In this document: piece after piece, positions 1-64,000 of the stretch
Position numbering within the stretch: the first letter of the stretch is position 1
How the letters are laid out: every line of letters starts with the position of its first letter
Assembly: GCA_025056255.1 (NCBI GenBank)
Contig: JANWVT010000001.1
Location: 186,001 to 250,000 of the forward strand
Reading direction: 5' to 3'
DNA length: 64,000 nt
Source of the DNA: Bernardetiaceae bacterium
Lineage (GTDB): Bacteria; Bacteroidota; Bacteroidia; Cytophagales; Thermoflexibacteraceae
The notes under the pieces: model-generated
Databases searched by the model: none
Seen by the model: only the letters and a program-made list of their open reading frames with translations
What the model was told of the DNA's origin: nothing
Program-made: the position numbers and the translations under genes

Positions 1-276
1 CTTACCTGCATAATAAGCAGAGTGCACCCCCGGCGCACCATTTAGGGCAAATACTTCTAGCCCGCTGTCATCGGCAAAACAAGGAATTTGGTAGCGCTCG
101 CATACGTAACGGGCTTTGTAAATAGCATTGCCTTCAATAGTATCCTCTGGTTCAGGTATTTCCTCTGTGCAACCCATTTCATCCAAGGTTAACAGTTGGC
201 ATACATTACCCAACTGGGCGGCAATTTCTTCCCGCTTATGGGCATTGCGCGTAACAAAACAAAGGGTAGGAATCAT
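1..276 (-). CDS. rdgB: RdgB/HAM1 non-canonical purine NTP pyrophosphatase, N-terminal part (cut by window edge)
   Basis: The 92 codons present match the start of the HAM1/RdgB family, which hydrolyses dITP and XTP to their monophosphates and so keeps deaminated purines out of DNA and RNA. Family motifs are visible: the TRNAHKREEI nucleotide-binding segment at residues 9-18 with Lys14, the EDTIEGNAIYKA segment near 44-55, and the FADDSGLEV catalytic stretch at 67-75 with Asp69 and Asp70. The ATG overlaps the stop of the upstream FKBP gene in an ATGA arrangement (273-276), so the two are translationally coupled and co-transcribed. The C-terminal half lies outside the window. The family call is firm; the protein itself is incomplete only because the window ends. 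Confidence 0.93.
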   Translation of the reverse strand, partial: MIPTLCFVTRNAHKREEIAAQLGNVCQLLTLDEMGCTEEIPEPEDTIEGNAIYKARYVCERYQIPCFADDSGLEVFALNGAPGVHSAYYAGK

Positions 277-788
277 TGCTGCCTTACCATATTGAGTACC
301 TCAATATCAAACTGCAAAATAGCATTGGGCGGAATGATAATCTCTCCAGTTTGTTGGTTGGTTTGGCTGCGCGAACCATATGCCAAATTAGATGGAATAA
401 TAAGTGTAGCTCGTTCGCCCGAACGCATCAGTTGTAGTCCCTCTGTCCAGCCGGCTATCACTTGTGTGCGTCCGATGCGTACCCCGAAAGGCTGATTGCG
501 AAAGCGACTGCTGTCAAAAACCTTTCCATACAACACGTTACCTGTGTAATGTACCGTAACCGAATCACCCAGCCGAGCTCGCTCCCCTACGCCACTTACT
601 TTGGGAATATAGACCAGACCAGAGGAAGTACGCTGAAAGTTAGTAATGCCGTTTTCAGCAAGCCAATCGTTAATAATGCGTGTTTCTCTTTCACGCAGCG
701 CTTCTGCATCAATCGTGCTTTGTCTTCTACATGCACACAAAGCAACAACCAGCCCCAGCGCAAGCACATACCGACCTATTTTTGACAT
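273..788 (-). CDS. FKBP-type peptidyl-prolyl cis-trans isomerase, lipoprotein
   Basis: This is a cell-envelope prolyl isomerase that helps fold exported proteins. Starting at the ATG at 788 gives 171 aa with a short lipoprotein signal: a hydrophobic run followed by the lipobox LCAC, placing the lipidated Cys at residue 20. The C-terminal ~95 residues form an FKBP domain with the VTVHYTGNV and VFDSS segments, IAGWTEGLQLM, and the AYGSR and PPNAILQFDIEVL blocks. A longer reading frame begins at 854 but runs almost into the tRNA-Asp gene and would bury the signal peptide, so 788 is preferred. It overlaps rdgB by 4 nt. Many Bacteroidota carry gliding-associated FKBP lipoproteins (GldI type); this could be related, but that assignment is not proven here. 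Confidence 0.88.
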   Translation of the reverse strand: MSKIGRYVLALGLVVALCACRRQSTIDAEALRERETRIINDWLAENGITNFQRTSSGLVYIPKVSGVGERARLGDSVTVHYTGNVLYGKVFDSSRFRNQPFGVRIGRTQVIAGWTEGLQLMRSGERATLIIPSNLAYGSRSQTNQQTGEIIIPPNAILQFDIEVLNMVRQQ

Positions 789-857
789 GTAGGATAGTAT
801 TGAAAACTGAAAAGCTACCAAACAAAAATGCTTGCATGGGTTGCATGCAAGCATCAG

Positions 858-931
858 CGGAATGGACGGGACTCGAACCCGCGACCTCCTGCGTGACAGG
901 CAGGCATTCTAACCGGCTGAACTACCACTCC
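858..931 (-). tRNA. tRNA-Asp (anticodon GUC)
   Basis: A 74-nt cloverleaf on the minus strand. The acceptor stem GGAGTGG pairs with CCATTCC through one G-T pair, with discriminator G at 858. The D-arm has GTTCAGCCGGTTAGAAT, the anticodon arm reads CCTGCCTGTCACGCAGG with GTC centred in the loop, and the T-arm is CGGGTTCGAGTCCCG. The CCA tail is not encoded (CTG follows). A near-consensus promoter sits about 20 nt upstream. Confidence 0.97.
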
Positions 932-949
932 GTCGTCATTTTGACACCA

Positions 950-980
950 CAAAAATAGAGCCCAGTATTGATTCATGCAA
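950..980 (-). promoter_or_regulatory. Bacteroidota-type promoter for tRNA-Asp
   Basis: On the minus strand TATTTTTG (950-957) fits the -7 element TAnnTTTG, and TTG at 978-980 lies 20 nt upstream as the -33 element. Transcription would start near 943, about 12 nt before the mature tRNA. The FKBP and rdgB genes follow in the same direction and may be read from here. Confidence 0.7.
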
Positions 981-1008
981 TACCCTTTGAAAAAAATCAT
1001 GAACTTTT

Positions 1009-2526
1009 TTAGCCTGATACTTTCCGCTGGCTTAACAAAGGTCGGATTTCGCGTACAAAAATGATAGCTACAAAACCTGCTGAAAGCAAAAAATTAAAAG
1101 CTTGATTTAGAACAAAATGTTGGAAATCAGCAGTTTGCACAACATAAATAATTACAGTTCCTATCAGGGCATATTGCAAACTGCGTTGCCAGCGATAAGG
1201 TATTGGGTAAAATTGCTGTCCGTAGTAAAGGCAAACAGCGCTCATCACGGCATAACAAATCAGGTGCATAAGCGCCGCCCCCATGTAGCCCATAACAGGA
1301 ATAAGCAAATAGTTGCCAATGAGGGTAACCACAGCACCCAACATGGCAAACCAAGTGCCGTAGTAAGTGCGGTCAGTAATTTTGAACCAAACAGTTAGGT
1401 TATAGTAAATGCCTAATAGGCAATTTGCTAACAGCAATACCGGAACGACGGCAAGCCCTTCTCGATATGCTTCACTGCCTAACAGTAAGTATTGTATCCA
1501 CTCAACATTTGCCCCAATTCCCACATACATGAGCAGACAGGCTAAAACGAAATAGTGCATCACGCGGGCAAACAGTTCGGGAGAATTTTTATCGGCAGCT
1601 TGCGCAAAGAAAAATGGCTCAGCAGCATAGCGAAATGCTTGCACCGCCAGTGTGATAAATACCCCAAACTTAAAACAGGCACTGTAGATACCAATGGCTC
1701 CGTCGGTACTGATGCCCGGATAGAATCCTTCGGGCAACAGCCATTTGAGCATTTGGCGGTCTATCACCTCATTTACAATTCCTGCCAACCCCATAAATAG
1801 TAGCGGATAGGCATAGCGCAACATGGGTTGTAACATATGCCAGTGCCACTGCGGGCGAAAACCTCTAAACACAAATGCAAAGGCAGGTAATTGCGCTGCA
1901 TTGGCAATCAAGTTAGCAAGGAAAATATACCCCACTGCCCACTGAGGCTTGAAAATCTGTTGGGCAACGCTCTGCATAAACACAAAGCGCTCGCCGGCAA
2001 TAGCTTTCCGACAAACATAAAGAAAGAAAAAATTCAGCAACACATACAAAAAAATACTGCCCAGCTTGAGCGAGGCAAAAAGCAAAGGGCGCCCCTCTAA
2101 CCGCAGGCGAGCGAAAGGAATAGCAACCAATGCATCAATGGCAAAAAGCAAAGCAAAACAGCGCACATAAAGCCCTAATCCCGGATACTGTATCCATGCC
2201 GCCAGTTTGTCAGCAAACAGCCAAAGCAACCCTGAACCAACAAAAGCTACTACAGCTACTGCCGTAACAGCCTGATTGAAGTAGGCTTGTAACCGCAACC
2301 GCTCGCGGGTAGCAAAGCGAAAAAAAGCAGTCTCCATGCCGAAAGTATAAATAACATTGAAAAAGGCGGCATAAGCATAGAAAACCGAGTTGATACCATA
2401 TTCACTCGGGTCGGTGAAAACAGCCGTATGAAAAGGCACCATCAGCACGCTATTAACAGCACGCCCCACAATGCTGCTAATGCCATAAATAGCTGTTTCG
2501 GAACCAAGTTTTTTCAGAAGTCCCAA
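1009..2526 (-). CDS. Wzx-like oligosaccharide/polysaccharide flippase (MOP superfamily)
   Basis: A very hydrophobic protein of about 505 aa with roughly 12-14 predicted membrane helices. Its N-terminus (LKKLGSETAIYGISSIVGR) resembles Bacteroidota polysaccharide biosynthesis membrane proteins of the MOP flippase superfamily. The expected role is moving a lipid-linked saccharide across the inner membrane. The most distant ATG (2604) would run 40 bp into the divergent acetyltransferase gene. A TTG at 2526 gives a family-like start and lies 12 nt after the start site predicted from a TAATTTTG box at 2545-2552, so it is chosen. No glycosyltransferases flank it, so the substrate cannot be inferred. 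Lipid II flippase is a less likely alternative. Confidence 0.8.
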   Translation of the reverse strand: MGLLKKLGSETAIYGISSIVGRAVNSVLMVPFHTAVFTDPSEYGINSVFYAYAAFFNVIYTFGMETAFFRFATRERLRLQAYFNQAVTAVAVVAFVGSGLLWLFADKLAAWIQYPGLGLYVRCFALLFAIDALVAIPFARLRLEGRPLLFASLKLGSIFLYVLLNFFFLYVCRKAIAGERFVFMQSVAQQIFKPQWAVGYIFLANLIANAAQLPAFAFVFRGFRPQWHWHMLQPMLRYAYPLLFMGLAGIVNEVIDRQMLKWLLPEGFYPGISTDGAIGIYSACFKFGVFITLAVQAFRYAAEPFFFAQAADKNSPELFARVMHYFVLACLLMYVGIGANVEWIQYLLLGSEAYREGLAVVPVLLLANCLLGIYYNLTVWFKITDRTYYGTWFAMLGAVVTLIGNYLLIPVMGYMGAALMHLICYAVMSAVCLYYGQQFYPIPYRWQRSLQYALIGTVIIYVVQTADFQHFVLNQAFNFLLSAGFVAIIFVREIRPLLSQRKVSG

Positions 2527-2544
2527 GGCGATTGTAATTTGAAC

Positions 2545-2552
2545 CAAAATTA
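2545..2552 (-). promoter_or_regulatory. -7 element upstream of the flippase gene
   Basis: TAATTTTG on the minus strand matches TAnnTTTG exactly. It sits in the 38-bp gap between two divergent genes and supports a TTG start at 2526. No convincing -33 element lies at the standard distance, so the promoter is weak or depends on an activator. Confidence 0.45.
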
Positions 2553-2564
2553 AAGCAATCCTAC

Positions 2565-3101
2565 ATGCAAACCACTTTTCCTGTTCATATTCGCCTCGCC
2601 ACAAGAGAAGATGCTGCCCTGTTAGCTAACGTAGGGCGCACATCATTTTACCATGCCTTTGCTGATACAAGCGATGCATCGGACATGGCAGAATATTTGG
2701 CACAAGCTTTCAGCGAAGAACAAATAGCCAGTGAGCTTTCCAATTCAAACAACTACTTTTTCATTATGGAAACCCAACAAAGCAAAATAGCAGGCTACGC
2801 CAAGCTCATTGCCAACCAGCAACACAACTCGCTTCCCGAAAATAGCAACTGGTGGAAGCTGCATCGGTTCTATCTCATGCCCGAATTTATTGGAACAGGG
2901 GTGGCAAACCTACTAATGAACCAACTCAAAAATTTTGTGCTTGAAAAAAATGGCAAGGGAATGTGGCTGGCTACTTGGGTAGAAAACGGGCGAGCCATCC
3001 GTTTCTATGAAAAATGTGGATTTACAATTTGTGGCAGCGACCGCTTCATCATGGGTAAAAGCATCACTTGCGACTATGTGATGAAGTGGGAAGCGCAATA
3101 G
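2565..3101 (+). CDS. GNAT-family N-acetyltransferase, PaiA-like
   Basis: A 178-aa single-domain GNAT acetyltransferase, which transfers acetyl from acetyl-CoA to an amine. The overall pattern resembles Bacillus PaiA, a polyamine N-acetyltransferase: an N-terminal TREDAALLANVGRTSF region, an EQIASELSN segment, the RFYLMPEFIGTGVANLLM acetyl-CoA loop around residues 103-120 and the NGRAIRFYEKCGF C-terminal motif near 143-155. The acetyl-CoA loop reads FIGTGVA rather than the canonical Q/RxxGxG/A, as in some PaiA relatives. The gene is divergent from the flippase, with 38 bp between starts. Polyamine acetylation is an inference from similarity; the actual substrate is unknown. Confidence 0.85.
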   Translation: MQTTFPVHIRLATREDAALLANVGRTSFYHAFADTSDASDMAEYLAQAFSEEQIASELSNSNNYFFIMETQQSKIAGYAKLIANQQHNSLPENSNWWKLHRFYLMPEFIGTGVANLLMNQLKNFVLEKNGKGMWLATWVENGRAIRFYEKCGFTICGSDRFIMGKSITCDYVMKWEAQ

Positions 3102-3102
3102 C

Positions 3103-3138
3103 ATTGCCAACCAACTGTTAAACCAGTATATTGGCAAT
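3103..3138 (+). terminator. Stem-loop just after the acetyltransferase gene
   Basis: A hairpin begins 2 nt after the stop: ATTGCCAA (3103-3110) pairs with TTGGCAAT (3131-3138), then a 3x3 internal loop and a 4-bp inner stem (3114-3117 with 3124-3127). No U-tract follows, so it may act as a Rho-associated or 3'-protecting structure rather than a classical intrinsic terminator. Confidence 0.45.
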
Positions 3139-3323
3139 CACCAAGAATTTGTATTGTGAAAACCTTTTACCAAAGCTAAATTTAGTTGAGGGCTTAAGAC
3201 TATCCGCACTGCCCCTTTGTTGGATTTAGCAAAAAACTTATGTGTATAATTGGTTATGAATGCTGCCGCAGACGCTCCTAATAGGTGCGAATAAAATATG
3301 CATGCAATACTTGAAAGCGTAAC

Positions 3324-4982
3324 ATGAATATAGCAGAAAAAAAATTGTTTCTTCAATTGCATCCCCAAGACAATGTTTTGGTAGCCTTGCAAGACCTGCC
3401 CAAAGGCACAGCTATCGAGCTAAATGGACATAAGTTTGTTTTAGCCGAAAATATTCCTGCCAAGCACAAGTTTACTATTGCTCCGCTGAAAGTAGGTGAT
3501 GAGGTGCGCATGTATGGCGTGTTGGTAGGAAAAATCACCCGCGACGTGCCGCAAGGCGGCTGGATTCATACTGGGAACTTAAAGCACGCTGCCCAAAGCT
3601 TCAGCAAGCGACAAGGCAAATATCACTGGCAAGCACCCGACGTAAGCCGCTGGCAGCATCGCACCTTTAAAGGCTATTGGCGCTCCGATGGGCAAGTAGG
3701 GGTGCGCAACTATTGGTTAGTTATCCCGCTTGTATTTTGTGAAAATCGGGATGTACTGGTGCTGAAAGATGCTTTTTTGAACGAACTTGGCTATGCCCAG
3801 CCCGATGTATATCGCGAAAAGCTCCGCACTTTGATACAATATTACAAACAGCACGGGCATGTAGAAGGTTTTCAATTCCCCGAAAAGGCAGTAGATTATG
3901 CACAAAATCGCCTGTTGAAAAATGTAGATGGCATCAAGTTTTTGACCCATGAAAGCGGCTGTGGCGGCACACGCGAAGATGCAAACAATCTTTGCGCTTT
4001 ACTGGCAGGTTATTGCATCAACCCTAACGTAGCAGGCATTACTGTGCTGAGCCTTGGTTGCCAACATTCGCAATTTGAAATTTTGCAACAAAAAATCCGC
4101 GAGCGCAGCCCTCATTTTGATAAACCCCTGCTGTTTTTTGAGCGTCAGCAGTGGCATTCGGAGCAAGAAATGCTTTCAGCCGCTATGCTGGCAACCTTCA
4201 AAGGGTTGTTGCAAATCAACACTTATGAAAGAGCCGAAGCGCCTTTGAGTAAGCTCTGTATTGGCGTCAAATGTGGCGGTTCAGACGGCTTCTCCGGTAT
4301 TTCTGCCAATCCTGCCGTAGGGCATTGTGCCGATTTGATTGCCGCTTTGGGTGGGCGCGTGTTGATGGCAGAGTTTCCCGAGCTATGCGGCGTAGAACAA
4401 GAACTCATCAACCGCGCTGTAAGTGATGAAGTTGCCGACAATTTTATTTACCTGATGCGTGAATATGCCCGTCGTGCCGAGGCGGTCGGGGCGGGATTTG
4501 ATATGAACCCCAGCCCGGGCAATATCAAAGACGGGCTGATTACCGATGCCATCAAATCGGCAGGGGCTGCCAAAAAGGGCGGCACCTCACCTATAGTAGA
4601 TGCCCTCGGCTACGGCGGATATGCTACCAAAAACGGAGGGCTTACGCTGGTTTGTACCCCCGGCAACGATGTAGAAGCTACTACCGGCATGGCAGGAGCC
4701 GGCGCTACTATCCAACTGTTCACTACTGGCTTGGGCACCGCCACAGGCAACCCCATTTCGCCAATGGTAAAATTGTCTACTAACAATGCCTTAGCCGAAC
4801 GCATGAGCGATATTATTGACATCAATTGCGGTGGCATTATCACCGGTGAAAAAACGGTTGAACAAATGGGCGAAGAAATTCTGGAATACATCATTGGGTT
4901 GGCAAGCGGCGAGTACGACACTGCCGCCATGCGATTGGGGCAAGACGACTTTATTTTCTGGAAACGCGGGGTTTCGCTCTGA
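3324..4982 (+). CDS. UxaA-family aldonate dehydratase, probable L-fuconate/L-rhamnonate dehydratase
   Basis: A full-length (552 aa) member of the altronate/galactarate dehydratase family, which removes water from sugar acids to give 2-keto-3-deoxy acids. The N-terminal ~90 residues form the SAF-like domain (LPKGTAIELNGHKFVLAENIPAKHKF, then PLKVGDEVRMYG). The large catalytic domain follows, with FLTHESGCGGTREDANNLCALLAGY, SLGCQHSQFE, KCGGSDGFSGISANPAVG and a Gly-rich C-terminal region. It is the first gene of a six-gene operon that also encodes a mutarotase, two SDRs, a lactonase and an FAH-fold hydrolase. Best known deoxysugar pathways of this type use an enolase-superfamily dehydratase at this step; here a UxaA-type protein fills the slot. 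Altronate or galactarate as substrate is less likely given these neighbours. Confidence 0.88.
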   Translation: MNIAEKKLFLQLHPQDNVLVALQDLPKGTAIELNGHKFVLAENIPAKHKFTIAPLKVGDEVRMYGVLVGKITRDVPQGGWIHTGNLKHAAQSFSKRQGKYHWQAPDVSRWQHRTFKGYWRSDGQVGVRNYWLVIPLVFCENRDVLVLKDAFLNELGYAQPDVYREKLRTLIQYYKQHGHVEGFQFPEKAVDYAQNRLLKNVDGIKFLTHESGCGGTREDANNLCALLAGYCINPNVAGITVLSLGCQHSQFEILQQKIRERSPHFDKPLLFFERQQWHSEQEMLSAAMLATFKGLLQINTYERAEAPLSKLCIGVKCGGSDGFSGISANPAVGHCADLIAALGGRVLMAEFPELCGVEQELINRAVSDEVADNFIYLMREYARRAEAVGAGFDMNPSPGNIKDGLITDAIKSAGAAKKGGTSPIVDALGYGGYATKNGGLTLVCTPGNDVEATTGMAGAGATIQLFTTGLGTATGNPISPMVKLSTNNALAERMSDIIDINCGGIITGEKTVEQMGEEILEYIIGLASGEYDTAAMRLGQDDFIFWKRGVSL

Positions 4983-5040
4983 TTTAGCCTATTGAACAGA
5001 AAAGTATTTTTATCCACAACTTTCTTGTAATCAAAAGTTT

Positions 5041-5805
5041 ATGTTTCAACTTCACAACAAAATTGCAGTCGTTACAGGCGGTGGCAGCGGCATAGGGCAA
5101 GCCATTGCCCTTCTTTTTGCCCAACAAGGTGCAACCGTACACATCATAGAACTCTCCGAAGCTGCTGCGGCACCCACTTTGGAGCGCATTGCAGCAACAG
5201 GCAATAAAGCCTTTGCCCACACTTGCGACGTAACGCAACAAAATGCAGTGCGGCAAACTTTTGAAAACATTGGTGAATTTGACATCCTCATCAACAATGC
5301 CGGTATTGCACACATCGGCAATGCGGAAAACACCACCGAAGCAGACTTCGACCGCATTTTCAAAGTCAATGTAAAAGGAGTGTACAATTGTTTGCACCTT
5401 GCTATTCCTGTTTTTAAGAAACGCGGCGGTGGGGTTATCCTCAACATGGCAAGTATTGCCAACCACGTAGGACTGAGCGACCGATTCGCTTACTCTATGT
5501 CCAAAGGAGCAGTTTATGCCATGACCCTCTCAGTTGCCAAAGATTATGTGCAGCACAACATTCGTTGCAATTCTATCTCGCCTGCACGTGTGCACACGCC
5601 TTTTGTAGACGGTTTTTTGGCAAAAAACTACCCCGGCAAGGAAGCCGAAATGTTTGAGAAACTTTCAAAAACCCAACCCATCGGGCGCATGGCAAAACCC
5701 GAAGAAGTGGCGCACTTAGCCCTCTACCTGTGCAGCGACGAAGCCGCCTTCATTACAGGCTGCGACTACCCCATTGACGGCGGATTTATCAAACTCAACT
5801 CTTAA
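5041..5805 (+). CDS. SDR oxidoreductase, probable 2-keto-3-deoxy-L-fuconate (or -rhamnonate) 4-dehydrogenase
   Basis: A 254-aa classical short-chain dehydrogenase. The TGGGSGIG dinucleotide site lies at residues 12-19, NNAGIA at 85-90, and Ser138, Tyr151 and Lys155 form the catalytic set (YSMSK). The acidic IELSE segment after beta-2 favours NAD over NADP. Within the operon the natural role is oxidising C4 of the 2-keto-3-deoxy acid made by the preceding dehydratase, giving the 2,4-diketo acid cleaved by the FAH-fold enzyme downstream. It lies 58 bp after the dehydratase and 4 bp before the mutarotase ATG. The choice between this step and sugar C1 oxidation rests on the other SDR at the operon end being more like L-fucose dehydrogenases. 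Confidence 0.85.
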   Translation: MFQLHNKIAVVTGGGSGIGQAIALLFAQQGATVHIIELSEAAAAPTLERIAATGNKAFAHTCDVTQQNAVRQTFENIGEFDILINNAGIAHIGNAENTTEADFDRIFKVNVKGVYNCLHLAIPVFKKRGGGVILNMASIANHVGLSDRFAYSMSKGAVYAMTLSVAKDYVQHNIRCNSISPARVHTPFVDGFLAKNYPGKEAEMFEKLSKTQPIGRMAKPEEVAHLALYLCSDEAAFITGCDYPIDGGFIKLNS

Positions 5806-5809
5806 TGTT

Positions 5810-6145
5810 ATGAAACGCTATGCACTAACGCTGGATTTACAAGATAATCCGGACTTGATAGCTGAATACGAACGCTATCACCAACAAGTCCCTTCGGCTA
5901 TAATCGACAGCATCCGTCAGGCGGGTATTACCGATATGTACATCTACCGCTTAGGCACACGCCTGTTTATGTTCATGCAAACAACCGATGAGTTCAGGTT
6001 TGAACAAAAAGCTGCTATGGATGCGGTCAATCCAGAGGTGCAAAAATGGGAGGAACTGATGTGGAAGTTCCAAAAACCACTGCCAGAAGCAAAACCGGGC
6101 GAAAAATGGTTACTCATGAAAGAAGTGTTCACCCTTAACCCTTGA
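5810..6145 (+). CDS. L-rhamnose/L-fucose mutarotase (RhaM-like)
   Basis: A 111-aa protein of the RhaM/YiiL (DUF718) ferredoxin-fold family, which interconverts alpha and beta anomers of deoxysugars. It starts MKRYALTLDLQDNPDLI. His24 in the YERYHQQVP segment aligns with the catalytic His of E. coli RhaM, followed by the ITDMYIYRLGTRLFMFM strand pair and the VQKWEELMWKFQ helix. An upstream in-frame ATG at 5774 overlaps the SDR; the ATG at 5810, 4 bp after the SDR stop, is preferred. The gene supplies the anomer used by the sugar dehydrogenase. It is of the RhaM fold, not the FucU fold, which leaves L-rhamnose open as the sugar. Confidence 0.9.
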   Translation: MKRYALTLDLQDNPDLIAEYERYHQQVPSAIIDSIRQAGITDMYIYRLGTRLFMFMQTTDEFRFEQKAAMDAVNPEVQKWEELMWKFQKPLPEAKPGEKWLLMKEVFTLNP

Positions 6146-6150
6146 AATGT

Positions 6151-7014
6151 ATGAAACTGTTTAAATACGGACTGCTTGGAGAAGAAAAATGCGGCGTTGT
6201 TATCAACGGCGAGTTGTGCAGCGTAGCCGACTATATCAACGATTATGATGAAAAATTTTTTCAAAATAACGGGTTGGCACAATTGCAAACCCTCGTACAG
6301 CAAAAAGCCGATACACTGCCACGCCTCGAGCCAAAAGCTGATTTTCGCTATGGAGCACCCATTGGCAGACCTTCCAAAATCATCTGTATTGGGTTGAACT
6401 ATGCCAAACACGCTGCCGAATCGGGAATGGCAGTTCCGAAAGAACCCGTCATTTTCTTCAAAGCAACCACTGCCCTTTGCGGACCAAACGATAATGTCAT
6501 CATTCCCCGCCATTCACACAAAACTGACTGGGAGGTGGAGTTAGCAGTAGTAATAGGCAAAAAAGCAAGCTACGTAGAAGAATCCGATGCCATGGACTAC
6601 GTAGCAGGTTATGCTGTTCACAATGATTACTCCGAGCGAGAGTTTCAGTTAGAACGCGCCGGACAGTGGGTGAAAGGCAAAAGCAACGACACCTTCGCGC
6701 CCTTAGGACCGTTTTTGGTAACAAAAGACGAAGTGCCCGACCCACACAACTTACACTTGTGGCTATCTGTCAATGGTGAAAGGCTGCAAGACTCCAACAC
6801 AAGCGATATGGTTTTCAAAATTCCGTTTCTGATAGCCTACATCAGCCAGTTTATGACACTTCTGCCCGGTGATGTCATCTCTACAGGTACACCTTTTGGC
6901 GTAGGTTTTGGTTTCAACCCGCCGCGCTACTTAAAACCAGGCGACGTGGTAGAACTGGGCATAGAAGGTTTGGGTACCCAGCGCCAAATGGCGGTTAGTT
7001 GGTCTGCATCCTAA
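6151..7014 (+). CDS. Fumarylacetoacetate hydrolase-family protein, probable 2,4-diketo-3-deoxy-L-fuconate hydrolase
   Basis: A 287-aa FAH-superfamily enzyme. The C-terminal domain from about residue 75 carries the IICIGLNYAKHAAESGM entry strand, the metal-ligand segment DWEVELAVVIGK (two Glu), the NDYSERE segment with the third acidic ligand, KSNDTFAPLGPFLV, and the STGTPFGVG C-terminal motif. The N-terminal ~70 residues are the usual small lead domain. In the pathway it cleaves a 2,4-diketo-3-deoxy acid to pyruvate and lactate. The start is ATG 6151, 5 bp after the mutarotase stop; a TTG at 6142 is possible but overlaps that stop. Acylpyruvase is the general alternative activity for this family. 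Confidence 0.88.
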   Translation: MKLFKYGLLGEEKCGVVINGELCSVADYINDYDEKFFQNNGLAQLQTLVQQKADTLPRLEPKADFRYGAPIGRPSKIICIGLNYAKHAAESGMAVPKEPVIFFKATTALCGPNDNVIIPRHSHKTDWEVELAVVIGKKASYVEESDAMDYVAGYAVHNDYSEREFQLERAGQWVKGKSNDTFAPLGPFLVTKDEVPDPHNLHLWLSVNGERLQDSNTSDMVFKIPFLIAYISQFMTLLPGDVISTGTPFGVGFGFNPPRYLKPGDVVELGIEGLGTQRQMAVSWSAS

Positions 7015-7053
7015 CTTGGAAAGTAATATTTAGCGACAGCAACGTTTGACCAC

Positions 7054-7887
7054 ATGAAAATTGATGCACATCAGCACTTTTGGCACTTTGACCCCATCCG
7101 CGATACGTGGATAGACCCTCATACAATGGCTGCCATTCGCCGCGACTTCCTGCCCGAAGACCTTGCTCCCTTGCTGGCAGCACACGGGTTTTCGGGCTGT
7201 GTGGCAGTGCAAGCAGACCAATCGGAAACAGAAACCGACTTTTTGTTACAACTTGCCCAACAATATCCGTTTGTGAAAGCAGTAGTCGGTTGGATTGACC
7301 TGCAATCAGACGATTTGCCTGCTCGCTTGGCTTGTTACGAAGCATCGCCCACCCTGAAAGGATTTCGCCATATCTTGCAAACCCAACCCCCTGCATTCAT
7401 GTTAGAAGAGCGCTTTCTGAAAGGAGTGCGCACCATCGGTAAGAAAGGCTATACCTACGACATCTTAGTGTTTCCTCATCATTTGCCAACTGTGTTACAA
7501 TTCTTACAACAGCTTGACAGTCAACTTTTTGTAATTGACCACTTAGCAAAACCTTATATTAAGCAAAAAGACATTGCCGGCTGGGAAAAACACATACGCG
7601 CAATCGCTGAATTTGACCATGTTTACTGTAAAATTTCAGGCATGGTTACAGAGGCAGACTGGGCAAACTGGCAACCCGAAGACTTCAAACCCTACTTAGA
7701 TGTAGTTTTTGAAGCATTTGGCACCAAGCGCCTGCTATACGGCTCCGACTGGCCGGTTTGCCTCTTGGCAGCCGACTATGCCCAGCAGTATGCCATCGTA
7801 GCCGACTATGTAGCCAAATATGCAGCAACTGATGCTGATAAAATTTTTGGACAAAATGCTGCGCTTTTCTACCAAATCAACGCATAA
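7054..7887 (+). CDS. Amidohydrolase-family L-fucono/L-rhamnono-lactonase
   Basis: A 277-aa TIM-barrel metal-dependent hydrolase of the COG3618 type. The first strand carries the metal motif DAHQHFW (His6, His8), the middle region reads FRHILQTQPP and then VIDHLAKP with a further His, and the last strand ends in LLYGSDWPVCLLA, whose Asp is the catalytic base of the family. Members hydrolyse sugar lactones such as L-fucono-1,5-lactone to the free aldonate, the step between the sugar dehydrogenase and the dehydratase. It lies 39 bp after the FAH-fold gene and 6 bp before the final SDR. There is no signal peptide, so it acts in the cytoplasm. Confidence 0.88.
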   Translation: MKIDAHQHFWHFDPIRDTWIDPHTMAAIRRDFLPEDLAPLLAAHGFSGCVAVQADQSETETDFLLQLAQQYPFVKAVVGWIDLQSDDLPARLACYEASPTLKGFRHILQTQPPAFMLEERFLKGVRTIGKKGYTYDILVFPHHLPTVLQFLQQLDSQLFVIDHLAKPYIKQKDIAGWEKHIRAIAEFDHVYCKISGMVTEADWANWQPEDFKPYLDVVFEAFGTKRLLYGSDWPVCLLAADYAQQYAIVADYVAKYAATDADKIFGQNAALFYQINA

Positions 7888-7893
7888 AAGCAT

Positions 7894-8676
7894 ATGGACT
7901 TACACTTGCAAGACAAAGTTTTTATTGTTACCGGCGGTGCTAAGGGCATCGGCGAAGGCATCACCAAAGTATTGGCAGCCGAAGGTGCAATTGTAGCAGT
8001 TGTAGGGCGCAACCAAGCCGATAACCTCAAAACTGTTGCCGAAGTGGAGGCGCAAGGCGGCAGGGCTTTTTCCGTAGTAGCAGAACTAACCGACCCTGCT
8101 GCCTGTGAAAGAGCTGTTGCAGAATCAGCGGCAGCCTACGGGCGCATTGATGGCTTGGTAAATAATGCAGGCGTTAACGACGGCGTAGGGTTAGAAAATG
8201 GCAGTTACGAAGCTTTTATAGCATCGCTCCACCGCAACCTGATTCATTACTATCTAATGGCACATCACGCTTTGCCTTATTTGAAGGCAAGCAAAGGCGC
8301 TATTGTTAATATTAGCTCTAAAAGTGCCGAAACAGGACAAGGTGGTACATCGGCTTATGCAGCTTCTAACGGGGGACGCAATGCGCTCACACGCGAGTGG
8401 GCAGTAGAGCTACTGCCCTATGGCATTCGGGTTAATGCTATTGTGGTGGCGGAGTGTTACACGCCACTTTACGCACGCTGGATACAAACTTTGCCCAATC
8501 CAGAGGCAACCTTAGCCAAAATTAAGTCGCGCATTCCCTTAGGCAAACGCATGACTACCGCTGAGGAAATCGCCTACATGGCTGCTTTCCTGCTCTCCGA
8601 CCGCTCGAGCCATACAACCGGGCAACTTATCTATGTGGACGGCGGCTACGTCCATTTAGACCGTGCCATTGAGTAA
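7894..8676 (+). CDS. SDR sugar dehydrogenase, probable L-fucose dehydrogenase, with Asn in place of the catalytic Lys
   Basis: A 260-aa SDR resembling bacterial L-fucose dehydrogenases, which oxidise the sugar C1 to a lactone. The Rossmann motif TGGAKGIG is at residues 13-20, NNAGVND at 90-96, Ser141-Ser142 and Tyr155 are in place, and NAIVVAECYTPLY resembles the substrate loop of that subgroup. The active-site motif reads Y155-A-A-S-N159: the Lys that normally lowers the Tyr pKa and holds the ribose is Asn (codon AAC at 8368-8370). The rest of the fold is intact and the gene is not degraded, so this looks like a subfamily variation rather than decay. It is the last gene of the operon, 6 bp after the lactonase. 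Confidence 0.83.
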   Translation: MDLHLQDKVFIVTGGAKGIGEGITKVLAAEGAIVAVVGRNQADNLKTVAEVEAQGGRAFSVVAELTDPAACERAVAESAAAYGRIDGLVNNAGVNDGVGLENGSYEAFIASLHRNLIHYYLMAHHALPYLKASKGAIVNISSKSAETGQGGTSAYAASNGGRNALTREWAVELLPYGIRVNAIVVAECYTPLYARWIQTLPNPEATLAKIKSRIPLGKRMTTAEEIAYMAAFLLSDRSSHTTGQLIYVDGGYVHLDRAIE

Positions 8677-8692
8677 TAGCCTCTACGGCAAT

Positions 8693-8734
8693 CAAAAAAA
8701 TGTAGAAGTCCTCTATGTGTGAGCACTTCTACAT
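8693..8734 (-). terminator. Intrinsic terminator for the minus-strand aminotransferase
   Basis: A perfect 10-bp stem (8700-8709 with 8725-8734, 15-nt loop) is followed on the minus strand by a run of seven T (8694-8700). It lies about 90 nt downstream of the aminotransferase stop. On the plus strand it lacks a U-tract, so it is a poor terminator for the deoxysugar operon, whose end it would also face. Confidence 0.75.
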
Positions 8735-8821
8735 TGGCATAAGAAGTTAACGTAGTTTGAAAAGAGACAAATTTTCTACCTCGAGGCTCGGCTAAGAGCA
8801 CCTTTGCGGAAAAGGTGTGTA

Positions 8822-9928
8822 TTAACTCCGCATGGTTTTAAGAATCTCTACAAACTGCTGCATTTCCTCGGGCGTACCCATGCTCACCCTACACCAACGC
8901 TGCCCGTAGTCATCTATTTCGCGAACGATTACTTTACGCGCCTGCATATCTTTTAGGTAGGTTGGCGCAAAGCCATCCAAAGAGAAATAAACTAAGTTGG
9001 CATATGAAGGGATATAGCGAATCTTAGCTTGGTTGAGGTAGTTGTAAAGTACTTGCTGACTTTCTTTGTTTTTGGTAACCGACATTTGTACAAACGCGGG
9101 GTCGTCTAATGCTGCCATAGCAGCTGCCACACCTGCTTGGCTAATGGTGATGCCCGGTCGGGAAATGAGTGCTTGCATCTTTTTGACCGTATCAGCATGT
9201 GCAACGGCATAGCCAATGCGCATACCTGCTAACCCGTACACTTTCGAAAAAGAGCGAATAACTACCAGATTAGGATTTGCCGTTGTCTTAGGAATCAGTG
9301 AAGGGGCGTTTATGAAGTCGTGATAAACTTCATCTATTACTACAACTGTACGCTTAGCAATTTCTTGGACAAAATTATGGAGCGCATCCGTTTCCACCTT
9401 TGTACCCGTAGGATTATTAGGATTACAAACGTAAACAGCAGCCGTTTGGCTATTAACAGCAGTAGCCATTTTGTTGAGGTCAATTACTTTTTCTGCTGTT
9501 AGGGGAATGTCAATTCTTGTAACGCCCAAACGCTCTGCCACATCGGGAAATACATTAAAAGTAGGTTTTGCTGTTACAATGTTTTGGGAAGGATTCCTTG
9601 CAAAAGCAATAGCTGCTAACGCCAAAGCCTCCGAACTTCCGGCAGTAATGCAAATTTGCTCAGCAGCAACTTGATGATGTGCAGCAATTTTTTGGATGAG
9701 CGCATCGTAATTCGGATAGCGATTGCATTCTTTCAAAGCGGTTTGCATAGCTTCCATCACCTTTGGCGAACAGCCATAGGGATTTTCATTAGAGCCAAGT
9801 CGCAGCCAGTCTTTGGGCAAATCTGAAACAGGAAAATAACAGCCAGTCTGCATAGCATAGGCAGTGCCGGTGTAAGCGCCTGCTGTTAGCAGCGCACTGA
9901 TTTTAAGCCAATTTCTTCTATTCATCAT
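8822..9928 (-). CDS. HisC-like PLP aminotransferase with a Tat-type signal peptide
   Basis: A 368-aa class I/II aminotransferase related to histidinol-phosphate aminotransferase. PLP-site features are present: AGSSEALALA (96-105), the NPNNPTG loop at 169-175, the DEVYHDF segment with the pyridine-binding Asp at 199, and SFSKVYGLAGMRIGY with the Schiff-base Lys at 229. Unlike cytosolic HisC, it begins with NRRNWLK followed by a moderately hydrophobic stretch ending TAYA, which reads as a twin-arginine signal with cleavage after about residue 25. Tat export fits an enzyme that folds around PLP before transport. It stands alone, with no other his genes nearby, so a role in histidine synthesis is doubtful. 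ATGs occur at residues 1 and 2. Confidence 0.85.
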   Translation of the reverse strand: MMNRRNWLKISALLTAGAYTGTAYAMQTGCYFPVSDLPKDWLRLGSNENPYGCSPKVMEAMQTALKECNRYPNYDALIQKIAAHHQVAAEQICITAGSSEALALAAIAFARNPSQNIVTAKPTFNVFPDVAERLGVTRIDIPLTAEKVIDLNKMATAVNSQTAAVYVCNPNNPTGTKVETDALHNFVQEIAKRTVVVIDEVYHDFINAPSLIPKTTANPNLVVIRSFSKVYGLAGMRIGYAVAHADTVKKMQALISRPGITISQAGVAAAMAALDDPAFVQMSVTKNKESQQVLYNYLNQAKIRYIPSYANLVYFSLDGFAPTYLKDMQARKVIVREIDDYGQRWCRVSMGTPEEMQQFVEILKTMRS

Positions 9929-10033
9929 GGTGGGAGATTTGGGTTGGAAGGCATACTAAATTAACAAAAAAATGTTCCATTTCCGACACAGGAAGTTAAT
10001 TTTACGACGCTAATCATTTATCAGCACTCCGAT

Positions 10034-10789
10034 ATGAACACAATAGCCCTCATTACAGGAGCCACCTCAGGAATTGGACTGGCAACTGCTCGTACTTTTG
10101 CCCGCAATGGTGTCCATTTGGTTTTGTGTGGTAGGCGAAAAGAACGTTTAGACGCCCTTGCTGCTGAACTTGGGGCTTTGGTACAAGTACACACGCTCTC
10201 ATTCGACGTACGTGATGCTGCAGAAGTGGCTACCCAAATCGCCTCGTTGCCCCAAGACTTTCGTGCAATTGATATTTTGGTAAACAATGCTGGCAATGCA
10301 CATGGGCTAGCTCCTATTCATGAAGGCGAGCTTTCCGATTGGGACGCTATGATAGATATTAATGTAAAAGGGCTTTTGTACGTATCCAAAGCGGTCATCC
10401 CGCAAATGGTAGAGCGCAAGCGTGGGCACATCATTAATATTGGCTCATTAGCAGGACAAGAAGTATATCCGAACGGCAACGTGTACTGTGCCAGCAAATT
10501 TGCGGTGGATGCACTTACCAAAGGCATGCGTATAGACTTGCATCAGTACAACATCAAGGTTACTTCTATCAATCCCGGGTTAGTAGAAACAGAGTTTTCT
10601 ATTGTTCGCTTCAAGGGCGACACAGAACGCGCTAAAAATGTATATCGCGGCATGACACCGCTTACAGCAGAAGATGTGGCAGAGGTGATTTGGTTCGCCG
10701 CCAGTCGTCCGGCACACGTTAATATTGCCGAATTATTATTGTTGCCTACTGCACAGGCAAGTAGTACTATTGTCAAACGCGAAGGATAA
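10034..10789 (+). CDS. SDR oxidoreductase, YdfG-like (3-hydroxy acid / serine 3-dehydrogenase type)
   Basis: A complete 251-aa NADP-type SDR. TGATSGIG occupies residues 8-15, LCGRRKERL at 31-39 has the Arg pair that binds the 2'-phosphate of NADPH, NNAGNAHG follows at 84-91, and Ser138, Tyr151 and Lys155 (YCASK) complete the active site. The NPGLVETEFSIVRFKGD region matches the YdfG group, which oxidises L-allo-threonine, serine or 3-hydroxypropionate-type substrates. It is a single-gene unit, divergent from the aminotransferase, and its stop codon abuts the terminator of the convergent lipoprotein gene. The exact substrate cannot be read from sequence. Confidence 0.87.
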   Translation: MNTIALITGATSGIGLATARTFARNGVHLVLCGRRKERLDALAAELGALVQVHTLSFDVRDAAEVATQIASLPQDFRAIDILVNNAGNAHGLAPIHEGELSDWDAMIDINVKGLLYVSKAVIPQMVERKRGHIINIGSLAGQEVYPNGNVYCASKFAVDALTKGMRIDLHQYNIKVTSINPGLVETEFSIVRFKGDTERAKNVYRGMTPLTAEDVAEVIWFAASRPAHVNIAELLLLPTAQASSTIVKREG

Positions 10790-10826
10790 AAAGCGTCATT
10801 CCCTCCCAACAAAACGGGATGACGCT
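10788..10826 (-). terminator. Intrinsic terminator between convergent genes
   Basis: A stem formed by 10792-10803 and 10816-10826, with one bulged base and a 12-nt loop, is followed on the minus strand by TTTTT at 10788-10792. It ends the lipoprotein gene starting at 11355 and overlaps the stop of the SDR gene on the other strand. Confidence 0.75.
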
Positions 10827-10848
10827 CGTGCCGTACACCTTGCTCATG

Positions 10849-11355
10849 CTATTTTAATGGACGCAGTATAAATGTAGTCAGTCCTAAATCTTTTTCGAGC
10901 GCTTTGTTAATAGCCACCAATTTGCCACTATCTAAGTAATGAATTTCCATTTCTGCCTTCACCTTCATGTTATTGGCTGCTGGTAATTCGGTATATATTG
11001 TCTTACCATCCAGTTTCCACTCTCCGGTTGCACCTTCTTTTGCTCCTGCACCTTTTACCCAGAAAGTACCATCTGGTTTGAATTCGATGGCAAAATCCTT
11101 TACCTGTAGCATATATACTTGCAGTTTCTTTATTTTAGCGTGCATGCCCACCGTATCCTCTGGTTTTAAAAACATATGTGCATAAAAAACAGAGTCAATC
11201 AATAATCTCATGGCAATTGTATCATACGCCCACTTATGACTGCTTAGTATGGCTTTGTCGGCTTTTTCTTCGGCAGTGTCATAGTAGGTGCAACTGGGCA
11301 ACAGAGCAGCATATATTGCCCCTGCAAGCAACAGATGTGTCAGTTTTTTGTTCAT
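10849..11355 (-). CDS. Small lipoprotein, lipocalin-like, function unknown
   Basis: A 168-aa predicted lipoprotein. The N-terminus has a signal peptide ending in the lipobox LLPSC, so the lipidated Cys is near residue 22. The remainder has alternating short strands with FAIEFKPDGTFWVKG, then a TGEWKLDGKTIYTEL stretch and a C-terminal SGKLVAI-(~14)-TFILRP pattern, typical of the loose lipocalin-like proteins common in Bacteroidota. It has its own terminator and is separate from the HtrA gene upstream. No partner or ligand can be proposed. Confidence 0.75.
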   Translation of the reverse strand: MNKKLTHLLLAGAIYAALLPSCTYYDTAEEKADKAILSSHKWAYDTIAMRLLIDSVFYAHMFLKPEDTVGMHAKIKKLQVYMLQVKDFAIEFKPDGTFWVKGAGAKEGATGEWKLDGKTIYTELPAANNMKVKAEMEIHYLDSGKLVAINKALEKDLGLTTFILRPLK

Positions 11356-11397
11356 TGTGCTTCAAGAGTATTTAAAACATCAGCGCAAAGTTAGAAT

Positions 11398-11433
11398 AAA
11401 AAAAGACTCGCTGCTGCCATAGGCAACAGCGAG
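11398..11433 (-). terminator. Intrinsic terminator after the HtrA gene
   Basis: A 12-bp stem with one mismatch (11407-11418 with 11422-11433, loop ATA on the plus strand) is followed on the minus strand by a seven-T run (11398-11404). It lies about 85 nt after the protease stop codon. Confidence 0.8.
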
Positions 11434-11516
11434 AACCCAAACCTATTAATAAACCTAAACTTACAATCTCCGTCCGGACAAGAACACGCTCACCTCAGAC
11501 TGGCAATTGTTTATCT

Positions 11517-12965
11517 TTAAAAAATGTACGAATAGTAACCTTTCGTACCATTTTTGGCAATACCCTTAATAATCACTCTGCCACGAATACGCTCCAAAAT
11601 TTCAGCTAATTCCTCTGGTGATTGAATAGGGCGCTCATTAATAGAAACAATAATAAAGCCCTCTTCAATTCCCATTTGTTGCATCAAACCACCTGTGATT
11701 TTGCTAATACGCACACCGGTTTCAATTCCCAGTCGCGTACGTTCAGCTTTTGGAACAAGTTCTAATTCTGCTCCAATGCGTTCTGCTTTATATACTTCAC
11801 GCCTAAAAATCGAAGTAGTTCCATCAATGTTTGTCAGCTCTACCTGACGCTCATTGATTTTTCCTTCGCGCTTAAATCGTACATTCACCTTGTCGCCCGG
11901 CTTATAATAGCTCAGTTGCTCATCGAAACTTACCTTTGAATCGATTGGTTTACCATTGATGCTAACAATTACATCACCACGTTTTAAACCTGCTCTTTCA
12001 GCCGCACCTTTAGGTTCTATGTACGTAATTACAACACCTGAAATTTCATCTAAGTTCAAATCTCGATATACTTCTTCGGTAACATCAATGACGTCCACAC
12101 CCAAAAATGCTTTCTGTACCTGCCCGTAATTTTTCAGGTCTGTTACTACTTTCACTACTATATCGGAAGGAACAGCAAATCCATAACCTGCATAAGAGCC
12201 TGTACGCGACAAGATAGCTGTATTAATACCTACTAACTCACCACGCATATTCACTAATGCACCCCCACTGTTGCCGGGGTTAATGGCGGCATCCGTTTGA
12301 ATGAATGATTCTATTGGGAATGGTGCATTTTCTAAAATGTTGATATTTCTTCCCTTAGCGCTTACAATGCCTGCGGTTACTGTAGAGGTGAGGTTGAATG
12401 GGTTGCCAACCGCTAGTACCCAGTCGCCCACTTGAACAGTTTCAGAAGAAGCAATGCGAATAGCTGGTAGGTTTTGTGCATCAATTTTTAGTAGCGCAAG
12501 GTCGGTAGAGGGGTCGGTTCCTATTACTTTTGCTTTATATGTGCGTTTGTTGTGCACCACACTAATTTCTGTTGCGCCCGCTATCACGTGATTGTTTGTG
12601 ACAATGTAGCCATCTTTGGAAAAAATAACGCCCGAGCCTGAGCCCATCACGCGGTCGTAACGAGGCTGGGTATCAAAAAAAAGGTCGAAGAAAGTATAGC
12701 TGCGTTGGTTTAATGTAGTGGTTTTGATGTAAACAACGCACTCTGTACTGGCTTTAGCTGCTTCGGTAAAACCTTGTACAACCGAAAAGGGTTCAGACTG
12801 GGAAATTAGTGAACGATAGTCTGCAAAGCGTATTGCTTGTGCTGTATCGACATTTGATTGAGTCTGTATTTGAGCACGCTGACCCAGACCACTCCAATCG
12901 AATAAATAAGCACCTGCAAAACCCGAAGCAATGCCTATTAGTATGGTTTTCAAAGATTGGTTCAT
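11517..12965 (-). CDS. HtrA/Deg-family serine protease (Do-like)
   Basis: A 482-aa envelope quality-control protease. An N-terminal hydrophobic segment (residues 6-22) acts as signal or anchor. The trypsin-like domain holds His126 in TNNHVI, Asp155 in STDLALLKI and Ser233 in NPGNSGGALVN. Two PDZ domains follow, about 275-360 and 390-475, the second ending in KGYYSYIF. The ATG at 12965 is used: a TAATTTTG promoter box lies at 13002-13009, so the longer frame starting at 13004 would begin inside the promoter. The protein probably degrades or chaperones misfolded periplasmic proteins. It is monocistronic, with its own promoter and terminator. Confidence 0.95.
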   Translation of the reverse strand: MNQSLKTILIGIASGFAGAYLFDWSGLGQRAQIQTQSNVDTAQAIRFADYRSLISQSEPFSVVQGFTEAAKASTECVVYIKTTTLNQRSYTFFDLFFDTQPRYDRVMGSGSGVIFSKDGYIVTNNHVIAGATEISVVHNKRTYKAKVIGTDPSTDLALLKIDAQNLPAIRIASSETVQVGDWVLAVGNPFNLTSTVTAGIVSAKGRNINILENAPFPIESFIQTDAAINPGNSGGALVNMRGELVGINTAILSRTGSYAGYGFAVPSDIVVKVVTDLKNYGQVQKAFLGVDVIDVTEEVYRDLNLDEISGVVITYIEPKGAAERAGLKRGDVIVSINGKPIDSKVSFDEQLSYYKPGDKVNVRFKREGKINERQVELTNIDGTTSIFRREVYKAERIGAELELVPKAERTRLGIETGVRISKITGGLMQQMGIEEGFIIVSINERPIQSPEELAEILERIRGRVIIKGIAKNGTKGYYSYIF

Positions 12966-13001
12966 AGAAAGTTTGTTTTGTACATCTGCAATATGGTATT
13001 G

Positions 13002-13009
13002 CAAAATTA
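13002..13009 (-). promoter_or_regulatory. -7 element for the HtrA gene
   Basis: TAATTTTG on the minus strand matches TAnnTTTG. Transcription from about 12995 gives a 30-nt leader to the ATG at 12965. No clear TTG lies 19-20 nt upstream, which may indicate activator or alternative sigma control. Confidence 0.5.
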
Positions 13010-13474
13010 GTTGTTTTACAGCATGTACGCGGATGCTAAAAAGGCGTTGTTACAAAAATGTTAAAAGTTGTTAATAATTGCTAGATCTTGATAACCAGTT
13101 GCTTTTAAACAAAAACGCCACTCCCCAGATGCAAGCATGTGTTTCAGTAGTTGTTGAGGCTTTTATTTTGCCAAATGCACATTCATGAAGGCAAGCTCGC
13201 TGTTGTTTGTGTCCTTGCCAACACTCTTGTAGCAAGTAAAGACAGGCACTATGTGTAGCAAGGTTGTTTTTCAGCTATTCAAATACTGCAATCCTGTTCA
13301 TTCTGTAAGTAGTTGTTTAGGTTGTTATCCATCATGTTTGCCCTTGTAAAACCTAAGACATGTTTTAAGATGGATGCTTTTTAAGCAAGCTGCTCTTGCA
13401 GTTTCAAATATTGCTTATTGATGGGCTTCTATTTTAAAAAACTTAGCAGATTTGTCCGCGCATAGCGATATATT
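13010..13474. other. 465-bp intergenic stretch without a recognised gene
   Basis: The region lies between gldD and htrA, both on the minus strand. It is AT-rich, with several runs of T on the plus strand, and has no ORF with convincing coding character and no tRNA-like fold. It presumably holds the htrA upstream control region and the 3' end of the gldD transcript; no clear intrinsic terminator was found. Confidence 0.6.
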
Positions 13475-14083
13475 TTACTTGATGCGATCATTCCATCGCA
13501 ACGTATTGATAATATGCACCATATCTTGAGTAGTGTAGCGAATCAGTGGTGCCAGTGAGTCATTTTTTTGTGAGGTTGGAAAATACAGCGAGGTTCTGAA
13601 AAAATGGCGTACCGAATCGGTTACATAAAACTGAAAAGTAGTAGGTACATCGCCTTCTAGTTGATACATTACGGCAGTCATGCCGTTGGGTGTTTTTGTA
13701 ATTACCTCTTCAATCGACTCTGCCCGTATATTATGCTTTTGGGCTAACTTGTAGCAATCGTTGACGTAATCGCGTAAATCTTTGGGACTGCGAATACGCT
13801 TGTAAGATACGTTTATGTTAGCTGTAAACGCTGGGTAGTAGATTTCCATCCAGTAGCGCTCTGCCATAAAGGAGGTGTCGTTGAGTAAACGCGCGTGTGC
13901 TGAGTACTCAAAAATATAGGGCAGCGTATCCGGAGTAAGTACATACTTGTGTGGCGGTAGTTCTATGTAATGATAACCCTTAGGTTTAGGTTTAAAGTCG
14001 CGCTTTGTATAGCAGGCACTTAAAAGCAGTATGCCATTAACGACTCCCAACAGCCATATCTTTTTTAATAAACACCCTAACAT
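13475..14083 (-). CDS. gldD: Gliding motility lipoprotein GldD
   Basis: A 202-aa predicted lipoprotein matching GldD, one of the core gliding/T9SS-associated proteins of Bacteroidota. From the ATG at 14083 the signal runs MLGCLLKKIWLLGVV to the lipobox LLSAC. The mature part shows family features: KPKPKGYHYIELP just after the Cys, YIFEYSAHA, the WMEIYYPAF segment, KHNIRAESIEEV, and the C-terminal YVTDSVRHFFRTSLYF plus NDSLAPLI. The start lies 47 nt inside gldE, so translation is probably coupled. In Flavobacterium, loss of GldD abolishes gliding and chitin use; its biochemical role is not settled. Confidence 0.92.
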   Translation of the reverse strand: MLGCLLKKIWLLGVVNGILLLSACYTKRDFKPKPKGYHYIELPPHKYVLTPDTLPYIFEYSAHARLLNDTSFMAERYWMEIYYPAFTANINVSYKRIRSPKDLRDYVNDCYKLAQKHNIRAESIEEVITKTPNGMTAVMYQLEGDVPTTFQFYVTDSVRHFFRTSLYFPTSQKNDSLAPLIRYTTQDMVHIINTLRWNDRIK

Positions 14084-15386
14084 TTTTAATGCGTTTTTTA
14101 TCTGCTGACATGACTGTAAAGACAAAATTTTTGAAGCGCTTTTTTTCACCTACACGCGGCATTCTGGCAAACAACTCGAGCAGTAAGCCACCTAACGATT
14201 CGCTCTCGCCTTTTACTTCATCAAATATGTTGTCATCTACATTCAAAATTCGGCAGAAGTCTATCAGCAATGTTTTTCCTTCAAAAAAGTAGGTATTAGC
14301 ATCCACTCGTTTGTAGGAAACGTGGCGTGTATCAAACTCATCGTTAATATCGCCAATAATCTCTTCAATGATGTCTTCTAAGGTAATGAGCCCAGCGGTA
14401 CCGCCATACTCATCTACTACAATTGCTATGTGAACATGCCTGGCTTGGAAATCTTTCATAAGCTGGTCGATGCGCTTATTTTCAGGCACAAAAAATACAT
14501 TGCGCCGAATGAGTTGTTGCCACTCAAAATGAGCGTGTTGTTCCAAATGCGGAAGCAAGTCTTTTACATAGAGGATACCTTCAATTTTGTCGATAGTTTC
14601 TCGGTAAACAGGCATTCGCGAATAACCCATTTCATTTACGTATTGGAGTAATTCGTGAAAGTTCCATTCAATATCTGCTGCACAGATATCCATGCGAACT
14701 TGCATGATTTGTTTTACTGTAATGGTACTAAAATTGACAATTCCTTTGAGAATCTCTTTTTCGTCATCACTGGTTTTTTCTGAATTAGTAGTAATTTCCA
14801 ATGCTTCATTCAGCTCCTCTATGGAGACGTTGTAGCCTTTTCTTTTCATGCGACTCTCTACCAAGCGGCTCATTTGTAGCAACAAAAAAGAAAGTGGATC
14901 CAAAATTTTACTGAGCCATAAAATAGGAGTGGCTGTTAGTCGGGCAAAGCTAAGTGCGCGCTGGTTAGAATATACTTTGGGCACAACTTCACCGAAAAAT
15001 ACAATCATAAATGTAACTACTACTGTCAGACCTGACATTACCAGTGCTGTATTGCTATTTTCTTTGCCTATTAGGTCTATTACCATGTAAGTAGCTAAGG
15101 TAACGATACTGATGTTTACTAAGTTGTTCAAAATCAGTACTGTAGCTAATAACTTGCGCGGGTTGCTCACTAACAAGGCAATATCGCGCTCCGACTGTAA
15201 ACTGCTGTTGCGGCAATCAGCTAATTGTTGAGGTTTTAAAGAAAAAAAAGCTACTTCTGAGCCTGAAATAAGTGCCGAACAAAGCAAAAGAAGGCATAAA
15301 AAAATGCCTTCTACAAAATATACAAGCCACAGAGCACTTATGACCGTCAAAGACTTGTGCAATAGCGTGTTGGATATGGTTTCCAA
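14037..15386 (-). CDS. gldE: Gliding motility-associated protein GldE (CNNM/CorC-type, CBS domains)
   Basis: A 449-aa membrane protein. A DUF21/CNNM domain with about four helices covers residues 15-190 and includes the FFGEVVPKVYS motif. Two CBS domains follow (about 220-340, with MQVRMDICAAD and VVDEYGGTAGLITLEDIIEEIIGDI). A CorC/HlyC C-terminal domain ends the protein (from about 355, ANTYFFEGKTLLIDFCRIL). Relatives bind adenylates through the CBS pair and have been linked to Mg or Co handling. The gene lies between ssb and gldD; the order mutY-ssb-gldE-gldD is known from gliding Bacteroidota, which supports the name over a generic hemolysin label. Confidence 0.93.
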   Translation of the reverse strand: METISNTLLHKSLTVISALWLVYFVEGIFLCLLLLCSALISGSEVAFFSLKPQQLADCRNSSLQSERDIALLVSNPRKLLATVLILNNLVNISIVTLATYMVIDLIGKENSNTALVMSGLTVVVTFMIVFFGEVVPKVYSNQRALSFARLTATPILWLSKILDPLSFLLLQMSRLVESRMKRKGYNVSIEELNEALEITTNSEKTSDDEKEILKGIVNFSTITVKQIMQVRMDICAADIEWNFHELLQYVNEMGYSRMPVYRETIDKIEGILYVKDLLPHLEQHAHFEWQQLIRRNVFFVPENKRIDQLMKDFQARHVHIAIVVDEYGGTAGLITLEDIIEEIIGDINDEFDTRHVSYKRVDANTYFFEGKTLLIDFCRILNVDDNIFDEVKGESESLGGLLLELFARMPRVGEKKRFKNFVFTVMSADKKRIKNVRVFIKKDMAVGSR

Positions 15387-15416
15387 AACGGAATCATTAA
15401 TTTAAATAGTAAAATA

Positions 15417-15890
15417 TTAAAATGGCAACTCATCTTCTGTAGCAGATTGCTGTTGAGAAACAGAAGACGTTGCTGTTTTATCTACCTGCACCTGCCTCTG
15501 ATAGAGCGGAGATTCTTGGGGGGAAAGAGGAGGTTCTACACGGGTATTGTCGCCAGCGGTAGCCTCGCTCCGACTGGTCAAAATTTGCATATTGTTGCCT
15601 ACAATCTCGGTGATATATTTTTTGACACCGTCTTGTTCATATTCTCGGTTAGTGATTTTTCCTTCAATATACACTTTCATACCTTTTTTCAGGTATTTTT
15701 CGGCAACCTCTGCTAAACCGCGCCACAATACAATGTTATGCCACTCGGTTTTTTCAATCCGCTCTCCACTTTCATCTTTGTAAACCTCGGAAGTGGCAAG
15801 CGAAAAAGTAGCTACTGGTATGCCGTTCGCTGTGTGCCTCACAATGGGGTCTTTGCCTAAGTTGCCTATTAGAATAGCTTTATTAACCAT
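15417..15890 (-). CDS. ssb: Single-stranded DNA-binding protein
   Basis: A 157-aa SSB that coats ssDNA during replication and repair. The OB fold covers residues 1-108 (MVNKAILIGNLGKDP, VATFSLATSEVYKD, TEWHNIVLWRGLAEVAEKYLKKG, VYIEGKITNREYEQDG). A Gln/Ser/Pro-rich tail follows, ending in the acidic tip DELPF that recruits partner proteins. It sits 27 bp after mutY and 30 bp before gldE. The length and tip are canonical, so this is probably the main replicative SSB. Confidence 0.97.
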   Translation of the reverse strand: MVNKAILIGNLGKDPIVRHTANGIPVATFSLATSEVYKDESGERIEKTEWHNIVLWRGLAEVAEKYLKKGMKVYIEGKITNREYEQDGVKKYITEIVGNNMQILTSRSEATAGDNTRVEPPLSPQESPLYQRQVQVDKTATSSVSQQQSATEDELPF

Positions 15891-15917
15891 GACGATGTTC
15901 TTTTTGGAATAAATTTA

Positions 15918-17075
15918 CTAAAAAAATTGTTCTTGCAAGTAATTTGCCAACAAAACCGGCTTGGGCAAATGTTCCAACTGGCTGGTTGTTACCACTTGCA
16001 TTTGGGGCAAATAACAGAGTTGCTCCCACAAGTCGGCAGCAAGTACTGTAAGTTGTACAAATTGTATTTGCAGTAGCTGATGAGTAAGCTGATGCTTAAA
16101 TGGTGCCGAAATGCTTGTAATTTGCAAAGGATACTGCGGAAGTTGTATACCAGCAGCCAACTGATGCAAAGGCATAAAACGTTCGATTTGCTGATAAATA
16201 GCATGTAGCAAATAGTACTGAGGGGGCATTGGCTCGTCTGCAACTATGGTAGGAAAGTCGTATAACCCTTGCCATATATCGCCGCTACCACGCTGCTTTA
16301 CAAGGATTTTGTCCTGATACTGGAAAATAAAATAGAGAAACCTGCGTTTTCGCACTTTCATTTTTTTGGCTTTTACGGGTAGCTGCTGTTGGGCTTGATA
16401 TCGGTAAGCATAACACTGTTGTTGAAAGATACACTGCTTGCAGGCAGGAGCAACAGCTGTACAATGGATAGCACCAAACTCCATTATCGCCTGATTGAAT
16501 GTAGCCGGCTCCACATCGGGCATGCTGGCTTGCAACAACTGTTGTGCATGCTGGCTAAACGTTTGTTTGCCTTTGGGTGAGCTAATGTTTTCGTGAATGC
16601 CTAAAAGCCGCGCTAAAACGCGAAATACGTTACCATCTACTACTGCCACAGGCTCGTTGAAGGCAAAAGAAGCAATAGCAGCAGCTGTATAAGGACCAAT
16701 CCCTTTTAATTTAAGCAGTGAAGCATAATTACGGGGAAATTGACCACCATACTGCTGGACAATAATGCGTGCAGTAAGGTGCATATTTCTTGCTCGTGAG
16801 TAGTAACCTAAGCCTTGCCACAAACGCAGCACTTCTTCTTCGGAAGCTGCTGCCAATGTTATTACTGTAGGGTAGGCGGCAACAAATTTTTGGTAATAAG
16901 GCAACCCCTGAGCAACGCGTGTTTGCTGTAAAATAATTTCTGAAAGCCATATGAGGTACGGATCTTGGGTGTGCCGCCATGGCAAATCGCGTTTGTGAGC
17001 GGCATACCACTTAGCCAGTAACACACCAAATGAAGCACCAAGGTCTGTATCTGTGCTTATTGTTGTTTTATCCAT
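15918..17075 (-). CDS. mutY: A/G-specific adenine glycosylase MutY
   Basis: A 385-aa base-excision enzyme that removes A mispaired with 8-oxoG. The helix-hairpin-helix segment LKLKGIGPYTAAAIASFAF is followed by VAVVDGNVFRVLARL with the catalytic Asp. The 4Fe-4S cluster loop reads C-x6-C-x2-C-x5-C (CTAVAPACKQCIFQQQC) near residue 200. The C-terminal NUDIX-like domain (from about 240: FLYFIFQYQDKILVKQRGSGDIWQGLYDFP) recognises 8-oxoG. Its start lies within the 3' end of the preceding lipoprotein gene (19-nt overlap), which suggests co-transcription. Confidence 0.96.
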   Translation of the reverse strand: MDKTTISTDTDLGASFGVLLAKWYAAHKRDLPWRHTQDPYLIWLSEIILQQTRVAQGLPYYQKFVAAYPTVITLAAASEEEVLRLWQGLGYYSRARNMHLTARIIVQQYGGQFPRNYASLLKLKGIGPYTAAAIASFAFNEPVAVVDGNVFRVLARLLGIHENISSPKGKQTFSQHAQQLLQASMPDVEPATFNQAIMEFGAIHCTAVAPACKQCIFQQQCYAYRYQAQQQLPVKAKKMKVRKRRFLYFIFQYQDKILVKQRGSGDIWQGLYDFPTIVADEPMPPQYYLLHAIYQQIERFMPLHQLAAGIQLPQYPLQITSISAPFKHQLTHQLLQIQFVQLTVLAADLWEQLCYLPQMQVVTTSQLEHLPKPVLLANYLQEQFF

Positions 17076-17473
17076 TTTACAGGAATGGCTTTTTGCTCAT
17101 GGTTAAGGGCTGTTCCTATTAAAGTAGGTGGGTTGGCGACAAACTTTAGCTCATATTGCACAAGTGCCGAGCCTGTATTGTATTTGTTGTCGCGTATTTC
17201 AAGTTGAAGGCGCAGCACCTTACCATCGTAGTTTACTCCACTTACAATGTAATGAGGTCTGCTCTGACAAGTAATAATCAAGCGGTTAGCATTCGTATAT
17301 GCTATCTGATATACATCTTGGTATTGAACGTCTTGGGCACCCCACTCTTCTTTCCAAGAACCTACCAGCCGCTGATAATCTTTTTTAATACGCCAAGCAC
17401 GGCAACTAGGCAGCCCAAGAGTAAGTAGGAAAGCAATAGCTGAAAGCTGAATAATTCGCAAAAAGGTTTTCAT
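17057..17473 (-). CDS. Small lipoprotein of unknown function
   Basis: A 138-aa predicted lipoprotein starting at ATG 17473, with signal MKTFLRIIQLSAIAFLLTLG and lipobox GLPSC (Cys near residue 24). The mature part is beta-rich: LVGSWKEEWGAQD, ANRLIITC, HYIVSGVNYDGKVLRLQLEIRD, ALVQYELKFV. This pattern suggests a lipocalin-like or small beta-sandwich domain. The longer frame to 17551 would run through the terminator hairpin of the ribosomal operon and lacks a signal, so it is rejected. It overlaps mutY by 19 nt. No function can be assigned. Confidence 0.72.
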   Translation of the reverse strand: MKTFLRIIQLSAIAFLLTLGLPSCRAWRIKKDYQRLVGSWKEEWGAQDVQYQDVYQIAYTNANRLIITCQSRPHYIVSGVNYDGKVLRLQLEIRDNKYNTGSALVQYELKFVANPPTLIGTALNHEQKAIPVKWIKQQ

Positions 17474-17499
17474 GAAATACAACCGTGGCAATAAGCAGC

Positions 17500-17541
17500 A
17501 AAATAGAAAGGATTTGACGGAGTGCCAAATCCTTTCTATAT
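17500..17541 (-). terminator. Strong hairpin ending the ribosomal cluster
   Basis: A perfect 14-bp stem (17503-17516 with 17526-17539) with a 9-nt loop lies about 30 nt after the rplQ stop. On the minus strand it is followed by a short T-run (TTTTG), and on the plus strand by ATTTTG, so it could work both ways. It separates rplQ from the lipoprotein-mutY unit. Confidence 0.8.
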
Positions 17542-17569
17542 TTTGTTGCAAGTATGCTCCGCAGTGTAT

Positions 17570-18043
17570 TTACTCAGTAGTAGGCTCACTTGAAGGAGCA
17601 GCTTCAACAGCGCTGGCAGTTGATTTTTTGCGGCTACGGCGTGTTTTTTTAGTAGTAGTGGCTTTTTCATTTGCCAACATCACGCTGTTGTAGTCCACTA
17701 GTTCCATCATGCACATTTCGGCGCTGTCGCCTAAGCGGTGATCCATTTTTAAGATACGTGTATAGCCACCTGGGCGGTCGGCTACTTTACGCGCCACCTC
17801 GTCGAACAGAATGCGCACTGCTTCTTTGTTTTGCAAATAAGCAAAAGCTATGCGGCGTGAGTGCGTAGTATCACTTTTTGATTTGGTAATTAGTGGCTCA
17901 ATAAACTTGCGCAGTGCCTTCGCTTTGGCTACTGTGGTATTAATTCTTTTATGTAAAATCAAAGAAACAGCTAAGTTAGAAAGCAACGCCTTGCGATGCG
18001 ATGCAGTACGCCCCAAATGATTAATTTTTCTTCCGTGTCTCAT
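17570..18043 (-). CDS. rplQ: 50S ribosomal protein L17
   Basis: A 157-aa L17. The conserved core from [20 protein letters not shown] through the [28 protein letters not shown] segment covers about 120 residues and binds 23S rRNA domains near the exit tunnel rim. The last ~35 residues form a Lys/Ser/Ala-rich tail ending SEPTTE, a lineage-specific extension. It is the last gene of the cluster, 9 bp after rpoA. Confidence 0.97.
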
Positions 18044-18052
18044 GGTAGTATT

Positions 18053-19042
18053 TTAATCTTCGTCTAGTCTGTATTTTGACACATCCATACCGAATGTGAG
18101 ATTTTTCTCAGCAACTAGTTGCTCCAGTTCTGTTAATGATTTGCGTCCGAAGTTACGGAGCTTCATCATTTCTGAGATTTCCAATTTCACCAAGTCGCCG
18201 AGCGTTTTAATATCAGCAGCTTTCAAACAGTTGTAGGCGCGTACAGAAAGGTCTAAGTCGGCTAAAGAGGTCTTCAATAGCTTGCGCATATGTAAATACT
18301 CTTCATCCACAGTCTCCTCTTCTTCTTTCTTAGGCGACTCAAAAGTCATGGTTTGGTCGGCAAAGAGCATAAAGTGCTTAATGAGAATATTAGCAGCACC
18401 TTTTAGCGCATCTTCAGGATGAATAGAACCATCTGTTTGCACCTCTATTAACAGACGCTCATAGTCGGTTTTTTGCTCAACGCGCGTGTTTTCTACACTG
18501 TATTTCACGTTGCGAATGGGCGTGAAAATGGCATCTATTGGAATATAGCCAAAACTGTTGTCTGCTATTCGGTTCTCTTCGGCAGGTACATAGCCACGTC
18601 CTTTGTCTAAGTGGATATCCATTTCAAGAGAAACGGAGGGATCTAGGTTGCAAATGACGTGTTCCGGGTTCAGTATCTGAAATTGGTCGGTAAACTTGCC
18701 AAAGTCGCCTGCTGTAAGCACCGATTGTCCTTTTACTGAAACAGTAAATTTTAAATCAGGATTTTCTACCAACCGCTTAAAGCGAACCATTTTCAAGTTC
18801 AACACAATTTCAGATACGTCCTCAACAACTCCTTCAATGGTTGAGAACTCATGGAGTACACCATGTATTTTGACACCGATAATTGCGTAGCCTTCTAACG
18901 AGGACAGGAGAATGCGACGCAGAGCATTACCAATTGTAACACCGTAACCTTTTTCGAGCGGTTTGAATTCAAACAGACCATGAAAGTCGTCTGCTTTCTC
19001 CATTACCACCTTATCGGGCATTTGAAATGCTAAAATGGACAT
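18053..19042 (-). CDS. rpoA: DNA-directed RNA polymerase subunit alpha
   Basis: A 329-aa alpha subunit. The N-terminal domain (about 1-235) starts core assembly by dimerising and contains [25 protein letters not shown] and DSVFYA-equivalent interior strands. The C-terminal domain (about 255-320) has [23 protein letters not shown] and [16 protein letters not shown], the two helix-hairpin-helix units that contact upstream DNA and activators. Normal length for the phylum. It is flanked by rpsD (61-bp gap) and rplQ. Confidence 0.98.
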
Positions 19043-19102
19043 AGTTTACTCCTTACTTAATGTTTTTGTTTATGCAGCAACCGGATGATAAAAGAAAGTA
19101 AA

Positions 19103-19705
19103 TTATTTCGAATAAAGTTCAACGATAAGTTGCTCTTTAATATTTTCCTGAATCTCCTCGCGTTCAGGCATATTAACAAATTTGCCTGAAAGCTCAGCCG
19201 GATTCCACTCTAACCAAGGAAAACGGTTGGTGCGTCCTGCCACAGATTTGGTAATTACTTCCAAGGTTTTAGACTTTTCGCGTACTGCCACTACATCGCC
19301 CGGGCGCAGTGAATAAGACGGAATGTTCACCACTTCGCCATTTACAGTAATATGCTTATGTGAAACCAACTGTCGGGCGGCTCTTCGCGTAGGAGCAATA
19401 CCTAAGCGATAAACCACGTTGTCTAACCGTGCTTCTAACAGGCGGAGTAGATTAGTACCTGTAACTCCACCCATGCGAGCGGCACGCTCAAAGGTACGAC
19501 GAAACTGACGCTCTAATACGCCATAGATGTACTTGGCTTTCTGCTTTTCCATCAATTGCATGGCGTAGTCGTTAGTTTTGCGTTTTTTGCCTCTTCCGTG
19601 CTGACCCGGAGGATAATTTTTGTTTTTCAATGCCTTGCACGCTCCAAAGATAGACTCTCCGTAGCGCCTTGCTATTTTTGATTTAGGACCAGTGTATCTT
19701 GCCAT
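19103..19705 (-). CDS. rpsD: 30S ribosomal protein S4
   Basis: A 200-aa S4, a primary 16S rRNA binder that nucleates 30S assembly. It begins [21 protein letters not shown]; the S4 RNA-binding fold sits near 90-150 ([38 protein letters not shown]), and it ends LIVELYSK. The N-terminal region lacks the four-Cys zinc knuckle found in some S4 proteins. The flanking gaps (about 60 and 94 bp) are longer than elsewhere in the cluster. Confidence 0.98.
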
Positions 19706-19798
19706 TTTAAATTGTGATTTTTTCGTTTCAATGTTGCATCTTTTTCCAAAACAGAAAAAGATTCAGCAGTCCAACATTATCTAACTGATAAAAGAATT

Positions 19799-20197
19799 TT
19801 ACACTCTGCGTTTTTTAGGAGGACGGCAGCCATTATGAGGCAGTGGCGTAACGTCTCTAATAACGGTTATTTCAATACCTGAACTTTGAATAGTTCTGAT
19901 AGCCGATTCTCGTCCAGCCCCCGGACCTTTCACAAAAACCTCTGCCTTGCGCATGCCCAAGTCATAAGCTATTTTAGCGCAGTCGGCAGCAGCCATTTGT
20001 GCTGCATAAGGCGTATTTTTTTTAGAGCCTTTGAAGCCCATTTTGCCAGCAGATGACCAAGAAATAACCTGACCGGCGTTGTTTGTAATTGAAATAATAA
20101 TATTGTTAAAAGATGCCTTGATATGCACCTGTCCGGTAGGTTCAACCTGAACTACACGCTTTTTGGCTTTGTCTTTTCTTTTAGATTGAGTTGCCAT
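19799..20197 (-). CDS. rpsK: 30S ribosomal protein S11
   Basis: A 132-aa S11 of the platform region. Typical segments are [41 protein letters not shown] and [20 protein letters not shown], ending [11 protein letters not shown]. The basic N-terminal tail ([10 protein letters not shown]) is slightly extended relative to E. coli. It lies 15 bp after rpsM. Confidence 0.98.
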
Positions 20198-20212
20198 AAT
20201 TTACAAGCCTAA

Positions 20213-20593
20213 TTATTTCTTCGTTGCCATTTTCTTGTTCGCTACAGTCTTGCGCTTACCTTTGCGAGTGCGCGCATTGTTTTTAGTTTTTTGTCCTCTT
20301 ACAGGCAGTCCTTTGCGATGGCGCAAGCCGCGGTAACAACCAATATCCATCAGGCGCTTAATACTCAACTGTACCTCAGACTTGAGCTCGCCCTCTACCT
20401 TAAACTCGCTGTTAATAATATCGCGAACAGCTTTTGACTCTGCGTCGTTCCATGTAGAAACTTTGCGGTTAGGGTCTATACCTGCTTTGGCTAAAATCTT
20501 TTTTGCAGAAGATCTGCCAATGCCATAGATATACGTTAAAGAAATTTCACCGCGTTTGTTGTCTGGAATATCAACTCCGGAAATTCTTGCCAT
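20213..20593 (-). CDS. rpsM: 30S ribosomal protein S13
   Basis: A 126-aa S13 of the 30S head that contacts P-site tRNA through its tail. Segments include [33 protein letters not shown] with the helix-two-turn-helix, and [26 protein letters not shown]. It ends in a Lys-rich tail. The gene is 19 bp downstream of rpmJ. Confidence 0.98.
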
Positions 20594-20612
20594 GATTCTT
20601 CAGGGTGATAAA

Positions 20613-20729
20613 TTAACCTTGTCTTTGCTTGAACTTAGGATTTTTTTTGTTGATTACGTACAACTTGCCCTTGCGACGGATTACCTTGCACTCGGCACTA
20701 CGCTTTTTAATAGATGCTTTGACTTTCAT
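20613..20729 (-). CDS. rpmJ: 50S ribosomal protein L36 (zinc-free form)
   Basis: A 38-aa protein reading [20 protein letters not shown] at the start and [10 protein letters not shown] at the end. It is the canonical L36 length and sits between infA and rpsM as usual. Three of the four zinc ligands of the C+ form are replaced (Ser11, Asn27 and Phe32 in place of Cys, Cys and His); only Cys14 remains. This is the C- form common in Bacteroidota and does not bind zinc. Confidence 0.96.
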
Positions 20730-20746
20730 GGTCGTGCAAATTTAGG

Positions 20747-20965
20747 TTACTTGTAACGGTAAACGATTCTTCCTTTAGTGAGGTCATAAGGCGACATTTC
20801 TAACTTTACTTTGTCTCCTGGCAGAATGCGAATGAAATTCATTCTCATTTTGCCCGAAATATGAGCAATAATCTGATGACCATTTTCCAATTCTACACGG
20901 AACATTGCATTAGACAATGCCTCTACTATTGTTCCGTCTAACTCAATATTTGCTTGCTTCGGCAT
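20747..20965 (-). CDS. infA: Translation initiation factor IF-1
   Basis: A 72-aa single OB-fold protein that blocks the 30S A site during initiation. It starts [26 protein letters not shown] and contains [38 protein letters not shown], which matches IF-1 along its length. It follows map by 7 bp and precedes rpmJ by 17 bp. Confidence 0.98.
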
Positions 20966-20972
20966 ACAGCAG

Positions 20973-21746
20973 CTAAAATTTGAACACTTGTTCTATATAT
21001 TCAAAACTTGTCAGTATTTCTACTTGGTCATTGTACAAAGCAACGGTATGCTCGAAATGTGCAGAAGGTTTTCTATCCCTTGTGCGTATTGTCCAACCGT
21101 CGGCTTCGTGTACTACGTCGCGCTTGCCCATATTAATCATTGGCTCTATGGCTAGCACCACTCCGTTTTGCATCTTGATTCCTGAGCCTCGTTTCCCATA
21201 GTTAGGAACTTGTGGGTCTTCATGTAAGTTTTTTCCTACGCCGTGCCCAACCAGTTCTCTAACCACAGAAAAGCCATGCGACTGCACATAGCTTTGAATG
21301 GCATAGCCTATATCGCCAATCCTTTTTCCTACCGCTACCTGAGCAATTCCTTCGTATAAGGATTGCTTGGTTACTTGGAGCAGGCGCATCACTTCTGGCG
21401 CTACTTCACCCACAGGATAGGTATAGGCACAGTCGGCATGATAGCCATTCATGTACACTCCGCAATCAATTGACACAATGTCGCCTGCTTTGAGCCTATA
21501 GCTACTAGGAATACCATGTACCACTGTTTCGTTCACTGAGATACACAAAGAGGCAGGAAAGCCATTATAGTTGTAAAAAGAAGGAACGGCTCCATGGTCT
21601 CTAATGTATTCCTCAGCATACTTGTCTAACTCTTTTGTTGTAATTCCTTCCTTGATTAGCTTAGCGATTTCTCCATGTACTTTACTGAGCAAAGCACCAC
21701 TTTTTCTAATCCCTTCTAAATCAGCTGCATTCTTGTAATAAATCAT
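20973..21746 (-). CDS. map: Methionine aminopeptidase, type I
   Basis: A 257-aa pita-bread metalloprotease that removes the initiator Met. Metal ligands are visible in order: Asp in [15 protein letters not shown] (two Asp), His in [15 protein letters not shown], Glu in AIEPMINMG and Glu in HFEHTVAL. The catalytic His is in [21 protein letters not shown]. There is no N-terminal zinc-finger extension. It lies between secY (9 bp) and infA, a common arrangement in this phylum. Confidence 0.97.
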
Positions 21747-21755
21747 AGGAACGAA

Positions 21756-23102
21756 TTAAGCAACTGCAACGCTACCAGTACGACCCTTTACTTTACCGGT
21801 CTTCATCATACCTTCATAATGGCGCATGAGCAAATAACTTTCAATTTGCTGGAGGGTATCCAAAATTACGCCAACCATAATCAGCAAAGACGTACCGCCA
21901 TAAAACTGTGCAAATTCCATATTAACACCTGCTATGCTGGCAAATGCCGGCATAATAGCAATTACAGCTAAAAATAAGGCGCCGGGCAGCGTTATTCTAT
22001 CAATAATATGGCTGATGTAATTAGCTGTATCCTCGCCGGGCTTCACTCCGGGAATAAAGCCGCCATTGCGCTTCATTTCATCTGCTAACTGCTGCGGGTT
22101 TACTGTAATGGCTGTATAGAAAAACGTAAACACCACAATTAGAATGGCAAATAATAAGTTGTATTGCCAAGAAGTAAAGTCGGAGAAAGTGGTTGCAATG
22201 TAGTTAGCCCAATCGTACTTGTCTGCCAAAGTAGAGGCAAGCAAAGAAGGAAGGAACATTAACGACTGAGCAAAAATAATAGGCATTACGCCTGCAGCAT
22301 TGATTTTGAGTGGCAAGTAAGAACGCTGAGCACCCAGCGCAGAAAGTTTTTTACCACGCGCACCTGCAATCTGTTTAGCATACTGCACCGGTATACGCCG
22401 TACAGCTTGGGTGATAAGCACTACCCCCATTACAACAAAGAAAAGCGCTACTAGCTCGAGTACAAAAATCAGTAAACCTGCCGAACCGCGCGAAGCACTC
22501 TCTGCCACTAATGCAGCAGGGAAACGGGAAACGATCCCTATCATAATCAGCATAGAAATACCATTCCCTATCCCCTTTTCGGTAATGCGTTCGCCCATCC
22601 ACATACAGAAAATAGTACCCGAAGTGAGGATAATCATAGAACTAATAGTGAAAAATGTTCTATTGATTACAACAGCTTCTGGCTGAGGCTGAATGATGGT
22701 TCCGGCAATGTAAGCTGATGACTGTACCAAAGTGATTAAAATAGTGAGCAGGCGTGTTATTTGGTTCATCTTTCTGCGACCAGATTCCCCTTCTTTTTGC
22801 ATCTTTTGGAAATAAGGAACAGCCACCGTAAGCAACTGTATCACAATAGATGCAGAAATGTAGGGCATGATACCCAGTGCAAAAATAGATGCCCTTGAAA
22901 ACGCGCCTCCTAATAAGGTATCTAACAACCCTAGAATACCTGCCGAAGAGCCGCCGCTTGAAAGCATAGCCGGGTCTAAACCGGGCAACACTATGTAAGA
23001 ACCCAAACGGAAGATAATCAGAAAACCTACTGTAAAGAGGATTCTGTTTTTCAGTTCTTCAATAGAGAAGATGTTCTTGATGGTAGTGAAAAACTTGTTC
23101 AT
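21756..23102 (-). CDS. secY: Protein translocase subunit SecY
   Basis: A 448-aa inner-membrane channel protein with ten predicted helices. Landmarks are the N-terminal FFTTIKNIFSIEELKNRILFT, the plug region LPGLDPAMLSSGGSSAGILG, FALGIMPYISASIVIQLL, and the cytosolic loop RRIPVQYAKQIAGARG with KINAAGVMPIIFA. It ends TGKVKGRTGSVAVA. The gene lies 17 bp after rplO, coupling protein export capacity to ribosome synthesis. Confidence 0.98.
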   Translation of the reverse strand: MNKFFTTIKNIFSIEELKNRILFTVGFLIIFRLGSYIVLPGLDPAMLSSGGSSAGILGLLDTLLGGAFSRASIFALGIMPYISASIVIQLLTVAVPYFQKMQKEGESGRRKMNQITRLLTILITLVQSSAYIAGTIIQPQPEAVVINRTFFTISSMIILTSGTIFCMWMGERITEKGIGNGISMLIMIGIVSRFPAALVAESASRGSAGLLIFVLELVALFFVVMGVVLITQAVRRIPVQYAKQIAGARGKKLSALGAQRSYLPLKINAAGVMPIIFAQSLMFLPSLLASTLADKYDWANYIATTFSDFTSWQYNLLFAILIVVFTFFYTAITVNPQQLADEMKRNGGFIPGVKPGEDTANYISHIIDRITLPGALFLAVIAIMPAFASIAGVNMEFAQFYGGTSLLIMVGVILDTLQQIESYLLMRHYEGMMKTGKVKGRTGSVAVA

Positions 23103-23119
23103 GAGCGGCGATTAAAATT

Positions 23120-23566
23120 TTATAGCTTAATAACCTTGCCACCTACCTTCTCGATATTTTGAATCGCAGAGGCTGAAAATGCATGTGCACTAATTTCAAC
23201 AGCAGAGGAAAGCGTTCCTTTACTGAGTACTTTAACTAAGTCCTTCTTGGCAATCATTCCGTTTTGGCGAAGCAACTCGAGGGTAACAGCAGTAGCACCT
23301 GTTTTGTCTACAAGGGCTTGAATGTCGCCTAAGTTGATTGCTTTGTATGCTACACGAGTAGGATTTTTGAAACCAAACTTAGGAACACGGCGTTGCAAAG
23401 GCATTTGTCCGCCTTCAAATCCTAACTTTTGGCTGTAGCCCGAGCGGGACTTAGCTCCTTTATGACCACGAGTAGAAGTACCACCTTTACCCGAGCCATG
23501 TCCGCGCCCTAAGCGCACTTTTCTAAAAACAGAACCTTTTGCAGGCTTTAATTCATGGAGTTTCAT
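23120..23566 (-). CDS. rplO: 50S ribosomal protein L15
   Basis: A 148-aa late-assembly 50S protein. The Gly-rich N-terminus reads KGSVFRKVRLGRGHGSGKGGTSTRGHKGAKSRSG with GFEGGQMPLQRRVPKFGF, and the C-terminal globular domain ends IEKVGGKVIKL. It is 34 bp downstream of rpmD. Confidence 0.98.
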   Translation of the reverse strand: MKLHELKPAKGSVFRKVRLGRGHGSGKGGTSTRGHKGAKSRSGYSQKLGFEGGQMPLQRRVPKFGFKNPTRVAYKAINLGDIQALVDKTGATAVTLELLRQNGMIAKKDLVKVLSKGTLSSAVEISAHAFSASAIQNIEKVGGKVIKL

Positions 23567-23600
23567 TGCTATCTGTTCAATTAAAGCACCTGAAAATAAA

Positions 23601-23783
23601 TCATTTTACTTCTTCTACGCGAACCAAATGGGCTACGGTACGCACCATACCGAGAATTTGAGGGGTTGCTTCTTTTTCTACGGTACGGTTAATTTTTCCC
23701 AAACCAAGTGAGATAATAGTATCTTTTTGGTTTCGTGGGCGCTTAATGGTGCTGCGAACTTGCGTGATTCTAATTTTTGCCAT
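23601..23783 (-). CDS. rpmD: 50S ribosomal protein L30
   Basis: A 60-aa L30 starting MAKIRITQVRSTIKRPRNQK and continuing with TIISLGLGKINRTV. An ATG 12 nt upstream (23795) overlaps the end of rpsE; the start at 23783, just after the rpsE stop, gives the conserved N-terminus and is preferred. Confidence 0.96.
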   Translation of the reverse strand: MAKIRITQVRSTIKRPRNQKDTIISLGLGKINRTVEKEATPQILGMVRTVAHLVRVEEVK

Positions 23784-23787
23784 AGTC

Positions 23788-24306
23788 TTATCCATTAAAC
23801 ACTTTAGACAGTGGAATACCTCTTTGCTGGGCTACAGTTCTTGGGTCGCGCATTTTTACTAAGGCGTCAATCGTAGCTTTCACCACATTATGAGGGTTAG
23901 AAGAACCCTTGGACTTTGCTAACACGTTGGTAATACCAGCAGACTCTAACACAGCACGCATAGCACCGCCAGCAATCACGCCTGTACCCGGAGCTGCAGG
24001 TTTTAACAATACCCTACCTCCGCAAAACTTACCTTCCATTTCGTGCGGCACTGTACCTTTAATAATAGGTACTTTCACGAGGTTTTTCTTTGCATCGTCA
24101 ATTGCTTTGGTGATGGCATCAGTAACTTCGTTGGCTTTGCCCAAGCCATAGCCCACTACTCCTTTCCCGTCTCCTACCACAACAATGGCTGCAAAGCTAA
24201 AACGACGACCACCTTTGACTACTTTAGCTACACGATTGACTTTCACCAAGCGGTCAGTCAATTCAATTTCGCTAGCTTTAAAGCTTCTAATATTTGTTTG
24301 AGACAT
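23788..24306 (-). CDS. rpsE: 30S ribosomal protein S5
   Basis: A 172-aa S5, involved in decoding accuracy and mRNA unwinding. The double-stranded RNA-binding-like part reads [19 protein letters not shown] and [19 protein letters not shown]; the C-terminal S5 fold has [19 protein letters not shown]. Its stop overlaps an alternative rpmD ATG. Confidence 0.98.
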
Positions 24307-24318
24307 GGTTGTGTTTTT

Positions 24319-24669
24319 TTAGAATTTAAGACCTCCTTCGCGCGCGCCCTCGGCTAAGGATTTTACATTACCGTGATACAGGTAACCGTTACGGTCGAAC
24401 ACGGTTTGGGTGATACCTTGCTGCAGAGCGCGTTCAGCAAGTTTTTTGCCCACTTCTCTGGAAAGAGCAACGTTAATAGAGCGCTTGTCTGTCAGCTCGC
24501 GTGATGAAGCGCTTGCCAAAGTTACTCCTTTTTCGTCATCAATAAGTTGAGCGTAGATAGCTGTATTACTGCGAAAAACAGTCAAACGGGGCACACTCGC
24601 CGTGCCGCTAATGCGCGCACGGATGCGCTTTTTAATTTTTTGTCTTCTAAGTTGTTTCTGATTTCCCAT
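24319..24669 (-). CDS. rplR: 50S ribosomal protein L18
   Basis: A 116-aa 5S rRNA-binding protein. Typical elements are the basic start [42 protein letters not shown], and the C-terminal [28 protein letters not shown]. It lies 21 bp after rplF. Confidence 0.98.
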
Positions 24670-24690
24670 GATATTAAAAAAGCAAAGACA

Positions 24691-25248
24691 CTATTTCTTA
24701 GCAGCAGCTTTTCCAGCTTTGCGACGAATCACTTCGTCCACAAACTTAATACCTTTTCCTTTGTAAGGTTCAGGTTTGCGGAATGAACGAAGTTTGGCAG
24801 CAATTTGACCAATCAGTTGCTTGTCTATTCCCTCTAAGGTAATTACTGGTGGCTTACCTTTAAGTGTTTCCGCACTCACCTTCACCTCTTTGGGCACTTC
24901 AAAAACAATGTTATGAGAGTAGCCCAAACTTAACTGAAGCAACTGACCACTGGCTTCGGCTTTGTAGCCAACCCCAATCAACTCCATTTGCTTTTTGAAT
25001 CCTTCGTGTACGCCAATGACCATGTTGTTGATTAAAGCGCGATAGAGCCCATGCAGAGCTTTATGACGCTTTTGGTCTGTGGGGCGCTCCACTATAATTT
25101 GTCCACCTTCTACTTTAACTGTGATGTCGGGATCTACTTGTTGAGAAAGCGTCCCCTTAGGACCTTTCACTGTTACTGTATTGTTTGCAGCAACGTTCAC
25201 AGTTACTCCGGCGGGAAGTGTAATTGGTTTTTTTCCTATACGCGACAT
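24691..25248 (-). CDS. rplF: 50S ribosomal protein L6
   Basis: A 185-aa two-domain protein that binds 23S rRNA near the factor-binding site. MSRIGKKPITLPAGVTV and the second-domain motif RSFRKPEPYKGKGIKFVDEVIRRKAGKAA identify it. It is slightly longer than E. coli L6 owing to a C-terminal Lys/Ala tail. Confidence 0.98.
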   Translation of the reverse strand: MSRIGKKPITLPAGVTVNVAANNTVTVKGPKGTLSQQVDPDITVKVEGGQIIVERPTDQKRHKALHGLYRALINNMVIGVHEGFKKQMELIGVGYKAEASGQLLQLSLGYSHNIVFEVPKEVKVSAETLKGKPPVITLEGIDKQLIGQIAAKLRSFRKPEPYKGKGIKFVDEVIRRKAGKAAAKK

Positions 25249-25265
25249 GGTCTATCTCCGTTTTT

Positions 25266-25661
25266 TTAGTACACGTAACAAATTACCTCGCCCCCTACGT
25301 TAAGCTCTTTTGCTTCTTTGTCGGTGATGAGTCCTTTTGATGTAGAGATAATAGCAATACCAAGCCCATTCAAAACGCGGGGAAGCGCATTTGACTTAGT
25401 ATATTTACGCAAGCCGGGTTTACTTACGCGCTCCAGATGCACTATGGCAGGCTGTTTGGTTACAGGATGGTACTTGAGAGCGATTTTAATCACCCCTTGC
25501 GAACCTTGTTCCTCAAACTTATAGCTATGAATATAACCCTTGTTATATAACAGCTTGGTTATTTCCTTTTTCAACTTAGAAGCAGGAACTTCAACCACCC
25601 GATGATTAGCACGGATGGCATTTCTTAATCTTGTCAGATAGTCGGCTATTGGATCAGTCAT
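25266..25661 (-). CDS. rpsH: 30S ribosomal protein S8
   Basis: A 131-aa S8, a primary 16S binder and, in E. coli, the translational repressor of the spc operon. [16 protein letters not shown] opens the protein, [40 protein letters not shown] fills the C-terminal half, and it ends EVICYVY. A 91-bp gap separates it from rpsN. Confidence 0.98.
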
Positions 25662-25752
25662 TGCCTTAATTAAGTTTTACTTTCGTTGATGGCTTGCACC
25701 TAACAGAAAAGTATGATGTACACAATAAAAGGTAAACCGGACAAACGTATTA

Positions 25753-26022
25753 TTACCAACTTGCCTTTGTGATACCCGGAATTCTGCCGTCGGATGCCAT
25801 TTCGCGGAACAAAACGCGCGAAATACCAAACTTGCGCATGTAGCCGCGTGGCCTACCGGTGATCTTGCAGCGGTTGTGCAAGCGGACTTTTGAAGAGTTA
25901 CGCGGTAGTTTGTCTAATGCTTCCCAGTCGCCTGCTTTTTTTAACTCTTCTCTTTTTTTAGCGTATTTAGCCACCAAACGGGCTCTTTTTCTTTCGCGTG
26001 CTTTTACAGATTCTTTTGCCAT
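25753..26022 (-). CDS. rpsN: 30S ribosomal protein S14 (zinc-free type)
   Basis: An 89-aa S14 of the long type that lacks the CxxC zinc ribbon. It reads [20 protein letters not shown] and later [35 protein letters not shown]. It lies 11 bp after rplE, the normal spc position. Confidence 0.97.
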
Positions 26023-26033
26023 ACAAGCTATAT

Positions 26034-26585
26034 TTACTTTTGATTTTTAAACGGCAAACCTAAGGCAGCCAACAATGCGCGGCTTTCCTCGTCTGTTTTG
26101 GCTGTGGTAACGAAAGTGATGTCCATGCCAGATATCTTATTTACCTTATCTATACTGATTTCAGGGAATATAATTTGTTCTTTAATTCCCAGCGTATAGT
26201 TACCGCGTCCGTCGAAACCGCTGTCGCTAATACCACGAAAGTCGCGTACGCGCGGTAGGGCTACGGTAGCCAAGCGATCTAAGAACTCATACATGCGGTC
26301 ACCGCGAAGCGTAACGCGTGCGCCAATGGGCATGTTTTCACGCAATTTAAAGTTAGATATAGCTTTGCGTGCTTTGGTAGGCACAGCGCGCTGTCCAGTG
26401 ATAGCAGTAAGTTCTTCTATCCCTACTTCAACCAATTTCTTATCGGCTACGGCTTGACCAATCCCTTTATTGATGCAAATTTTGGTCAGCTTAGGCACTT
26501 GCATAACAGACTTATATGCAAACTTTTCTTTCAGTGCCGGAACAACCTCTTTGAGGTATTTTTCTTTTAATCTCGGTTTAGCCAT
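26034..26585 (-). CDS. rplE: 50S ribosomal protein L5
   Basis: A 183-aa protein that binds 5S rRNA and contacts P-site tRNA. Segments include [58 protein letters not shown] and [18 protein letters not shown]. Its ATG overlaps the end of rplX by 8 nt, so translation is likely coupled. Confidence 0.98.
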
Positions 26586-26928
26586 TGTTTTTGATGGTTT
26601 CGCCTGATTTCTTTGAATATCTTTCTAATTTGCCGGCAGCATTTCTACGACGCCCAATCCGAGTAGGTTTTCCTGTTTTAGGGTCTATCAGCATCAGGTT
26701 ACTAATGTGAATGCTTGCCTCTTTTTGGATAAATCCGCCTTCGGGATTTTCGTTAGAAGGTTTTACAGCCCGTTTAACCATGTTCAACCCTTCTACAATG
26801 GCACGCTGCTTTTCTACCAACATTTTGGTGATAATGCCTGTTTTGCCTTTTTCATCGCCGGCAATTACCATTACGCGGTCGCCTCGCCGAACGTGAAATT
26901 TATGAGGCTTAGAAGCAGTTTTTTTCAT
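26578..26928 (-). CDS. rplX: 50S ribosomal protein L24
   Basis: A 116-aa KOW-domain protein that starts 50S assembly. The KOW motif is [23 protein letters not shown], followed by [15 protein letters not shown] and a Zn-less C-terminal region with [18 protein letters not shown]. It overlaps rplE by 8 nt. Confidence 0.97.
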
Positions 26929-26951
26929 AGTGTTTTCCTCCTTTGTACTAA

Positions 26952-27320
26952 TTAAATCACCTCAGGCGCTAATGAAATAATTTTCATAAACTGCTTTTCG
27001 CGCAACTCACGTGCTACAGGTCCGAAGATGCGCGTACCGCGTGGTTCGTCTTGGTTGTTGAGTAGTACAACAGCGTTATCGTCAAATCGAATATAGGAAC
27101 CGTCTTTGCGACGAACTTCTTTTTTGGTGCGTACAACTACTGCTTTGGCAACAGTTCCTTTCTTAATGTTGCTCGAAGAAAGAGCCGACTTGACAGTAAC
27201 TACTACTTTATCGCCTAAACTTGCATAACGCTTACGGGTGCCGCCCAAAACGCGGATGACCAGTACTTCTTTAGCACCGCTGTTGTCTGCCACGTTGAGC
27301 CTTGATTCTTGCTGTATCAT
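26952..27320 (-). CDS. rplN: 50S ribosomal protein L14
   Basis: A 122-aa L14, part of the subunit interface. [27 protein letters not shown], the [26 protein letters not shown] strand block and [28 protein letters not shown] cover its whole length. Confidence 0.98.
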
Positions 27321-27341
27321 TGCTCTTCTCTTAGTTTGAGA

Positions 27342-27599
27342 TTACTTCGCTCTTTCAATAATTTCAACTAAACGCCAGCGTTTTAATTTGCTGAGCGGAC
27401 GGGTTTCCATAATTTTTACGGTATCCCCTTCTAAGCACTCGTTGCGCTCGTCGTGCGCATAAAACTTAGTTGTTTTCTTCATGAATTTGCCGTAGGTAGG
27501 ATGCTTTACACGGCGCTCTACCGCTACGACAATAGATTTATCCATTTTATTGCTTACTACAACCCCCACACGGGTTTTTCTCAGCTTTCTTTGTTCCAT
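27342..27599 (-). CDS. rpsQ: 30S ribosomal protein S17
   Basis: An 85-aa OB-fold primary 16S binder with [40 protein letters not shown] and the [34 protein letters not shown] end. It is 10 bp after rpmC. Confidence 0.98.
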
Positions 27600-27609
27600 T
27601 TGTATTGCT

Positions 27610-27810
27610 TTATTGTGATTGTGCTTTTTTAGCAGATAAAATGGTGTTCAATCGCGCGATTTCGCGTTTGAGATTGCGCAGTTGCATTGGGTTTGCCAAT
27701 GGAGACACGGCATGTGAAAAGCGCAGCCTGCGCAAAGTTGCCTTAGCTTCCACAATTCTGGACTCTAAGTCTTCAACAGAGAGTTCGTGTAAATGAGCGT
27801 ACTTTTTCAT
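27610..27810 (-). CDS. rpmC: 50S ribosomal protein L29
   Basis: A 66-aa two-helix protein at the tunnel exit, where it helps dock SRP and trigger factor. It begins [23 protein letters not shown] and contains the conserved [19 protein letters not shown] helix. It is 15 bp after rplP. Confidence 0.96.
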
Positions 27811-27825
27811 ATTGCTGCGCTATAA

Positions 27826-28251
27826 TTATAAGTTCGCTTTCAACTCGTTTGCAACCACAAATTTGGTAATGATAGGCAGTTTTTGTGCGGCTAAGCGCAA
27901 AGCTTCCTGCGCAAGAGCAATATCAATACCACCTGCCTCAAACAAAATAGTGCCGGGCTTAACAGGCGCCACCCAATACTCGGGCGCTCCTTTACCTTTA
28001 CCCATGCGCACTTCGGCAGGCTTTTTAGTTACTGGCTTGTCGGGGAAGATACGAATCCAAACCTGCCCTTCGCGCTTCATAGCTCTGGTCATGGCAATAC
28101 GGGCTGCCTCTATTTGGCGGGCTGTAATCCATCCGGGCTCTAAGGCTTTAATACCAAACTCACCAAAAGCCAACGTGTGCCCGCGCTGTGCAATACCTTT
28201 TACACGCCCCTTTTGCTGCTTTCTAAATTTTGTCCTTTTCGGTTGTAACAT
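27826..28251 (-). CDS. rplP: 50S ribosomal protein L16
   Basis: A 141-aa L16, which lines the A-site corridor of the 50[56 protein letters not shown] and [23 protein letters not shown] are diagnostic. It is the first gene of this cluster here: rpsC, rplV, rpsS and the other normal upstream neighbours are absent, and a near-consensus promoter about 200 nt upstream drives it through a folded leader. Confidence 0.98.
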
Positions 28252-28449
28252 GGCTACAAACGTTTATCTGTTGCTTCAAACAGCAAACGCCGTTTGATAA
28301 AATTAAAACTTAACACCACAACCTTGCTTCTTGCAACAAGGCTTCTCAAAATCTGAGCGATAAGCTTGTAAACTACTAAAACTCGTGATACTTGACAGGA
28401 CTTTTGCTCGTGTCGCTTACAAGCAGAGTTTCCTATCGCTTGCGATTTG
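28252..28449 (-). promoter_or_regulatory. Structured ~200-nt 5' leader of the rplP operon
   Basis: The leader between the predicted start site (~28449) and the rplP ATG holds several inverted repeats. The largest pairs 28356-28362 with 28434-28440 (7 bp) and, nested inside, 28364-28371 with 28417-28424 (8 bp, perfect), separated by a 1x9 internal loop and closing a 45-nt apical region. Smaller hairpins are at 28322-28341 (7 bp) and 28284-28296 (5 bp, 3-nt loop). It has no ORF of note. Ribosomal operons often bind one of their own products in the leader, so an autoregulatory site is possible but unproven. The remainder to porX (28487-28694) shows nothing clear. Confidence 0.5.
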
Positions 28450-28455
28450 GGACTG

Positions 28456-28486
28456 CAAAGTTAGCACACTATTTATACTATCCAAA
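28456..28486 (-). promoter_or_regulatory. Near-consensus promoter of the rplP-rplQ ribosomal operon
   Basis: On the minus strand TTTG (28483-28486) is followed after exactly 19 nt by TAACTTTG (28456-28463), matching the Bacteroidota housekeeping form TTG-N19-TAnnTTTG. This marks an operon start directly upstream of rplP. Confidence 0.85.
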
Positions 28487-28694
28487 CTTTGGTGCAAATA
28501 TTTTCAAGAAAATGAGGCAGATAGCCTGCTTGTGCGTTTCTTTGAGGAAGAGCAGGGTGTTGCCTTATCCATCGTAAAGCTGCTTTTGTGTTAATTTAAC
28601 TGAAATAGCAGCTATTTGGCAATAGTTTTCGTATATGAAACAGAGCAGTGCCAAATGACTTTTTGTGCTTGGTTTAATCAAAACGTATTCTAAT

Positions 28695-30248
28695 ATGCAA
28701 CGGTACAATATTTTATGGGCAGACGACGAGATAGATTTACTCAAGCCTTATATTCTGTTCCTATCTCAAAAAGGATATGATGTTACCCCTGTAAATAGTG
28801 GTGCGGATGCGCTCGAAAAATTTAGTGAACAATCCTACGATGTTATCTTCCTCGACGAGAACATGCCCGGAATGAGTGGGTTGGAAATTCTTTCGCACAT
28901 CAAAACCATTCGCCCACACGTACCAGTGGTGATGATTACTAAAAACGAAGAAGAAAGCATCATGGAAGAAGCAATTGGTTCTAAGATAGACGACTACCTC
29001 ATCAAACCTGTTAATCCTAAACAAATTTTACTTTCTATTAAAAAAATTTTAGACCAAAAGCGCATTATTGGTGAAAAAACTACGCAAAGCTATCAACAAG
29101 AATTCCGCAATATTATGATGGCTTTCAGCGAAAGTATGAATCATAATGAATGGGCAGAAGTATATAAAAAACTGGTTTACTGGGAGTTAGAAATGGAGAA
29201 TGCCGGCAACCAAGGCATGACTGATGTGCTCAAAATGCAAAAAGAAGAAGCGAATAACAACTTTGCCAAGTTTATTATCCAAAACTATGAGCAATGGCTC
29301 AATAATCCCGATATTGACAAGCCACTGATGTCGCATCAACTGTTGCGCAAAAAACTATTCCCTAAAATCTCAGCAGAGCCAGTTTTCTTTTTTCTCATCG
29401 ATAACCTGCGCTATGACCAATGGAAAACAATAGAGCCATTAGTAGCAGAACAATTCAAAATAGAACAAGAAACTCTGTATTACTCTATTTTGCCCACCAC
29501 TACTGCCTTTGCCCGCAATGCAATTTTTGCAGGCGTGTTGCCTGTTGAGTTAGAAAAAATTATTCCTGATTTTTGGCAAGACGACGAAGATGAAGGGGCT
29601 AAAAACAATCATGAAAAAGATTTTCTACAATATCAGCTCAAAAAAAACCGATTAGAGCATATTAAGTTCAGCTATCACAAAATTATCCACCAAACTCAAA
29701 GCAAAGCACTGGTAGATAATTTCAACAATCTTTTACATAATCAGCTGAATGTGGTGGTGTATAACTTTGTAGACATGCTCTCCCACGCCCGCACCGATAC
29801 AGAAATGATTCGCGAACTTGCCCCAGACGAAGCTGCTTATCGTTTTATTACTAAATCATGGTTTTTGCACTCGCCAATGGTAGATATGCTGCGAAAGATT
29901 GCAGAAAAAAAATATCGTTTAATTATTACAACCGACCATGGCACCATTCGTACAACAAAGCCTTATAAAATTGTAGGTGACAGAAACACCAATACCAACT
30001 TGCGCTACAAACAAGGAAAAAATTTGGATTATGACAAAAAAAATGTATTTGTGTGCCGCAAGCCAGAATCTTTGCATCTGCCTAAGCACAACGTTTCTAC
30101 CTCCTATGTGTTTGCAACTGAAGATTATTTTTTTGCCTACCCAAATAACTACAACCACTACGTAAAATATTACAAAGATACTTTCCAACATGGAGGTATC
30201 TCATTAGAAGAAATGATTATACCATATGTAGAATTAATCCCTAAGTAG
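28695..30248 (+). CDS. porX: PorX-type response regulator with PglZ (alkaline phosphatase-fold) domain
   Basis: A 517-aa two-domain protein. The receiver domain (5-120) has the acidic pair ADDE at 9-12, phosphoacceptor Asp54 in IFLDENMPGMSG and the Lys in YLIKPVNPKQ. After a helical linker, a PglZ domain of the alkaline phosphatase superfamily follows (about 205-515), with metal-site segments FFLIDNLRYDQW, PTTTAFARNAIFAG, DMLSHARTD, TTDHGTIR and FQHGGISLEEMIIP. This layout matches PorX, which with the kinase PorY controls T9SS genes in Porphyromonas. Porphyromonas PorX has been reported to have phosphodiesterase activity on oligonucleotides. No kinase gene is adjacent. The ATG at 28695 begins the receiver domain directly. 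Confidence 0.94.
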   Translation: MQRYNILWADDEIDLLKPYILFLSQKGYDVTPVNSGADALEKFSEQSYDVIFLDENMPGMSGLEILSHIKTIRPHVPVVMITKNEEESIMEEAIGSKIDDYLIKPVNPKQILLSIKKILDQKRIIGEKTTQSYQQEFRNIMMAFSESMNHNEWAEVYKKLVYWELEMENAGNQGMTDVLKMQKEEANNNFAKFIIQNYEQWLNNPDIDKPLMSHQLLRKKLFPKISAEPVFFFLIDNLRYDQWKTIEPLVAEQFKIEQETLYYSILPTTTAFARNAIFAGVLPVELEKIIPDFWQDDEDEGAKNNHEKDFLQYQLKKNRLEHIKFSYHKIIHQTQSKALVDNFNNLLHNQLNVVVYNFVDMLSHARTDTEMIRELAPDEAAYRFITKSWFLHSPMVDMLRKIAEKKYRLIITTDHGTIRTTKPYKIVGDRNTNTNLRYKQGKNLDYDKKNVFVCRKPESLHLPKHNVSTSYVFATEDYFFAYPNNYNHYVKYYKDTFQHGGISLEEMIIPYVELIPK

Positions 30249-30297
30249 GTAGTTCCGACAATGCAGGCAGTCAAAATGTTGTCGTAGTAGAACCTAC
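30245..30297 (+). terminator. Imperfect stem-loop at the 3' end of porX
   Basis: Starting at the stop codon, GTAGGT (30245-30250) pairs with ACCTAC (30292-30297), and CGACAA (30256-30261) with TTGTCG (30279-30284), with bulges between. There is no T-tract, so it may protect the transcript end or aid Rho-dependent termination. Confidence 0.35.
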
Positions 30298-30765
30298 TCT
30301 ACCATAGCAAATAGCTTTCTTGCCAAGCTCGGTTAATATTCAGCAGGTTGCATACCTGCCATTTTAACAACTGCAAATTTTGGTTATACTCCTAAGGCGT
30401 GCATGCGATTGAATATTTGCTACTCAATTTGCATGTTGCCTGTAGCACGGTGCTTTTGTACGCATCTGCACGAACAACCATTTTGTTGTGTGCAAGGACA
30501 CAAGGGCGCGGCATGTTGTAGCATGGCTTAATGTGGTTTACAACATTTGGTTCCGATGTGCAGCTAAAATTGCAGTCTACAAAACATACCTACTTGCTAT
30601 CAATAGCGCAAGAAAAGTTGAGGCAATACGTAAAGAATTACTACCGTTACTTCTCAGTACTTACTGACTATCAAGCCGCTATTGTAATTGAATTGCTTTT
30701 TAGTTAACTTTTAGGAAATAATACGCCACTATGTACATGCATTGGTTTTGTTTATTTCTTATCAT
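30298..30765. other. ~470-bp intergenic stretch without a recognised gene
   Basis: The stretch between porX and the methyltransferase has no ORF with homology that I recognise and no tRNA. It contains short repeated words (GCATGTTG, GTTGTG and similar) without a regular array. It is tentatively read as decayed or non-coding DNA. Confidence 0.5.
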
Positions 30766-30846
30766 ATGAAAAACAGCGAAAAAACTTATCACGATTATGT
30801 GATTAAAGACGGGAAGTTCATCGGAAAATTCAATGAAATTCGATGA
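30766..30846 (+). other. N-terminal fragment of the methyltransferase in a different frame
   Basis: An ATG at 30766 opens a 26-codon frame reading MKNSEKTYHDYVIKDGKFIG and ending at TGA 30844. This resembles the usual N-terminus of the same methyltransferase family, normally continuous with the DDPW motif that appears in the +1 frame from 30833. The two frames overlap by 14 nt, which points to a frameshift. Confidence 0.6.
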
Positions 30847-31369
30847 CCCATGGAAACAGTCAACACAACCAAACAAGTACTCGCGAATAGCCGGCATTAT
30901 ACATATAAAAAATTTCAATATCCAATCCGTTTTAGAATGTGGTTGCGGTCTGGGTTATTATGCCGACTGGATACAACGAGAAACGAGCATCACGCCTAAA
31001 AGCATAGACATCTCCCCTGTTGCTATCGAAAAAGCAAGAAAATTATTTCCCCACTTAGACTTTGAAGTAGCCGACGTACGTGCTGATCTGCCAAAATTCA
31101 AAGGCTATGATTGTGTTCTGTTTGCTGAAATCATCTGGTATATACTGCCTCAGCTGCAAAACATATTCGAAGTGCTACGAAAGGATTTCAAGAGCAAGTA
31201 CCTATTAGTAAACCAAGTATTTTACAAAGGGACTCAGAAGTACGGAACAGAATATTTTACTAATCTGAAAGAATTCATCAACTATGTGCCTTTCACTTTG
31301 CTGGGGCAGTGTGAAGCCACAACTATTTACGATACTACCATCGAAACATCTACTATTTTTAAAATATGA
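30833..31369 (+). CDS. Class I SAM-dependent methyltransferase, N-terminus apparently lost to a frameshift
   Basis: The open frame encodes 178 aa with the SAM-binding motif I VLECGCGLGYYADWI, the acidic SIDISP after strand 2, VADVRADLP and YDCVLFAEIIWYIL. It starts at an internal ATG giving MKFDDPWKQSTQ, but related proteins normally have a further ~25 residues; these are found just upstream in another frame (30766-30846). Either a small deletion split the gene, or both parts are made by ribosomal slippage or reinitiation, or the assembly has an indel. The SAM-binding core is intact. Substrate is unknown; relatives occur near glycan loci, but nothing here supports that. Confidence 0.65.
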   Translation: MKFDDPWKQSTQPNKYSRIAGIIHIKNFNIQSVLECGCGLGYYADWIQRETSITPKSIDISPVAIEKARKLFPHLDFEVADVRADLPKFKGYDCVLFAEIIWYILPQLQNIFEVLRKDFKSKYLLVNQVFYKGTQKYGTEYFTNLKEFINYVPFTLLGQCEATTIYDTTIETSTIFKI

Positions 31370-31584
31370 CAGTGCTTTAATTATTTTAGCAGTTTTTACT
31401 ACCACCCTCGTTCAATCTTAACTTGGCTCTTGAGCAATATTTCCACCTATCAGCATTAATGCGCGAAAAACTCCTTTCAATGGAATGGACTTGAATACAT
31501 ACAGGTTTATCCACACAACTTAAAGATTTACCATCAATCATTTTTACAAGCAAATTCGTATCTTTATGCTAATATGAAGAAACT

Positions 31585-31866
31585 ATGCAAGATGTTTTGA
31601 TTATTGCCACTATTATGGCTGTGCCTATTACGGCGATTCTTTCGGCTACTTTTCTAAAATACAAAAAGTTAGAATTGCAGCAGTCCCAAAATCGTTCCGC
31701 TGATAAACAGCTAATAGAGCGACTTCTCCAAAATACAGAAACGCTTGTCAAAGCCAATACAGAGTTGCAAAAGCGCATCGAAAATTTGGAAACCATTATC
31801 ACACTTGGTGACATCTCACTGCCCGCCGCTAAGCATCCTATTGCAAACAGCAACAACGACGAGTAA
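31585..31866 (+). CDS. Small single-pass membrane protein with coiled coil (PspB-like layout)
   Basis: A 93-aa protein with one N-terminal membrane helix (residues 4-24, VLIIATIMAVPITAILSATF), a short basic stretch (KYKK) and a heptad-like coiled coil (about 33-75, LIERLLQNTETLVKANTELQKRIENLETII). The layout resembles PspB-type small membrane proteins with a C-terminal LETIL-like coiled coil, but sequence similarity is weak. A TATCTTTA element at about 31559 may be its -7 box. It has no operon partner. A stress-related role is only a guess. Confidence 0.6.
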   Translation: MQDVLIIATIMAVPITAILSATFLKYKKLELQQSQNRSADKQLIERLLQNTETLVKANTELQKRIENLETIITLGDISLPAAKHPIANSNNDE

Positions 31867-32090
31867 AATTGGTTTCTAACACTATTAAGATGATTAGTTG
31901 AGCGGAGAAATTGCCGCCGCCGTTGTTCCTAGCGTAGCTAACAGTTAGATGCAAGCAAATTGCACTAACTATTACCTACCTCTCAAAAATAAAATCAATC
32001 AGACACTATGCTGACTACAATTGTCCAAAATTCTGATTTTAGCCTCATTTACCTGACCAACAATACCCATACGTAGATAGAGAAGCTAAC
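31867..32090. other. Non-coding stretch upstream of the metE promoter
   Basis: Nothing recognisable is seen between the small membrane protein gene and the metE promoter. No stable hairpin with T-tract was found after the stop at 31866. Confidence 0.5.
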
Positions 32091-32122
32091 TTTGTTATTT
32101 TTTACAACACGTTTTACATTTG
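32091..32122 (+). promoter_or_regulatory. Promoter of metE
   Basis: TTTG (32091-32094) is followed after 20 nt by TACATTTG (32115-32122), a good TTTG-N20-TAnnTTTG match. The predicted start near 32128 is about 25 nt before the riboswitch P1 stem and 375 nt before the metE ATG. Confidence 0.75.
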
Positions 32123-32152
32123 TAGAAAATTAGCTTACATACTTCATCAACA

Positions 32153-32327
32153 CCTTGCAGGTTTGGCAGAGATGCCAATTAAAAAGGAATCGTGTGCAAA
32201 TCGCGAGCTGTCCCGCAACTGTAAGTAACACCCAAAGGCTTTTGCCCTTAGCGTACCATTGCTCAAAAAAGTTTGAGTGAGAAGGTCGGCAGAAGCTGTT
32301 ACGAGCCAGGAGACTTGCCTGCAAAGG
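32153..32327 (+). promoter_or_regulatory. Cobalamin (B12) riboswitch aptamer
   Basis: Conserved blocks of the B12 aptamer appear in order: a P1 5' strand (CCTTGCAGG, 32153-32161), TTGGCAGAGATGCCAATT, AAAAAGGAAT, the core GAGCTGTCCCGCAACTGTAA, a variable middle, and the B12 box GAGCCAGGAGACTTGCC. The 3' P1 strand CCTGCAAAGG is at 32318-32327. Cobalamin binding is expected to switch off metE, because the B12-dependent synthase MetH can then replace it. This implies that the organism has metH and either makes or imports B12, neither of which is in the window. Confidence 0.95.
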
Positions 32328-32371
32328 ATTGACAAATGCCCTCGCGGATTGGGGTAAGCGTCAGGTCTGGT

Positions 32372-32421
32372 GAATAGTCTTTCGTATCTTACCGAAGAGG
32401 ATAAGATGCGTCTTGCTATTC
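32372..32421 (+). promoter_or_regulatory. Long hairpin after the B12 aptamer, candidate expression platform
   Basis: 32372-32391 pairs with 32402-32421: 7 bp, a 4x4 internal loop (with one G-T pair beside it), then 9 bp and a 10-nt loop. A pyrimidine-rich stretch (CCTTTCTCTTTTTCC) follows at about 32427-32445. It could be a terminator with an imperfect U-tract or part of a switch fold competing with the aptamer. It is 80 nt before the metE ATG, so it does not cover the ribosome site directly. Confidence 0.5.
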
Positions 32422-32503
32422 GTGCGTTCCTTTCTCTTTTTCCTCTCTGCGAGTGCATTGCGAAGTTTGGAGCGTATGGTTTCACTTTTTAAACCCTAAC
32501 GTA

Positions 32504-34810
32504 ATGCAAACGCACAACTTGGGCTATCCGCGGATTGGTAGTCAGCGTGAACTCAAAAAAGCCTGCGAAAGTTATTGGGCAGGTAAAATCTCTCAAAACG
32601 AACTGCTCGAAGCAGCCCGAAAAATCAGGGAGCAAAATTGGCAAACCCAACAAACCGCAGGTATTGGGTGGGTGCCTGTCAATGATTTTTCTTTCTACGA
32701 CCAAGTGTTGGATATGTCTTTGCTCTTGGGGGCTATCCCCGAACGCTATCAGCCTTTGCAAGAAAAATCCAATTTGGATTTGTACTTTGCGATGGCTCGT
32801 GGCTATCAGCAAGAGGGGCTTGACCTGAAAGCAATGGAAATGACCAAGTGGTTCGATACCAATTATCACTACATCGTTCCCGAATTTACCAAAAATCAAA
32901 CTTTTCGGCTTTTTGGTAGCAAAATCTTTGATGAATTTGCCGAAGCCCAGCAATTAGGTATCCAAGCCAAACCCGTGCTTATCGGAGCGGTTTCGTATTT
33001 ACTCTTAGGAAAAGAAAAAGAGGAGGGTTTCCACAAATTGGATTTGATAGATAAACTCCTGCCAGTTTATATCCAGATTTTGCAAAAATTGCAGGCACAA
33101 GGAGCCACTTGGGTACAAATAGATGAGCCATATTTGGCGATGGATTTGACCGACCGAGAACGCCAAGTTTTCTCAGAAGTCTATACCGAAATTCGCAAGC
33201 AAGTACCCGATTTGAAAATCGTTTTAGCCAACTACTTTGACTGCTACGGCGACAACCTGACCACCGCCCTGCAACTGCCCGTAGATGCCCTGCACTTGGA
33301 TTTGGTGCGTTGCCCCTCACAATTGGACGATGTGTTGGCTCATGCTCATCTAAGCACACAAATCTTGTCCTTGGGCGTAGTTGATGGCAGAAATATCTGG
33401 AAAAACGATTTTGAACAATCTTTGCAAATTATTCAAAAGGCTGTTGCAAAAATAGGCAAGCAAAGAGTTTGGCTCGCTCCTTCCTGCTCTTTATTGCATA
33501 GCCCCAACGACTTGGATTTTGAGCAAAAACTTAACCCTGAAATCAAGCAATGGCTGGCTTTTGCCAAACAAAAACTAAGCGAGGTGGTAACGCTCGCCCA
33601 ATTAGCCAATGGCGAAAACAGCCCCGCTTTGGAAAAGGCTTTGCAAGAAAACCGCCAAGCCCACCAAAACCGCCGAAGCTCTCCGCTCATTCACAATCCG
33701 AAGGTAAAGGAAAGGCTCAGTGCTGTTCAGGAAAGCGATTTTTCCAGAAAATCACCTTTTGCGGTACGTCAGCGATTGCAAAAAGAGCGTTTCAAATTAC
33801 CTCTGTTCCCTACTACTACCATTGGTTCGTTTCCGCAAACTACCGATGTACGCCAACTAAGGGCAAGGCTCAAAAAAGGCGAACTCACCCAAGCCCAATA
33901 CGAAGCCGAAATAGAAAAAGCAATCATTGAGGCTATTCGCTGGCAGGAAGAGGTAGGCATTGATGTATTGGTACATGGCGAATTTGAACGCAACGATATG
34001 GTAGAATATTTCGGCGAACTTTTAGACGGCTTTGCCTTTACCGAAAACGGCTGGGTACAGAGCTACGGTAGCCGTTGCGTAAAGCCGCCCATTATTTTTG
34101 GCGATGTAGCTCGCAGCCAAGACCTTTCGGTGCGATGGAGCAGTTTTGCCCAAAAGCACACCCAAAAACTGATGAAAGGTATGCTTACCGGTCCTGTTAC
34201 GATTTTGCAATGGTCTTTTGTACGCAACGACCAGCCTCGCCGCGATACAGCCTTCCAGATTGCCCTTGCCATTCGCGACGAGGTAGTAGCCTTAGAGCAA
34301 GCGGGCATCAAGGTAATTCAGATTGATGAGCCTGCTATCCGTGAAGGGCTACCTCTCCGCCGAAAAGACTGGGCAGACTACTTAGAGTGGGCTGTAAAAG
34401 CCTTCCGCCTCTCGGCAAGTGGCGTAGCAGACCAGACGCAAATCCATACGCATATGTGCTATTCGGAGTTTAACGACATCATAGAGCATATTGCCGCCAT
34501 GGATGCCGATGTAATTACCATCGAGACCTCACGCTCGGAAATGGAATTGTTGGAGGCTTTCGTAGATTTCAAATATCCTAACGAAATCGGACCCGGCGTG
34601 TACGACATACATTCGCCTCGTGTGCCGAGCGTAGCCGAAATAAAACACCTGCTCCACAAAGCAGCGGAAGTACTTCCCATAGAAAACATCTGGGTAAATC
34701 CGGATTGTGGCTTGAAAACTCGCCGCTGGGAGGAAACCAAAGTGGCTCTACAAAACATGGTACAAGCCGCCCGCGAGTTGCGTGAAGAGGTGGGTGTAGA
34801 GAAGGTTTAA
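32504..34810 (+). CDS. metE: Cobalamin-independent methionine synthase
   Basis: A 768-aa MetE that transfers the methyl group of 5-methyltetrahydropteroyl-polyglutamate to homocysteine. The N-terminal barrel (MQTHNLGYPRIGSQRELKKA to about 400) is followed by the catalytic barrel from about 435 (LPLFPTTTIGSFPQT). Zinc ligands are visible as His and Cys in IHTHMCYSEF, Glu in TIETSRSEMELL and Cys in VNPDCGLKTR. The ATG at 32504 fits the conserved N-terminus; a longer frame from 32453 lacks homology. It is preceded by a B12 riboswitch, so it should be expressed when cobalamin is scarce. It stands alone, with no metF beside it. Confidence 0.97.
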   Translation: MQTHNLGYPRIGSQRELKKACESYWAGKISQNELLEAARKIREQNWQTQQTAGIGWVPVNDFSFYDQVLDMSLLLGAIPERYQPLQEKSNLDLYFAMARGYQQEGLDLKAMEMTKWFDTNYHYIVPEFTKNQTFRLFGSKIFDEFAEAQQLGIQAKPVLIGAVSYLLLGKEKEEGFHKLDLIDKLLPVYIQILQKLQAQGATWVQIDEPYLAMDLTDRERQVFSEVYTEIRKQVPDLKIVLANYFDCYGDNLTTALQLPVDALHLDLVRCPSQLDDVLAHAHLSTQILSLGVVDGRNIWKNDFEQSLQIIQKAVAKIGKQRVWLAPSCSLLHSPNDLDFEQKLNPEIKQWLAFAKQKLSEVVTLAQLANGENSPALEKALQENRQAHQNRRSSPLIHNPKVKERLSAVQESDFSRKSPFAVRQRLQKERFKLPLFPTTTIGSFPQTTDVRQLRARLKKGELTQAQYEAEIEKAIIEAIRWQEEVGIDVLVHGEFERNDMVEYFGELLDGFAFTENGWVQSYGSRCVKPPIIFGDVARSQDLSVRWSSFAQKHTQKLMKGMLTGPVTILQWSFVRNDQPRRDTAFQIALAIRDEVVALEQAGIKVIQIDEPAIREGLPLRRKDWADYLEWAVKAFRLSASGVADQTQIHTHMCYSEFNDIIEHIAAMDADVITIETSRSEMELLEAFVDFKYPNEIGPGVYDIHSPRVPSVAEIKHLLHKAAEVLPIENIWVNPDCGLKTRRWEETKVALQNMVQAARELREEVGVEKV

Positions 34811-35226
34811 ATTTTTTAGCTAATTAGGGCAAGTAGGAGATAGAACTTTCATAGCAAAGAACTGTGCACCATCTAAAACTACTGACAATGCGAGTTTTGT
34901 TGTCGTTCACGTTCCTACACCCAATCCATTTCCGACATGACCACTCCCCAAAGCCATCAATGTTGCATATGCGAGTACGCGCAATAGCCCGATAGGTTAT
35001 CGAAGCCTGTCGGGCTTTATACTGATTCAATAGTTGGCAACAAGAGTTGTCTTTGAAAACAAAATAAGATACAATTCCCACTCTTCTACTTTTTGCATTT
35101 TTCCTACTTTTACATCATTGGTGTTGACAAATAAGATATTATGAGAACTTGGTAGGTGCAAAGAAACTTAGAAGCTGCAAATACTGAGCTTCCTATGGCA
35201 ACAGTCTCGTACATACTTATCAGAAA
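34811..35226. other. 416-bp intergenic region after metE
   Basis: Apart from the hairpin at 34986-35016, no gene is evident. A 6-bp inverted repeat at about 35170-35193 lies just past the 3' end of the gene at 35227-36015, without a T-tract. A short minus-strand ORF (34824-35081) has no features of a real protein. Confidence 0.5.
34986..35019 (+). terminator. Possible terminator downstream of metE
   Basis: An 11-bp stem with one G-T pair (34986-34996 with 35006-35016, 9-nt loop) is followed by TTATACT. It lies 175 nt after the metE stop. The T-tract is short, so efficiency is doubtful. Confidence 0.5.
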
Positions 35227-36015
35227 TTAGTTTTTATGTCCTGACTGATTGAACAGTGAGTTATAAAAAGCAATAGCTGCTGCTATTTGTTCGCGATTGT
35301 CAAAATCAATCGGATGATTTGCTAAATATGCCTCAAAACCTTGGTGAGGAGGCAAGGCTTTTAGCAAACTTTTGCGATTTTTCTTAATCTTCATAGGGGT
35401 TTTGTCGGGTCCAACAATGTAGTATTCTACATGTGCAACGTACTTGTCGTAGTACCGCCCTGTACTTTGTGCTTTACCAATATCGGAAGGTAGAAAAGTT
35501 CTAGTATGATAAGCCAATACGCTGTAAGGTCCTTCTTGTAGCACTTCGCAAAACTTAGGTGTGAGCTTGTCGCCGACTGGAAATCGTTTAAAGACGTGCT
35601 TGGTTTTCTTAGCAGTATCTTCTAAAACCAAGTAATCGATGGCAGTAGCATCTACTATGAGCGAATCGCCGGTATCTTGGCGCCAAATCATCAGTTCTTG
35701 GCTCTGATATACGTCTATTTTAGTTGGAATATTTTTCAATACGTATCCATCTTTCAAATGGATAGCAGCAGGCAGCCATTGGGGGAATACATAAGGTGAA
35801 CCTTCATATGTTTTAGCCCGATTGTCAAACGTACGCATCATCATGTTAGTACCGCGGTTGAGCGTGCCGTCGTTGGCGAACAGTTTACGCAAGTCGTTTT
35901 CAAAACTTACTGCTTGTGTTGCTTGTTTGCTTTGCGGTGGAGCGGTTTGAGCCTGCAAACGGGCAGCCATTGCCATAACCACAATGCTTGCCCATACTAA
36001 AAAATAAACTTTCAT
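35227..36015 (-). CDS. Exported protein of unknown function (Bacteroidota-specific)
   Basis: A 262-aa protein with a cleavable signal peptide (MKVYFLVWASIVVMAMAARLQAQ, cleavage near residue 23). The mature part contains YEGSPYVFPQWLPAAIHLKDG, then IPTKIDVYQSQELMIWR, a pattern of secreted or outer-membrane-associated Bacteroidota proteins that begin with a conserved GSPY...W...G strand. No enzymatic motif is visible. It is divergent from lysA, with a shared 140-bp control region. The YxxSPY-type N-terminus and lack of an anchor suggest a periplasmic location. Function unknown. Confidence 0.75.
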   Translation of the reverse strand: MKVYFLVWASIVVMAMAARLQAQTAPPQSKQATQAVSFENDLRKLFANDGTLNRGTNMMMRTFDNRAKTYEGSPYVFPQWLPAAIHLKDGYVLKNIPTKIDVYQSQELMIWRQDTGDSLIVDATAIDYLVLEDTAKKTKHVFKRFPVGDKLTPKFCEVLQEGPYSVLAYHTRTFLPSDIGKAQSTGRYYDKYVAHVEYYIVGPDKTPMKIKKNRKSLLKALPPHQGFEAYLANHPIDFDNREQIAAAIAFYNSLFNQSGHKN

Positions 36016-36112
36016 AGACGGCACTGATTATCAATTTTTTGCAAATGTACAAAAACAATATTTTTGAAGGCAATTCATCTTATTCATCCATTTACAAGCC
36101 TATACTTGCGAA

Positions 36113-36120
36113 TAATTTTG
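36113..36120 (+). promoter_or_regulatory. -7 element for lysA
   Basis: TAATTTTG matches TAnnTTTG, with TTTA 19 nt upstream as a weak -33. The start site near 36127 supports translation of lysA from the ATGs at 36153/36156 rather than from 36039. Confidence 0.5.
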
Positions 36121-36152
36121 AAAATCAGGGCGAATCCTCCGACCTTTGCAGC

Positions 36153-37313
36153 ATGATGTTTACACCCGAACACCTTACCCGTTTTAATGGCTTAGCAACA
36201 CCTTTTTTTTACTATGATTTGTCTTTGCTTCAAAAAACAATAGAGGCAGCAGCCAAGCAGGCAAGCAGGCATGGTTTTCACATTCACTATGCACTAAAAG
36301 CCAATGCCAATCGAGAGATTTTGCAACCTATTGTGGCGGCTGGTTTTGGTGCGGACTGTGTCAGTGGCAACGAAGTGCTAAGGGCATTGGAAACAGGTTT
36401 TGCGCCCGAGAAAATTGTGTTTGCTGGTGTAGGAAAATCGGACAAAGAAATCAAGACTGCACTGGAAAAGGATATTTTCTGCTTCAACGTAGAGTCGGTA
36501 GAAGAATTACAGGTAATTGAAGGTTTGGCGGCACAAATAGGTAAAACTGCTACTGTTGCTTTGCGAGTCAATCCGTTAGTAGAAGCGCATACACACCAGT
36601 ACATTACTACCGGAACAGCTGAAAACAAGTTTGGCATTCCTCCACGCGATTTTGACACGCTGCTACAACTGCTACCAGCACTGTCGCATATTCGGGTAAT
36701 AGGACTACACACGCACATTGGCTCGCAAATCTGCAACATGGACAACTTTAAAAACACTTGCCTGAAATTCAATGAAATACGCCGCTGGTTCGAGCAACAC
36801 GACCTGCATTTCACTGACCTGAACATAGGAGGAGGGCTCGGTGTAGACTATCAGCACCCCGATGACAACCCCATTCCCGATTTCCAAAACTACTTCGATA
36901 CCATCAACCGCTATTTGGAACGCACCCCACAACAACAGGTACATTTTGAACTCGGGCGTTCTATTGTAGCACAGTGCGGTAGTTTGATTACCCGCGTTCT
37001 ATACACTAAACAAGGAGAAAACAAGCGTTTTGCTATTGTAGACGCTGGCATGACAGAACTCATCCGCCCGGCATTGTATCAGGCTTATCACAAAATTCAA
37101 GCTCTTAAAGCTCCTCAAGTAGCTGCACTCATTTACGACGTGGTAGGACCTATATGCGAGTCGTCAGACTTTTTTGGCAAAGACGTAGCACTGCCTATGC
37201 TACAAAGAGGGGATTTGTTAGCAATTCGCACAGCAGGTGCCTATGGCGAGGTCATGAGTTCTAACTACAACCTACGAGAGAAAGCTCCGGCAATATACAT
37301 GCCTGCATTGTAA
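36153..37313 (+). CDS. lysA: Diaminopimelate decarboxylase
   Basis: A 386-aa fold-III PLP enzyme making L-lysine from meso-DAP. The N-terminal barrel carries HYALKANANREIL with the PLP Lys at residue 49, GADCVSGNEVLRAL and GLHTHIGSQI. The C-terminal beta domain has NIGGGLGVDY before it, then the ELGRSIVA, GPICESSDFFG and AGAYGEVMSSNYN segments, all family markers. ATG 36153 (or the next ATG, 36156) is chosen because a -7 box lies at 36113. A longer frame from 36039 adds 38 residues without homology. The DegT-type gene follows 23 bp later, suggesting one transcript. Confidence 0.95.
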   Translation: MMFTPEHLTRFNGLATPFFYYDLSLLQKTIEAAAKQASRHGFHIHYALKANANREILQPIVAAGFGADCVSGNEVLRALETGFAPEKIVFAGVGKSDKEIKTALEKDIFCFNVESVEELQVIEGLAAQIGKTATVALRVNPLVEAHTHQYITTGTAENKFGIPPRDFDTLLQLLPALSHIRVIGLHTHIGSQICNMDNFKNTCLKFNEIRRWFEQHDLHFTDLNIGGGLGVDYQHPDDNPIPDFQNYFDTINRYLERTPQQQVHFELGRSIVAQCGSLITRVLYTKQGENKRFAIVDAGMTELIRPALYQAYHKIQALKAPQVAALIYDVVGPICESSDFFGKDVALPMLQRGDLLAIRTAGAYGEVMSSNYNLREKAPAIYMPAL

Positions 37314-37336
37314 TGCTCAGTTAATTGCGCGCTCAC

Positions 37337-38449
37337 ATGCAAACAGGCATTCCATTTTACAACCTTGCCCCTATGCACGGCACTATTTGGGCGGAAATGG
37401 CAGATGCCTTCCAAAATGTATACGGCAGTTGTCAATTTGTTTTGGGACAAGCAGTCAAAAACTTCGAACATGCCTATGCACAGCTCAACCAAGTAAAATA
37501 TGCTATTGGGGTTAGCAGTGGACTGGATGCTCTGCTGCTCGCTCTAAAAGCCTGTGGAATTGGACAAGGCGATGAGGTGATTGTGCCTGCCAATACTTAC
37601 ATTGCCTCAATATTGGCTATATGCCATGTTGGCGCCAAACCCGTTCTGGTTGAGCCGCGCCCCGACACATATAATATCAACCCCGAACTAATAGAGCAAG
37701 CCATTACGCCGCACACAAAAGCCGTGATGCCTGTTCACTTGTACGGGCAGGCATGTGAAATGGATGCCATTATGCAAATAGCCGCCCGCCACGGCTTAAA
37801 GGTGATTGAAGACAATGCACAGGCTCATTTAGCTGCTTTCAAAGGCAAACTCACTGGCAGTTGGGGCGATGCCAACGGCACCAGTTTTTATCCGAGCAAA
37901 AATTTGGGCGCATTAGGCGACGGTGGTGCAGTTACTACTTCTCATGATGAGCTAGCCAATCGAATTCGGCTGCTGCGCAATTGTGGCTCGCTTGTTAAAT
38001 ACGAAAACGAAACAATAGGGTATAATATGCGCTTAGACGAGCTGCAAGCTGCCTTCCTTAGCGTCAAAATGCGCTATATACACAAGTGGACAGCTGAACG
38101 GCAGCAACTTGCAGCCTTGTATCAGCAGCTACTGGCAGGTATCGACGACTTAATACTACCAATTACTCACACACAAGCCACGCACGTATATCACCTCTAC
38201 GTAGTGAGAACCCGCCGCCGAGATGCCCTTCAACAATACCTTGCTGCTCATCAGATAGGAACACTCATTCACTATCCTATTCCGCCTCACTTGCAGCGTG
38301 CCTTTCGGCACATGGGTTGGCAAAAAGGCGATTTTCCCATTGCAGAAGAGCTGGCAGCCACTTGCCTTAGCTTGCCGCTTTGGATAGGCATGACCTCTGA
38401 ACAAGTGGAAAGAGTAGCAGCTGTTGTTCACAAATTCTATTCAACTTAA
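37337..38449 (+). CDS. DegT/DnrJ/EryC1/StrS-family sugar aminotransferase
   Basis: A 370-aa PLP enzyme that transfers an amino group to keto-sugar nucleotides. Landmarks are the N-terminal [59 protein letters not shown] with [11 protein letters not shown], and [17 protein letters not shown] with the PLP Lys. [21 protein letters not shown] closes the protein. The best guess for its product is an aminosugar for lipopolysaccharide or capsule; no sugar-nucleotide genes are adjacent. Its link with lysA is by position only. ATG 37337 is used; an upstream TTG at 37325 is possible. Confidence 0.9.
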
Positions 38450-38773
38450 CTACTGCTGAGCAGACCAAACGGTTATGCAAACTAAAGCCACCAGCGATGC
38501 AATTGGTGCCGAATATAGCTTATCAGCTTTGTGTTGTTATGCTCTCCTCATATTGTTGTACTTCCATACAGGAATGAGACACCAACAACAATGGCATACA
38601 AATTCAACTTTTTAGGTACTTATCCGCATACCTCTGTTGTGTACATACAAGAAAGCAGTACGTACCCGTTCACCGCTTGTTCCTGTGTGGAGTTTTACAT
38701 TGGAACAACTTCATTCAAAAATGTGCTTTTTGTGCTCATGTTTTACTTTTAGTTGTTAGTAGCCTAAAACACA
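38450..38773. other. 324-bp intergenic region, convergent
   Basis: The gap lies between the DegT-type gene (plus) and the dienelactone hydrolase gene (minus). No classical terminator was seen. A 73-codon plus-strand ORF (38531-38752) lacks a plausible start context and has many rare-looking residues, so it is not called. Confidence 0.5.
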
Positions 38774-39574
38774 TCACTTTAATGCAGCCAAAATGGTAAG
38801 CATGCGTTTCCATGCATCGGCGCGAGCTTGTTTATTTTCAGCGCTTCCCGTTGGTTCTTCTCCACTTCTCATGAAAGCATGACCCGCTCCTTTGTAAATT
38901 TCATAAGCAAAAAACTTATTGGCTTGCTTCATTAGCGTTTCAATTTTAGGGATACCCGCATTGATGCGTTGGTCGTTTTCTGCATAAAAGCCATAGACAG
39001 GCGCTTGAATGCGAGCTACTTCTTCTGGATGCTCGGGGGCGCTGCCATAAAAAACCAAAGCTGCCTGAATGGAGGGAATCTGAGTGGCAGCGCGAAAACA
39101 CTGCCCGCCGCCCCAGCAAAAGCCAACAATAGCCGTTTTCCCATTGCAAGAGGGCAGTTGGGAAATGTATGCTTGTACAGCAGCTAAATCGGCGCTTACT
39201 TGTTCAGGCTTGAGCTGTGAAAGTGCCATACGCGCCTCGTCGGAATTAGCAAAGTCGGCAGTTCGCTTTTTATCTTCCGAAAAACCTGACAGCAGGTCGG
39301 GGGCAATGGCTAAATAGCCTTCAGCAGCCAGTTGGTCGGCAAAACTGCGCACCCAATCCGTCAGTCCACGATTTTCATGGATAACAACAACGGCGGGCGT
39401 ATTCTTGGCTGACTCGGGAAAGGCAACAAAGCAATGTACCGTGCGAGTCCCGTATTTTACTTCTACCCACTCGTGGTGTCGGGGCGACTTTTCCAATTGT
39501 GCAATAGCAAAGTCTTGCGCACAGATATGGGAAACAACAAGGCAAGTGAACCAAAAACAGACGATTGTTTTCAT
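38774..39574 (-). CDS. Exported dienelactone hydrolase-family alpha/beta hydrolase
   Basis: A 266-aa protein with a cleavable signal peptide (MKTIVCFWFTCLVVSHICAQ, cleavage about residue 19-20). The DLH catalytic triad is in place: Cys153 in GFCWGGG, Asp201 in YAENDQRIN and His232 in KGAGHAFM. HENRGLTDWVRSFADQLAAEGYLAIAPDLL is the usual oxyanion region. Family members hydrolyse lactones and dienelactones; being exported, it probably acts on a periplasmic ester or lactone that cannot be named. A possible small gene lies 43 bp upstream on the same strand. Confidence 0.9.
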   Translation of the reverse strand: MKTIVCFWFTCLVVSHICAQDFAIAQLEKSPRHHEWVEVKYGTRTVHCFVAFPESAKNTPAVVVIHENRGLTDWVRSFADQLAAEGYLAIAPDLLSGFSEDKKRTADFANSDEARMALSQLKPEQVSADLAAVQAYISQLPSCNGKTAIVGFCWGGGQCFRAATQIPSIQAALVFYGSAPEHPEEVARIQAPVYGFYAENDQRINAGIPKIETLMKQANKFFAYEIYKGAGHAFMRSGEEPTGSAENKQARADAWKRMLTILAALK

Positions 39575-39617
39575 ATCATAACTTATTGGACATTTTAGGA
39601 AGCGTTTCGGCTCATGT

Positions 39618-39842
39618 TTAGTGATAAGGTGCTACCCGATGGGTAGTATCGTTTTTTCGATAGCGAAAAGTAGGTGAAGGAGCAGTAGGCATTACCTCAA
39701 CAGCAGCGGGATATGGTGTTTCTGATATGGTTATGGCGGGTACGGGCTGATAATAGCCTTTTTCTGGCATAATGAGCATTGTAAAAAGCGCCATATCGGC
39801 AAAAAAGAAAAACAAACACAAGCGAAAGGCAATGCTTTGCAT
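39618..39842 (-). CDS. Possible small membrane-anchored Pro-rich protein
   Basis: A 74-aa frame reading MQSIAFRLCLFFFFADMALF, a hydrophobic N-terminal segment followed by a Pro-rich tail (EKGYYQPVPAITISETPYPAAVEVMPTAPSPTF) and a basic end. The layout of signal or anchor plus Pro-rich tail is plausible for a small envelope protein, and it is 43 bp upstream of the hydrolase gene. No homology is recognised and it could be spurious. Confidence 0.35.
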   Translation of the reverse strand: MQSIAFRLCLFFFFADMALFTMLIMPEKGYYQPVPAITISETPYPAAVEVMPTAPSPTFRYRKNDTTHRVAPYH

Positions 39843-39936
39843 CAGAGGGGTAAATTATTATATCTGCAAAAGTGGTGAAACAGGTTGACAATGTGGCATT
39901 TAACAACTCTTGACAGCTTCACTACGCTTTTTTGCA

Positions 39937-39944
39937 TAGCTTTG
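39937..39944 (+). promoter_or_regulatory. -7 element for the putative porin
   Basis: TAGCTTTG matches TAnnTTTG and lies 28 nt before the ATG at 39973. The nearest TTG upstream is 24 nt away, slightly longer than usual. Confidence 0.45.
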
Positions 39945-39972
39945 CAGCCGCACAAAGTATTTGTTATCTACC

Positions 39973-41967
39973 ATGAACATGTTGCAGCCTGCAAATTACC
40001 ATTCAAAACTATTTTTTACAACAATATGGCATACTGGCTTGGTGATTTGTTGGCTCTTAATAAGCAGTTTGGCACTGGCACAAGACAATACTAATCGCAA
40101 TAGTACCTCAAAAAAAGATTCCATCCGCTACGGACCTCATACTACACGGTACTATTACTGGCATACCTTATACCATAACATCGACGATACGCTGTATATC
40201 GATACTGCTTACGCCAATCGCCACCGTTACAATCTGGTGCAAAAAAACAACAATATGTGGCAGGATTTGGGCGTTTTTGGGACAGCAGCACAGCCTATTT
40301 TCTACCGCGAACCGGAGCAAATAGGCACGCGACTTGGCTACAACTCGCTTGCACCGTATCGGCTGCACCGCGACGAGGTACGCTACTTCGATAGCTACTC
40401 ACCTGTAACTGACTTAGATTACATTCAAGGCGGCAAAGGACGCACACGCTTACGTGTTACCCATGCCCGCAGCATCACGCCAGAAGCAAGTGCTGCTATT
40501 TTCTTCCAACGCCAAGAAGCCAACAAAATTTTGGGTAGAAATTCGCGCCGCAACGACCCCATGCTCACTAATCAGGGATATGGCACTATGGCGCGTTTTT
40601 TCTCGCGCGACTTACGCTACAAACTACTGGCACATTTTCTCTATTCAGAACACGCCGTACAGGAAAATGGCGGATATAACACCAATGAACTCTCTCCCTC
40701 AACCTCCCATATGCTTGCCAACTTGCCTCCACAAGAGTTGGCTTACAGCTTAGAACAAGTGGTTAGTCGTGAAAAAGTGTACAATTTTCATCTCTATCAA
40801 CAATTAGACCTTCCCAAAGACTCTTTGCAACAAATTAAGCAAACAGTTCAACTCTTTCACCAATTGGAGTGGTTGCGACAAGCCAACGAATATGTAGATG
40901 AAAACTTATTAAGCAACTTCCGAAATTTCTATCGGCGCCTGCCATTTAATGTAGCCCAGTGGCGTGGACGCGAATTGCGATATGCAACTCACTATCAGCA
41001 ATTAGACAATCGTGCAGGTATCAAAGGGCAGTGGCATGGTTTGCGCTATCGAACTTATTTGCGCAACCGCATCTACAGCTTTCAGGCAAACTATACCGAT
41101 GTAAATACCTTAGCTGATTCGGCAAAAAACGTGCACCTTGCACCTGAGTGGTTTGCAGGGGCAGTAGCTCAATTTGCTGTTTACCAACATCATAGCATAG
41201 ATGCGGAAGCAGAAGTACAACTGCCACTGCAGGACTATCGTACCAAAATTATCTACCACAACAAATGGTTTAAGGGTACTTGGGTGCGTACTGTTTTTAG
41301 CCCTGACCTAACACAGCGCCATGTTTTTGGCAGTTTTTTCAAATGGGCAAATCCAGATTTTTATCGTACTATTTCAGACCGGCTTAACTATGAAACAGGA
41401 TTTATTCCTGTTCCGTTTATCAAAAAGTACCTGTCGTTTGCTCACTTTGCTGGTTTTGAAAATATTCAAAACTTCGTCTACTACGACACTGCTGGCATTG
41501 CACGCCAAACTACCGAAGGCGTGCGCCTTTTGCATGCTGGTTTGCACATACGGGCACAATGGAAAGATTGGCAGTGGCATACGCAAATCAGATACAGCCA
41601 AAACATCGGAGAAGACGTTTTTCGCGTACCTCCTTTACTGATTAATTCACAACTGTTTATACAAAAAAAATTCTTTGCAGGCGAGTTAGACGGTCAGCTT
41701 GGGCTCGACTTTCACTGGAAGTCGGCTTTCTACGCAAATGCTTTTATGCCTGCTACCCAGCAGTTTATCCTGAACAACCGCTACCTAACAGATGGCTACC
41801 CTGTGTTAGACCTATTTTTTAATTTTAAAATCAGTCGAGCCTTGCTGTTTGTAAAACTAACCAACATGTTGCAAGACATAGCAGGAAAGGCTTACTTCAA
41901 CACCCCTCGTTATTTTGCCCAGCCTCGTTCATTAGAAATCGGAATCAATTGGCTGTTTTTCGACTAA
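39973..41967 (+). CDS. Putative outer-membrane porin (Porin_10-like)
   Basis: A 664-aa outer-membrane beta-barrel candidate. After a signal ending WLLISSLALAQ (about residues 24-35) come DSIRYGPHTTRYYYWHTLYHN, YRLHRDEVRYFDSYSPVTDLDYIQGGKG, and a long alternating strand pattern rich in Tyr, Arg and Trp. It ends in the LEIGINWLFFD strand with a C-terminal aromatic cluster, as expected for BAM substrates. This form matches putative porins of many Bacteroidota. Substrate and regulation are unknown. An ATG two codons later (39979) is an equal alternative. It is monocistronic. Confidence 0.85.
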   Translation: MNMLQPANYHSKLFFTTIWHTGLVICWLLISSLALAQDNTNRNSTSKKDSIRYGPHTTRYYYWHTLYHNIDDTLYIDTAYANRHRYNLVQKNNNMWQDLGVFGTAAQPIFYREPEQIGTRLGYNSLAPYRLHRDEVRYFDSYSPVTDLDYIQGGKGRTRLRVTHARSITPEASAAIFFQRQEANKILGRNSRRNDPMLTNQGYGTMARFFSRDLRYKLLAHFLYSEHAVQENGGYNTNELSPSTSHMLANLPPQELAYSLEQVVSREKVYNFHLYQQLDLPKDSLQQIKQTVQLFHQLEWLRQANEYVDENLLSNFRNFYRRLPFNVAQWRGRELRYATHYQQLDNRAGIKGQWHGLRYRTYLRNRIYSFQANYTDVNTLADSAKNVHLAPEWFAGAVAQFAVYQHHSIDAEAEVQLPLQDYRTKIIYHNKWFKGTWVRTVFSPDLTQRHVFGSFFKWANPDFYRTISDRLNYETGFIPVPFIKKYLSFAHFAGFENIQNFVYYDTAGIARQTTEGVRLLHAGLHIRAQWKDWQWHTQIRYSQNIGEDVFRVPPLLINSQLFIQKKFFAGELDGQLGLDFHWKSAFYANAFMPATQQFILNNRYLTDGYPVLDLFFNFKISRALLFVKLTNMLQDIAGKAYFNTPRYFAQPRSLEIGINWLFFD

Positions 41968-42044
41968 GCAGTAAAAGCCATCCCTCGACAGCCAAATGTA
42001 GCACAAGTGTCAAGCATTTGCCTTTGCCAAATTTTTCCTTTGGC

Positions 42045-42380
42045 TCATCTTGCAAAAATCAGATATGCACCTGCACAAATTAGAGTGAAGCCTGCCAAAT
42101 ATTGCCATTGGAAGGGCTGTTTGAGATAAAAAACCGAAAACAGCATAAAAATAAACAGGCTGATAACCTCTTGAATTGTTTTCAGTTCTACGGGGTTATA
42201 AACAGCACTACCCCAGCGGTTGGCAGGCACCTGCACCATGTATTCAAAAAAGGCAATTCCCCACGAAATCAAAATTACATACAACAAGGGCTTGTCTTTA
42301 AAGTCTTTTAAATGACCATACCACGCATAGGTCATAAAGCAATTAGAAATCAATAGCAAAACAACAACAGTAAAACGCAT
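42045..42380 (-). CDS. DUF486 / DMT-like small membrane protein
   Basis: A 111-aa inner-membrane protein with four predicted helices. It matches the DUF486 family closely: CFMTYAWYGHLKDFKDKPLLYVILISWGIAFFEYMVQVPANR, then LKTIQEVISLFIFMLFSVFYLKQP and a final helix ending in AGAYLIFAR. The family belongs to the drug/metabolite transporter group, but no substrate is known. The ATG at 42380 gives the family N-terminus (MRFTVVVLLLISN); the longer frame to 42512 is rejected. It stands alone. Confidence 0.88.
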   Translation of the reverse strand: MRFTVVVLLLISNCFMTYAWYGHLKDFKDKPLLYVILISWGIAFFEYMVQVPANRWGSAVYNPVELKTIQEVISLFIFMLFSVFYLKQPFQWQYLAGFTLICAGAYLIFAR

Positions 42381-42703
42381 AGATGTAGCAAAACAGCAAG
42401 TATGTGCAAATATCGCAGTTCTTGCTCGGCAGCCCAACAAAGTGCGGTAGAAAACCAAATTACAATTGTTTGCCCAAGAATGCAGGAATAGCGTTATACT
42501 ACTGATAGTCATGTGCTTGCACTACACACCAAACAAATGAGTATCAGCCTTAAAGCGGATGTCTTTATTTTGCACATTCCCCCAGAAAAATACTTAGAGC
42601 CTTTCTCAAGTATTTTAGCGGCAAGAAACAATAGCGATGCCCTTTTTTGAGTAGCTTGTTTTACTGTCCGGTTTTTACTTCCGAACAAATACTGCCTCAA
42701 ATA
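42381..42703. other. 323-bp region upstream of the DUF486 gene
   Basis: A 63-codon minus-strand frame at 42509-42700 is present but has no recognised homologue. No strong promoter element or terminator was seen. The region probably holds the DUF486 promoter and the end of the ABC exporter transcript. Confidence 0.45.
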
Positions 42704-44527
42704 TTAAAACGTTTGCAGTTGTATGAGCTTGCAGTAGAGCCCTTCGCGTTCAATTAATTCGCGATGTGAACCTTGCTCTACAATACATCCTTCTTGAATA
42801 ACAACAATTTCATCAGCATTTTGTACTGTGCTAAGCCGATGCGCAATAATGAGCGTAGCTCTTCCCCGCATCACTTTCTCAAGCGCTTCTTGTACGGCTT
42901 TTTCCGATTCAGAATCTAAGGCAGAAGTTGCCTCATCTAAAATCAATATAGGAGGATTTTTCAATATGGCACGAGCAATGCTGATGCGCTGTCGCTGCCC
43001 ACCAGAAAGCCTGCTCCCTCTATCTCCCAATATTGTATCGTAACCATTTTCTAAATCCATAATAAAGTCGTGAGCATTAGCAATTCGGGCTGCTGCTTGC
43101 ACTTGCTCCATAGTAGCCTGTGGCATGCCAAAGGCTATGTTGTTGAAAACAGTATCGTTAAAAAGAATAGGCTCTTGGGTTACAATACCAAAGAGGCTAC
43201 GCAGCGAGGTCAACTCTATTCGCCGGATATCTACTCCATCAATACTGATATAGCCATCGGAAGGGTCATAGAAGCGTGGTAGCAAGTCGGCTAAGGTGGA
43301 TTTTCCCCCTCCCGAAGGACCCACCAACGCCAAAGACTTACCTTTTTCTAACCGAAGGCTAATGTTTTGCAACACCGGACGCTCGCCATAAGCAAAAGAT
43401 ACGCCATGCAATTCTATTGCCCGCTCAAAACCTTTTATCACAATAGCATTGGGAGCTGAACAAATAGCTGGCTGAGTATCAAGTACCTGCAGAATGCGCT
43501 CCATAGAAGCCACTCCTCGTTGCAAAGTGCTCACAGCTGTTGAAACCGACTTTGCCGGAGTGAGTATTTGGGTAAAAAAGGCAATGTAAGTGAGAAATGA
43601 GGAGGCGGCTAACTCTCCGTTAAATACCATTTTACCGCCATAGAGCAAAATGCCACCTACTACAATCGTTCCCAGCACTTGCGAAAGCGGCGAAGCCAAA
43701 TCCCTTTTGTTTTCAATGCTCAGCGTAAGCCGGCGATAAATTTCATTGCGTTCAGCAAACTTACGGTTTACATATGATTCAGCATGAAAGGCTTTTACGA
43801 TTTTGATGCCGCCCAGCACTTCGTCGGCTGTATTGACAAGGTTGCCCAGCATGTCTTGCCGTTCACGCCCCTCCCGCCGTAGTCGCTTGCTAATTTCAGC
43901 AATGAGTGCACCGCTCACAGGCAAGAAAAGCAATGTAAAGACAGTCAGCTCTACGGACAGGTACAACAATGCAGCAAAAAATACGACAATTGTAACCGGC
44001 TCTTTAATGATAGATTTCAGAACCGTAACAAGCGTATTTTCTACTTCTTGCACATCATTAGTGAGCCGAGAGAGCAAGTCTCCCTTCTTTTCACGTTTAA
44101 AGTAGCCCAAATGCAATTCAGTAAATCGCTGAAATACGGCTTTCCGAAGGTCTCGAATTAAAGTATAGCACAAGCGATTCATGCTGTACTGAGCCAAATA
44201 AGTAAACAGATTAGACAGCACGACCGACACTATAAGCACGCCACAAACAATCTGCAACGATTGCATGGGTCCGTAAGTAACTACTGACCAACGTAGTTGA
44301 TAATTGAAGTAATCTTTTAAATATGCTATGGGATTACCGCTGAAAATAGGCTTGGGTAGCCAAGCAGCCTGAACAGGCACTTTTTCAAACAAAACGTCGA
44401 ATAGTGGTATGAGCAAAGAAAAATTCAGTGCGCCAAACACAACTGAAAGTAGCAATACCACCATGTAAAAAGGTAAAAAACGTCCCCAAGCAGAGCTAAA
44501 AGAAAGAATGCGCCAGAAGATTTTCAT
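42704..44527 (-). CDS. MsbA-like ABC exporter (membrane plus ATPase half-transporter)
   Basis: A 607-aa fused half-exporter: six membrane helices (about 15-330) followed by a nucleotide-binding domain (about 365-600). The ATPase shows Walker A GPSGGGKST, a Q-loop with FGIVTQEPILFND, the signature LSGGQRQR, Walker B ILILDEATSALD and the H-loop AHRLST. The membrane part contains an EVENTLVTVLKSI-like coupling region. Related proteins flip lipid A precursors or drugs across the inner membrane as homodimers; the cargo cannot be settled. It is divergent from rho, separated by 217 bp. Confidence 0.92.
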   Translation of the reverse strand: MKIFWRILSFSSAWGRFLPFYMVVLLLSVVFGALNFSLLIPLFDVLFEKVPVQAAWLPKPIFSGNPIAYLKDYFNYQLRWSVVTYGPMQSLQIVCGVLIVSVVLSNLFTYLAQYSMNRLCYTLIRDLRKAVFQRFTELHLGYFKREKKGDLLSRLTNDVQEVENTLVTVLKSIIKEPVTIVVFFAALLYLSVELTVFTLLFLPVSGALIAEISKRLRREGRERQDMLGNLVNTADEVLGGIKIVKAFHAESYVNRKFAERNEIYRRLTLSIENKRDLASPLSQVLGTIVVGGILLYGGKMVFNGELAASSFLTYIAFFTQILTPAKSVSTAVSTLQRGVASMERILQVLDTQPAICSAPNAIVIKGFERAIELHGVSFAYGERPVLQNISLRLEKGKSLALVGPSGGGKSTLADLLPRFYDPSDGYISIDGVDIRRIELTSLRSLFGIVTQEPILFNDTVFNNIAFGMPQATMEQVQAAARIANAHDFIMDLENGYDTILGDRGSRLSGGQRQRISIARAILKNPPILILDEATSALDSESEKAVQEALEKVMRGRATLIIAHRLSTVQNADEIVVIQEGCIVEQGSHRELIEREGLYCKLIQLQTF

Positions 44528-44744
44528 TGCACAATGTTAGAACGAAAGCCTTTAAAAATAAAGCTTATAGAAAAACTATCGCTTAGGTTTGCTTATTACG
44601 TGTATAAAGCCTATAATTGCGCAACTATTCCTTTTGCTGCCTCCGCAAAGGTTTTTTTAGTGCACCTGTTTCTAATTCAATTTAAGAATTTCATATCCTT
44701 CCCGTCGCTAAGGTATGGCGACATTAACTTATTTCCGAACTTGT

Positions 44745-46484
44745 ATGTATAGTATTGAAGAGTTAAATCTTAAACTCTTGTCAGAAATCAGACAACTGGC
44801 TGAGGAATTAGGGATAAAAGTAGTGGGTAAGCCCACTAAGAAAGAACTTATAGCCAGAATATTAGAACATCAAGCTGCTGTACCCGAACCGGTAGCTGAG
44901 CAATCCCCTGAGCCTGTACCTCAAAGTGAAGCTGAACCTGTTACCCCTGTGCTTAGGCGCAGAGAGAGACAAAACGTTGCACCTCGCACAGAAATCCCTT
45001 TAACAGAGCCGATACAAGAAGAAGAAGTAAAACCAAATACACCTACTGAAAAGAAACGAACACGCATCAGCAAGCGTCAAAAAGTTGCTGTGCCATTAGA
45101 GGAGCCAACATTGCCTATAGATGAGGCACCTGCTTTGCCAACCACTCCCGAAGAAGACTTTACCACAGATTTGATAGCAGATGCCACACTGCCTCCTCCA
45201 CTTCCCGAAACAGACTTTGCCACAGTGGAGCCAATTGAGCTGCCAGAAACAGAACCCACCCTGCAATCGCAGCAAATTGAAAATGAGCGCACATCCCACA
45301 ACAACCTTCACCAACAATCCCCAAAAAGCGGGCAACGCCAGCAACAGCCTAAATATACTGTTCGCGACTTCGATGGAGTGATTGAAAACGAAGGCGTGTT
45401 GGAAATTATGCAAGATGGCTACGGCTTTTTGCGCTCCTCAGACTATAATTACCTCGCCAGCCCTGACGATATTTATGTTTCGCCCTCCCAAATCAAATTA
45501 TTCGGCTTAAAAACAGGTGACACTGTGCGAGGCACTATTCGCCCGCCTAAGGAAGGAGAAAAATATTTTGCCCTACTGCGGGTCATTACTGTAAACGGCA
45601 AAACCACCGAACAAGTGCGCGACCGCGTACCATTTGAATATCTCACGCCCCTGTTTCCAAATGAAAGGCTAAAACTAAGCCATAAATCTACCGAGTATTC
45701 TACCCGCCTTTTAGACCTGTTCGCTCCTATAGGTAAAGGGCAGCGAGGTATGATTGTAGCCCAACCCAAAACTGGCAAAACCGTTCTGCTTAAAGAAATT
45801 GCCAACGCTATTGCCAAAAACCACCCTGAGGTATATCTGATTGTGCTGCTGATAGACGAGCGTCCCGAAGAAGTAACCGACATGGCACGTAGCGTTAAAG
45901 CAGAAGTAATTGCCTCTACGTTCGATGAGCAGGCAGAGCGCCATGTAAAAGTTTCCAGCATTGTGTTAGAAAAAGCTAAACGCATGGTAGAATGTGGGCA
46001 CGACGTCGTAATTCTGCTAGACTCCATTACTCGCTTGGCACGTGCCTACAACACAGTAGTCCCTTCTTCGGGAAAAATTTTATCTGGTGGCGTAGATGCT
46101 AATGCCCTGCATAAGCCTAAGCGCTTCTTTGGAGCAGCCCGTAATGTAGAAAATGGAGGCTCACTCACCATTATTGCCACCGCACTGATTGACACAGGCT
46201 CTAAAATGGATGAAGTTATCTTTGAAGAATTCAAAGGTACTGGCAATATGGAGCTGCAGTTAGACCGTAAACTTGCCAACAAACGCATCTTCCCCGCTAT
46301 AGACGTTCCTGCATCGGGTACTCGGCGCGAAGACCTACTCTTAGACAAAGATACTTTGCAGCGCGTTTGGATTTTGCGCAAGTACATGTCTGACATGAAC
46401 TCCAGCGAAGCGATGGAATTCTTGCTCAACAACATGAAAGGCACCAAAGACAACGAGGAGTTTTTGCTCAGCATGAACAACTAA
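44745..46484 (+). CDS. rho: Transcription termination factor Rho with long acidic/Pro-rich insertion
   Basis: A 579-aa hexameric RNA helicase. A Rho_N helical domain (residues 3-38) is followed by a ~160-residue low-complexity linker rich in Glu, Pro and Thr (about 44-205). The OB-fold RNA-binding domain comes next (215-285, [16 protein letters not shown] and [14 protein letters not shown]). The RecA-like motor then has Walker [33 protein letters not shown] and [14 protein letters not shown]. coli Rho (419 aa) lacks the linker; similar inserts are reported in other Bacteroidota and some Actinobacteria. The ATG at 44745 fits the domain start; 44715 adds ten residues. accA lies 40 bp downstream. 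Confidence 0.96.
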
Positions 46485-46524
46485 CCTGTTTTCAATCATC
46501 CATCGTTACACAACCAACAAAAAC

Positions 46525-47478
46525 ATGCTGCTCGATTTTGAAAAACCAATTGCCGAGTTAGAAGAAAAACTGGCAGAAATGAAACGACTGGCAACTGAAA
46601 ACAGCGTAGATGTTTCCGAACCAGTCAAGGCATTAGAACGCCGCATTCACGACTTAAAAATTGAAACCTACCGCAATCTGACCCGTTGGCAACGCGTACA
46701 ACTTTCTAGACACGTAGAACGCCCTTATACTCTCGACTATATCTACAATATTACCTCAGATTTCATTGAACTGTTCGGCGACAGAAATATTGCCGATGAC
46801 AAGGCTATGGTGGGCGGTTTGGGGGTGATTGAAGGACAAACCTTCATGCTGATAGGGCAACAAAAAGGGCGCAACACCAAAGAGCGACAATTCCGCAACT
46901 TTGGCATGGCAAACCCCGAAGGCTATCGCAAGGCATTGCGCCTCATGAAGCTGGCTGAAAAGTTTAACAAGCCTATTGTTACTTTTATTGATACCCCCGG
47001 CGCTTTTCCCGGAATAGAAGCAGAAGAACGCGGACAAGCAGAAGCTATTGCACGCAACCTCCGCGAAATGTTCATGCTAAGAGTGCCTGTTATCTGTATC
47101 ATTATTGGCGAAGGTGCATCAGGTGGCGCCTTGGGCATTGCTATTGGCGACCGAGTGCTGATGTTAGAAAACACTTGGTACTCAGTTATTTCGCCCGAAT
47201 CGTGCTCCTCTATCCTCTGGCGCAGCTGGAATTATAAAGAACAGGCAGCCGAAGCATTAAAACTTACCGCCAGCGATATGTTAGCTTTTAAGCTCATAGA
47301 CGGCATCATTGACGAACCCTTAGGGGGGGCACATAAAGACAAACCAGCCATTATGCAAACAGTAAAACAGGCTATTCTAACACACTTTCACGAGTTGAAT
47401 GCCCTTTCACCAGAAGAGAGAATCCGCCTGCGGATAGAAAAATTCGCTTCTATGGGTGTTTATGCTCAACAATTATAG
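46525..47478 (+). CDS. accA: Acetyl-CoA carboxylase carboxyltransferase subunit alpha
   Basis: A 317-aa carboxyltransferase alpha subunit. [20 protein letters not shown] forms the N-terminal helix, and [22 protein letters not shown] with [27 protein letters not shown] and [21 protein letters not shown] form the crotonase-like active site where carboxybiotin passes CO2 to acetyl-CoA. It begins fatty-acid synthesis together with AccD. It follows rho by 40 bp, with no terminator between, so the two may be co-transcribed. Confidence 0.97.
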
Positions 47479-47485
47479 CAAAAGG

Positions 47486-47515
47486 TTGTTTTTCAACTAT
47501 TTTCCGCTAATTTTG
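47486..47515 (+). promoter_or_regulatory. Near-consensus promoter of rpsF-rpsR-rplI
   Basis: TTG (47486-47488), exactly 19 nt, then TAATTTTG (47508-47515): a textbook Bacteroidota housekeeping promoter. Transcription would start near 47522, giving a ~30-nt leader before rpsF. Confidence 0.88.
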
Positions 47516-47553
47516 CACCCTCAAAAAAATCTTAAACGTTTGCAACTGAATTT

Positions 47554-47928
47554 ATGAAGCCAAACCATTATGAGACTGTATTCATTTTAACTCCCGTTTT
47601 GTCTGAAGCTCAGATGAAGGATGCAGTCGAGAAGTTTAAGCAAGTGCTGACTTCGCTAGGGGCAGATGTGTACCACCACGAAGATTGGGGGCTTAGAAAG
47701 CTCGCCTATCCCATTCAGCACAAAACCACCGGTTTTTATACCTTGTTTGAGTTCAGTGGTCAGCCAGATATTATCAAAACACTGGAAACTGAGTTCAGAC
47801 GCGACGAACGCGTGATGCGCTTTTTAACTACCAAGCTAGACAAACACGCTTTGGAGTATAACGAAAAACGCCGCAAAGGTATGTTTAACAAGAAATCAGA
47901 ACCTGCTAAAACCGAAACCGAAGCCTAA
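47554..47928 (+). CDS. rpsF: 30S ribosomal protein S6
   Basis: A 124-aa platform protein that pairs with S18. [48 protein letters not shown] and [20 protein letters not shown] cover the S6 fold. The last ~20 residues are a charged tail ([11 protein letters not shown]). It is first in its three-gene operon. Confidence 0.98.
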
Positions 47929-47933
47929 TAACC

Positions 47934-48188
47934 ATGACACTCGTAAACGAATCTGTTGTTAGAAACAACGAAAACAAGAAAAAGTATTGCCGTTTCAAAA
48001 AAAGTGGCATTAAGTATATCGATTACAAAGACGCTAACTTCTTGCTCAAATTTGTAAACGAACAAGGAAAAATTTTGCCACGTCGCCTCACCGGCACCAG
48101 CTTGAAATATCAACGTAGGGTAGCACAAGCCATCAAACGTGCTCGCCATTTGGCACTATTGCCTTATGTAACCGATTCGCTCAAATAA
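47934..48188 (+). CDS. rpsR: 30S ribosomal protein S18
   Basis: An 84-aa S18 with [63 protein letters not shown], which spans nearly its full length. It is 5 bp after rpsF; S6 and S18 form a heterodimer on 16S rRNA. Confidence 0.98.
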
Positions 48189-48222
48189 TTGTCATTCATT
48201 AAAAACGTATTGATTTGTTGTC

Positions 48223-48666
48223 ATGGAAGTTATTTTGAAAGAAGATATTGCAGGTTTGGGCTACAAAAACGACATTGTTACGGTAAAGCCCGGTTATGGT
48301 CGTAATTACCTCATCCCACGCGGATTGGCTATTGCTGCTACCGAGTCTAACAAAAAAATTATTGCCGAAAATATTCGCCAAGCAGCACACAAAGCCGAAA
48401 GAATCAAACGCGAAGCACAAGAACTGGCAGACCGCATTGGCGACTTGGTTGTACAAATTGTAACCAAAGCCGGTGAAAGCGGTAAAATTTTTGGTGCAGT
48501 TACTACAACACAGCTTTCTGAGGCTCTGAGAGAAAAAGGTTTTGAAGTAGACCGGAAAAAAATTACTTTCAAAAGCGAAATCAAGATGTTGGGGCAATAT
48601 ACTGCCATTCTTGATTTGCACAAAGAAGTCAAAAAAGAAATTACAGTAGATGTAGTAGCTGGCTAA
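48223..48666 (+). CDS. rplI: 50S ribosomal protein L9
   Basis: A 147-aa L9. The N-terminal RNA-binding domain reads MEVILKEDIAGLGYKNDIVTVKPGYGRNYLIPRGLA. The long central helix and the C-terminal domain with SGKIFGAVTTTQLSEALREKGFEVDRKKI follow. It ends the operon; a strong terminator lies 30 nt downstream. Confidence 0.98.
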   Translation: MEVILKEDIAGLGYKNDIVTVKPGYGRNYLIPRGLAIAATESNKKIIAENIRQAAHKAERIKREAQELADRIGDLVVQIVTKAGESGKIFGAVTTTQLSEALREKGFEVDRKKITFKSEIKMLGQYTAILDLHKEVKKEITVDVVAG

Positions 48667-48696
48667 TACCAGCGGCATCTTTGTACAAAATCAAGC

Positions 48697-48734
48697 ATGC
48701 GGGTTGCGGCATTAGCTCACAGCCCGCATTTTTT
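48697..48734 (+). terminator. Intrinsic terminator of the rpsF-rplI operon
   Basis: ATGCGGG (48697-48703) pairs with CCCGCAT (48723-48729), with partial pairing inside, followed by TTTTTT (48729-48734). It lies 30 nt after the rplI stop. Confidence 0.85.
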
Positions 48735-48831
48735 GTGGTAACAGAGCTGCTGACCATACTACAAACCAGTTAAGCAAAATTTTTTGTAAAAAAACAAACT
48801 TGTTACCTATCGAGGTACGCTACCTTTCCTT

Positions 48832-49908
48832 ATGCCACATTTTAGTTATCATTCGCTTTATCAACTTGCATATCAGGTTTTTCTTGCCATGGGTTGCCCA
48901 GAAGCAGATGCTACTACGGCAGCCGAAAGTTTGTTGATAGCAGACCTGCGCGGGGTAGATTCACACGGAGTGGCACGCCTCGCTGGATATGTGCGCTTGT
49001 GGGAAGCCGGTCGGATTAACCCTAAACCCAATATTCGCGTGGTACATCAAACACCCTCTACAGCTACTCTTGATGGCGATGCAGGTCTGGGGCTTGTAGT
49101 AGCTCCCCGTGCCATGCAACACGCTATTCAAAAGGCTCAACAAGTAGGAACAGGCTGGGTTAGTGTGTGTAACTCTAACCACTTTGGCATTGCTGGTCAT
49201 CATGCTATGCAAGCCCTTGCACAAGATATGATTGGCATTGCTATGACCAATGCAAGCCCCTTAGTGGCGCCTACTTTTTCCGTAGAACGCCTACTGGGCA
49301 CCAATCCTATTGCCGTAGCTATTCCAGCACACAAGCAACCCCCTTTTGTAGCCGATTTTGCCACTACCACTGCCGCCAATGGCAAATTGGAAATATTACA
49401 ACGGCAAAATGCAGATGCTCCCTTAGGCTGGGTACAAGACCAGCACGGCAAACCAACCTCCAATGCGCATGCACTTAAACACGGAGGCGCATTGCTACCA
49501 CTAGGCTCTGACCGAGAGCATGGCAGCCACAAAGGATATTGCTTGGGTGCCATAGTGGACATTCTGTCGGCAGTGCTCTCCGGAGCAGGCTACGGACCTT
49601 GGGCACCGCCTTTTGTCAGTTTTTTGCCCCTACCCGCCAACCCAGTAGGAAAAGGGCTTGGACATTTTTTAGGTGCGATGCGCATAGATGCTTTCCGACC
49701 AGCCGAAGAATTTAAACAACACATGGACAATTGGATTCAACGCTTCCGCAATGCTCAACCCGCCGAAGGATATGAACGCATCCTGATACCAGGCGACCCT
49801 GAACGAGCAGCAGAGGCGGAACGCAGGCAAAGAGGCATTCCCATAGCCGATTCTGTTGCAGAAGAGCTCCATCAGTTGGCAAAAAAATTTTCCATCTCTT
49901 GGGAATAA
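48832..49908 (+). CDS. Ldh-family malate/L-lactate/ureidoglycolate-type dehydrogenase
   Basis: A 358-aa NAD(P)-dependent dehydrogenase of the second malate/lactate dehydrogenase superfamily, unrelated to Rossmann LDHs. Key segments are ADLRGVDSHGVARL with the catalytic His, VCNSNHFGIAGHHAMQAL, MTNASPLVAPTFSVERLLGTNPIAVAIPA, and RIDAFRPAEEFKQHMDNW. Members oxidise L-malate, L-lactate, ureidoglycolate or sulfolactate, and the sequence alone does not settle which. L-lactate is one end product predicted for the deoxysugar operon in this window, but the gene is 40 kb away and in its own unit. It precedes menF by 64 bp. Confidence 0.88.
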   Translation: MPHFSYHSLYQLAYQVFLAMGCPEADATTAAESLLIADLRGVDSHGVARLAGYVRLWEAGRINPKPNIRVVHQTPSTATLDGDAGLGLVVAPRAMQHAIQKAQQVGTGWVSVCNSNHFGIAGHHAMQALAQDMIGIAMTNASPLVAPTFSVERLLGTNPIAVAIPAHKQPPFVADFATTTAANGKLEILQRQNADAPLGWVQDQHGKPTSNAHALKHGGALLPLGSDREHGSHKGYCLGAIVDILSAVLSGAGYGPWAPPFVSFLPLPANPVGKGLGHFLGAMRIDAFRPAEEFKQHMDNWIQRFRNAQPAEGYERILIPGDPERAAEAERRQRGIPIADSVAEELHQLAKKFSISWE

Positions 49909-49972
49909 GCTACAATGATTGTTATAACAATTATCCTTCATTCAGCGTTCTATAGGCAAACTACTGCATGGC

Positions 49973-51187
49973 ATGCGCTCTGAACTACTGGCAGACTTAG
50001 TTACTTCGGTTGAAGTATCGGTCGAAATCAATCTTTTGCTCAACCAAATCAGCCAAGAAAACAGACCTTTTGCCGTTTGGAAATTGCCCGAGCACAATAC
50101 CATTCATCTGATTGCAGCATCTAGCTCAGAGGCGCAGCAACATCAGAAAATTGATTTGGAAGCCCTTCCAGCGGGTTTTGTAGCAGCACCCTTTAACACT
50201 ACTCATGGAATTTATTTCATCCCTGCCAACGAACACTGGGCTTGGCAACTAACCCCTCATTTCCAAAAAGGTATTCGGACTAAGGGCTTAGCCCCTCTGC
50301 TACCTTCGAAAGAGACACTTGTAGCACCTTTGTCTGTCTTGCATTTAGAAAACTACCTGACGTCAACAAAAGTTACAGGCGACAATTCAGTTGGCTTTCA
50401 ACAAGCGGTTCGAGCAGCCATTGCCGCTATCCAAAAACACGCATTCCAAAAGGTAGTACTTTCGCGGCAGAAAATAGCCCCCTTGCCTAGTCAGTTTTCT
50501 CCTGTAGCCACCTTTCTCAAACTATGCCGGCTTTATCCTACGGCATTTGTTTCGTTCTTTGCTATTCCTAAGGCAGGAGTATGGATGGGGGCTAGCCCAG
50601 AAGTATTGGTGAGTGTAGAGCAGAACCGTATTTTTCGGACTATGGCACTAGCAGGCACACAAGTAAAGGGCTCACTTGAAAATTTGCAACACGCCACCTG
50701 GACACAAAAGGAAATTGCAGAACAGGCGATGGTCAGCCGCTATATTATCAACTGTTTCAAAAAAATACGCCTGCGGGAGTTCGAAGAAAACGGTCCGCGA
50801 ACAGTAGCAGCGGGCAACCTAATTCACTTGCGAACAGACTTTGAAGTGGATATGCTGGCTGTTAATTTTCCACAATTGGGAACAGTCATGCTCGAGTTGC
50901 TGCATCCTACCTCTGCCGTTTGCGGGCTTCCCAAAGAACCTGCTGCCGAATTTATTACACGCTACGAAACCTACGATCGCGCCCTGTACAGCGGCTATAT
51001 AGGCGGCGTGAACATAGACAATGACAGCCACTTGTTTGTCAATTTGCGCTGCATGCAATTACAAACCAATCATCTGATTATGTATGCAGGAGCGGGTATC
51101 ACCGAAGACTCAGAGCCAGCAAAAGAATGGCAAGAAACGGAAATAAAATGCCAGACGATGTTTGACGTAATCAACCCTCAACGATAG
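49973..51187 (+). CDS. menF: Isochorismate synthase
   Basis: A 404-aa chorismate-utilising enzyme that converts chorismate to isochorismate for menaquinone (or, less likely, a siderophore). The C-terminal catalytic domain has KVVLSRQKIA, PKAGVWMGASPEVLV, MALAGTQVKGS, and the active-site block LLHPTSAVCGLPKEPAAEFI. YSGYIGGVNIDNDSHLFVNLR and IMYAGAGITEDSEPAKEWQETEIKCQTM close it. Menaquinone is the usual respiratory quinone in this phylum, and no other men or ent genes are nearby. Its stop overlaps the 3' end of the convergent OmpA-family gene by 10 nt. Confidence 0.93.
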   Translation: MRSELLADLVTSVEVSVEINLLLNQISQENRPFAVWKLPEHNTIHLIAASSSEAQQHQKIDLEALPAGFVAAPFNTTHGIYFIPANEHWAWQLTPHFQKGIRTKGLAPLLPSKETLVAPLSVLHLENYLTSTKVTGDNSVGFQQAVRAAIAAIQKHAFQKVVLSRQKIAPLPSQFSPVATFLKLCRLYPTAFVSFFAIPKAGVWMGASPEVLVSVEQNRIFRTMALAGTQVKGSLENLQHATWTQKEIAEQAMVSRYIINCFKKIRLREFEENGPRTVAAGNLIHLRTDFEVDMLAVNFPQLGTVMLELLHPTSAVCGLPKEPAAEFITRYETYDRALYSGYIGGVNIDNDSHLFVNLRCMQLQTNHLIMYAGAGITEDSEPAKEWQETEIKCQTMFDVINPQR

Positions 51188-53337
51188 ACAATAATAAATT
51201 CTGTACGGCGGTTTGCACGGCGTTGTTCGGGTGTACATTCCTTGCGAAGACAATTGTATTGTTGGCGCTCTGCCCCAAAACTTCGGATAGCTACTACTCG
51301 TTCGCGCCGCAGTCCATTTCTAAACAAATATGCTGCCGCAGCATTGGCTCGCTTCAAAGCAATTTCATACACATTTCGCGATTCATGCAAACCAGCATGC
51401 GATTCAATAGCAATTTTAACACCCGGGTACTCGGCAAGCAATTGCAAAACCCGATTGAGCTCTCCTTTTACCGATTCACTCAAAATTTCACGGTCGGACG
51501 TATAATAAACAGCAGGAATAGTAACATCTAAGGGAATGGGATTGTAATCGACGGGTTTTAAGGGCAGCAATACCTCGTATGATCTGCCTATCTCTACGTC
51601 GTTGCCCTCAGCAATCATATAATCTTCCATCTGATAGCCTAATATTTGGGCTTCTAACTTATATACCAGACCAGAGTCTACTTTAAAAGTAGCGGTGCCA
51701 TCTTTGGAAGTATATAAAAACCGTGTTTCACCGGTTTTGGTATTGGTTAAATATACCGTAGCGTTCTCTAAGGGATGATTGTTTTCTTGATTGACTACTA
51801 TGGCGCGAATGTAGCGACTTGACATGTTGTCTATTACCTCTTCCCGAGGCAGTTCAACGGTCATTTCTATTACATGACCCATATATTTCGGGTTAGTGGT
51901 AATGCGATAAGGCAAACTTTTCTGATAACCTTCAGCCTCAGCAAACAACTTATAGGTACGACCTTGCTCAATAATAAACAAGCAAGTTCCATCAGGTTCG
52001 CTGCGTTTTTCATATTTTTCACCGCTTGCTACATCTTCTAATACAAGCAGTGCATCTGCAATAGGCTCTTTTGCAGCCTGTTGTTTGGCAACTGCTTCGC
52101 GCACATACACTTTTAGCGACTGTCGGTACAGAGGCAAGCTCATCAATAAGTTGATGCTCAAAGGTATGGGCTCTGTAATACCAATAGTAGAAAACTCAAT
52201 ATCGTCAATACTTTGATACCCCACTTTGGAAACCCCTATCTGGTATTTGTGGTCGTTTTGAATTGTAAACCGATATTTTCCTTCATTGTCGGTAAAAGTG
52301 ATACGGATGTCGTCGGTATAAACATCGCGCAATTTTACCAGAGCGCCTCTGACTGGCTGCCGATTAGCAGTATCTATTACACTACCGCTAACTTCCATTT
52401 CAAACTGCTCATACATGCCTTCTCCATACTCAGAAAGGTTGCGCGTGCGATGCAGTTGAATTACTTCAACAGCGTAGATGTCGTAATTTCCTCTTCGGTC
52501 TGAGGTAAAATAACCGAGGCGCTGGGCTTCGTTCATAATCAAGGCAAAGTCGTTATCAGGTGAATTGAGTGGCACGGGCATAAGGCGACACTCTTGAAAC
52601 TTTCCTGCCACAGAAGGCGCTTCATAAATATCGAAGCCGCCATATCCATCTATGCGGTTAGAAGCAAAATATAGGTTGCCTTCGGGGTGAATAAAAGGCG
52701 TAATCTCATCGTAGGGAGAGTTGATGACAGTCCCTAAATTAACTGGCTTACCCCACCTTCCCGAGCTATCTTTTTGCACCAGATATATGTCGAACCCTCC
52801 GTATCCGCCAGAAAGGTTGGCAGAAAAATATAGCGTATTGCCATCAGCCGAAACTGAGGGATAACATGCTAAAACAGTGTCGGGTAGGTTTTGCAATACA
52901 GGTACAGCACTGTACCATACATTATCGGAAACCAGTGCCCTATACAGCTGCGCACTGGACTTGCCCACCGATTTGGCTAAGTAGCGACTGTAAAAAATGG
53001 CGTTGGCAGAAGCAGCATAGGAAGCACCAGCCAGCATGCCTTGTTGCTCGCGCTTTTGGGCAATAAAAACGCGCTCTCGCGAAGCATAACTGCTGTCTGC
53101 ATGAGGCAACATACAGTAATAGGCATTGCTAGCAGTAAGATGCAATGGAAATTTTAGCTTTGCTGCCGAGAAATAATACAAGCGATTGCCATAAAAAACA
53201 GGAAAAGCCTCGTCGCGTTTTGTATTGAGCCGAAGTAACTTAATCTGAAAACGTGCGTCTTCTTGCTGTCCGAACGCTTGCCGAGGCAATGCTCCAATCA
53301 ATACGCTATAAACAAACAGAAACAGAATAATACGCAT
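51178..53337 (-). CDS. OmpA-family protein with PD40 beta-propeller and Ig-like repeats
   Basis: A 719-aa envelope protein with a signal peptide (MRIILFLFVYSVLIGALPRQAFG). PD40/WD40-like repeats fill about 120-320 (LYFSANLSGGYGGFDIYLV, LYFASNRIDGYGGFDIYEA). Three carboxypeptidase-regulatory-like sandwich units follow (about 330-400, 425-480 and 510-580). An OmpA C-terminal domain ends it (about 600-719). In that domain the DAP-binding Asp is missing: the usual GHTD reads SHAG, although NRRTEFIIVYR is kept. ATG 53337 gives a signal peptide; a longer frame overlaps the PorP gene. It lies 16 bp after PorP/SprF, a typical T9SS-partner arrangement. Confidence 0.9.
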   Translation of the reverse strand: MRIILFLFVYSVLIGALPRQAFGQQEDARFQIKLLRLNTKRDEAFPVFYGNRLYYFSAAKLKFPLHLTASNAYYCMLPHADSSYASRERVFIAQKREQQGMLAGASYAASANAIFYSRYLAKSVGKSSAQLYRALVSDNVWYSAVPVLQNLPDTVLACYPSVSADGNTLYFSANLSGGYGGFDIYLVQKDSSGRWGKPVNLGTVINSPYDEITPFIHPEGNLYFASNRIDGYGGFDIYEAPSVAGKFQECRLMPVPLNSPDNDFALIMNEAQRLGYFTSDRRGNYDIYAVEVIQLHRTRNLSEYGEGMYEQFEMEVSGSVIDTANRQPVRGALVKLRDVYTDDIRITFTDNEGKYRFTIQNDHKYQIGVSKVGYQSIDDIEFSTIGITEPIPLSINLLMSLPLYRQSLKVYVREAVAKQQAAKEPIADALLVLEDVASGEKYEKRSEPDGTCLFIIEQGRTYKLFAEAEGYQKSLPYRITTNPKYMGHVIEMTVELPREEVIDNMSSRYIRAIVVNQENNHPLENATVYLTNTKTGETRFLYTSKDGTATFKVDSGLVYKLEAQILGYQMEDYMIAEGNDVEIGRSYEVLLPLKPVDYNPIPLDVTIPAVYYTSDREILSESVKGELNRVLQLLAEYPGVKIAIESHAGLHESRNVYEIALKRANAAAAYLFRNGLRRERVVAIRSFGAERQQYNCLRKECTPEQRRANRRTEFIIVYR

Positions 53338-53353
53338 ACGAAAATTTCCCCTA

Positions 53354-54421
53354 TCAGTTGGTTCGACGACGCGAGCGAAGATTGACATTAGGTTTCTTTT
53401 TAGGGGTCTTTTTCAAATGTATATTGTTGGGGCGATATACTGGTCCGGGTTTGGAAGGATGTTCTACTTTGCGACGGATATTCGTATTAGCACGACCTTT
53501 AGGCGCCCCATAAACTCTTGTTTTTAAGTGGTTGAACTTGTAGCCTAACATAATTTCGTTACTACTGCCTACTGCTCCCTGTAATTCGGAAATAGCAAAG
53601 TCGCGGGCAAATCCAAAACGAAAGTTTCTCACATTCACCCCTAGTGCGGCTACTGCACTGTAGCTGGTGCGAAAGGCAGCATTGAACCACAGCGTATTGT
53701 TCCAAGTGTATTGCGCGCCTACATCAAATTGCAAAGGCACATTACCTACCTTGCGCAACATGAGCATAGGCTCTATCCGATGCACTTCGTCGTATGTTTT
53801 CAACGTGCATTTAGCTGCCAACAAGAAGTGAGGCTGCAAGTCAATATTGTTAGTACCGTTGTCTATGGTGCGGATACCTGTGGTTAAAAATTGTGGCATA
53901 GTAAACCCAATCTGAAACTTGTCTTGGAAAATATAGTTCAAACCGAAGGTAAATTCCATGCCTTGATAATTACCTGTGTTGTTTAAAATATGTGGGTCGT
54001 TTGGATTTAGAATGAAAGCATTGTTAAAATCAATCCGATTGGTTACTATCCCACCGGTGAGCCCAAAGGAAAATACCGAACTGTTTTCATACAGTTCAAA
54101 CAAATGATAGGCATAGCTGAACTGTATTTTGTTTTGTTGAAAAATGCCGATTTTGTCCTGATATGCATTGATACCAAATCCGGCTCTATATTCATAAAAG
54201 GGCAAATCTAAGGTAGCTAAAATAGTTTGCGGTGCGCCCTCCAATCCTTCCCACTGGCGGCGGTAGGTCAGGTTGGCAGAAGCAAACTTATCTAAACCTG
54301 CCCATGCGGGATTGTAGATAAACGGATTGTGAAAATATTGGCTGTACAGTGGTATTTGCTGCGCATAAGCGAAAAGGGTGCATCCAACCATACATACCCA
54401 TATCGAGAAGAGTTTTTTCAT
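53354..54421 (-). CDS. PorP/SprF-family T9SS membrane protein
   Basis: A 355-aa outer-membrane beta-barrel protein. After a signal peptide (MKKLFSIWVCMVGCTLFAYAQQ) come the family hallmarks PLYSQYFHNPFIYNPAWAGLD and NLTYRRQWEGLEGAPQTILATLDLP, then regular strands. The final ~45 residues are unusually basic (RKVEHPSKPGPVYRP, RSRRRTN). PorP/SprF proteins usually serve one cognate T9SS substrate with a type B sorting domain encoded next door; here the large gene 5 bp upstream is the natural partner. Confidence 0.93.
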   Translation of the reverse strand: MKKLFSIWVCMVGCTLFAYAQQIPLYSQYFHNPFIYNPAWAGLDKFASANLTYRRQWEGLEGAPQTILATLDLPFYEYRAGFGINAYQDKIGIFQQNKIQFSYAYHLFELYENSSVFSFGLTGGIVTNRIDFNNAFILNPNDPHILNNTGNYQGMEFTFGLNYIFQDKFQIGFTMPQFLTTGIRTIDNGTNNIDLQPHFLLAAKCTLKTYDEVHRIEPMLMLRKVGNVPLQFDVGAQYTWNNTLWFNAAFRTSYSAVAALGVNVRNFRFGFARDFAISELQGAVGSSNEIMLGYKFNHLKTRVYGAPKGRANTNIRRKVEHPSKPGPVYRPNNIHLKKTPKKKPNVNLRSRRRTN

Positions 54422-54426
54422 AGTTG

Positions 54427-57400
54427 TCAGTTGAGTATTGTGAACGAGCCGGTTTTAGGTCGCGGATTACCCTCTATTCTAAAAATGTAAAAGTACACAC
54501 CTGTAGGCAGGGGTTTTCCATCAATGGTGCCGTCCCAATCGTTGGCGTAATTGCGTTTTTGAAACAGCTCCTGCCCCCAGCGATTGAATATAATCAGGGT
54601 GTTTTGTGGATAAAGTTCTATGTTTTTGACATGTAAAAAGTCATTTAACCCGTCGCCATTAGGAGTGATAACGTCCACAATATCTACAAGTAAATTAGGG
54701 TCGGTAGCCACACGCACTTCAACAGTATCTATACCAACACAACCAGCTGCATCAATACCTCTAACAATGTACTGGGTTGTAACGCGCGGACTTGCTAGCG
54801 GGGTTGCAATGGAATCATTATCCAATCCGTCTTTGGGAGTCCACACATAGCGAAGTGCACCAGTTGCCCGTAGTCTAACACTTCTTCCAAAAATGACCGT
54901 TGTATCCGGTCCTGCATTCACACGCGGCAGCGGCAGTACGCGCACAGGAACCGATAAACTTGTATCGCGGAAACATTTGTTTTTTACGATACGGCGATAA
55001 AAACTTGTTGTATCGGAAATAGGTGGTAGCAACCAAGGTCCTACCTCGCGCGGAAGGTCGCGCCAAGTGCTGCGATTAGTGGAAACTTGCCATTGGTATT
55101 CAAACACTCCTGTACCGTCTTGCGGAATGGTCGCTTTAATAGTATCGGGCTGCGCTCCTTTGCAAACAGTCAGATTGGTGGTCAGGATGATGTTGTTGCG
55201 TATTGGGCGCGTTACAAAAACATTAACTACTTGGCTAGTGTCAGTAAAACATTGGGTGGAAACAATGCGGCGGAAGCGCGCTGACTGCACTACATCGGGG
55301 AAGTGGTCGCGCTCTGCTCCTACGGAAATCCACACGTTGGGGCTCACCTCGCGCTGCCAGATGTATGTGTACTTTCCATTGCCACCTGTTGGTACGCTAC
55401 CGCGCAGTGTATCAGGAATTTGTCCGAAACATATTTCCTGATTGTCGCGGATGCGATTGTTTTCTAACCTATTAATGATGCGAATTTGCACCATGTTACT
55501 GGTATCGGGGCTGCAGTTAGCTGCTTGTACAATTCGCCGAACCAGTGTAGTCCGTACTAAACCTTGTGGGCGGAAAACTTCGGCTGTATCTGCTAATGCC
55601 CAGCGTACACTGTCGTTGGAAACTTCCCAGCGATAGCGATAGCTGCCACCGCCCCCCGTAAGCCTTTGCTGACCACGCAAGGCTTGAATGGGGCTACCTT
55701 CGCACACTTCTTGTGTAATGGGTCCGATGCGATTACCTGCCAAACGCGGCACTACTCGCAGGGCAATGGCTTTGCTTGTATCAGTACGACAACCGTTGTT
55801 AATCAAGCGCCGAAAATATTGCAAAGGAAGTTTCAAGGTGTCGGGCTTGTAATCCACGCCGCGCCCTAAGTCTAACCGGCTTAGGGTGGAATCTACATTT
55901 GCCCAGTTGACTGAGTCAGGAGAAATTTGCCACTGAATATTGAATCTTCCGCGCTCTGAGGGACGCGTTGCTTCAATACGTGGAGGCTTATCAACCACAC
56001 AGATAGTTTGGCTGTTGGTAGTAATGGTATTTTCTCCAAAATTAAATGCACGATTGATTTGTACGATATTACTTGTGTCGGTAAAACAACGGCTCTTCAC
56101 AATACGCCTGATAAGTGTAGTATCGGATATGTCTTTAATGAACAGGTCGAGCGTATCGGAAAAAGCGCGGTTGTTCCAATCGCGTCCGTTCAATGAGCTT
56201 TGCCAGATATAGCTGTACGCGCCTCCGCCACCTTTGGGTTCAGGTATGACGCCTCGCAGTTTAACAGCAGCTGTATCGTTGTCGCAAAGCGTTTCGCGGT
56301 CGGCTTCAATAAAGTTTCCTTCTATTGGAGGGGCTATTTGCAGAGTTACAATGTTGCTTGTATCGGTGGTACAGGGACTGATAACCAATCGTCGGAAATA
56401 AGTAGTTTGGGTAAGTACACGCGGCTGGAATACGGAGAAAGTATCGGCACGGGTGAGCGAATCGGCGCGTACCCATGTACGGCGATTGGTAGAGCGCTGC
56501 CACAAAAACCTAAAATTGACTGTATCGCGAACGGTTGTGGAATCTAAGCGCACGGTATCGCGCAAAGCGCGCGGACGCTGCCCGGGGCAAAGTACTTGGT
56601 CAAACCCGACAATATTCGGACCGAACTCCGGTGCTACCACCACCCGCACTATGTTGCTGGTATCAACTGAGCAAGAGCGGTCGGAGACAATGCGTCGGAA
56701 ATACGTAGTATCTTCCAGTCCTTGTGGGCGAAAGTTGGGCGTGGCATCTTCATCGAACCAATCTTTCTTGTTTTTAGAACTTTGCCATTGGTAACGATAG
56801 TTGCCATCGCCGCCTGTTACAGCTCGCACCCCGCGCAAGGTGCGGATAGTATCGCCGGGGCAATACACATAAGACGACTCTATAATGTTGTTGCGAATGC
56901 GTGGCACAAAAATCACGCGAATAACGTTGCTGGTATCGGTTACGCAACGGTCGTCGAGTGCAAGTCGACGCAGATAGATGCTCTGCCCAATGATAGTAGG
57001 TCGGTAGTCTTTGCTGTTGGGTCCTACGTCGGTCCAGGTAAGGCTGTCAGTAGAGCGCTGCCATTGATAGCGCAATGTTCCTACTGCTCCGGAAGCCTGC
57101 TCACCTGTAAATGTAGGAATGGATGAACCCTCGCAATAAACAGTCCTATTAGGTCCAATGCGCGAGCCAGTAATGAAGCAAGGGGTAACAATAATGCGCA
57201 CCGTACGCCGGAAGAGCGTTACGCCCGGAACAATTCGGTTGGTAACGCGCAGCACAAAGCGCCCTTGGTGCATGTTGCGCATCACATCAGGGAAGTCTAA
57301 GATGCCGGCATTGGGACTTGCCTGTCCAAAAGGTTGCCCATCTTTCAACCATTGATACACATTAGCTGTGCCCCCAATCTCACCATTGAACCGAAAGGCA

Positions 57401-58002
57401 TCTTTTTCGTTGAGAACAATCACCGTGTCGCGCCCAATGCTGTCTTGTGGCATCAGGGTGAAGCCCCTGCCTACATTGGGCTCAAAACTGTCGAAAGCAA
57501 GACTGTTATTGGCTACGTTGAGCGTGCGCAGCGAGGTAGTAGTGGCAAAGCTCGGAATGCGGGTAATGCGGTTTTTGCTCAGGTTTACGTTGGTCAGCTT
57601 GGGAAGTGTTGCCAACTCGTTAGGTATCGAACCTGTGATGCGGTTGTCAGACAAATCCAGCTCGGCTAGCTCTGTCAGTTTGGAGATGTCTGCCGGAAGA
57701 GAACCCGTCAGTCCTCTACTCGGCAAACTGATGCGCACGATGCGCCCAGTGGTGTCATTGGGTTCGCAAGTAATACCTGCCCAAGTATGAAAGGTGGAGG
57801 CAGCATTGGTAGCATTTACTGGCCATGGCATGCCCGGACCTGTCCAGTTGGCTCCACCCATTCGCTCAAATATTAGGCGTAGTACAGCAAGTTCTTCCTG
57901 TCTTCTTTGCTGGACTGGATTGGGCGTCTGCGCCAATAGTTTATCAACAGCAAACCACAAAACGGCAATGAACAAGAAATATCGAATGATGCGGTGACTC
58001 AT
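54427..58002 (-). CDS. Large secreted protein: LRR, eight Cys-containing repeats, T9SS type B sorting domain
   Basis: A 1191-aa secreted protein. The signal peptide runs MSHRIIRYFLFIAVLWFAVDKLLAQ. Leucine-rich repeats follow at about 60-180 (LTELAELDLSDNRITGSIP, LPKLTNVNLSKNRI). Eight repeats of about 88-100 residues cover about 284-1020, each with YxYxWQ(x)S, a C-terminal CxTDTSN motif and two spaced Cys. An Ig/PKD-like unit (about 1020-1105, NAGPDTTVIFGRSVRLRATG) precedes a gliding-associated type B domain (about 1105-1191, DVITPNGDGLNDFL, FNRWGQELF, GTIDGKPLPTGVYFYIF, GSFTILN). It is expected to be exported by the T9SS and displayed or shed, possibly as an adhesin. ATG 58002 is used. Confidence 0.93.
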   Translation of the reverse strand: MSHRIIRYFLFIAVLWFAVDKLLAQTPNPVQQRRQEELAVLRLIFERMGGANWTGPGMPWPVNATNAASTFHTWAGITCEPNDTTGRIVRISLPSRGLTGSLPADISKLTELAELDLSDNRITGSIPNELATLPKLTNVNLSKNRITRIPSFATTTSLRTLNVANNSLAFDSFEPNVGRGFTLMPQDSIGRDTVIVLNEKDAFRFNGEIGGTANVYQWLKDGQPFGQASPNAGILDFPDVMRNMHQGRFVLRVTNRIVPGVTLFRRTVRIIVTPCFITGSRIGPNRTVYCEGSSIPTFTGEQASGAVGTLRYQWQRSTDSLTWTDVGPNSKDYRPTIIGQSIYLRRLALDDRCVTDTSNVIRVIFVPRIRNNIIESSYVYCPGDTIRTLRGVRAVTGGDGNYRYQWQSSKNKKDWFDEDATPNFRPQGLEDTTYFRRIVSDRSCSVDTSNIVRVVVAPEFGPNIVGFDQVLCPGQRPRALRDTVRLDSTTVRDTVNFRFLWQRSTNRRTWVRADSLTRADTFSVFQPRVLTQTTYFRRLVISPCTTDTSNIVTLQIAPPIEGNFIEADRETLCDNDTAAVKLRGVIPEPKGGGGAYSYIWQSSLNGRDWNNRAFSDTLDLFIKDISDTTLIRRIVKSRCFTDTSNIVQINRAFNFGENTITTNSQTICVVDKPPRIEATRPSERGRFNIQWQISPDSVNWANVDSTLSRLDLGRGVDYKPDTLKLPLQYFRRLINNGCRTDTSKAIALRVVPRLAGNRIGPITQEVCEGSPIQALRGQQRLTGGGGSYRYRWEVSNDSVRWALADTAEVFRPQGLVRTTLVRRIVQAANCSPDTSNMVQIRIINRLENNRIRDNQEICFGQIPDTLRGSVPTGGNGKYTYIWQREVSPNVWISVGAERDHFPDVVQSARFRRIVSTQCFTDTSQVVNVFVTRPIRNNIILTTNLTVCKGAQPDTIKATIPQDGTGVFEYQWQVSTNRSTWRDLPREVGPWLLPPISDTTSFYRRIVKNKCFRDTSLSVPVRVLPLPRVNAGPDTTVIFGRSVRLRATGALRYVWTPKDGLDNDSIATPLASPRVTTQYIVRGIDAAGCVGIDTVEVRVATDPNLLVDIVDVITPNGDGLNDFLHVKNIELYPQNTLIIFNRWGQELFQKRNYANDWDGTIDGKPLPTGVYFYIFRIEGNPRPKTGSFTILN

Positions 58003-58023
58003 CTGGTTGTAAACAACAAGTGC

Positions 58024-58031
58024 CAAATCTA
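58024..58031 (-). promoter_or_regulatory. -7 element for the large secreted protein operon
   Basis: TAGATTTG on the minus strand fits TAnnTTTG and lies 22 nt before the ATG at 58002. The usual -33 position shows only a T-run. Confidence 0.5.
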
Positions 58032-58042
58032 CCCGGATTTAT

Positions 58043-58073
58043 GGTACAATAAAAATGCCATAAAAATTGTACC
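58043..58073. promoter_or_regulatory. 8-bp inverted repeat upstream of the secreted-protein promoter
   Basis: GGTACAAT (58043-58050) and ATTGTACC (58066-58073) form a perfect inverted repeat with a 15-nt AT-rich spacer. It lies 12 bp upstream of the -7 box, over the -33 region, where an operator could sit. It could instead be a terminator-like hairpin after the M50 gene, but there is no T-tract following it on the minus strand. Confidence 0.4.
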
Positions 58074-58130
58074 TAAAACTGTCGCAATTGGGTTAAAAAC
58101 TGAAAAAAATTCTCGCCTATTACCTCTTCT

Positions 58131-59249
58131 CTAAGTAGTTTTAAAAGAGAAGTTGGGTTGTGATGCGGGCAGTTTGAGCGCATTTTGTACCATCATAAAC
58201 TCTGCAATGTTTTCTACATCTACCACTCCCACTAAGCGCTGCCCTTGCATAACAGGAGCAAATTCAACGCGGTGTTGCTGCATTCTTTGCCAAGCTTCCT
58301 CCAGAGGCATTTCTGCGGGTAGGTATTGCACATCGGTATTCATGACATGTTCCACTGGCACGGCAGCACCATGTTGAGAAAGTGCGCGTACAATTTCATC
58401 GCGGCTTAGCGTGCCTACGGGTAGGTCGTTTTCCAAAACAAGAAAATTGCGCGATTGCCCGTTGAGCAACAACTCTACTGCTGCATGAATAGGTGCATGT
58501 GTTTGCAGAGCGCTGAAATCGCGCATTACCACATCGGCTACGCGATAGCCCTGCAGGGCAGACTTAGCCTGTGCCAGTTCTGCCTCTCCCTGCGCGCCAA
58601 GGAATATGAAAAAGCCAATGAAAATTAGGAACGGGTTACCACCAAAAAATCCTAAAATAACAAAGCCAATGGCAAGAAACTGCCCTACCCCTGCTGCAAT
58701 GCGCGTGGCAGTAGCACGTTCCATACGAAAACAGAGCAATGCCCGCAACACACGGCCTCCGTCCATAGGAAAAGCCGGAATCATGTTAAACACCGCTAAC
58801 CACAAGTTTACTGCCATAAGGCTGAACAGAAAACTCTCTCCATCTACAGCGCGCAAGTTGATAGTAGCTGCTACGGCTTGTTCTATGTCCAAGAAAGGAT
58901 AGATTAATAGAGAAATCACAATATTGACCGCCGGACCCGCCAATGCCACTACCAGTTCTTCTACCGGTTTTTCAGGCATCGAAGTAAGCCGCGCCAATCC
59001 GCCAATAGGCAGCAGGGTAATGTCTTGTGTCTCTATGCCATAGCGGCGGGCTGCTAAGGCATGCCCAAACTCGTGTAAGGTTACACAAACAAAAATGGCA
59101 AGCACAAACAATACCGCCCAAAAAGTTTGTTCTGCCGTATTGCCAGCGCTTAGGTTACTAAATATAATCCAAGCAATCAGGATGAGAAATGTCCAATGAA
59201 TTTGGACCTGAATGCCTACAATTTTACCAATGGATAGTGAATACTTCAT
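58131..59249 (-). CDS. M50 site-2-type intramembrane metalloprotease with CBS pair
   Basis: A 372-aa membrane protease with about six helices (1-215) and a C-terminal CBS pair (about 240-355). The active site HEFGH is at 59-63, and FPMDGGRVLRALL near 165-178 has the third zinc ligand Asp of the NPDG-type motif. VPVEHVMNTDVQYLPAEMPLEEAW lies in the CBS region. It resembles the SpoIVFB/Rip1 group that cleaves membrane-bound regulators, with activity possibly sensed through nucleotide binding to CBS. The substrate is unknown. It lies 17 bp downstream of the 2-hydroxyacid dehydrogenase gene in the same direction, so co-transcription is likely. Confidence 0.92.
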   Translation of the reverse strand: MKYSLSIGKIVGIQVQIHWTFLILIAWIIFSNLSAGNTAEQTFWAVLFVLAIFVCVTLHEFGHALAARRYGIETQDITLLPIGGLARLTSMPEKPVEELVVALAGPAVNIVISLLIYPFLDIEQAVAATINLRAVDGESFLFSLMAVNLWLAVFNMIPAFPMDGGRVLRALLCFRMERATATRIAAGVGQFLAIGFVILGFFGGNPFLIFIGFFIFLGAQGEAELAQAKSALQGYRVADVVMRDFSALQTHAPIHAAVELLLNGQSRNFLVLENDLPVGTLSRDEIVRALSQHGAAVPVEHVMNTDVQYLPAEMPLEEAWQRMQQHRVEFAPVMQGQRLVGVVDVENIAEFMMVQNALKLPASQPNFSFKTT

Positions 59250-59266
59250 AACTATTGTGCTTTAAG

Positions 59267-60256
59267 TTAGTCTTGCAAATCATTTGGCGAATGCCCGTGT
59301 TGTTCCCATGCGTCTAAGTTGGCAATGGTTGTATCGGCAATATTGCGCAGCGCTTCAACGGTTAAAAAACCTTGATGACCAGTTACCAACACATTTTTAA
59401 AACTGCGCAGACGAATAAACTCCTCATCTTGTAAAATACTATGCCGATGGTCTGAAAAGAATAAGCCATTTTCTCGTTCATAAACATCTAAACATGCACC
59501 GCCAACTTTACCCGAAGCCAAATGCCGAATAAGAGCAGCGGTACGTACAATTCCTCCACGCGCTGTATTGACAAGATAGACACCTTGTTTCATAATTGCA
59601 AATTGTGGCTCGTCGAGCAAGTATTTTGTGTGCTCGTTCAATGGGCAATGAATGGAAATAATATCACTTTGGCGCAACAAATCCTCTAATGGAACATAAT
59701 TTAAACCGATTTTATCTGCCTCAGGATTAGGTTGAGGGTCAGAGCCAAGCAAACGCGCGCCAAAACCGTGCATAATTTTGGCAAAGGCAATCCCAATTTG
59801 TCCTGTTCCAATAATGCCTACTGTTTTGCCGTAGATATTGAATCCGGTAAGCATGTCCAATCGGAAATCTTGCATGTGCATTAGGGCTTGCCCTTCTACT
59901 ATGCGTCGGTTAAGCGCCATCAGCATGGCTACGCCGTGTTCAGCCACTGCATGAGGCGAGTAAGCTGGCACGTTTGCCACGCGCATATTTAGTCGGCGCG
60001 CCATTGCCAAATCGATATGGTTATAGCCTGCTGAGCGAGTAGCTACATAGCCTACCCCAAGCCGATGCAGGGCTTTTAGAACCTCTCCCGATGCATCGTC
60101 GTTGGTAAATATAGAAACCGCCTCACAGCCTTCTGCTAAATTTGCTGATGCAAGAGCAAGACTTTGTTCGCTGAAAATGAGTTCGTGTTTGCCATGGTTT
60201 GCTTGAATGATACCCGGGCGCTCGAAGGGTTTGAGAGAGTAGCAAAAAACCTTCAT
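59267..60256 (-). CDS. D-2-hydroxyacid dehydrogenase, D-lactate dehydrogenase type
   Basis: A 329-aa NAD-dependent enzyme of the D-isomer 2-hydroxyacid dehydrogenase family, which interconverts pyruvate and D-lactate. NAD motif GIIGTGQIGIAF is near residue 145, the NTARGGIV segment holds the catalytic Arg, and the C-terminal FKNVLVTGHQGFLTVEALRNIADTT provides the His of the Glu-His relay. The pattern matches LdhA-type enzymes rather than phosphoglycerate dehydrogenase. It is the first gene of a pair with the M50 protease and is divergent from the M16 gene. Confidence 0.9.
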   Translation of the reverse strand: MKVFCYSLKPFERPGIIQANHGKHELIFSEQSLALASANLAEGCEAVSIFTNDDASGEVLKALHRLGVGYVATRSAGYNHIDLAMARRLNMRVANVPAYSPHAVAEHGVAMLMALNRRIVEGQALMHMQDFRLDMLTGFNIYGKTVGIIGTGQIGIAFAKIMHGFGARLLGSDPQPNPEADKIGLNYVPLEDLLRQSDIISIHCPLNEHTKYLLDEPQFAIMKQGVYLVNTARGGIVRTAALIRHLASGKVGGACLDVYERENGLFFSDHRHSILQDEEFIRLRSFKNVLVTGHQGFLTVEALRNIADTTIANLDAWEQHGHSPNDLQD

Positions 60257-60362
60257 GTTACTTCCTTAGGTCGAGTGGTTGGTTGTACAAATATAGGTCA
60301 CCTCTCCCCAAAAAGTGAAAATATACTCTACTGAGGTACGACACACAAACCCTAAAACTTGG

Positions 60363-60370
60363 TAGCTTTG
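60363..60370 (+). promoter_or_regulatory. -7 element very close to the M16 start codon
   Basis: TAGCTTTG matches TAnnTTTG and ends 8 nt before the ATG at 60378, so the mRNA would have almost no 5' leader. No -33 element is clear. It may be fortuitous. Confidence 0.4.
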
Positions 60371-60377
60371 CGCTCGC

Positions 60378-61664
60378 ATGGAACAAACAGTGATAGACCG
60401 CAGTGTTGCTCCGCCCATTTGCCCAATAGGAGACTTTCCGCTGGTGTTACCGCAAAACTTTACTTTGCCTAATAACACTGTGTTGCATCTGATTAGTGCC
60501 GGAAAGCAACCTGTTGTGAATGTACAGTTGAATTTTAACACTAGTGGACAAACAGGCAAACAGCGCGCCGTTGCCTTGCTTGCTAATAAAATGCTGGCAG
60601 AAGGCACGCGTCAGCACCCAGCAACCTCGCTGATGGCTGCTATTGACCAACTGGGAGCGTTTATAGAACTTTCTGCCGGATTCGACCAAAGCGAGATTGA
60701 GTTCTACTGCCTACACAAGCACCTGCACACTATGCTTGTATTGATACGAGAAATGCTTGCTGAGCCTGATTTTTCCGAAAAACAATTGGAAAAACTCAAA
60801 ACAGTTACGGCACAAAACATTCGTATCAATCTGGAAAAAACCGCAACAGTAGCCTCCAATCTTTTCCGACAAAGCATCTTTGGTGCTGAACATCCCTACG
60901 GCAGCATCATCACCGAAGAACATATTACAACTACCTCGCTGCAAGAGGTGCAGCAATTTTATCAGCAGTACTATGCAGAAAAGCCTTTTGAAATTATTGC
61001 AGCAGGGCAGTATCAGCCACCAGACGTGCAGCTTTTTGCTGATACACTCGGTACATTGCCCGCGTTGGCTGCAACACCTGCCTATGTAAGCAGGCATGTG
61101 AACAAGCCCTCTGTTATTATTCACCAAACAAAAGAAAATGCTGTACAGAGCTCTATTCGCATTGGAAAAATAATTGACTTACAGCAAGGCAAGAATAGCA
61201 AAGACTACCTCGTGCTGAATCTACTTGTTGAGGCATTGGGCGGCTATTTTGGCTCACGCCTAATGCAAAACATCCGCGAGAAAAAAGGGCTTACCTATGG
61301 CATTTATGCCAACTTAGTAACATTGCAGCAAGCTACCTATTTGGTTATTGGTGCTGATGTAAAAAAACAGCTGCGCGAGTTAGCCATTGAAGAAATCCAA
61401 AAAGAAATTGATAGCTTAATACAGCAGCCGATTAGTCATGATGAGTTAGAGCGCGTACGTAGCTACATGCAAGGCACATTTATCAGTTCTATCAATACTG
61501 CATTTGCCATTGCCAACCGCTACAAAGGTATTTACTACCACCAACTGCCCGAAGACTATTACCACCGGTACGTATCGTCGTTGAACCAAATTACTACAGA
61601 AGATTTGTTGCAGTCAGCTGAAAAATATTTACAAACTGGCTTTTCCGTTATTTCAGTAGGTTAG
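60378..61664 (+). CDS. M16-family peptidase-like protein lacking the zinc motif
   Basis: A 428-aa M16 (pitrilysin/MPP) family protein. The place of the HxxEH zinc motif is taken by KQRAVALLANKMLAEGT, so it is predicted to be non-catalytic. The C-terminal half keeps the substrate-binding pair in RLMQNIREKKGLTYGIYANL, as in MPP-alpha-type subunits. Such proteins normally work as partners of a catalytic M16 subunit, often encoded next door; here no second M16 gene adjoins. There is no signal peptide, so it would be cytoplasmic or peripheral. Start at ATG 60378. Confidence 0.88.
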   Translation: MEQTVIDRSVAPPICPIGDFPLVLPQNFTLPNNTVLHLISAGKQPVVNVQLNFNTSGQTGKQRAVALLANKMLAEGTRQHPATSLMAAIDQLGAFIELSAGFDQSEIEFYCLHKHLHTMLVLIREMLAEPDFSEKQLEKLKTVTAQNIRINLEKTATVASNLFRQSIFGAEHPYGSIITEEHITTTSLQEVQQFYQQYYAEKPFEIIAAGQYQPPDVQLFADTLGTLPALAATPAYVSRHVNKPSVIIHQTKENAVQSSIRIGKIIDLQQGKNSKDYLVLNLLVEALGGYFGSRLMQNIREKKGLTYGIYANLVTLQQATYLVIGADVKKQLRELAIEEIQKEIDSLIQQPISHDELERVRSYMQGTFISSINTAFAIANRYKGIYYHQLPEDYYHRYVSSLNQITTEDLLQSAEKYLQTGFSVISVG

Positions 61665-62030
61665 CAAATTAGGATGCCCCACTTCAATCAAAACCAAACA
61701 ACCCTACAAGGGCTGTTTGTGAGACATAAGCAACAGCAGCTGGGTTACCTCTGGCTAAGCACAACAAGCCAACTGAGCACTTTCGGGGCTTGATGAGCAG
61801 AGCCTCGTGGCAGCTGGTAAATAAACAATCACCAAACTGTGCAATCATGAAACACTACCCAAGCTCATAAAGGAAAAACTACTACCTCACCATGCTGCGG
61901 CGCTTTGCCAGTAGCAGGAAATATAGACACTATCTTCAAACTGAGTATAAACATTGGAATAGAGGCAATTACCCCTACACAAACAAACTGCCCAAATGGA
62001 CAACCGGTAGGAAACTGTTTGAAAAAAGCA
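61665..62030. other. ~365-bp intergenic stretch upstream of the purF-like gene
   Basis: No ORF with clear coding signs and no RNA gene was recognised. It ends at a -7 element. A small inverted repeat near 61706-61723 has no T-tract. Confidence 0.5.
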
Positions 62031-62038
62031 TAGATTTG
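62031..62038 (+). promoter_or_regulatory. -7 element for the purF-like gene
   Basis: TAGATTTG fits TAnnTTTG and lies 26 nt before the ATG at 62065. A good -33 element at the standard distance is not evident. Confidence 0.45.
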
Positions 62039-62064
62039 CGCGCCTGATTACTTTTAGCCTTCCC

Positions 62065-63960
62065 ATGAGCGACTTTATCCGCCATGAATGTGGCATTGCA
62101 CTAATCCGACTTCGCAAGCCTCTTTCCTACTACATTGAGCGCTATGGCACCCCTGCTTATGCTATCAATCGCTTGTATTTGCTGATGGAAAAGCAACACA
62201 ATCGCGGACAAGATGGCGCTGGCGTTGCCAATATTGTCATCAATCCCCGACCGGGAAATGCCTACATGCACCGTTTGCGCTCTGTAAAATCACAGCCTAT
62301 TGCTCATATTTTCAAAAAAATAAGCAAAACGCTGCGCAAAGCTCAAAAGAAACACCCAGATAAATACTTGAACGCCAACTGGTTAAAAAGCAACGTACCC
62401 TACACAGGCGAGCTGTGGCTGGGGCATTTGCGCTATGGTACATTTGGCAACAACGGCATCGAAAGCGTTCATCCGTTTATCCGCCGCAGCAACTGGCGCA
62501 GCCGCAATTTAATTGTGGCTGGAAACTTTAACATGACTAACGTAGATGACCAATTTGAAAAACTCATTAGTTTAGGACAACACCCAGAAGCTAAGGCTGA
62601 TACGGTTACAGTACTGGAAAAAATCGGACACTTTCTCGATTCGGAAAACCAACGGCTCTTCGACCTATACAACCAACAAGGCTTTGATAATCAAGAAATT
62701 ACTGAACTTCTTGAAAAACACATAGACCTGCAACGCGTTTTACAACGCTCTTGCAAAGACTTCGACGGCGGCTATGCCATGGCAGGACTAACAGGCTATG
62801 GAGCAGCCTTTGTGGCTCGTGACCCAGCTGGCATACGTCCAGCGTACTATTATGCCGACGAGGAGGTAGTAGTAGTAGCCTCAGAAAAACCAGCTATCAA
62901 AACTGCCTTTGGCTGTCAGTACAATCAAATTCAGGAAATAACCCCTGGGCATGCCCTCATCATAGACAAAGAAGGCGACTACCGCATGCTGCCATTTACC
63001 GAATCGTTGGAAAAACGTTCCTGCAGCTTTGAACGCATCTATTTCTCACGTGGCAACGACCCAGAAATTTATCAAGAACGCAAAGCATTAGGCTATCTGC
63101 TTCGCGACCAAGTGCTCAAAGCCATTGACTACGACCTCAACAATACGGTCTTTTCTTACATCCCTAATACGGCAGAAACAGCATTCTTAGGGCTGATGCA
63201 AGGCATAGAAGACTTCCTAATTGGACAACGCAAAAAAGCCATTGCCGAAAAAAGACTGAGCTTGCAAGATTTAGATACAGTACTTTCTTTTCGCCCGCGC
63301 GTAGAAAAATTAGTCATAAAAGATGCTAAACTTCGCACTTTCATCACCGACGACGAACACCGCGAAGACTTAGTAGGGCATGTGTATGACACTACGTATG
63401 AGGTAATCAAAAAGCGAAAAGATACTATTGTAGTAATAGACGACTCGATTGTGCGCGGTACTACGCTGGAGCGTAGCATCATTAACATGTTGGAAAAATT
63501 GGAGCCCAAGCGCATTGTCATTGTATCTTCTGCCCCTCAAATCCGCTTTCCAGACTGTTATGGCATAGACATGTCGCGCATGCAAGAGTTTGTTGCCTTT
63601 CGCGCTGCTTTGGAGCTACTCAAAGAACACAAACAACTTTACCTGCTTGAAGAAGTTTACCAGAAGTGTCTGGATGCGGTCAAGTTAGAAAAATACAAAA
63701 TCGTCAACCACGTGAAGGAAATTTATGCCCCCTTTACTTATGAACAAATTTCGGACAAGGTAGCGCAAATTGTTAAACAACCCCATATTCAGGCAGAAGT
63801 AAAAGTAGTGTATCAGACCGTAGAAAACTTGCACAAAGCCTGCCCCAACCATTTGGGAGACTGGTATTTTACTGGTGATTATCCTACACCGGGCGGCAAC
63901 TACATTGTTAACAAAGCATTTATCAAATTTATGCAAGGCTCACACGAGCGAGCATATTAG
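62065..63960 (+). CDS. PurF-like amidophosphoribosyltransferase, long Bacteroidota type
   Basis: A 631-aa enzyme with a class II glutamine amidotransferase domain and a phosphoribosyltransferase domain. The nucleophile Cys9 follows a short leader (MSDFIRHE) that must be removed to expose it, as in PurF. HNRGQDGAGVA, GELWLGHLRYGT and DGGYAMAGLTGYGAAFVARDPAGIRP complete the glutaminase. The PRPP loop is IVVIDDSIVRGTTL (about 470). It is over 100 residues longer than E. coli PurF (505 aa). Bacteroidota commonly carry this long paralogue; whether it is the main purine-pathway enzyme or a second copy cannot be told here. Confidence 0.92.
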   Translation: MSDFIRHECGIALIRLRKPLSYYIERYGTPAYAINRLYLLMEKQHNRGQDGAGVANIVINPRPGNAYMHRLRSVKSQPIAHIFKKISKTLRKAQKKHPDKYLNANWLKSNVPYTGELWLGHLRYGTFGNNGIESVHPFIRRSNWRSRNLIVAGNFNMTNVDDQFEKLISLGQHPEAKADTVTVLEKIGHFLDSENQRLFDLYNQQGFDNQEITELLEKHIDLQRVLQRSCKDFDGGYAMAGLTGYGAAFVARDPAGIRPAYYYADEEVVVVASEKPAIKTAFGCQYNQIQEITPGHALIIDKEGDYRMLPFTESLEKRSCSFERIYFSRGNDPEIYQERKALGYLLRDQVLKAIDYDLNNTVFSYIPNTAETAFLGLMQGIEDFLIGQRKKAIAEKRLSLQDLDTVLSFRPRVEKLVIKDAKLRTFITDDEHREDLVGHVYDTTYEVIKKRKDTIVVIDDSIVRGTTLERSIINMLEKLEPKRIVIVSSAPQIRFPDCYGIDMSRMQEFVAFRAALELLKEHKQLYLLEEVYQKCLDAVKLEKYKIVNHVKEIYAPFTYEQISDKVAQIVKQPHIQAEVKVVYQTVENLHKACPNHLGDWYFTGDYPTPGGNYIVNKAFIKFMQGSHERAY

Positions 63961-64000
63961 CAATACCACCTGAAAAGTACAGGCAAAGCATAGAGTTGTA

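Follow-up and report, generated by a model that had tools for sequence, protein, structure and literature searches.

Ribosomal protein S8 of E. coli regulates its own synthesis through an mRNA site that mimics 16S rRNA, and 1S03 is, we take it, the structure of the E. coli S8-mRNA complex. The 16S rRNA of E. coli carries AAGTC at 595-599 and GATACT at 639-644, and in MG1655 rplE, counted from the start of the gene, GAAACU lies at +6 to +11 and AAGUC at +80 to +84. According to the accessible part of PMC4176348, the S8 core of 16S rRNA contains the triples A595-(A596-U644) and (G597-C643)-U641 together with the invariant A642, the same element occurs in the spc mRNA with the triple A+80-(A+81-U+11), and Tyr and STS residues of S8 touch the core. 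In E. coli the site is situated where rplE, third among the spc genes, begins, and there S8 blocks rplE and destabilises the mRNA upstream (PMC10931766, a 2024 review, accessible part). For the Bacteroidetes, ribosomal protein leaders including L13, S4 and S15 motifs have been described (Eckert and Weinberg 2020, PMC7247131, accessible part). In the window, the 64,000-nucleotide stretch of DNA analysed here, we consider it quite probable that S8 represses its own synthesis from the head of a split-off operon and not from rplE; binding, repression and its direction we infer. The operon, its leader and its promoter are laid out as follows (window coordinates).

25266 to 25661, minus strand: rpsH (S8), eighth gene of the run that begins with rplP, the proposed repressor
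27826 to 28251, minus strand: rplP (L16), which heads the split-off operon, with its start codon at 28251
28252 to 28455, minus strand: leader of the rplP-headed operon, 204 nt, from sequence and folding
28456 to 28486, minus strand: Bacteroidota-type promoter TTTG-N19-TAACTTTG, from direct reading of the sequence and the same layout in related leaders

The gene run, named from translations, reads rplP, rpmC, rpsQ, rplN, rplX, rplE, rpsN, rpsH, rplF and more, with rpsH on the same strand and in the same run as the leader, and the genes from rplP to rpsH presumably share one transcript. No rpsC stands upstream of this rplP; the gene was found on the same contig at a distance of about 184 kb. 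No rpsC match was detected 5' of rplP in three families, f1 (the window's own, 13 genomes), f17 (13 genomes) and f2 (9 genomes), within an upstream stretch that was mostly 2 kb and only 184 nt in G004, 540 nt in G058 and 1,185 nt in G114. A search beyond the locus, which covered f1 only, located rpsC elsewhere in 13/13 genomes. An S8 match was present in all 34 split loci other than the window. At 102 non-split loci with operon context the rpsC match ended 24-351 nt 5' of rplP. These comprised 80 named loci, being the 80 listed among 582 named matches, and 22 loci from other families of the window's order, and at least two of the 102 (L067 and L198) may be one genome. None of the 80 listed was closely related to the window, the best of them reaching 88% in L16 compared with 95-98% within its genus. 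In a tree built from eight concatenated ribosomal proteins of 82 loci, the 35 split loci formed a single clade with a support of 0.998, f2 nested within f1, and Reichenbachiella and Hymenobacter (Cytophagales), which were among the named loci, were placed amid the families of the window's order. Because the split loci make one clade, the break of the S10-spc cluster is most simply a one-time event. At L205 (G000:C19:28000-41000) the S10 half was reduced, with rplB-rpsS-rplV-rpsC and no recognisable rplC, rplD or rplW ahead (frames read by eye), and a terminator-like hairpin was seen 3' of rpsC; the cluster seems to have broken at more than one place there.

A promoter had been proposed ahead of rplP in a preliminary description of this DNA, and reading the minus strand at 28486-28456 confirmed it, with TTTG at 28486-28483, a spacer of 19 nt and TAACTTTG at 28463-28456. 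Transcription would be expected to start a few nt 3' of the promoter, near 28451. A layout of TTG, 16-20 nt and TAnnTTTG was found directly 5' of the conserved hairpin described below in 33/33 related leaders with upstream DNA, 25 of which had the full TTTG upstream box, and in all 33 the S8-like core began 12-28 nt past the -7 box (52 nt in one case). The preliminary claim of a structured leader of about 200 nt was also borne out, with a predicted fold of -56.2 kcal/mol for the 204 nt (z -2.40) that was equalled by 4/200 shuffles. When the window was scanned with Rfam 15 the leader had no family match at gathering score, and a relaxed threshold gave a single match to the leader, far under its cut-off and ascribed to chance. 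The E. coli spc region likewise matched no family at cut-off, suggesting that Rfam 15 has no S8-site family. A short ORF seen by eye in one f17 leader was dropped as its frame was broken in the next leader read. On the other side of the leader the divergent neighbour at 28665-30248 (plus strand) has a response-regulator-like N-terminal start, its product presumably resembling PorX of the type IX secretion system, and a similar gene was seen by eye beside rplP in G001 and G002. Further along the window a cobalamin riboswitch (32142-32336, plus strand, 106 bits) lies just 5' of an ORF at 32453-34810 that by our own reading has the appearance of a MetE-type methionine synthase.

The 5' end of the leader holds a hairpin of 42 nt that was absent from the structures listed in the preliminary description, in its typical form 5'-GGANACU-stem-loop-stem-AAGUCC.

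28395 to 28436, minus strand: candidate S8-site hairpin, made up of an outer stem, the S8 core, an inner stem and a loop, from model match, occurrence and covariation
28427 to 28432, minus strand: 5' strand of the S8 core, GAAACU, equivalent to 16S 639-644
28399 to 28403, minus strand: 3' strand of the S8 core, AAGUC, equivalent to 16S 595-599

Folded alone, the hairpin reached -12.9 kcal/mol (z -3.37) and 0/200 shuffles were as good. Thirteen f1 leaders were chosen by their position before rplP and aligned without structure, and all 13 carried 5'-RGANACU-stem-loop-stem-NAGUCY close to the leader 5' end, the outer pair being GG/CC in 12 and AG/CU in G008. In this alignment the 14 proposed pairs held in 94.5% of cells and 9/14 had changed on both sides; 0/500 shuffles were as good on any of five measures, and pairing fell to 35-44% when the partner strand was slid as a control. 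Across the 34 sites described below, in an alignment fitted to the model, 93.6% of cells were paired and 10/14 pairs showed two-sided changes, again with 0/500 shuffles as good. In both samples the stems flank the core on both sides and are kept by compensatory change. The pair adjoining the core (594/645-like) was non-standard in 22 of 32 distinct rows. The loop is small in most species. Six f2 loci of genus g26 (L168, L169, L172, L204, L209 and L210) were observed to have long leaders, 459-553 nt, in which the site occupies the far 5' end, and most of these sites have long loops.

The letters of the hairpin core, GANACU/AAGUC, are those of the core that uS8 binds in helix 21 of 16S rRNA. In all 13 f1 leaders the equivalents of 16S positions 639, 640, 642, 643, 644, 596, 597, 598 and 599 were invariant. 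The same nine positions were invariant in 34/34 sites, with 641 being A in 17 and U in 17 and 595 being A in 31 and C in 3; outside f1 this invariance is partly built in because 12 of the sites came from the covariance model R1 and 9 from a descriptor that demands these letters. The likeness to helix 21 consists in AAGUC paired with GAUACU and the invariant A642, but AAGUC stands 5' of GAUACU in 16S rRNA and 3' of its partner in the leader hairpin of the clade. The strand order in the window, GAAACU (28432-28427) followed by AAGUC (28403-28399), is that of the E. coli spc site. A relaxed descriptor applied to E. coli found the spc site as its sole sense-strand match in 6.5 kb, and a wider model scored the spc site at 6.8 bits (E 2.7), where it ranked first. 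In an alignment with E. coli S8, the S8 of the window kept the Tyr and the STS motif. 16S rRNA was sought in the 13 f1 genomes and found in 0/13, with matches in 9/14 controls. S8 was one of four ligands proposed in the preliminary description, next to L16, L4 and S4, and the hairpin core fits it. That one of the other three or another operon product binds the leader, with the S8-like core a coincidence, we regard as highly unlikely. Such a reading could draw on rplP heading the operon and on the earlier listing of L16, L4 and S4, but the leaders follow the S8 core position by position, both in the letters that are fixed and in the freedom at 641 (13/13 unselected leaders, 34/34 sites), and the S8 mRNA site of E. 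coli has identical letters in identical order, in a comparison that was made with S8 sites.

The preliminary description had centred on a nested stem of 7+8 bp spanning 28356-28440, whose outer arms are the following.

28434 to 28440, minus strand: 5' arm of the long-range stem, AGCGAUA, with a complement in 5/13 f1 leaders
28356 to 28362, minus strand: 3' arm of the long-range stem, UAUCGCU

The outer 7 bp (AGCGAUA/UAUCGCU, 28440-28434 with 28362-28356) proved real, being kept in 5/13 f1 leaders with wobbles allowed, but the inner 8 bp (GCUUGUAA/UUACAAGC) were complete in the window alone (1/13 f1 leaders), were not conserved, and use bases of the conserved S8-core hairpin. Conservation of pairing in relatives was thus found, but for the hairpin at 28436-28395 and not for the inner stem that had been put forward. 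The fold of lowest energy for the naked leader makes use of the outer arm and competes with the S8 hairpin, and the stem described earlier may therefore be one state of a switch. A reading in which this long-range stem is itself functional, as an unknown riboswitch or stabiliser, with the S8 hairpin incidental, would build on that favoured fold and on the 5/13 leaders that keep the outer arm. We judge it very improbable, as the inner stem is complete in 1/13 leaders and as the hairpin is identical to that of the genus mate G002 in 33/36 aligned columns but the downstream leader in only 54/157.

To map the site we used R1, which was built from the 13 f1 leaders only, window included; the window hairpin scored 56.7 bits as one of its 13 source sequences. 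In 146 genomes of the order R1 gave 22 matches at E 1.2e-7 or better, in 10 f1 genomes (all f1 in the set), 11/13 f17 genomes and 1/9 f2 genomes, 12 of them thus beyond f1, and by coordinates all 22 were directly 5' of rplP. Six further genomes of this set matched weakly and elsewhere (E 0.007 to 0.095). A letter-and-stem descriptor found the site in 33/35 split loci and a looser look added L170, giving 34/35; R1 run on the loci themselves recovered the same 34 and a weak extra match in L169 (E 0.58). The one split locus that had no site, G101 (L166, f17), has a leader of some 30 nt by eye with the promoter nearly atop rplP, an apparent loss of the entire leader. At the 102 loci where rpsC adjoins rplP, the descriptor found the site within 600 nt 5' of rplP in 0/102. 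The strict descriptor matched in 2/102 non-split loci (Chryseobacterium, L105 and L108), about 2.48 kb 3' of the rplP start, against a background of 1.4 matches per full 137-locus set in shuffles and 0 on the reverse strand; without the outer pair and with 7 inner pairs it matched nothing in the 102. The weak match in L105 and L108 overlaps a strong hairpin within the operon and may be chance. On the operon loci, R2 gave nothing in the 102 non-split loci and matched only the window and, by chance, window position 61713. R1 on the window and the 80 named loci found the window alone, the next best match having E 2.5. Among the matches listed for 396 genomes of the class, R1 gave the window and one chance-looking match in a non-ribosomal region, in a scan that scored fewer candidates per genome than the 146-genome scan (16 vs 44). 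R2 on 392 genomes of the phylum had no match and missed the window's own site too, and in 27 genomes of the split clade it recovered 9/26 known sites. The negative results therefore rest on the 102 operon loci read directly and on R2 there, not on the 396- and 392-genome scans. The preliminary description had suggested that a new ribosomal protein binding site arose with the split of the cluster. Site and split do mark the same clade, so this part of the suggestion fits, but the stem offered as the site was mostly the wrong structure.

S8 output exceeding its uptake by new 16S rRNA would leave free S8. Bound to the 5'-terminal hairpin of the rplP-rpmC-rpsQ-rplN-rplX-rplE-rpsN-rpsH... mRNA, this S8 would lower expression of the operon, rpsH included. 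The site was probably gained on, or near to, the branch along which the S10-spc cluster came apart between rpsC and rplP, and the detached unit would therefore be controlled from its new head, unlike the rplE start used in E. coli. The site lies within 541 to 73 nt upstream of the rplP start codon, its 3' end at 73-469 nt, and because it ends at least 73 nt 5' of the start codon a simple block of ribosome entry is unlikely. Whether the core was favoured or forbidden, the openness predicted for the start region shifted by no more than about 0.07 in 18/19 representatives. The exception, L168, rose from 0.40 to 0.59, which is opposite to repression. Sequestration of the start region through S8 binding was thus unsupported by the openness predictions for the 19 representatives. 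The step from binding to repression might instead involve refolding of the RNA, altered mRNA decay or, in some species, transcription that ends early.

The protein-free window leader favours another fold, with a mean probability of 0.05 for the core pairs and a forced hairpin about 3 kcal/mol worse. A two-state switch, in which the 5' strand of the hairpin pairs either internally or with a downstream complement and S8 selects the hairpin, would be a variant of S8 control and no alternative to it; we hold it to be possible but somewhat unlikely. For the 5' strand a downstream partner of unusual strength (p<0.05) was found in 15/34 leaders, as against 3/34 for the 3' strand, and in 19 representatives the leaders' own pairs outranked swapped pairs, with mean ranks of 0.30 and 0.27 vs 0.5 expected. 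In genus g36 the partner is AGUUCUCCGAG (or a close variant) against CUCGGGAAACU. However, 19/34 leaders had no such excess, many lineages lacked the effect, and related leaders were counted repeatedly in these figures. AGTTT or AGTTC was present downstream in 14/17 GAAACU leaders, yet also in 12/17 GATACU leaders, AGTAT was present in 9/17 GATACU and 4/17 GAAACU leaders, and predicted folding showed no coupling to the start codon. A long-range switch is therefore only partly supported as the route from binding to repression.

Early termination of transcription within the leader upon S8 binding appears distinctly improbable. Four representatives (L188, L189, L191 and L195) have a hairpin of at most -9.0 kcal/mol close to a T-run, 38-66 nt 5' of rplP, and L171 has a weaker one, for a total of 5/19, with the T-run directly after the stem only in L189 and L191. 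The other 14 of the 19 had no such hairpin, the window leader among them, and termination was rejected as a common mechanism for this reason.

Repression by S8 from the operon head resembles the E. coli spc system in the core letters GAAACU/AAGUC, in their strand order, in S8 being encoded in its own operon and in the mimicry of helix 21. It differs in place and in phylum: the E. coli site belongs to the beginning of rplE, that of the window's clade to the 5' end of a leader, 541-73 nt 5' of rplP. Over the stretch of the window that runs from rplP to a point 4.2 kb downstream, the E. coli-type location at rplE included, the descriptor had no match. With the leaders of PMC7247131 the site shares the phylum and the form of a cis-regulatory leader of a ribosomal protein operon, but the covered part of the motif table in that paper has no S8 ligand, and its main text has 0 occurrences of rplP, rplN and 'S8 r-leader' and 2 of 'protein S8'. 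No description of the S8 leader site of this clade was found in the openly licensed PubMed Central papers searched; as far as these show, what is new is its place, heading an operon that has become detached, together with its lineage and its connection with operon fission. A gain by the detached half, when the cluster broke, of an S8-operated switch at the very 5' end of its transcript, independent of the gain in Gammaproteobacteria, in which core and strand order converged and control is exerted by long-range refolding instead of a start-codon block, is rather unlikely in our estimate.

Together these data provide a concrete, testable candidate S8 site in a phylum distant from E. coli. They also connect the arrival of this putative feedback site with a single event, the breaking apart of a gene cluster that is widely conserved, and would open regulation after operon fission to experiment.
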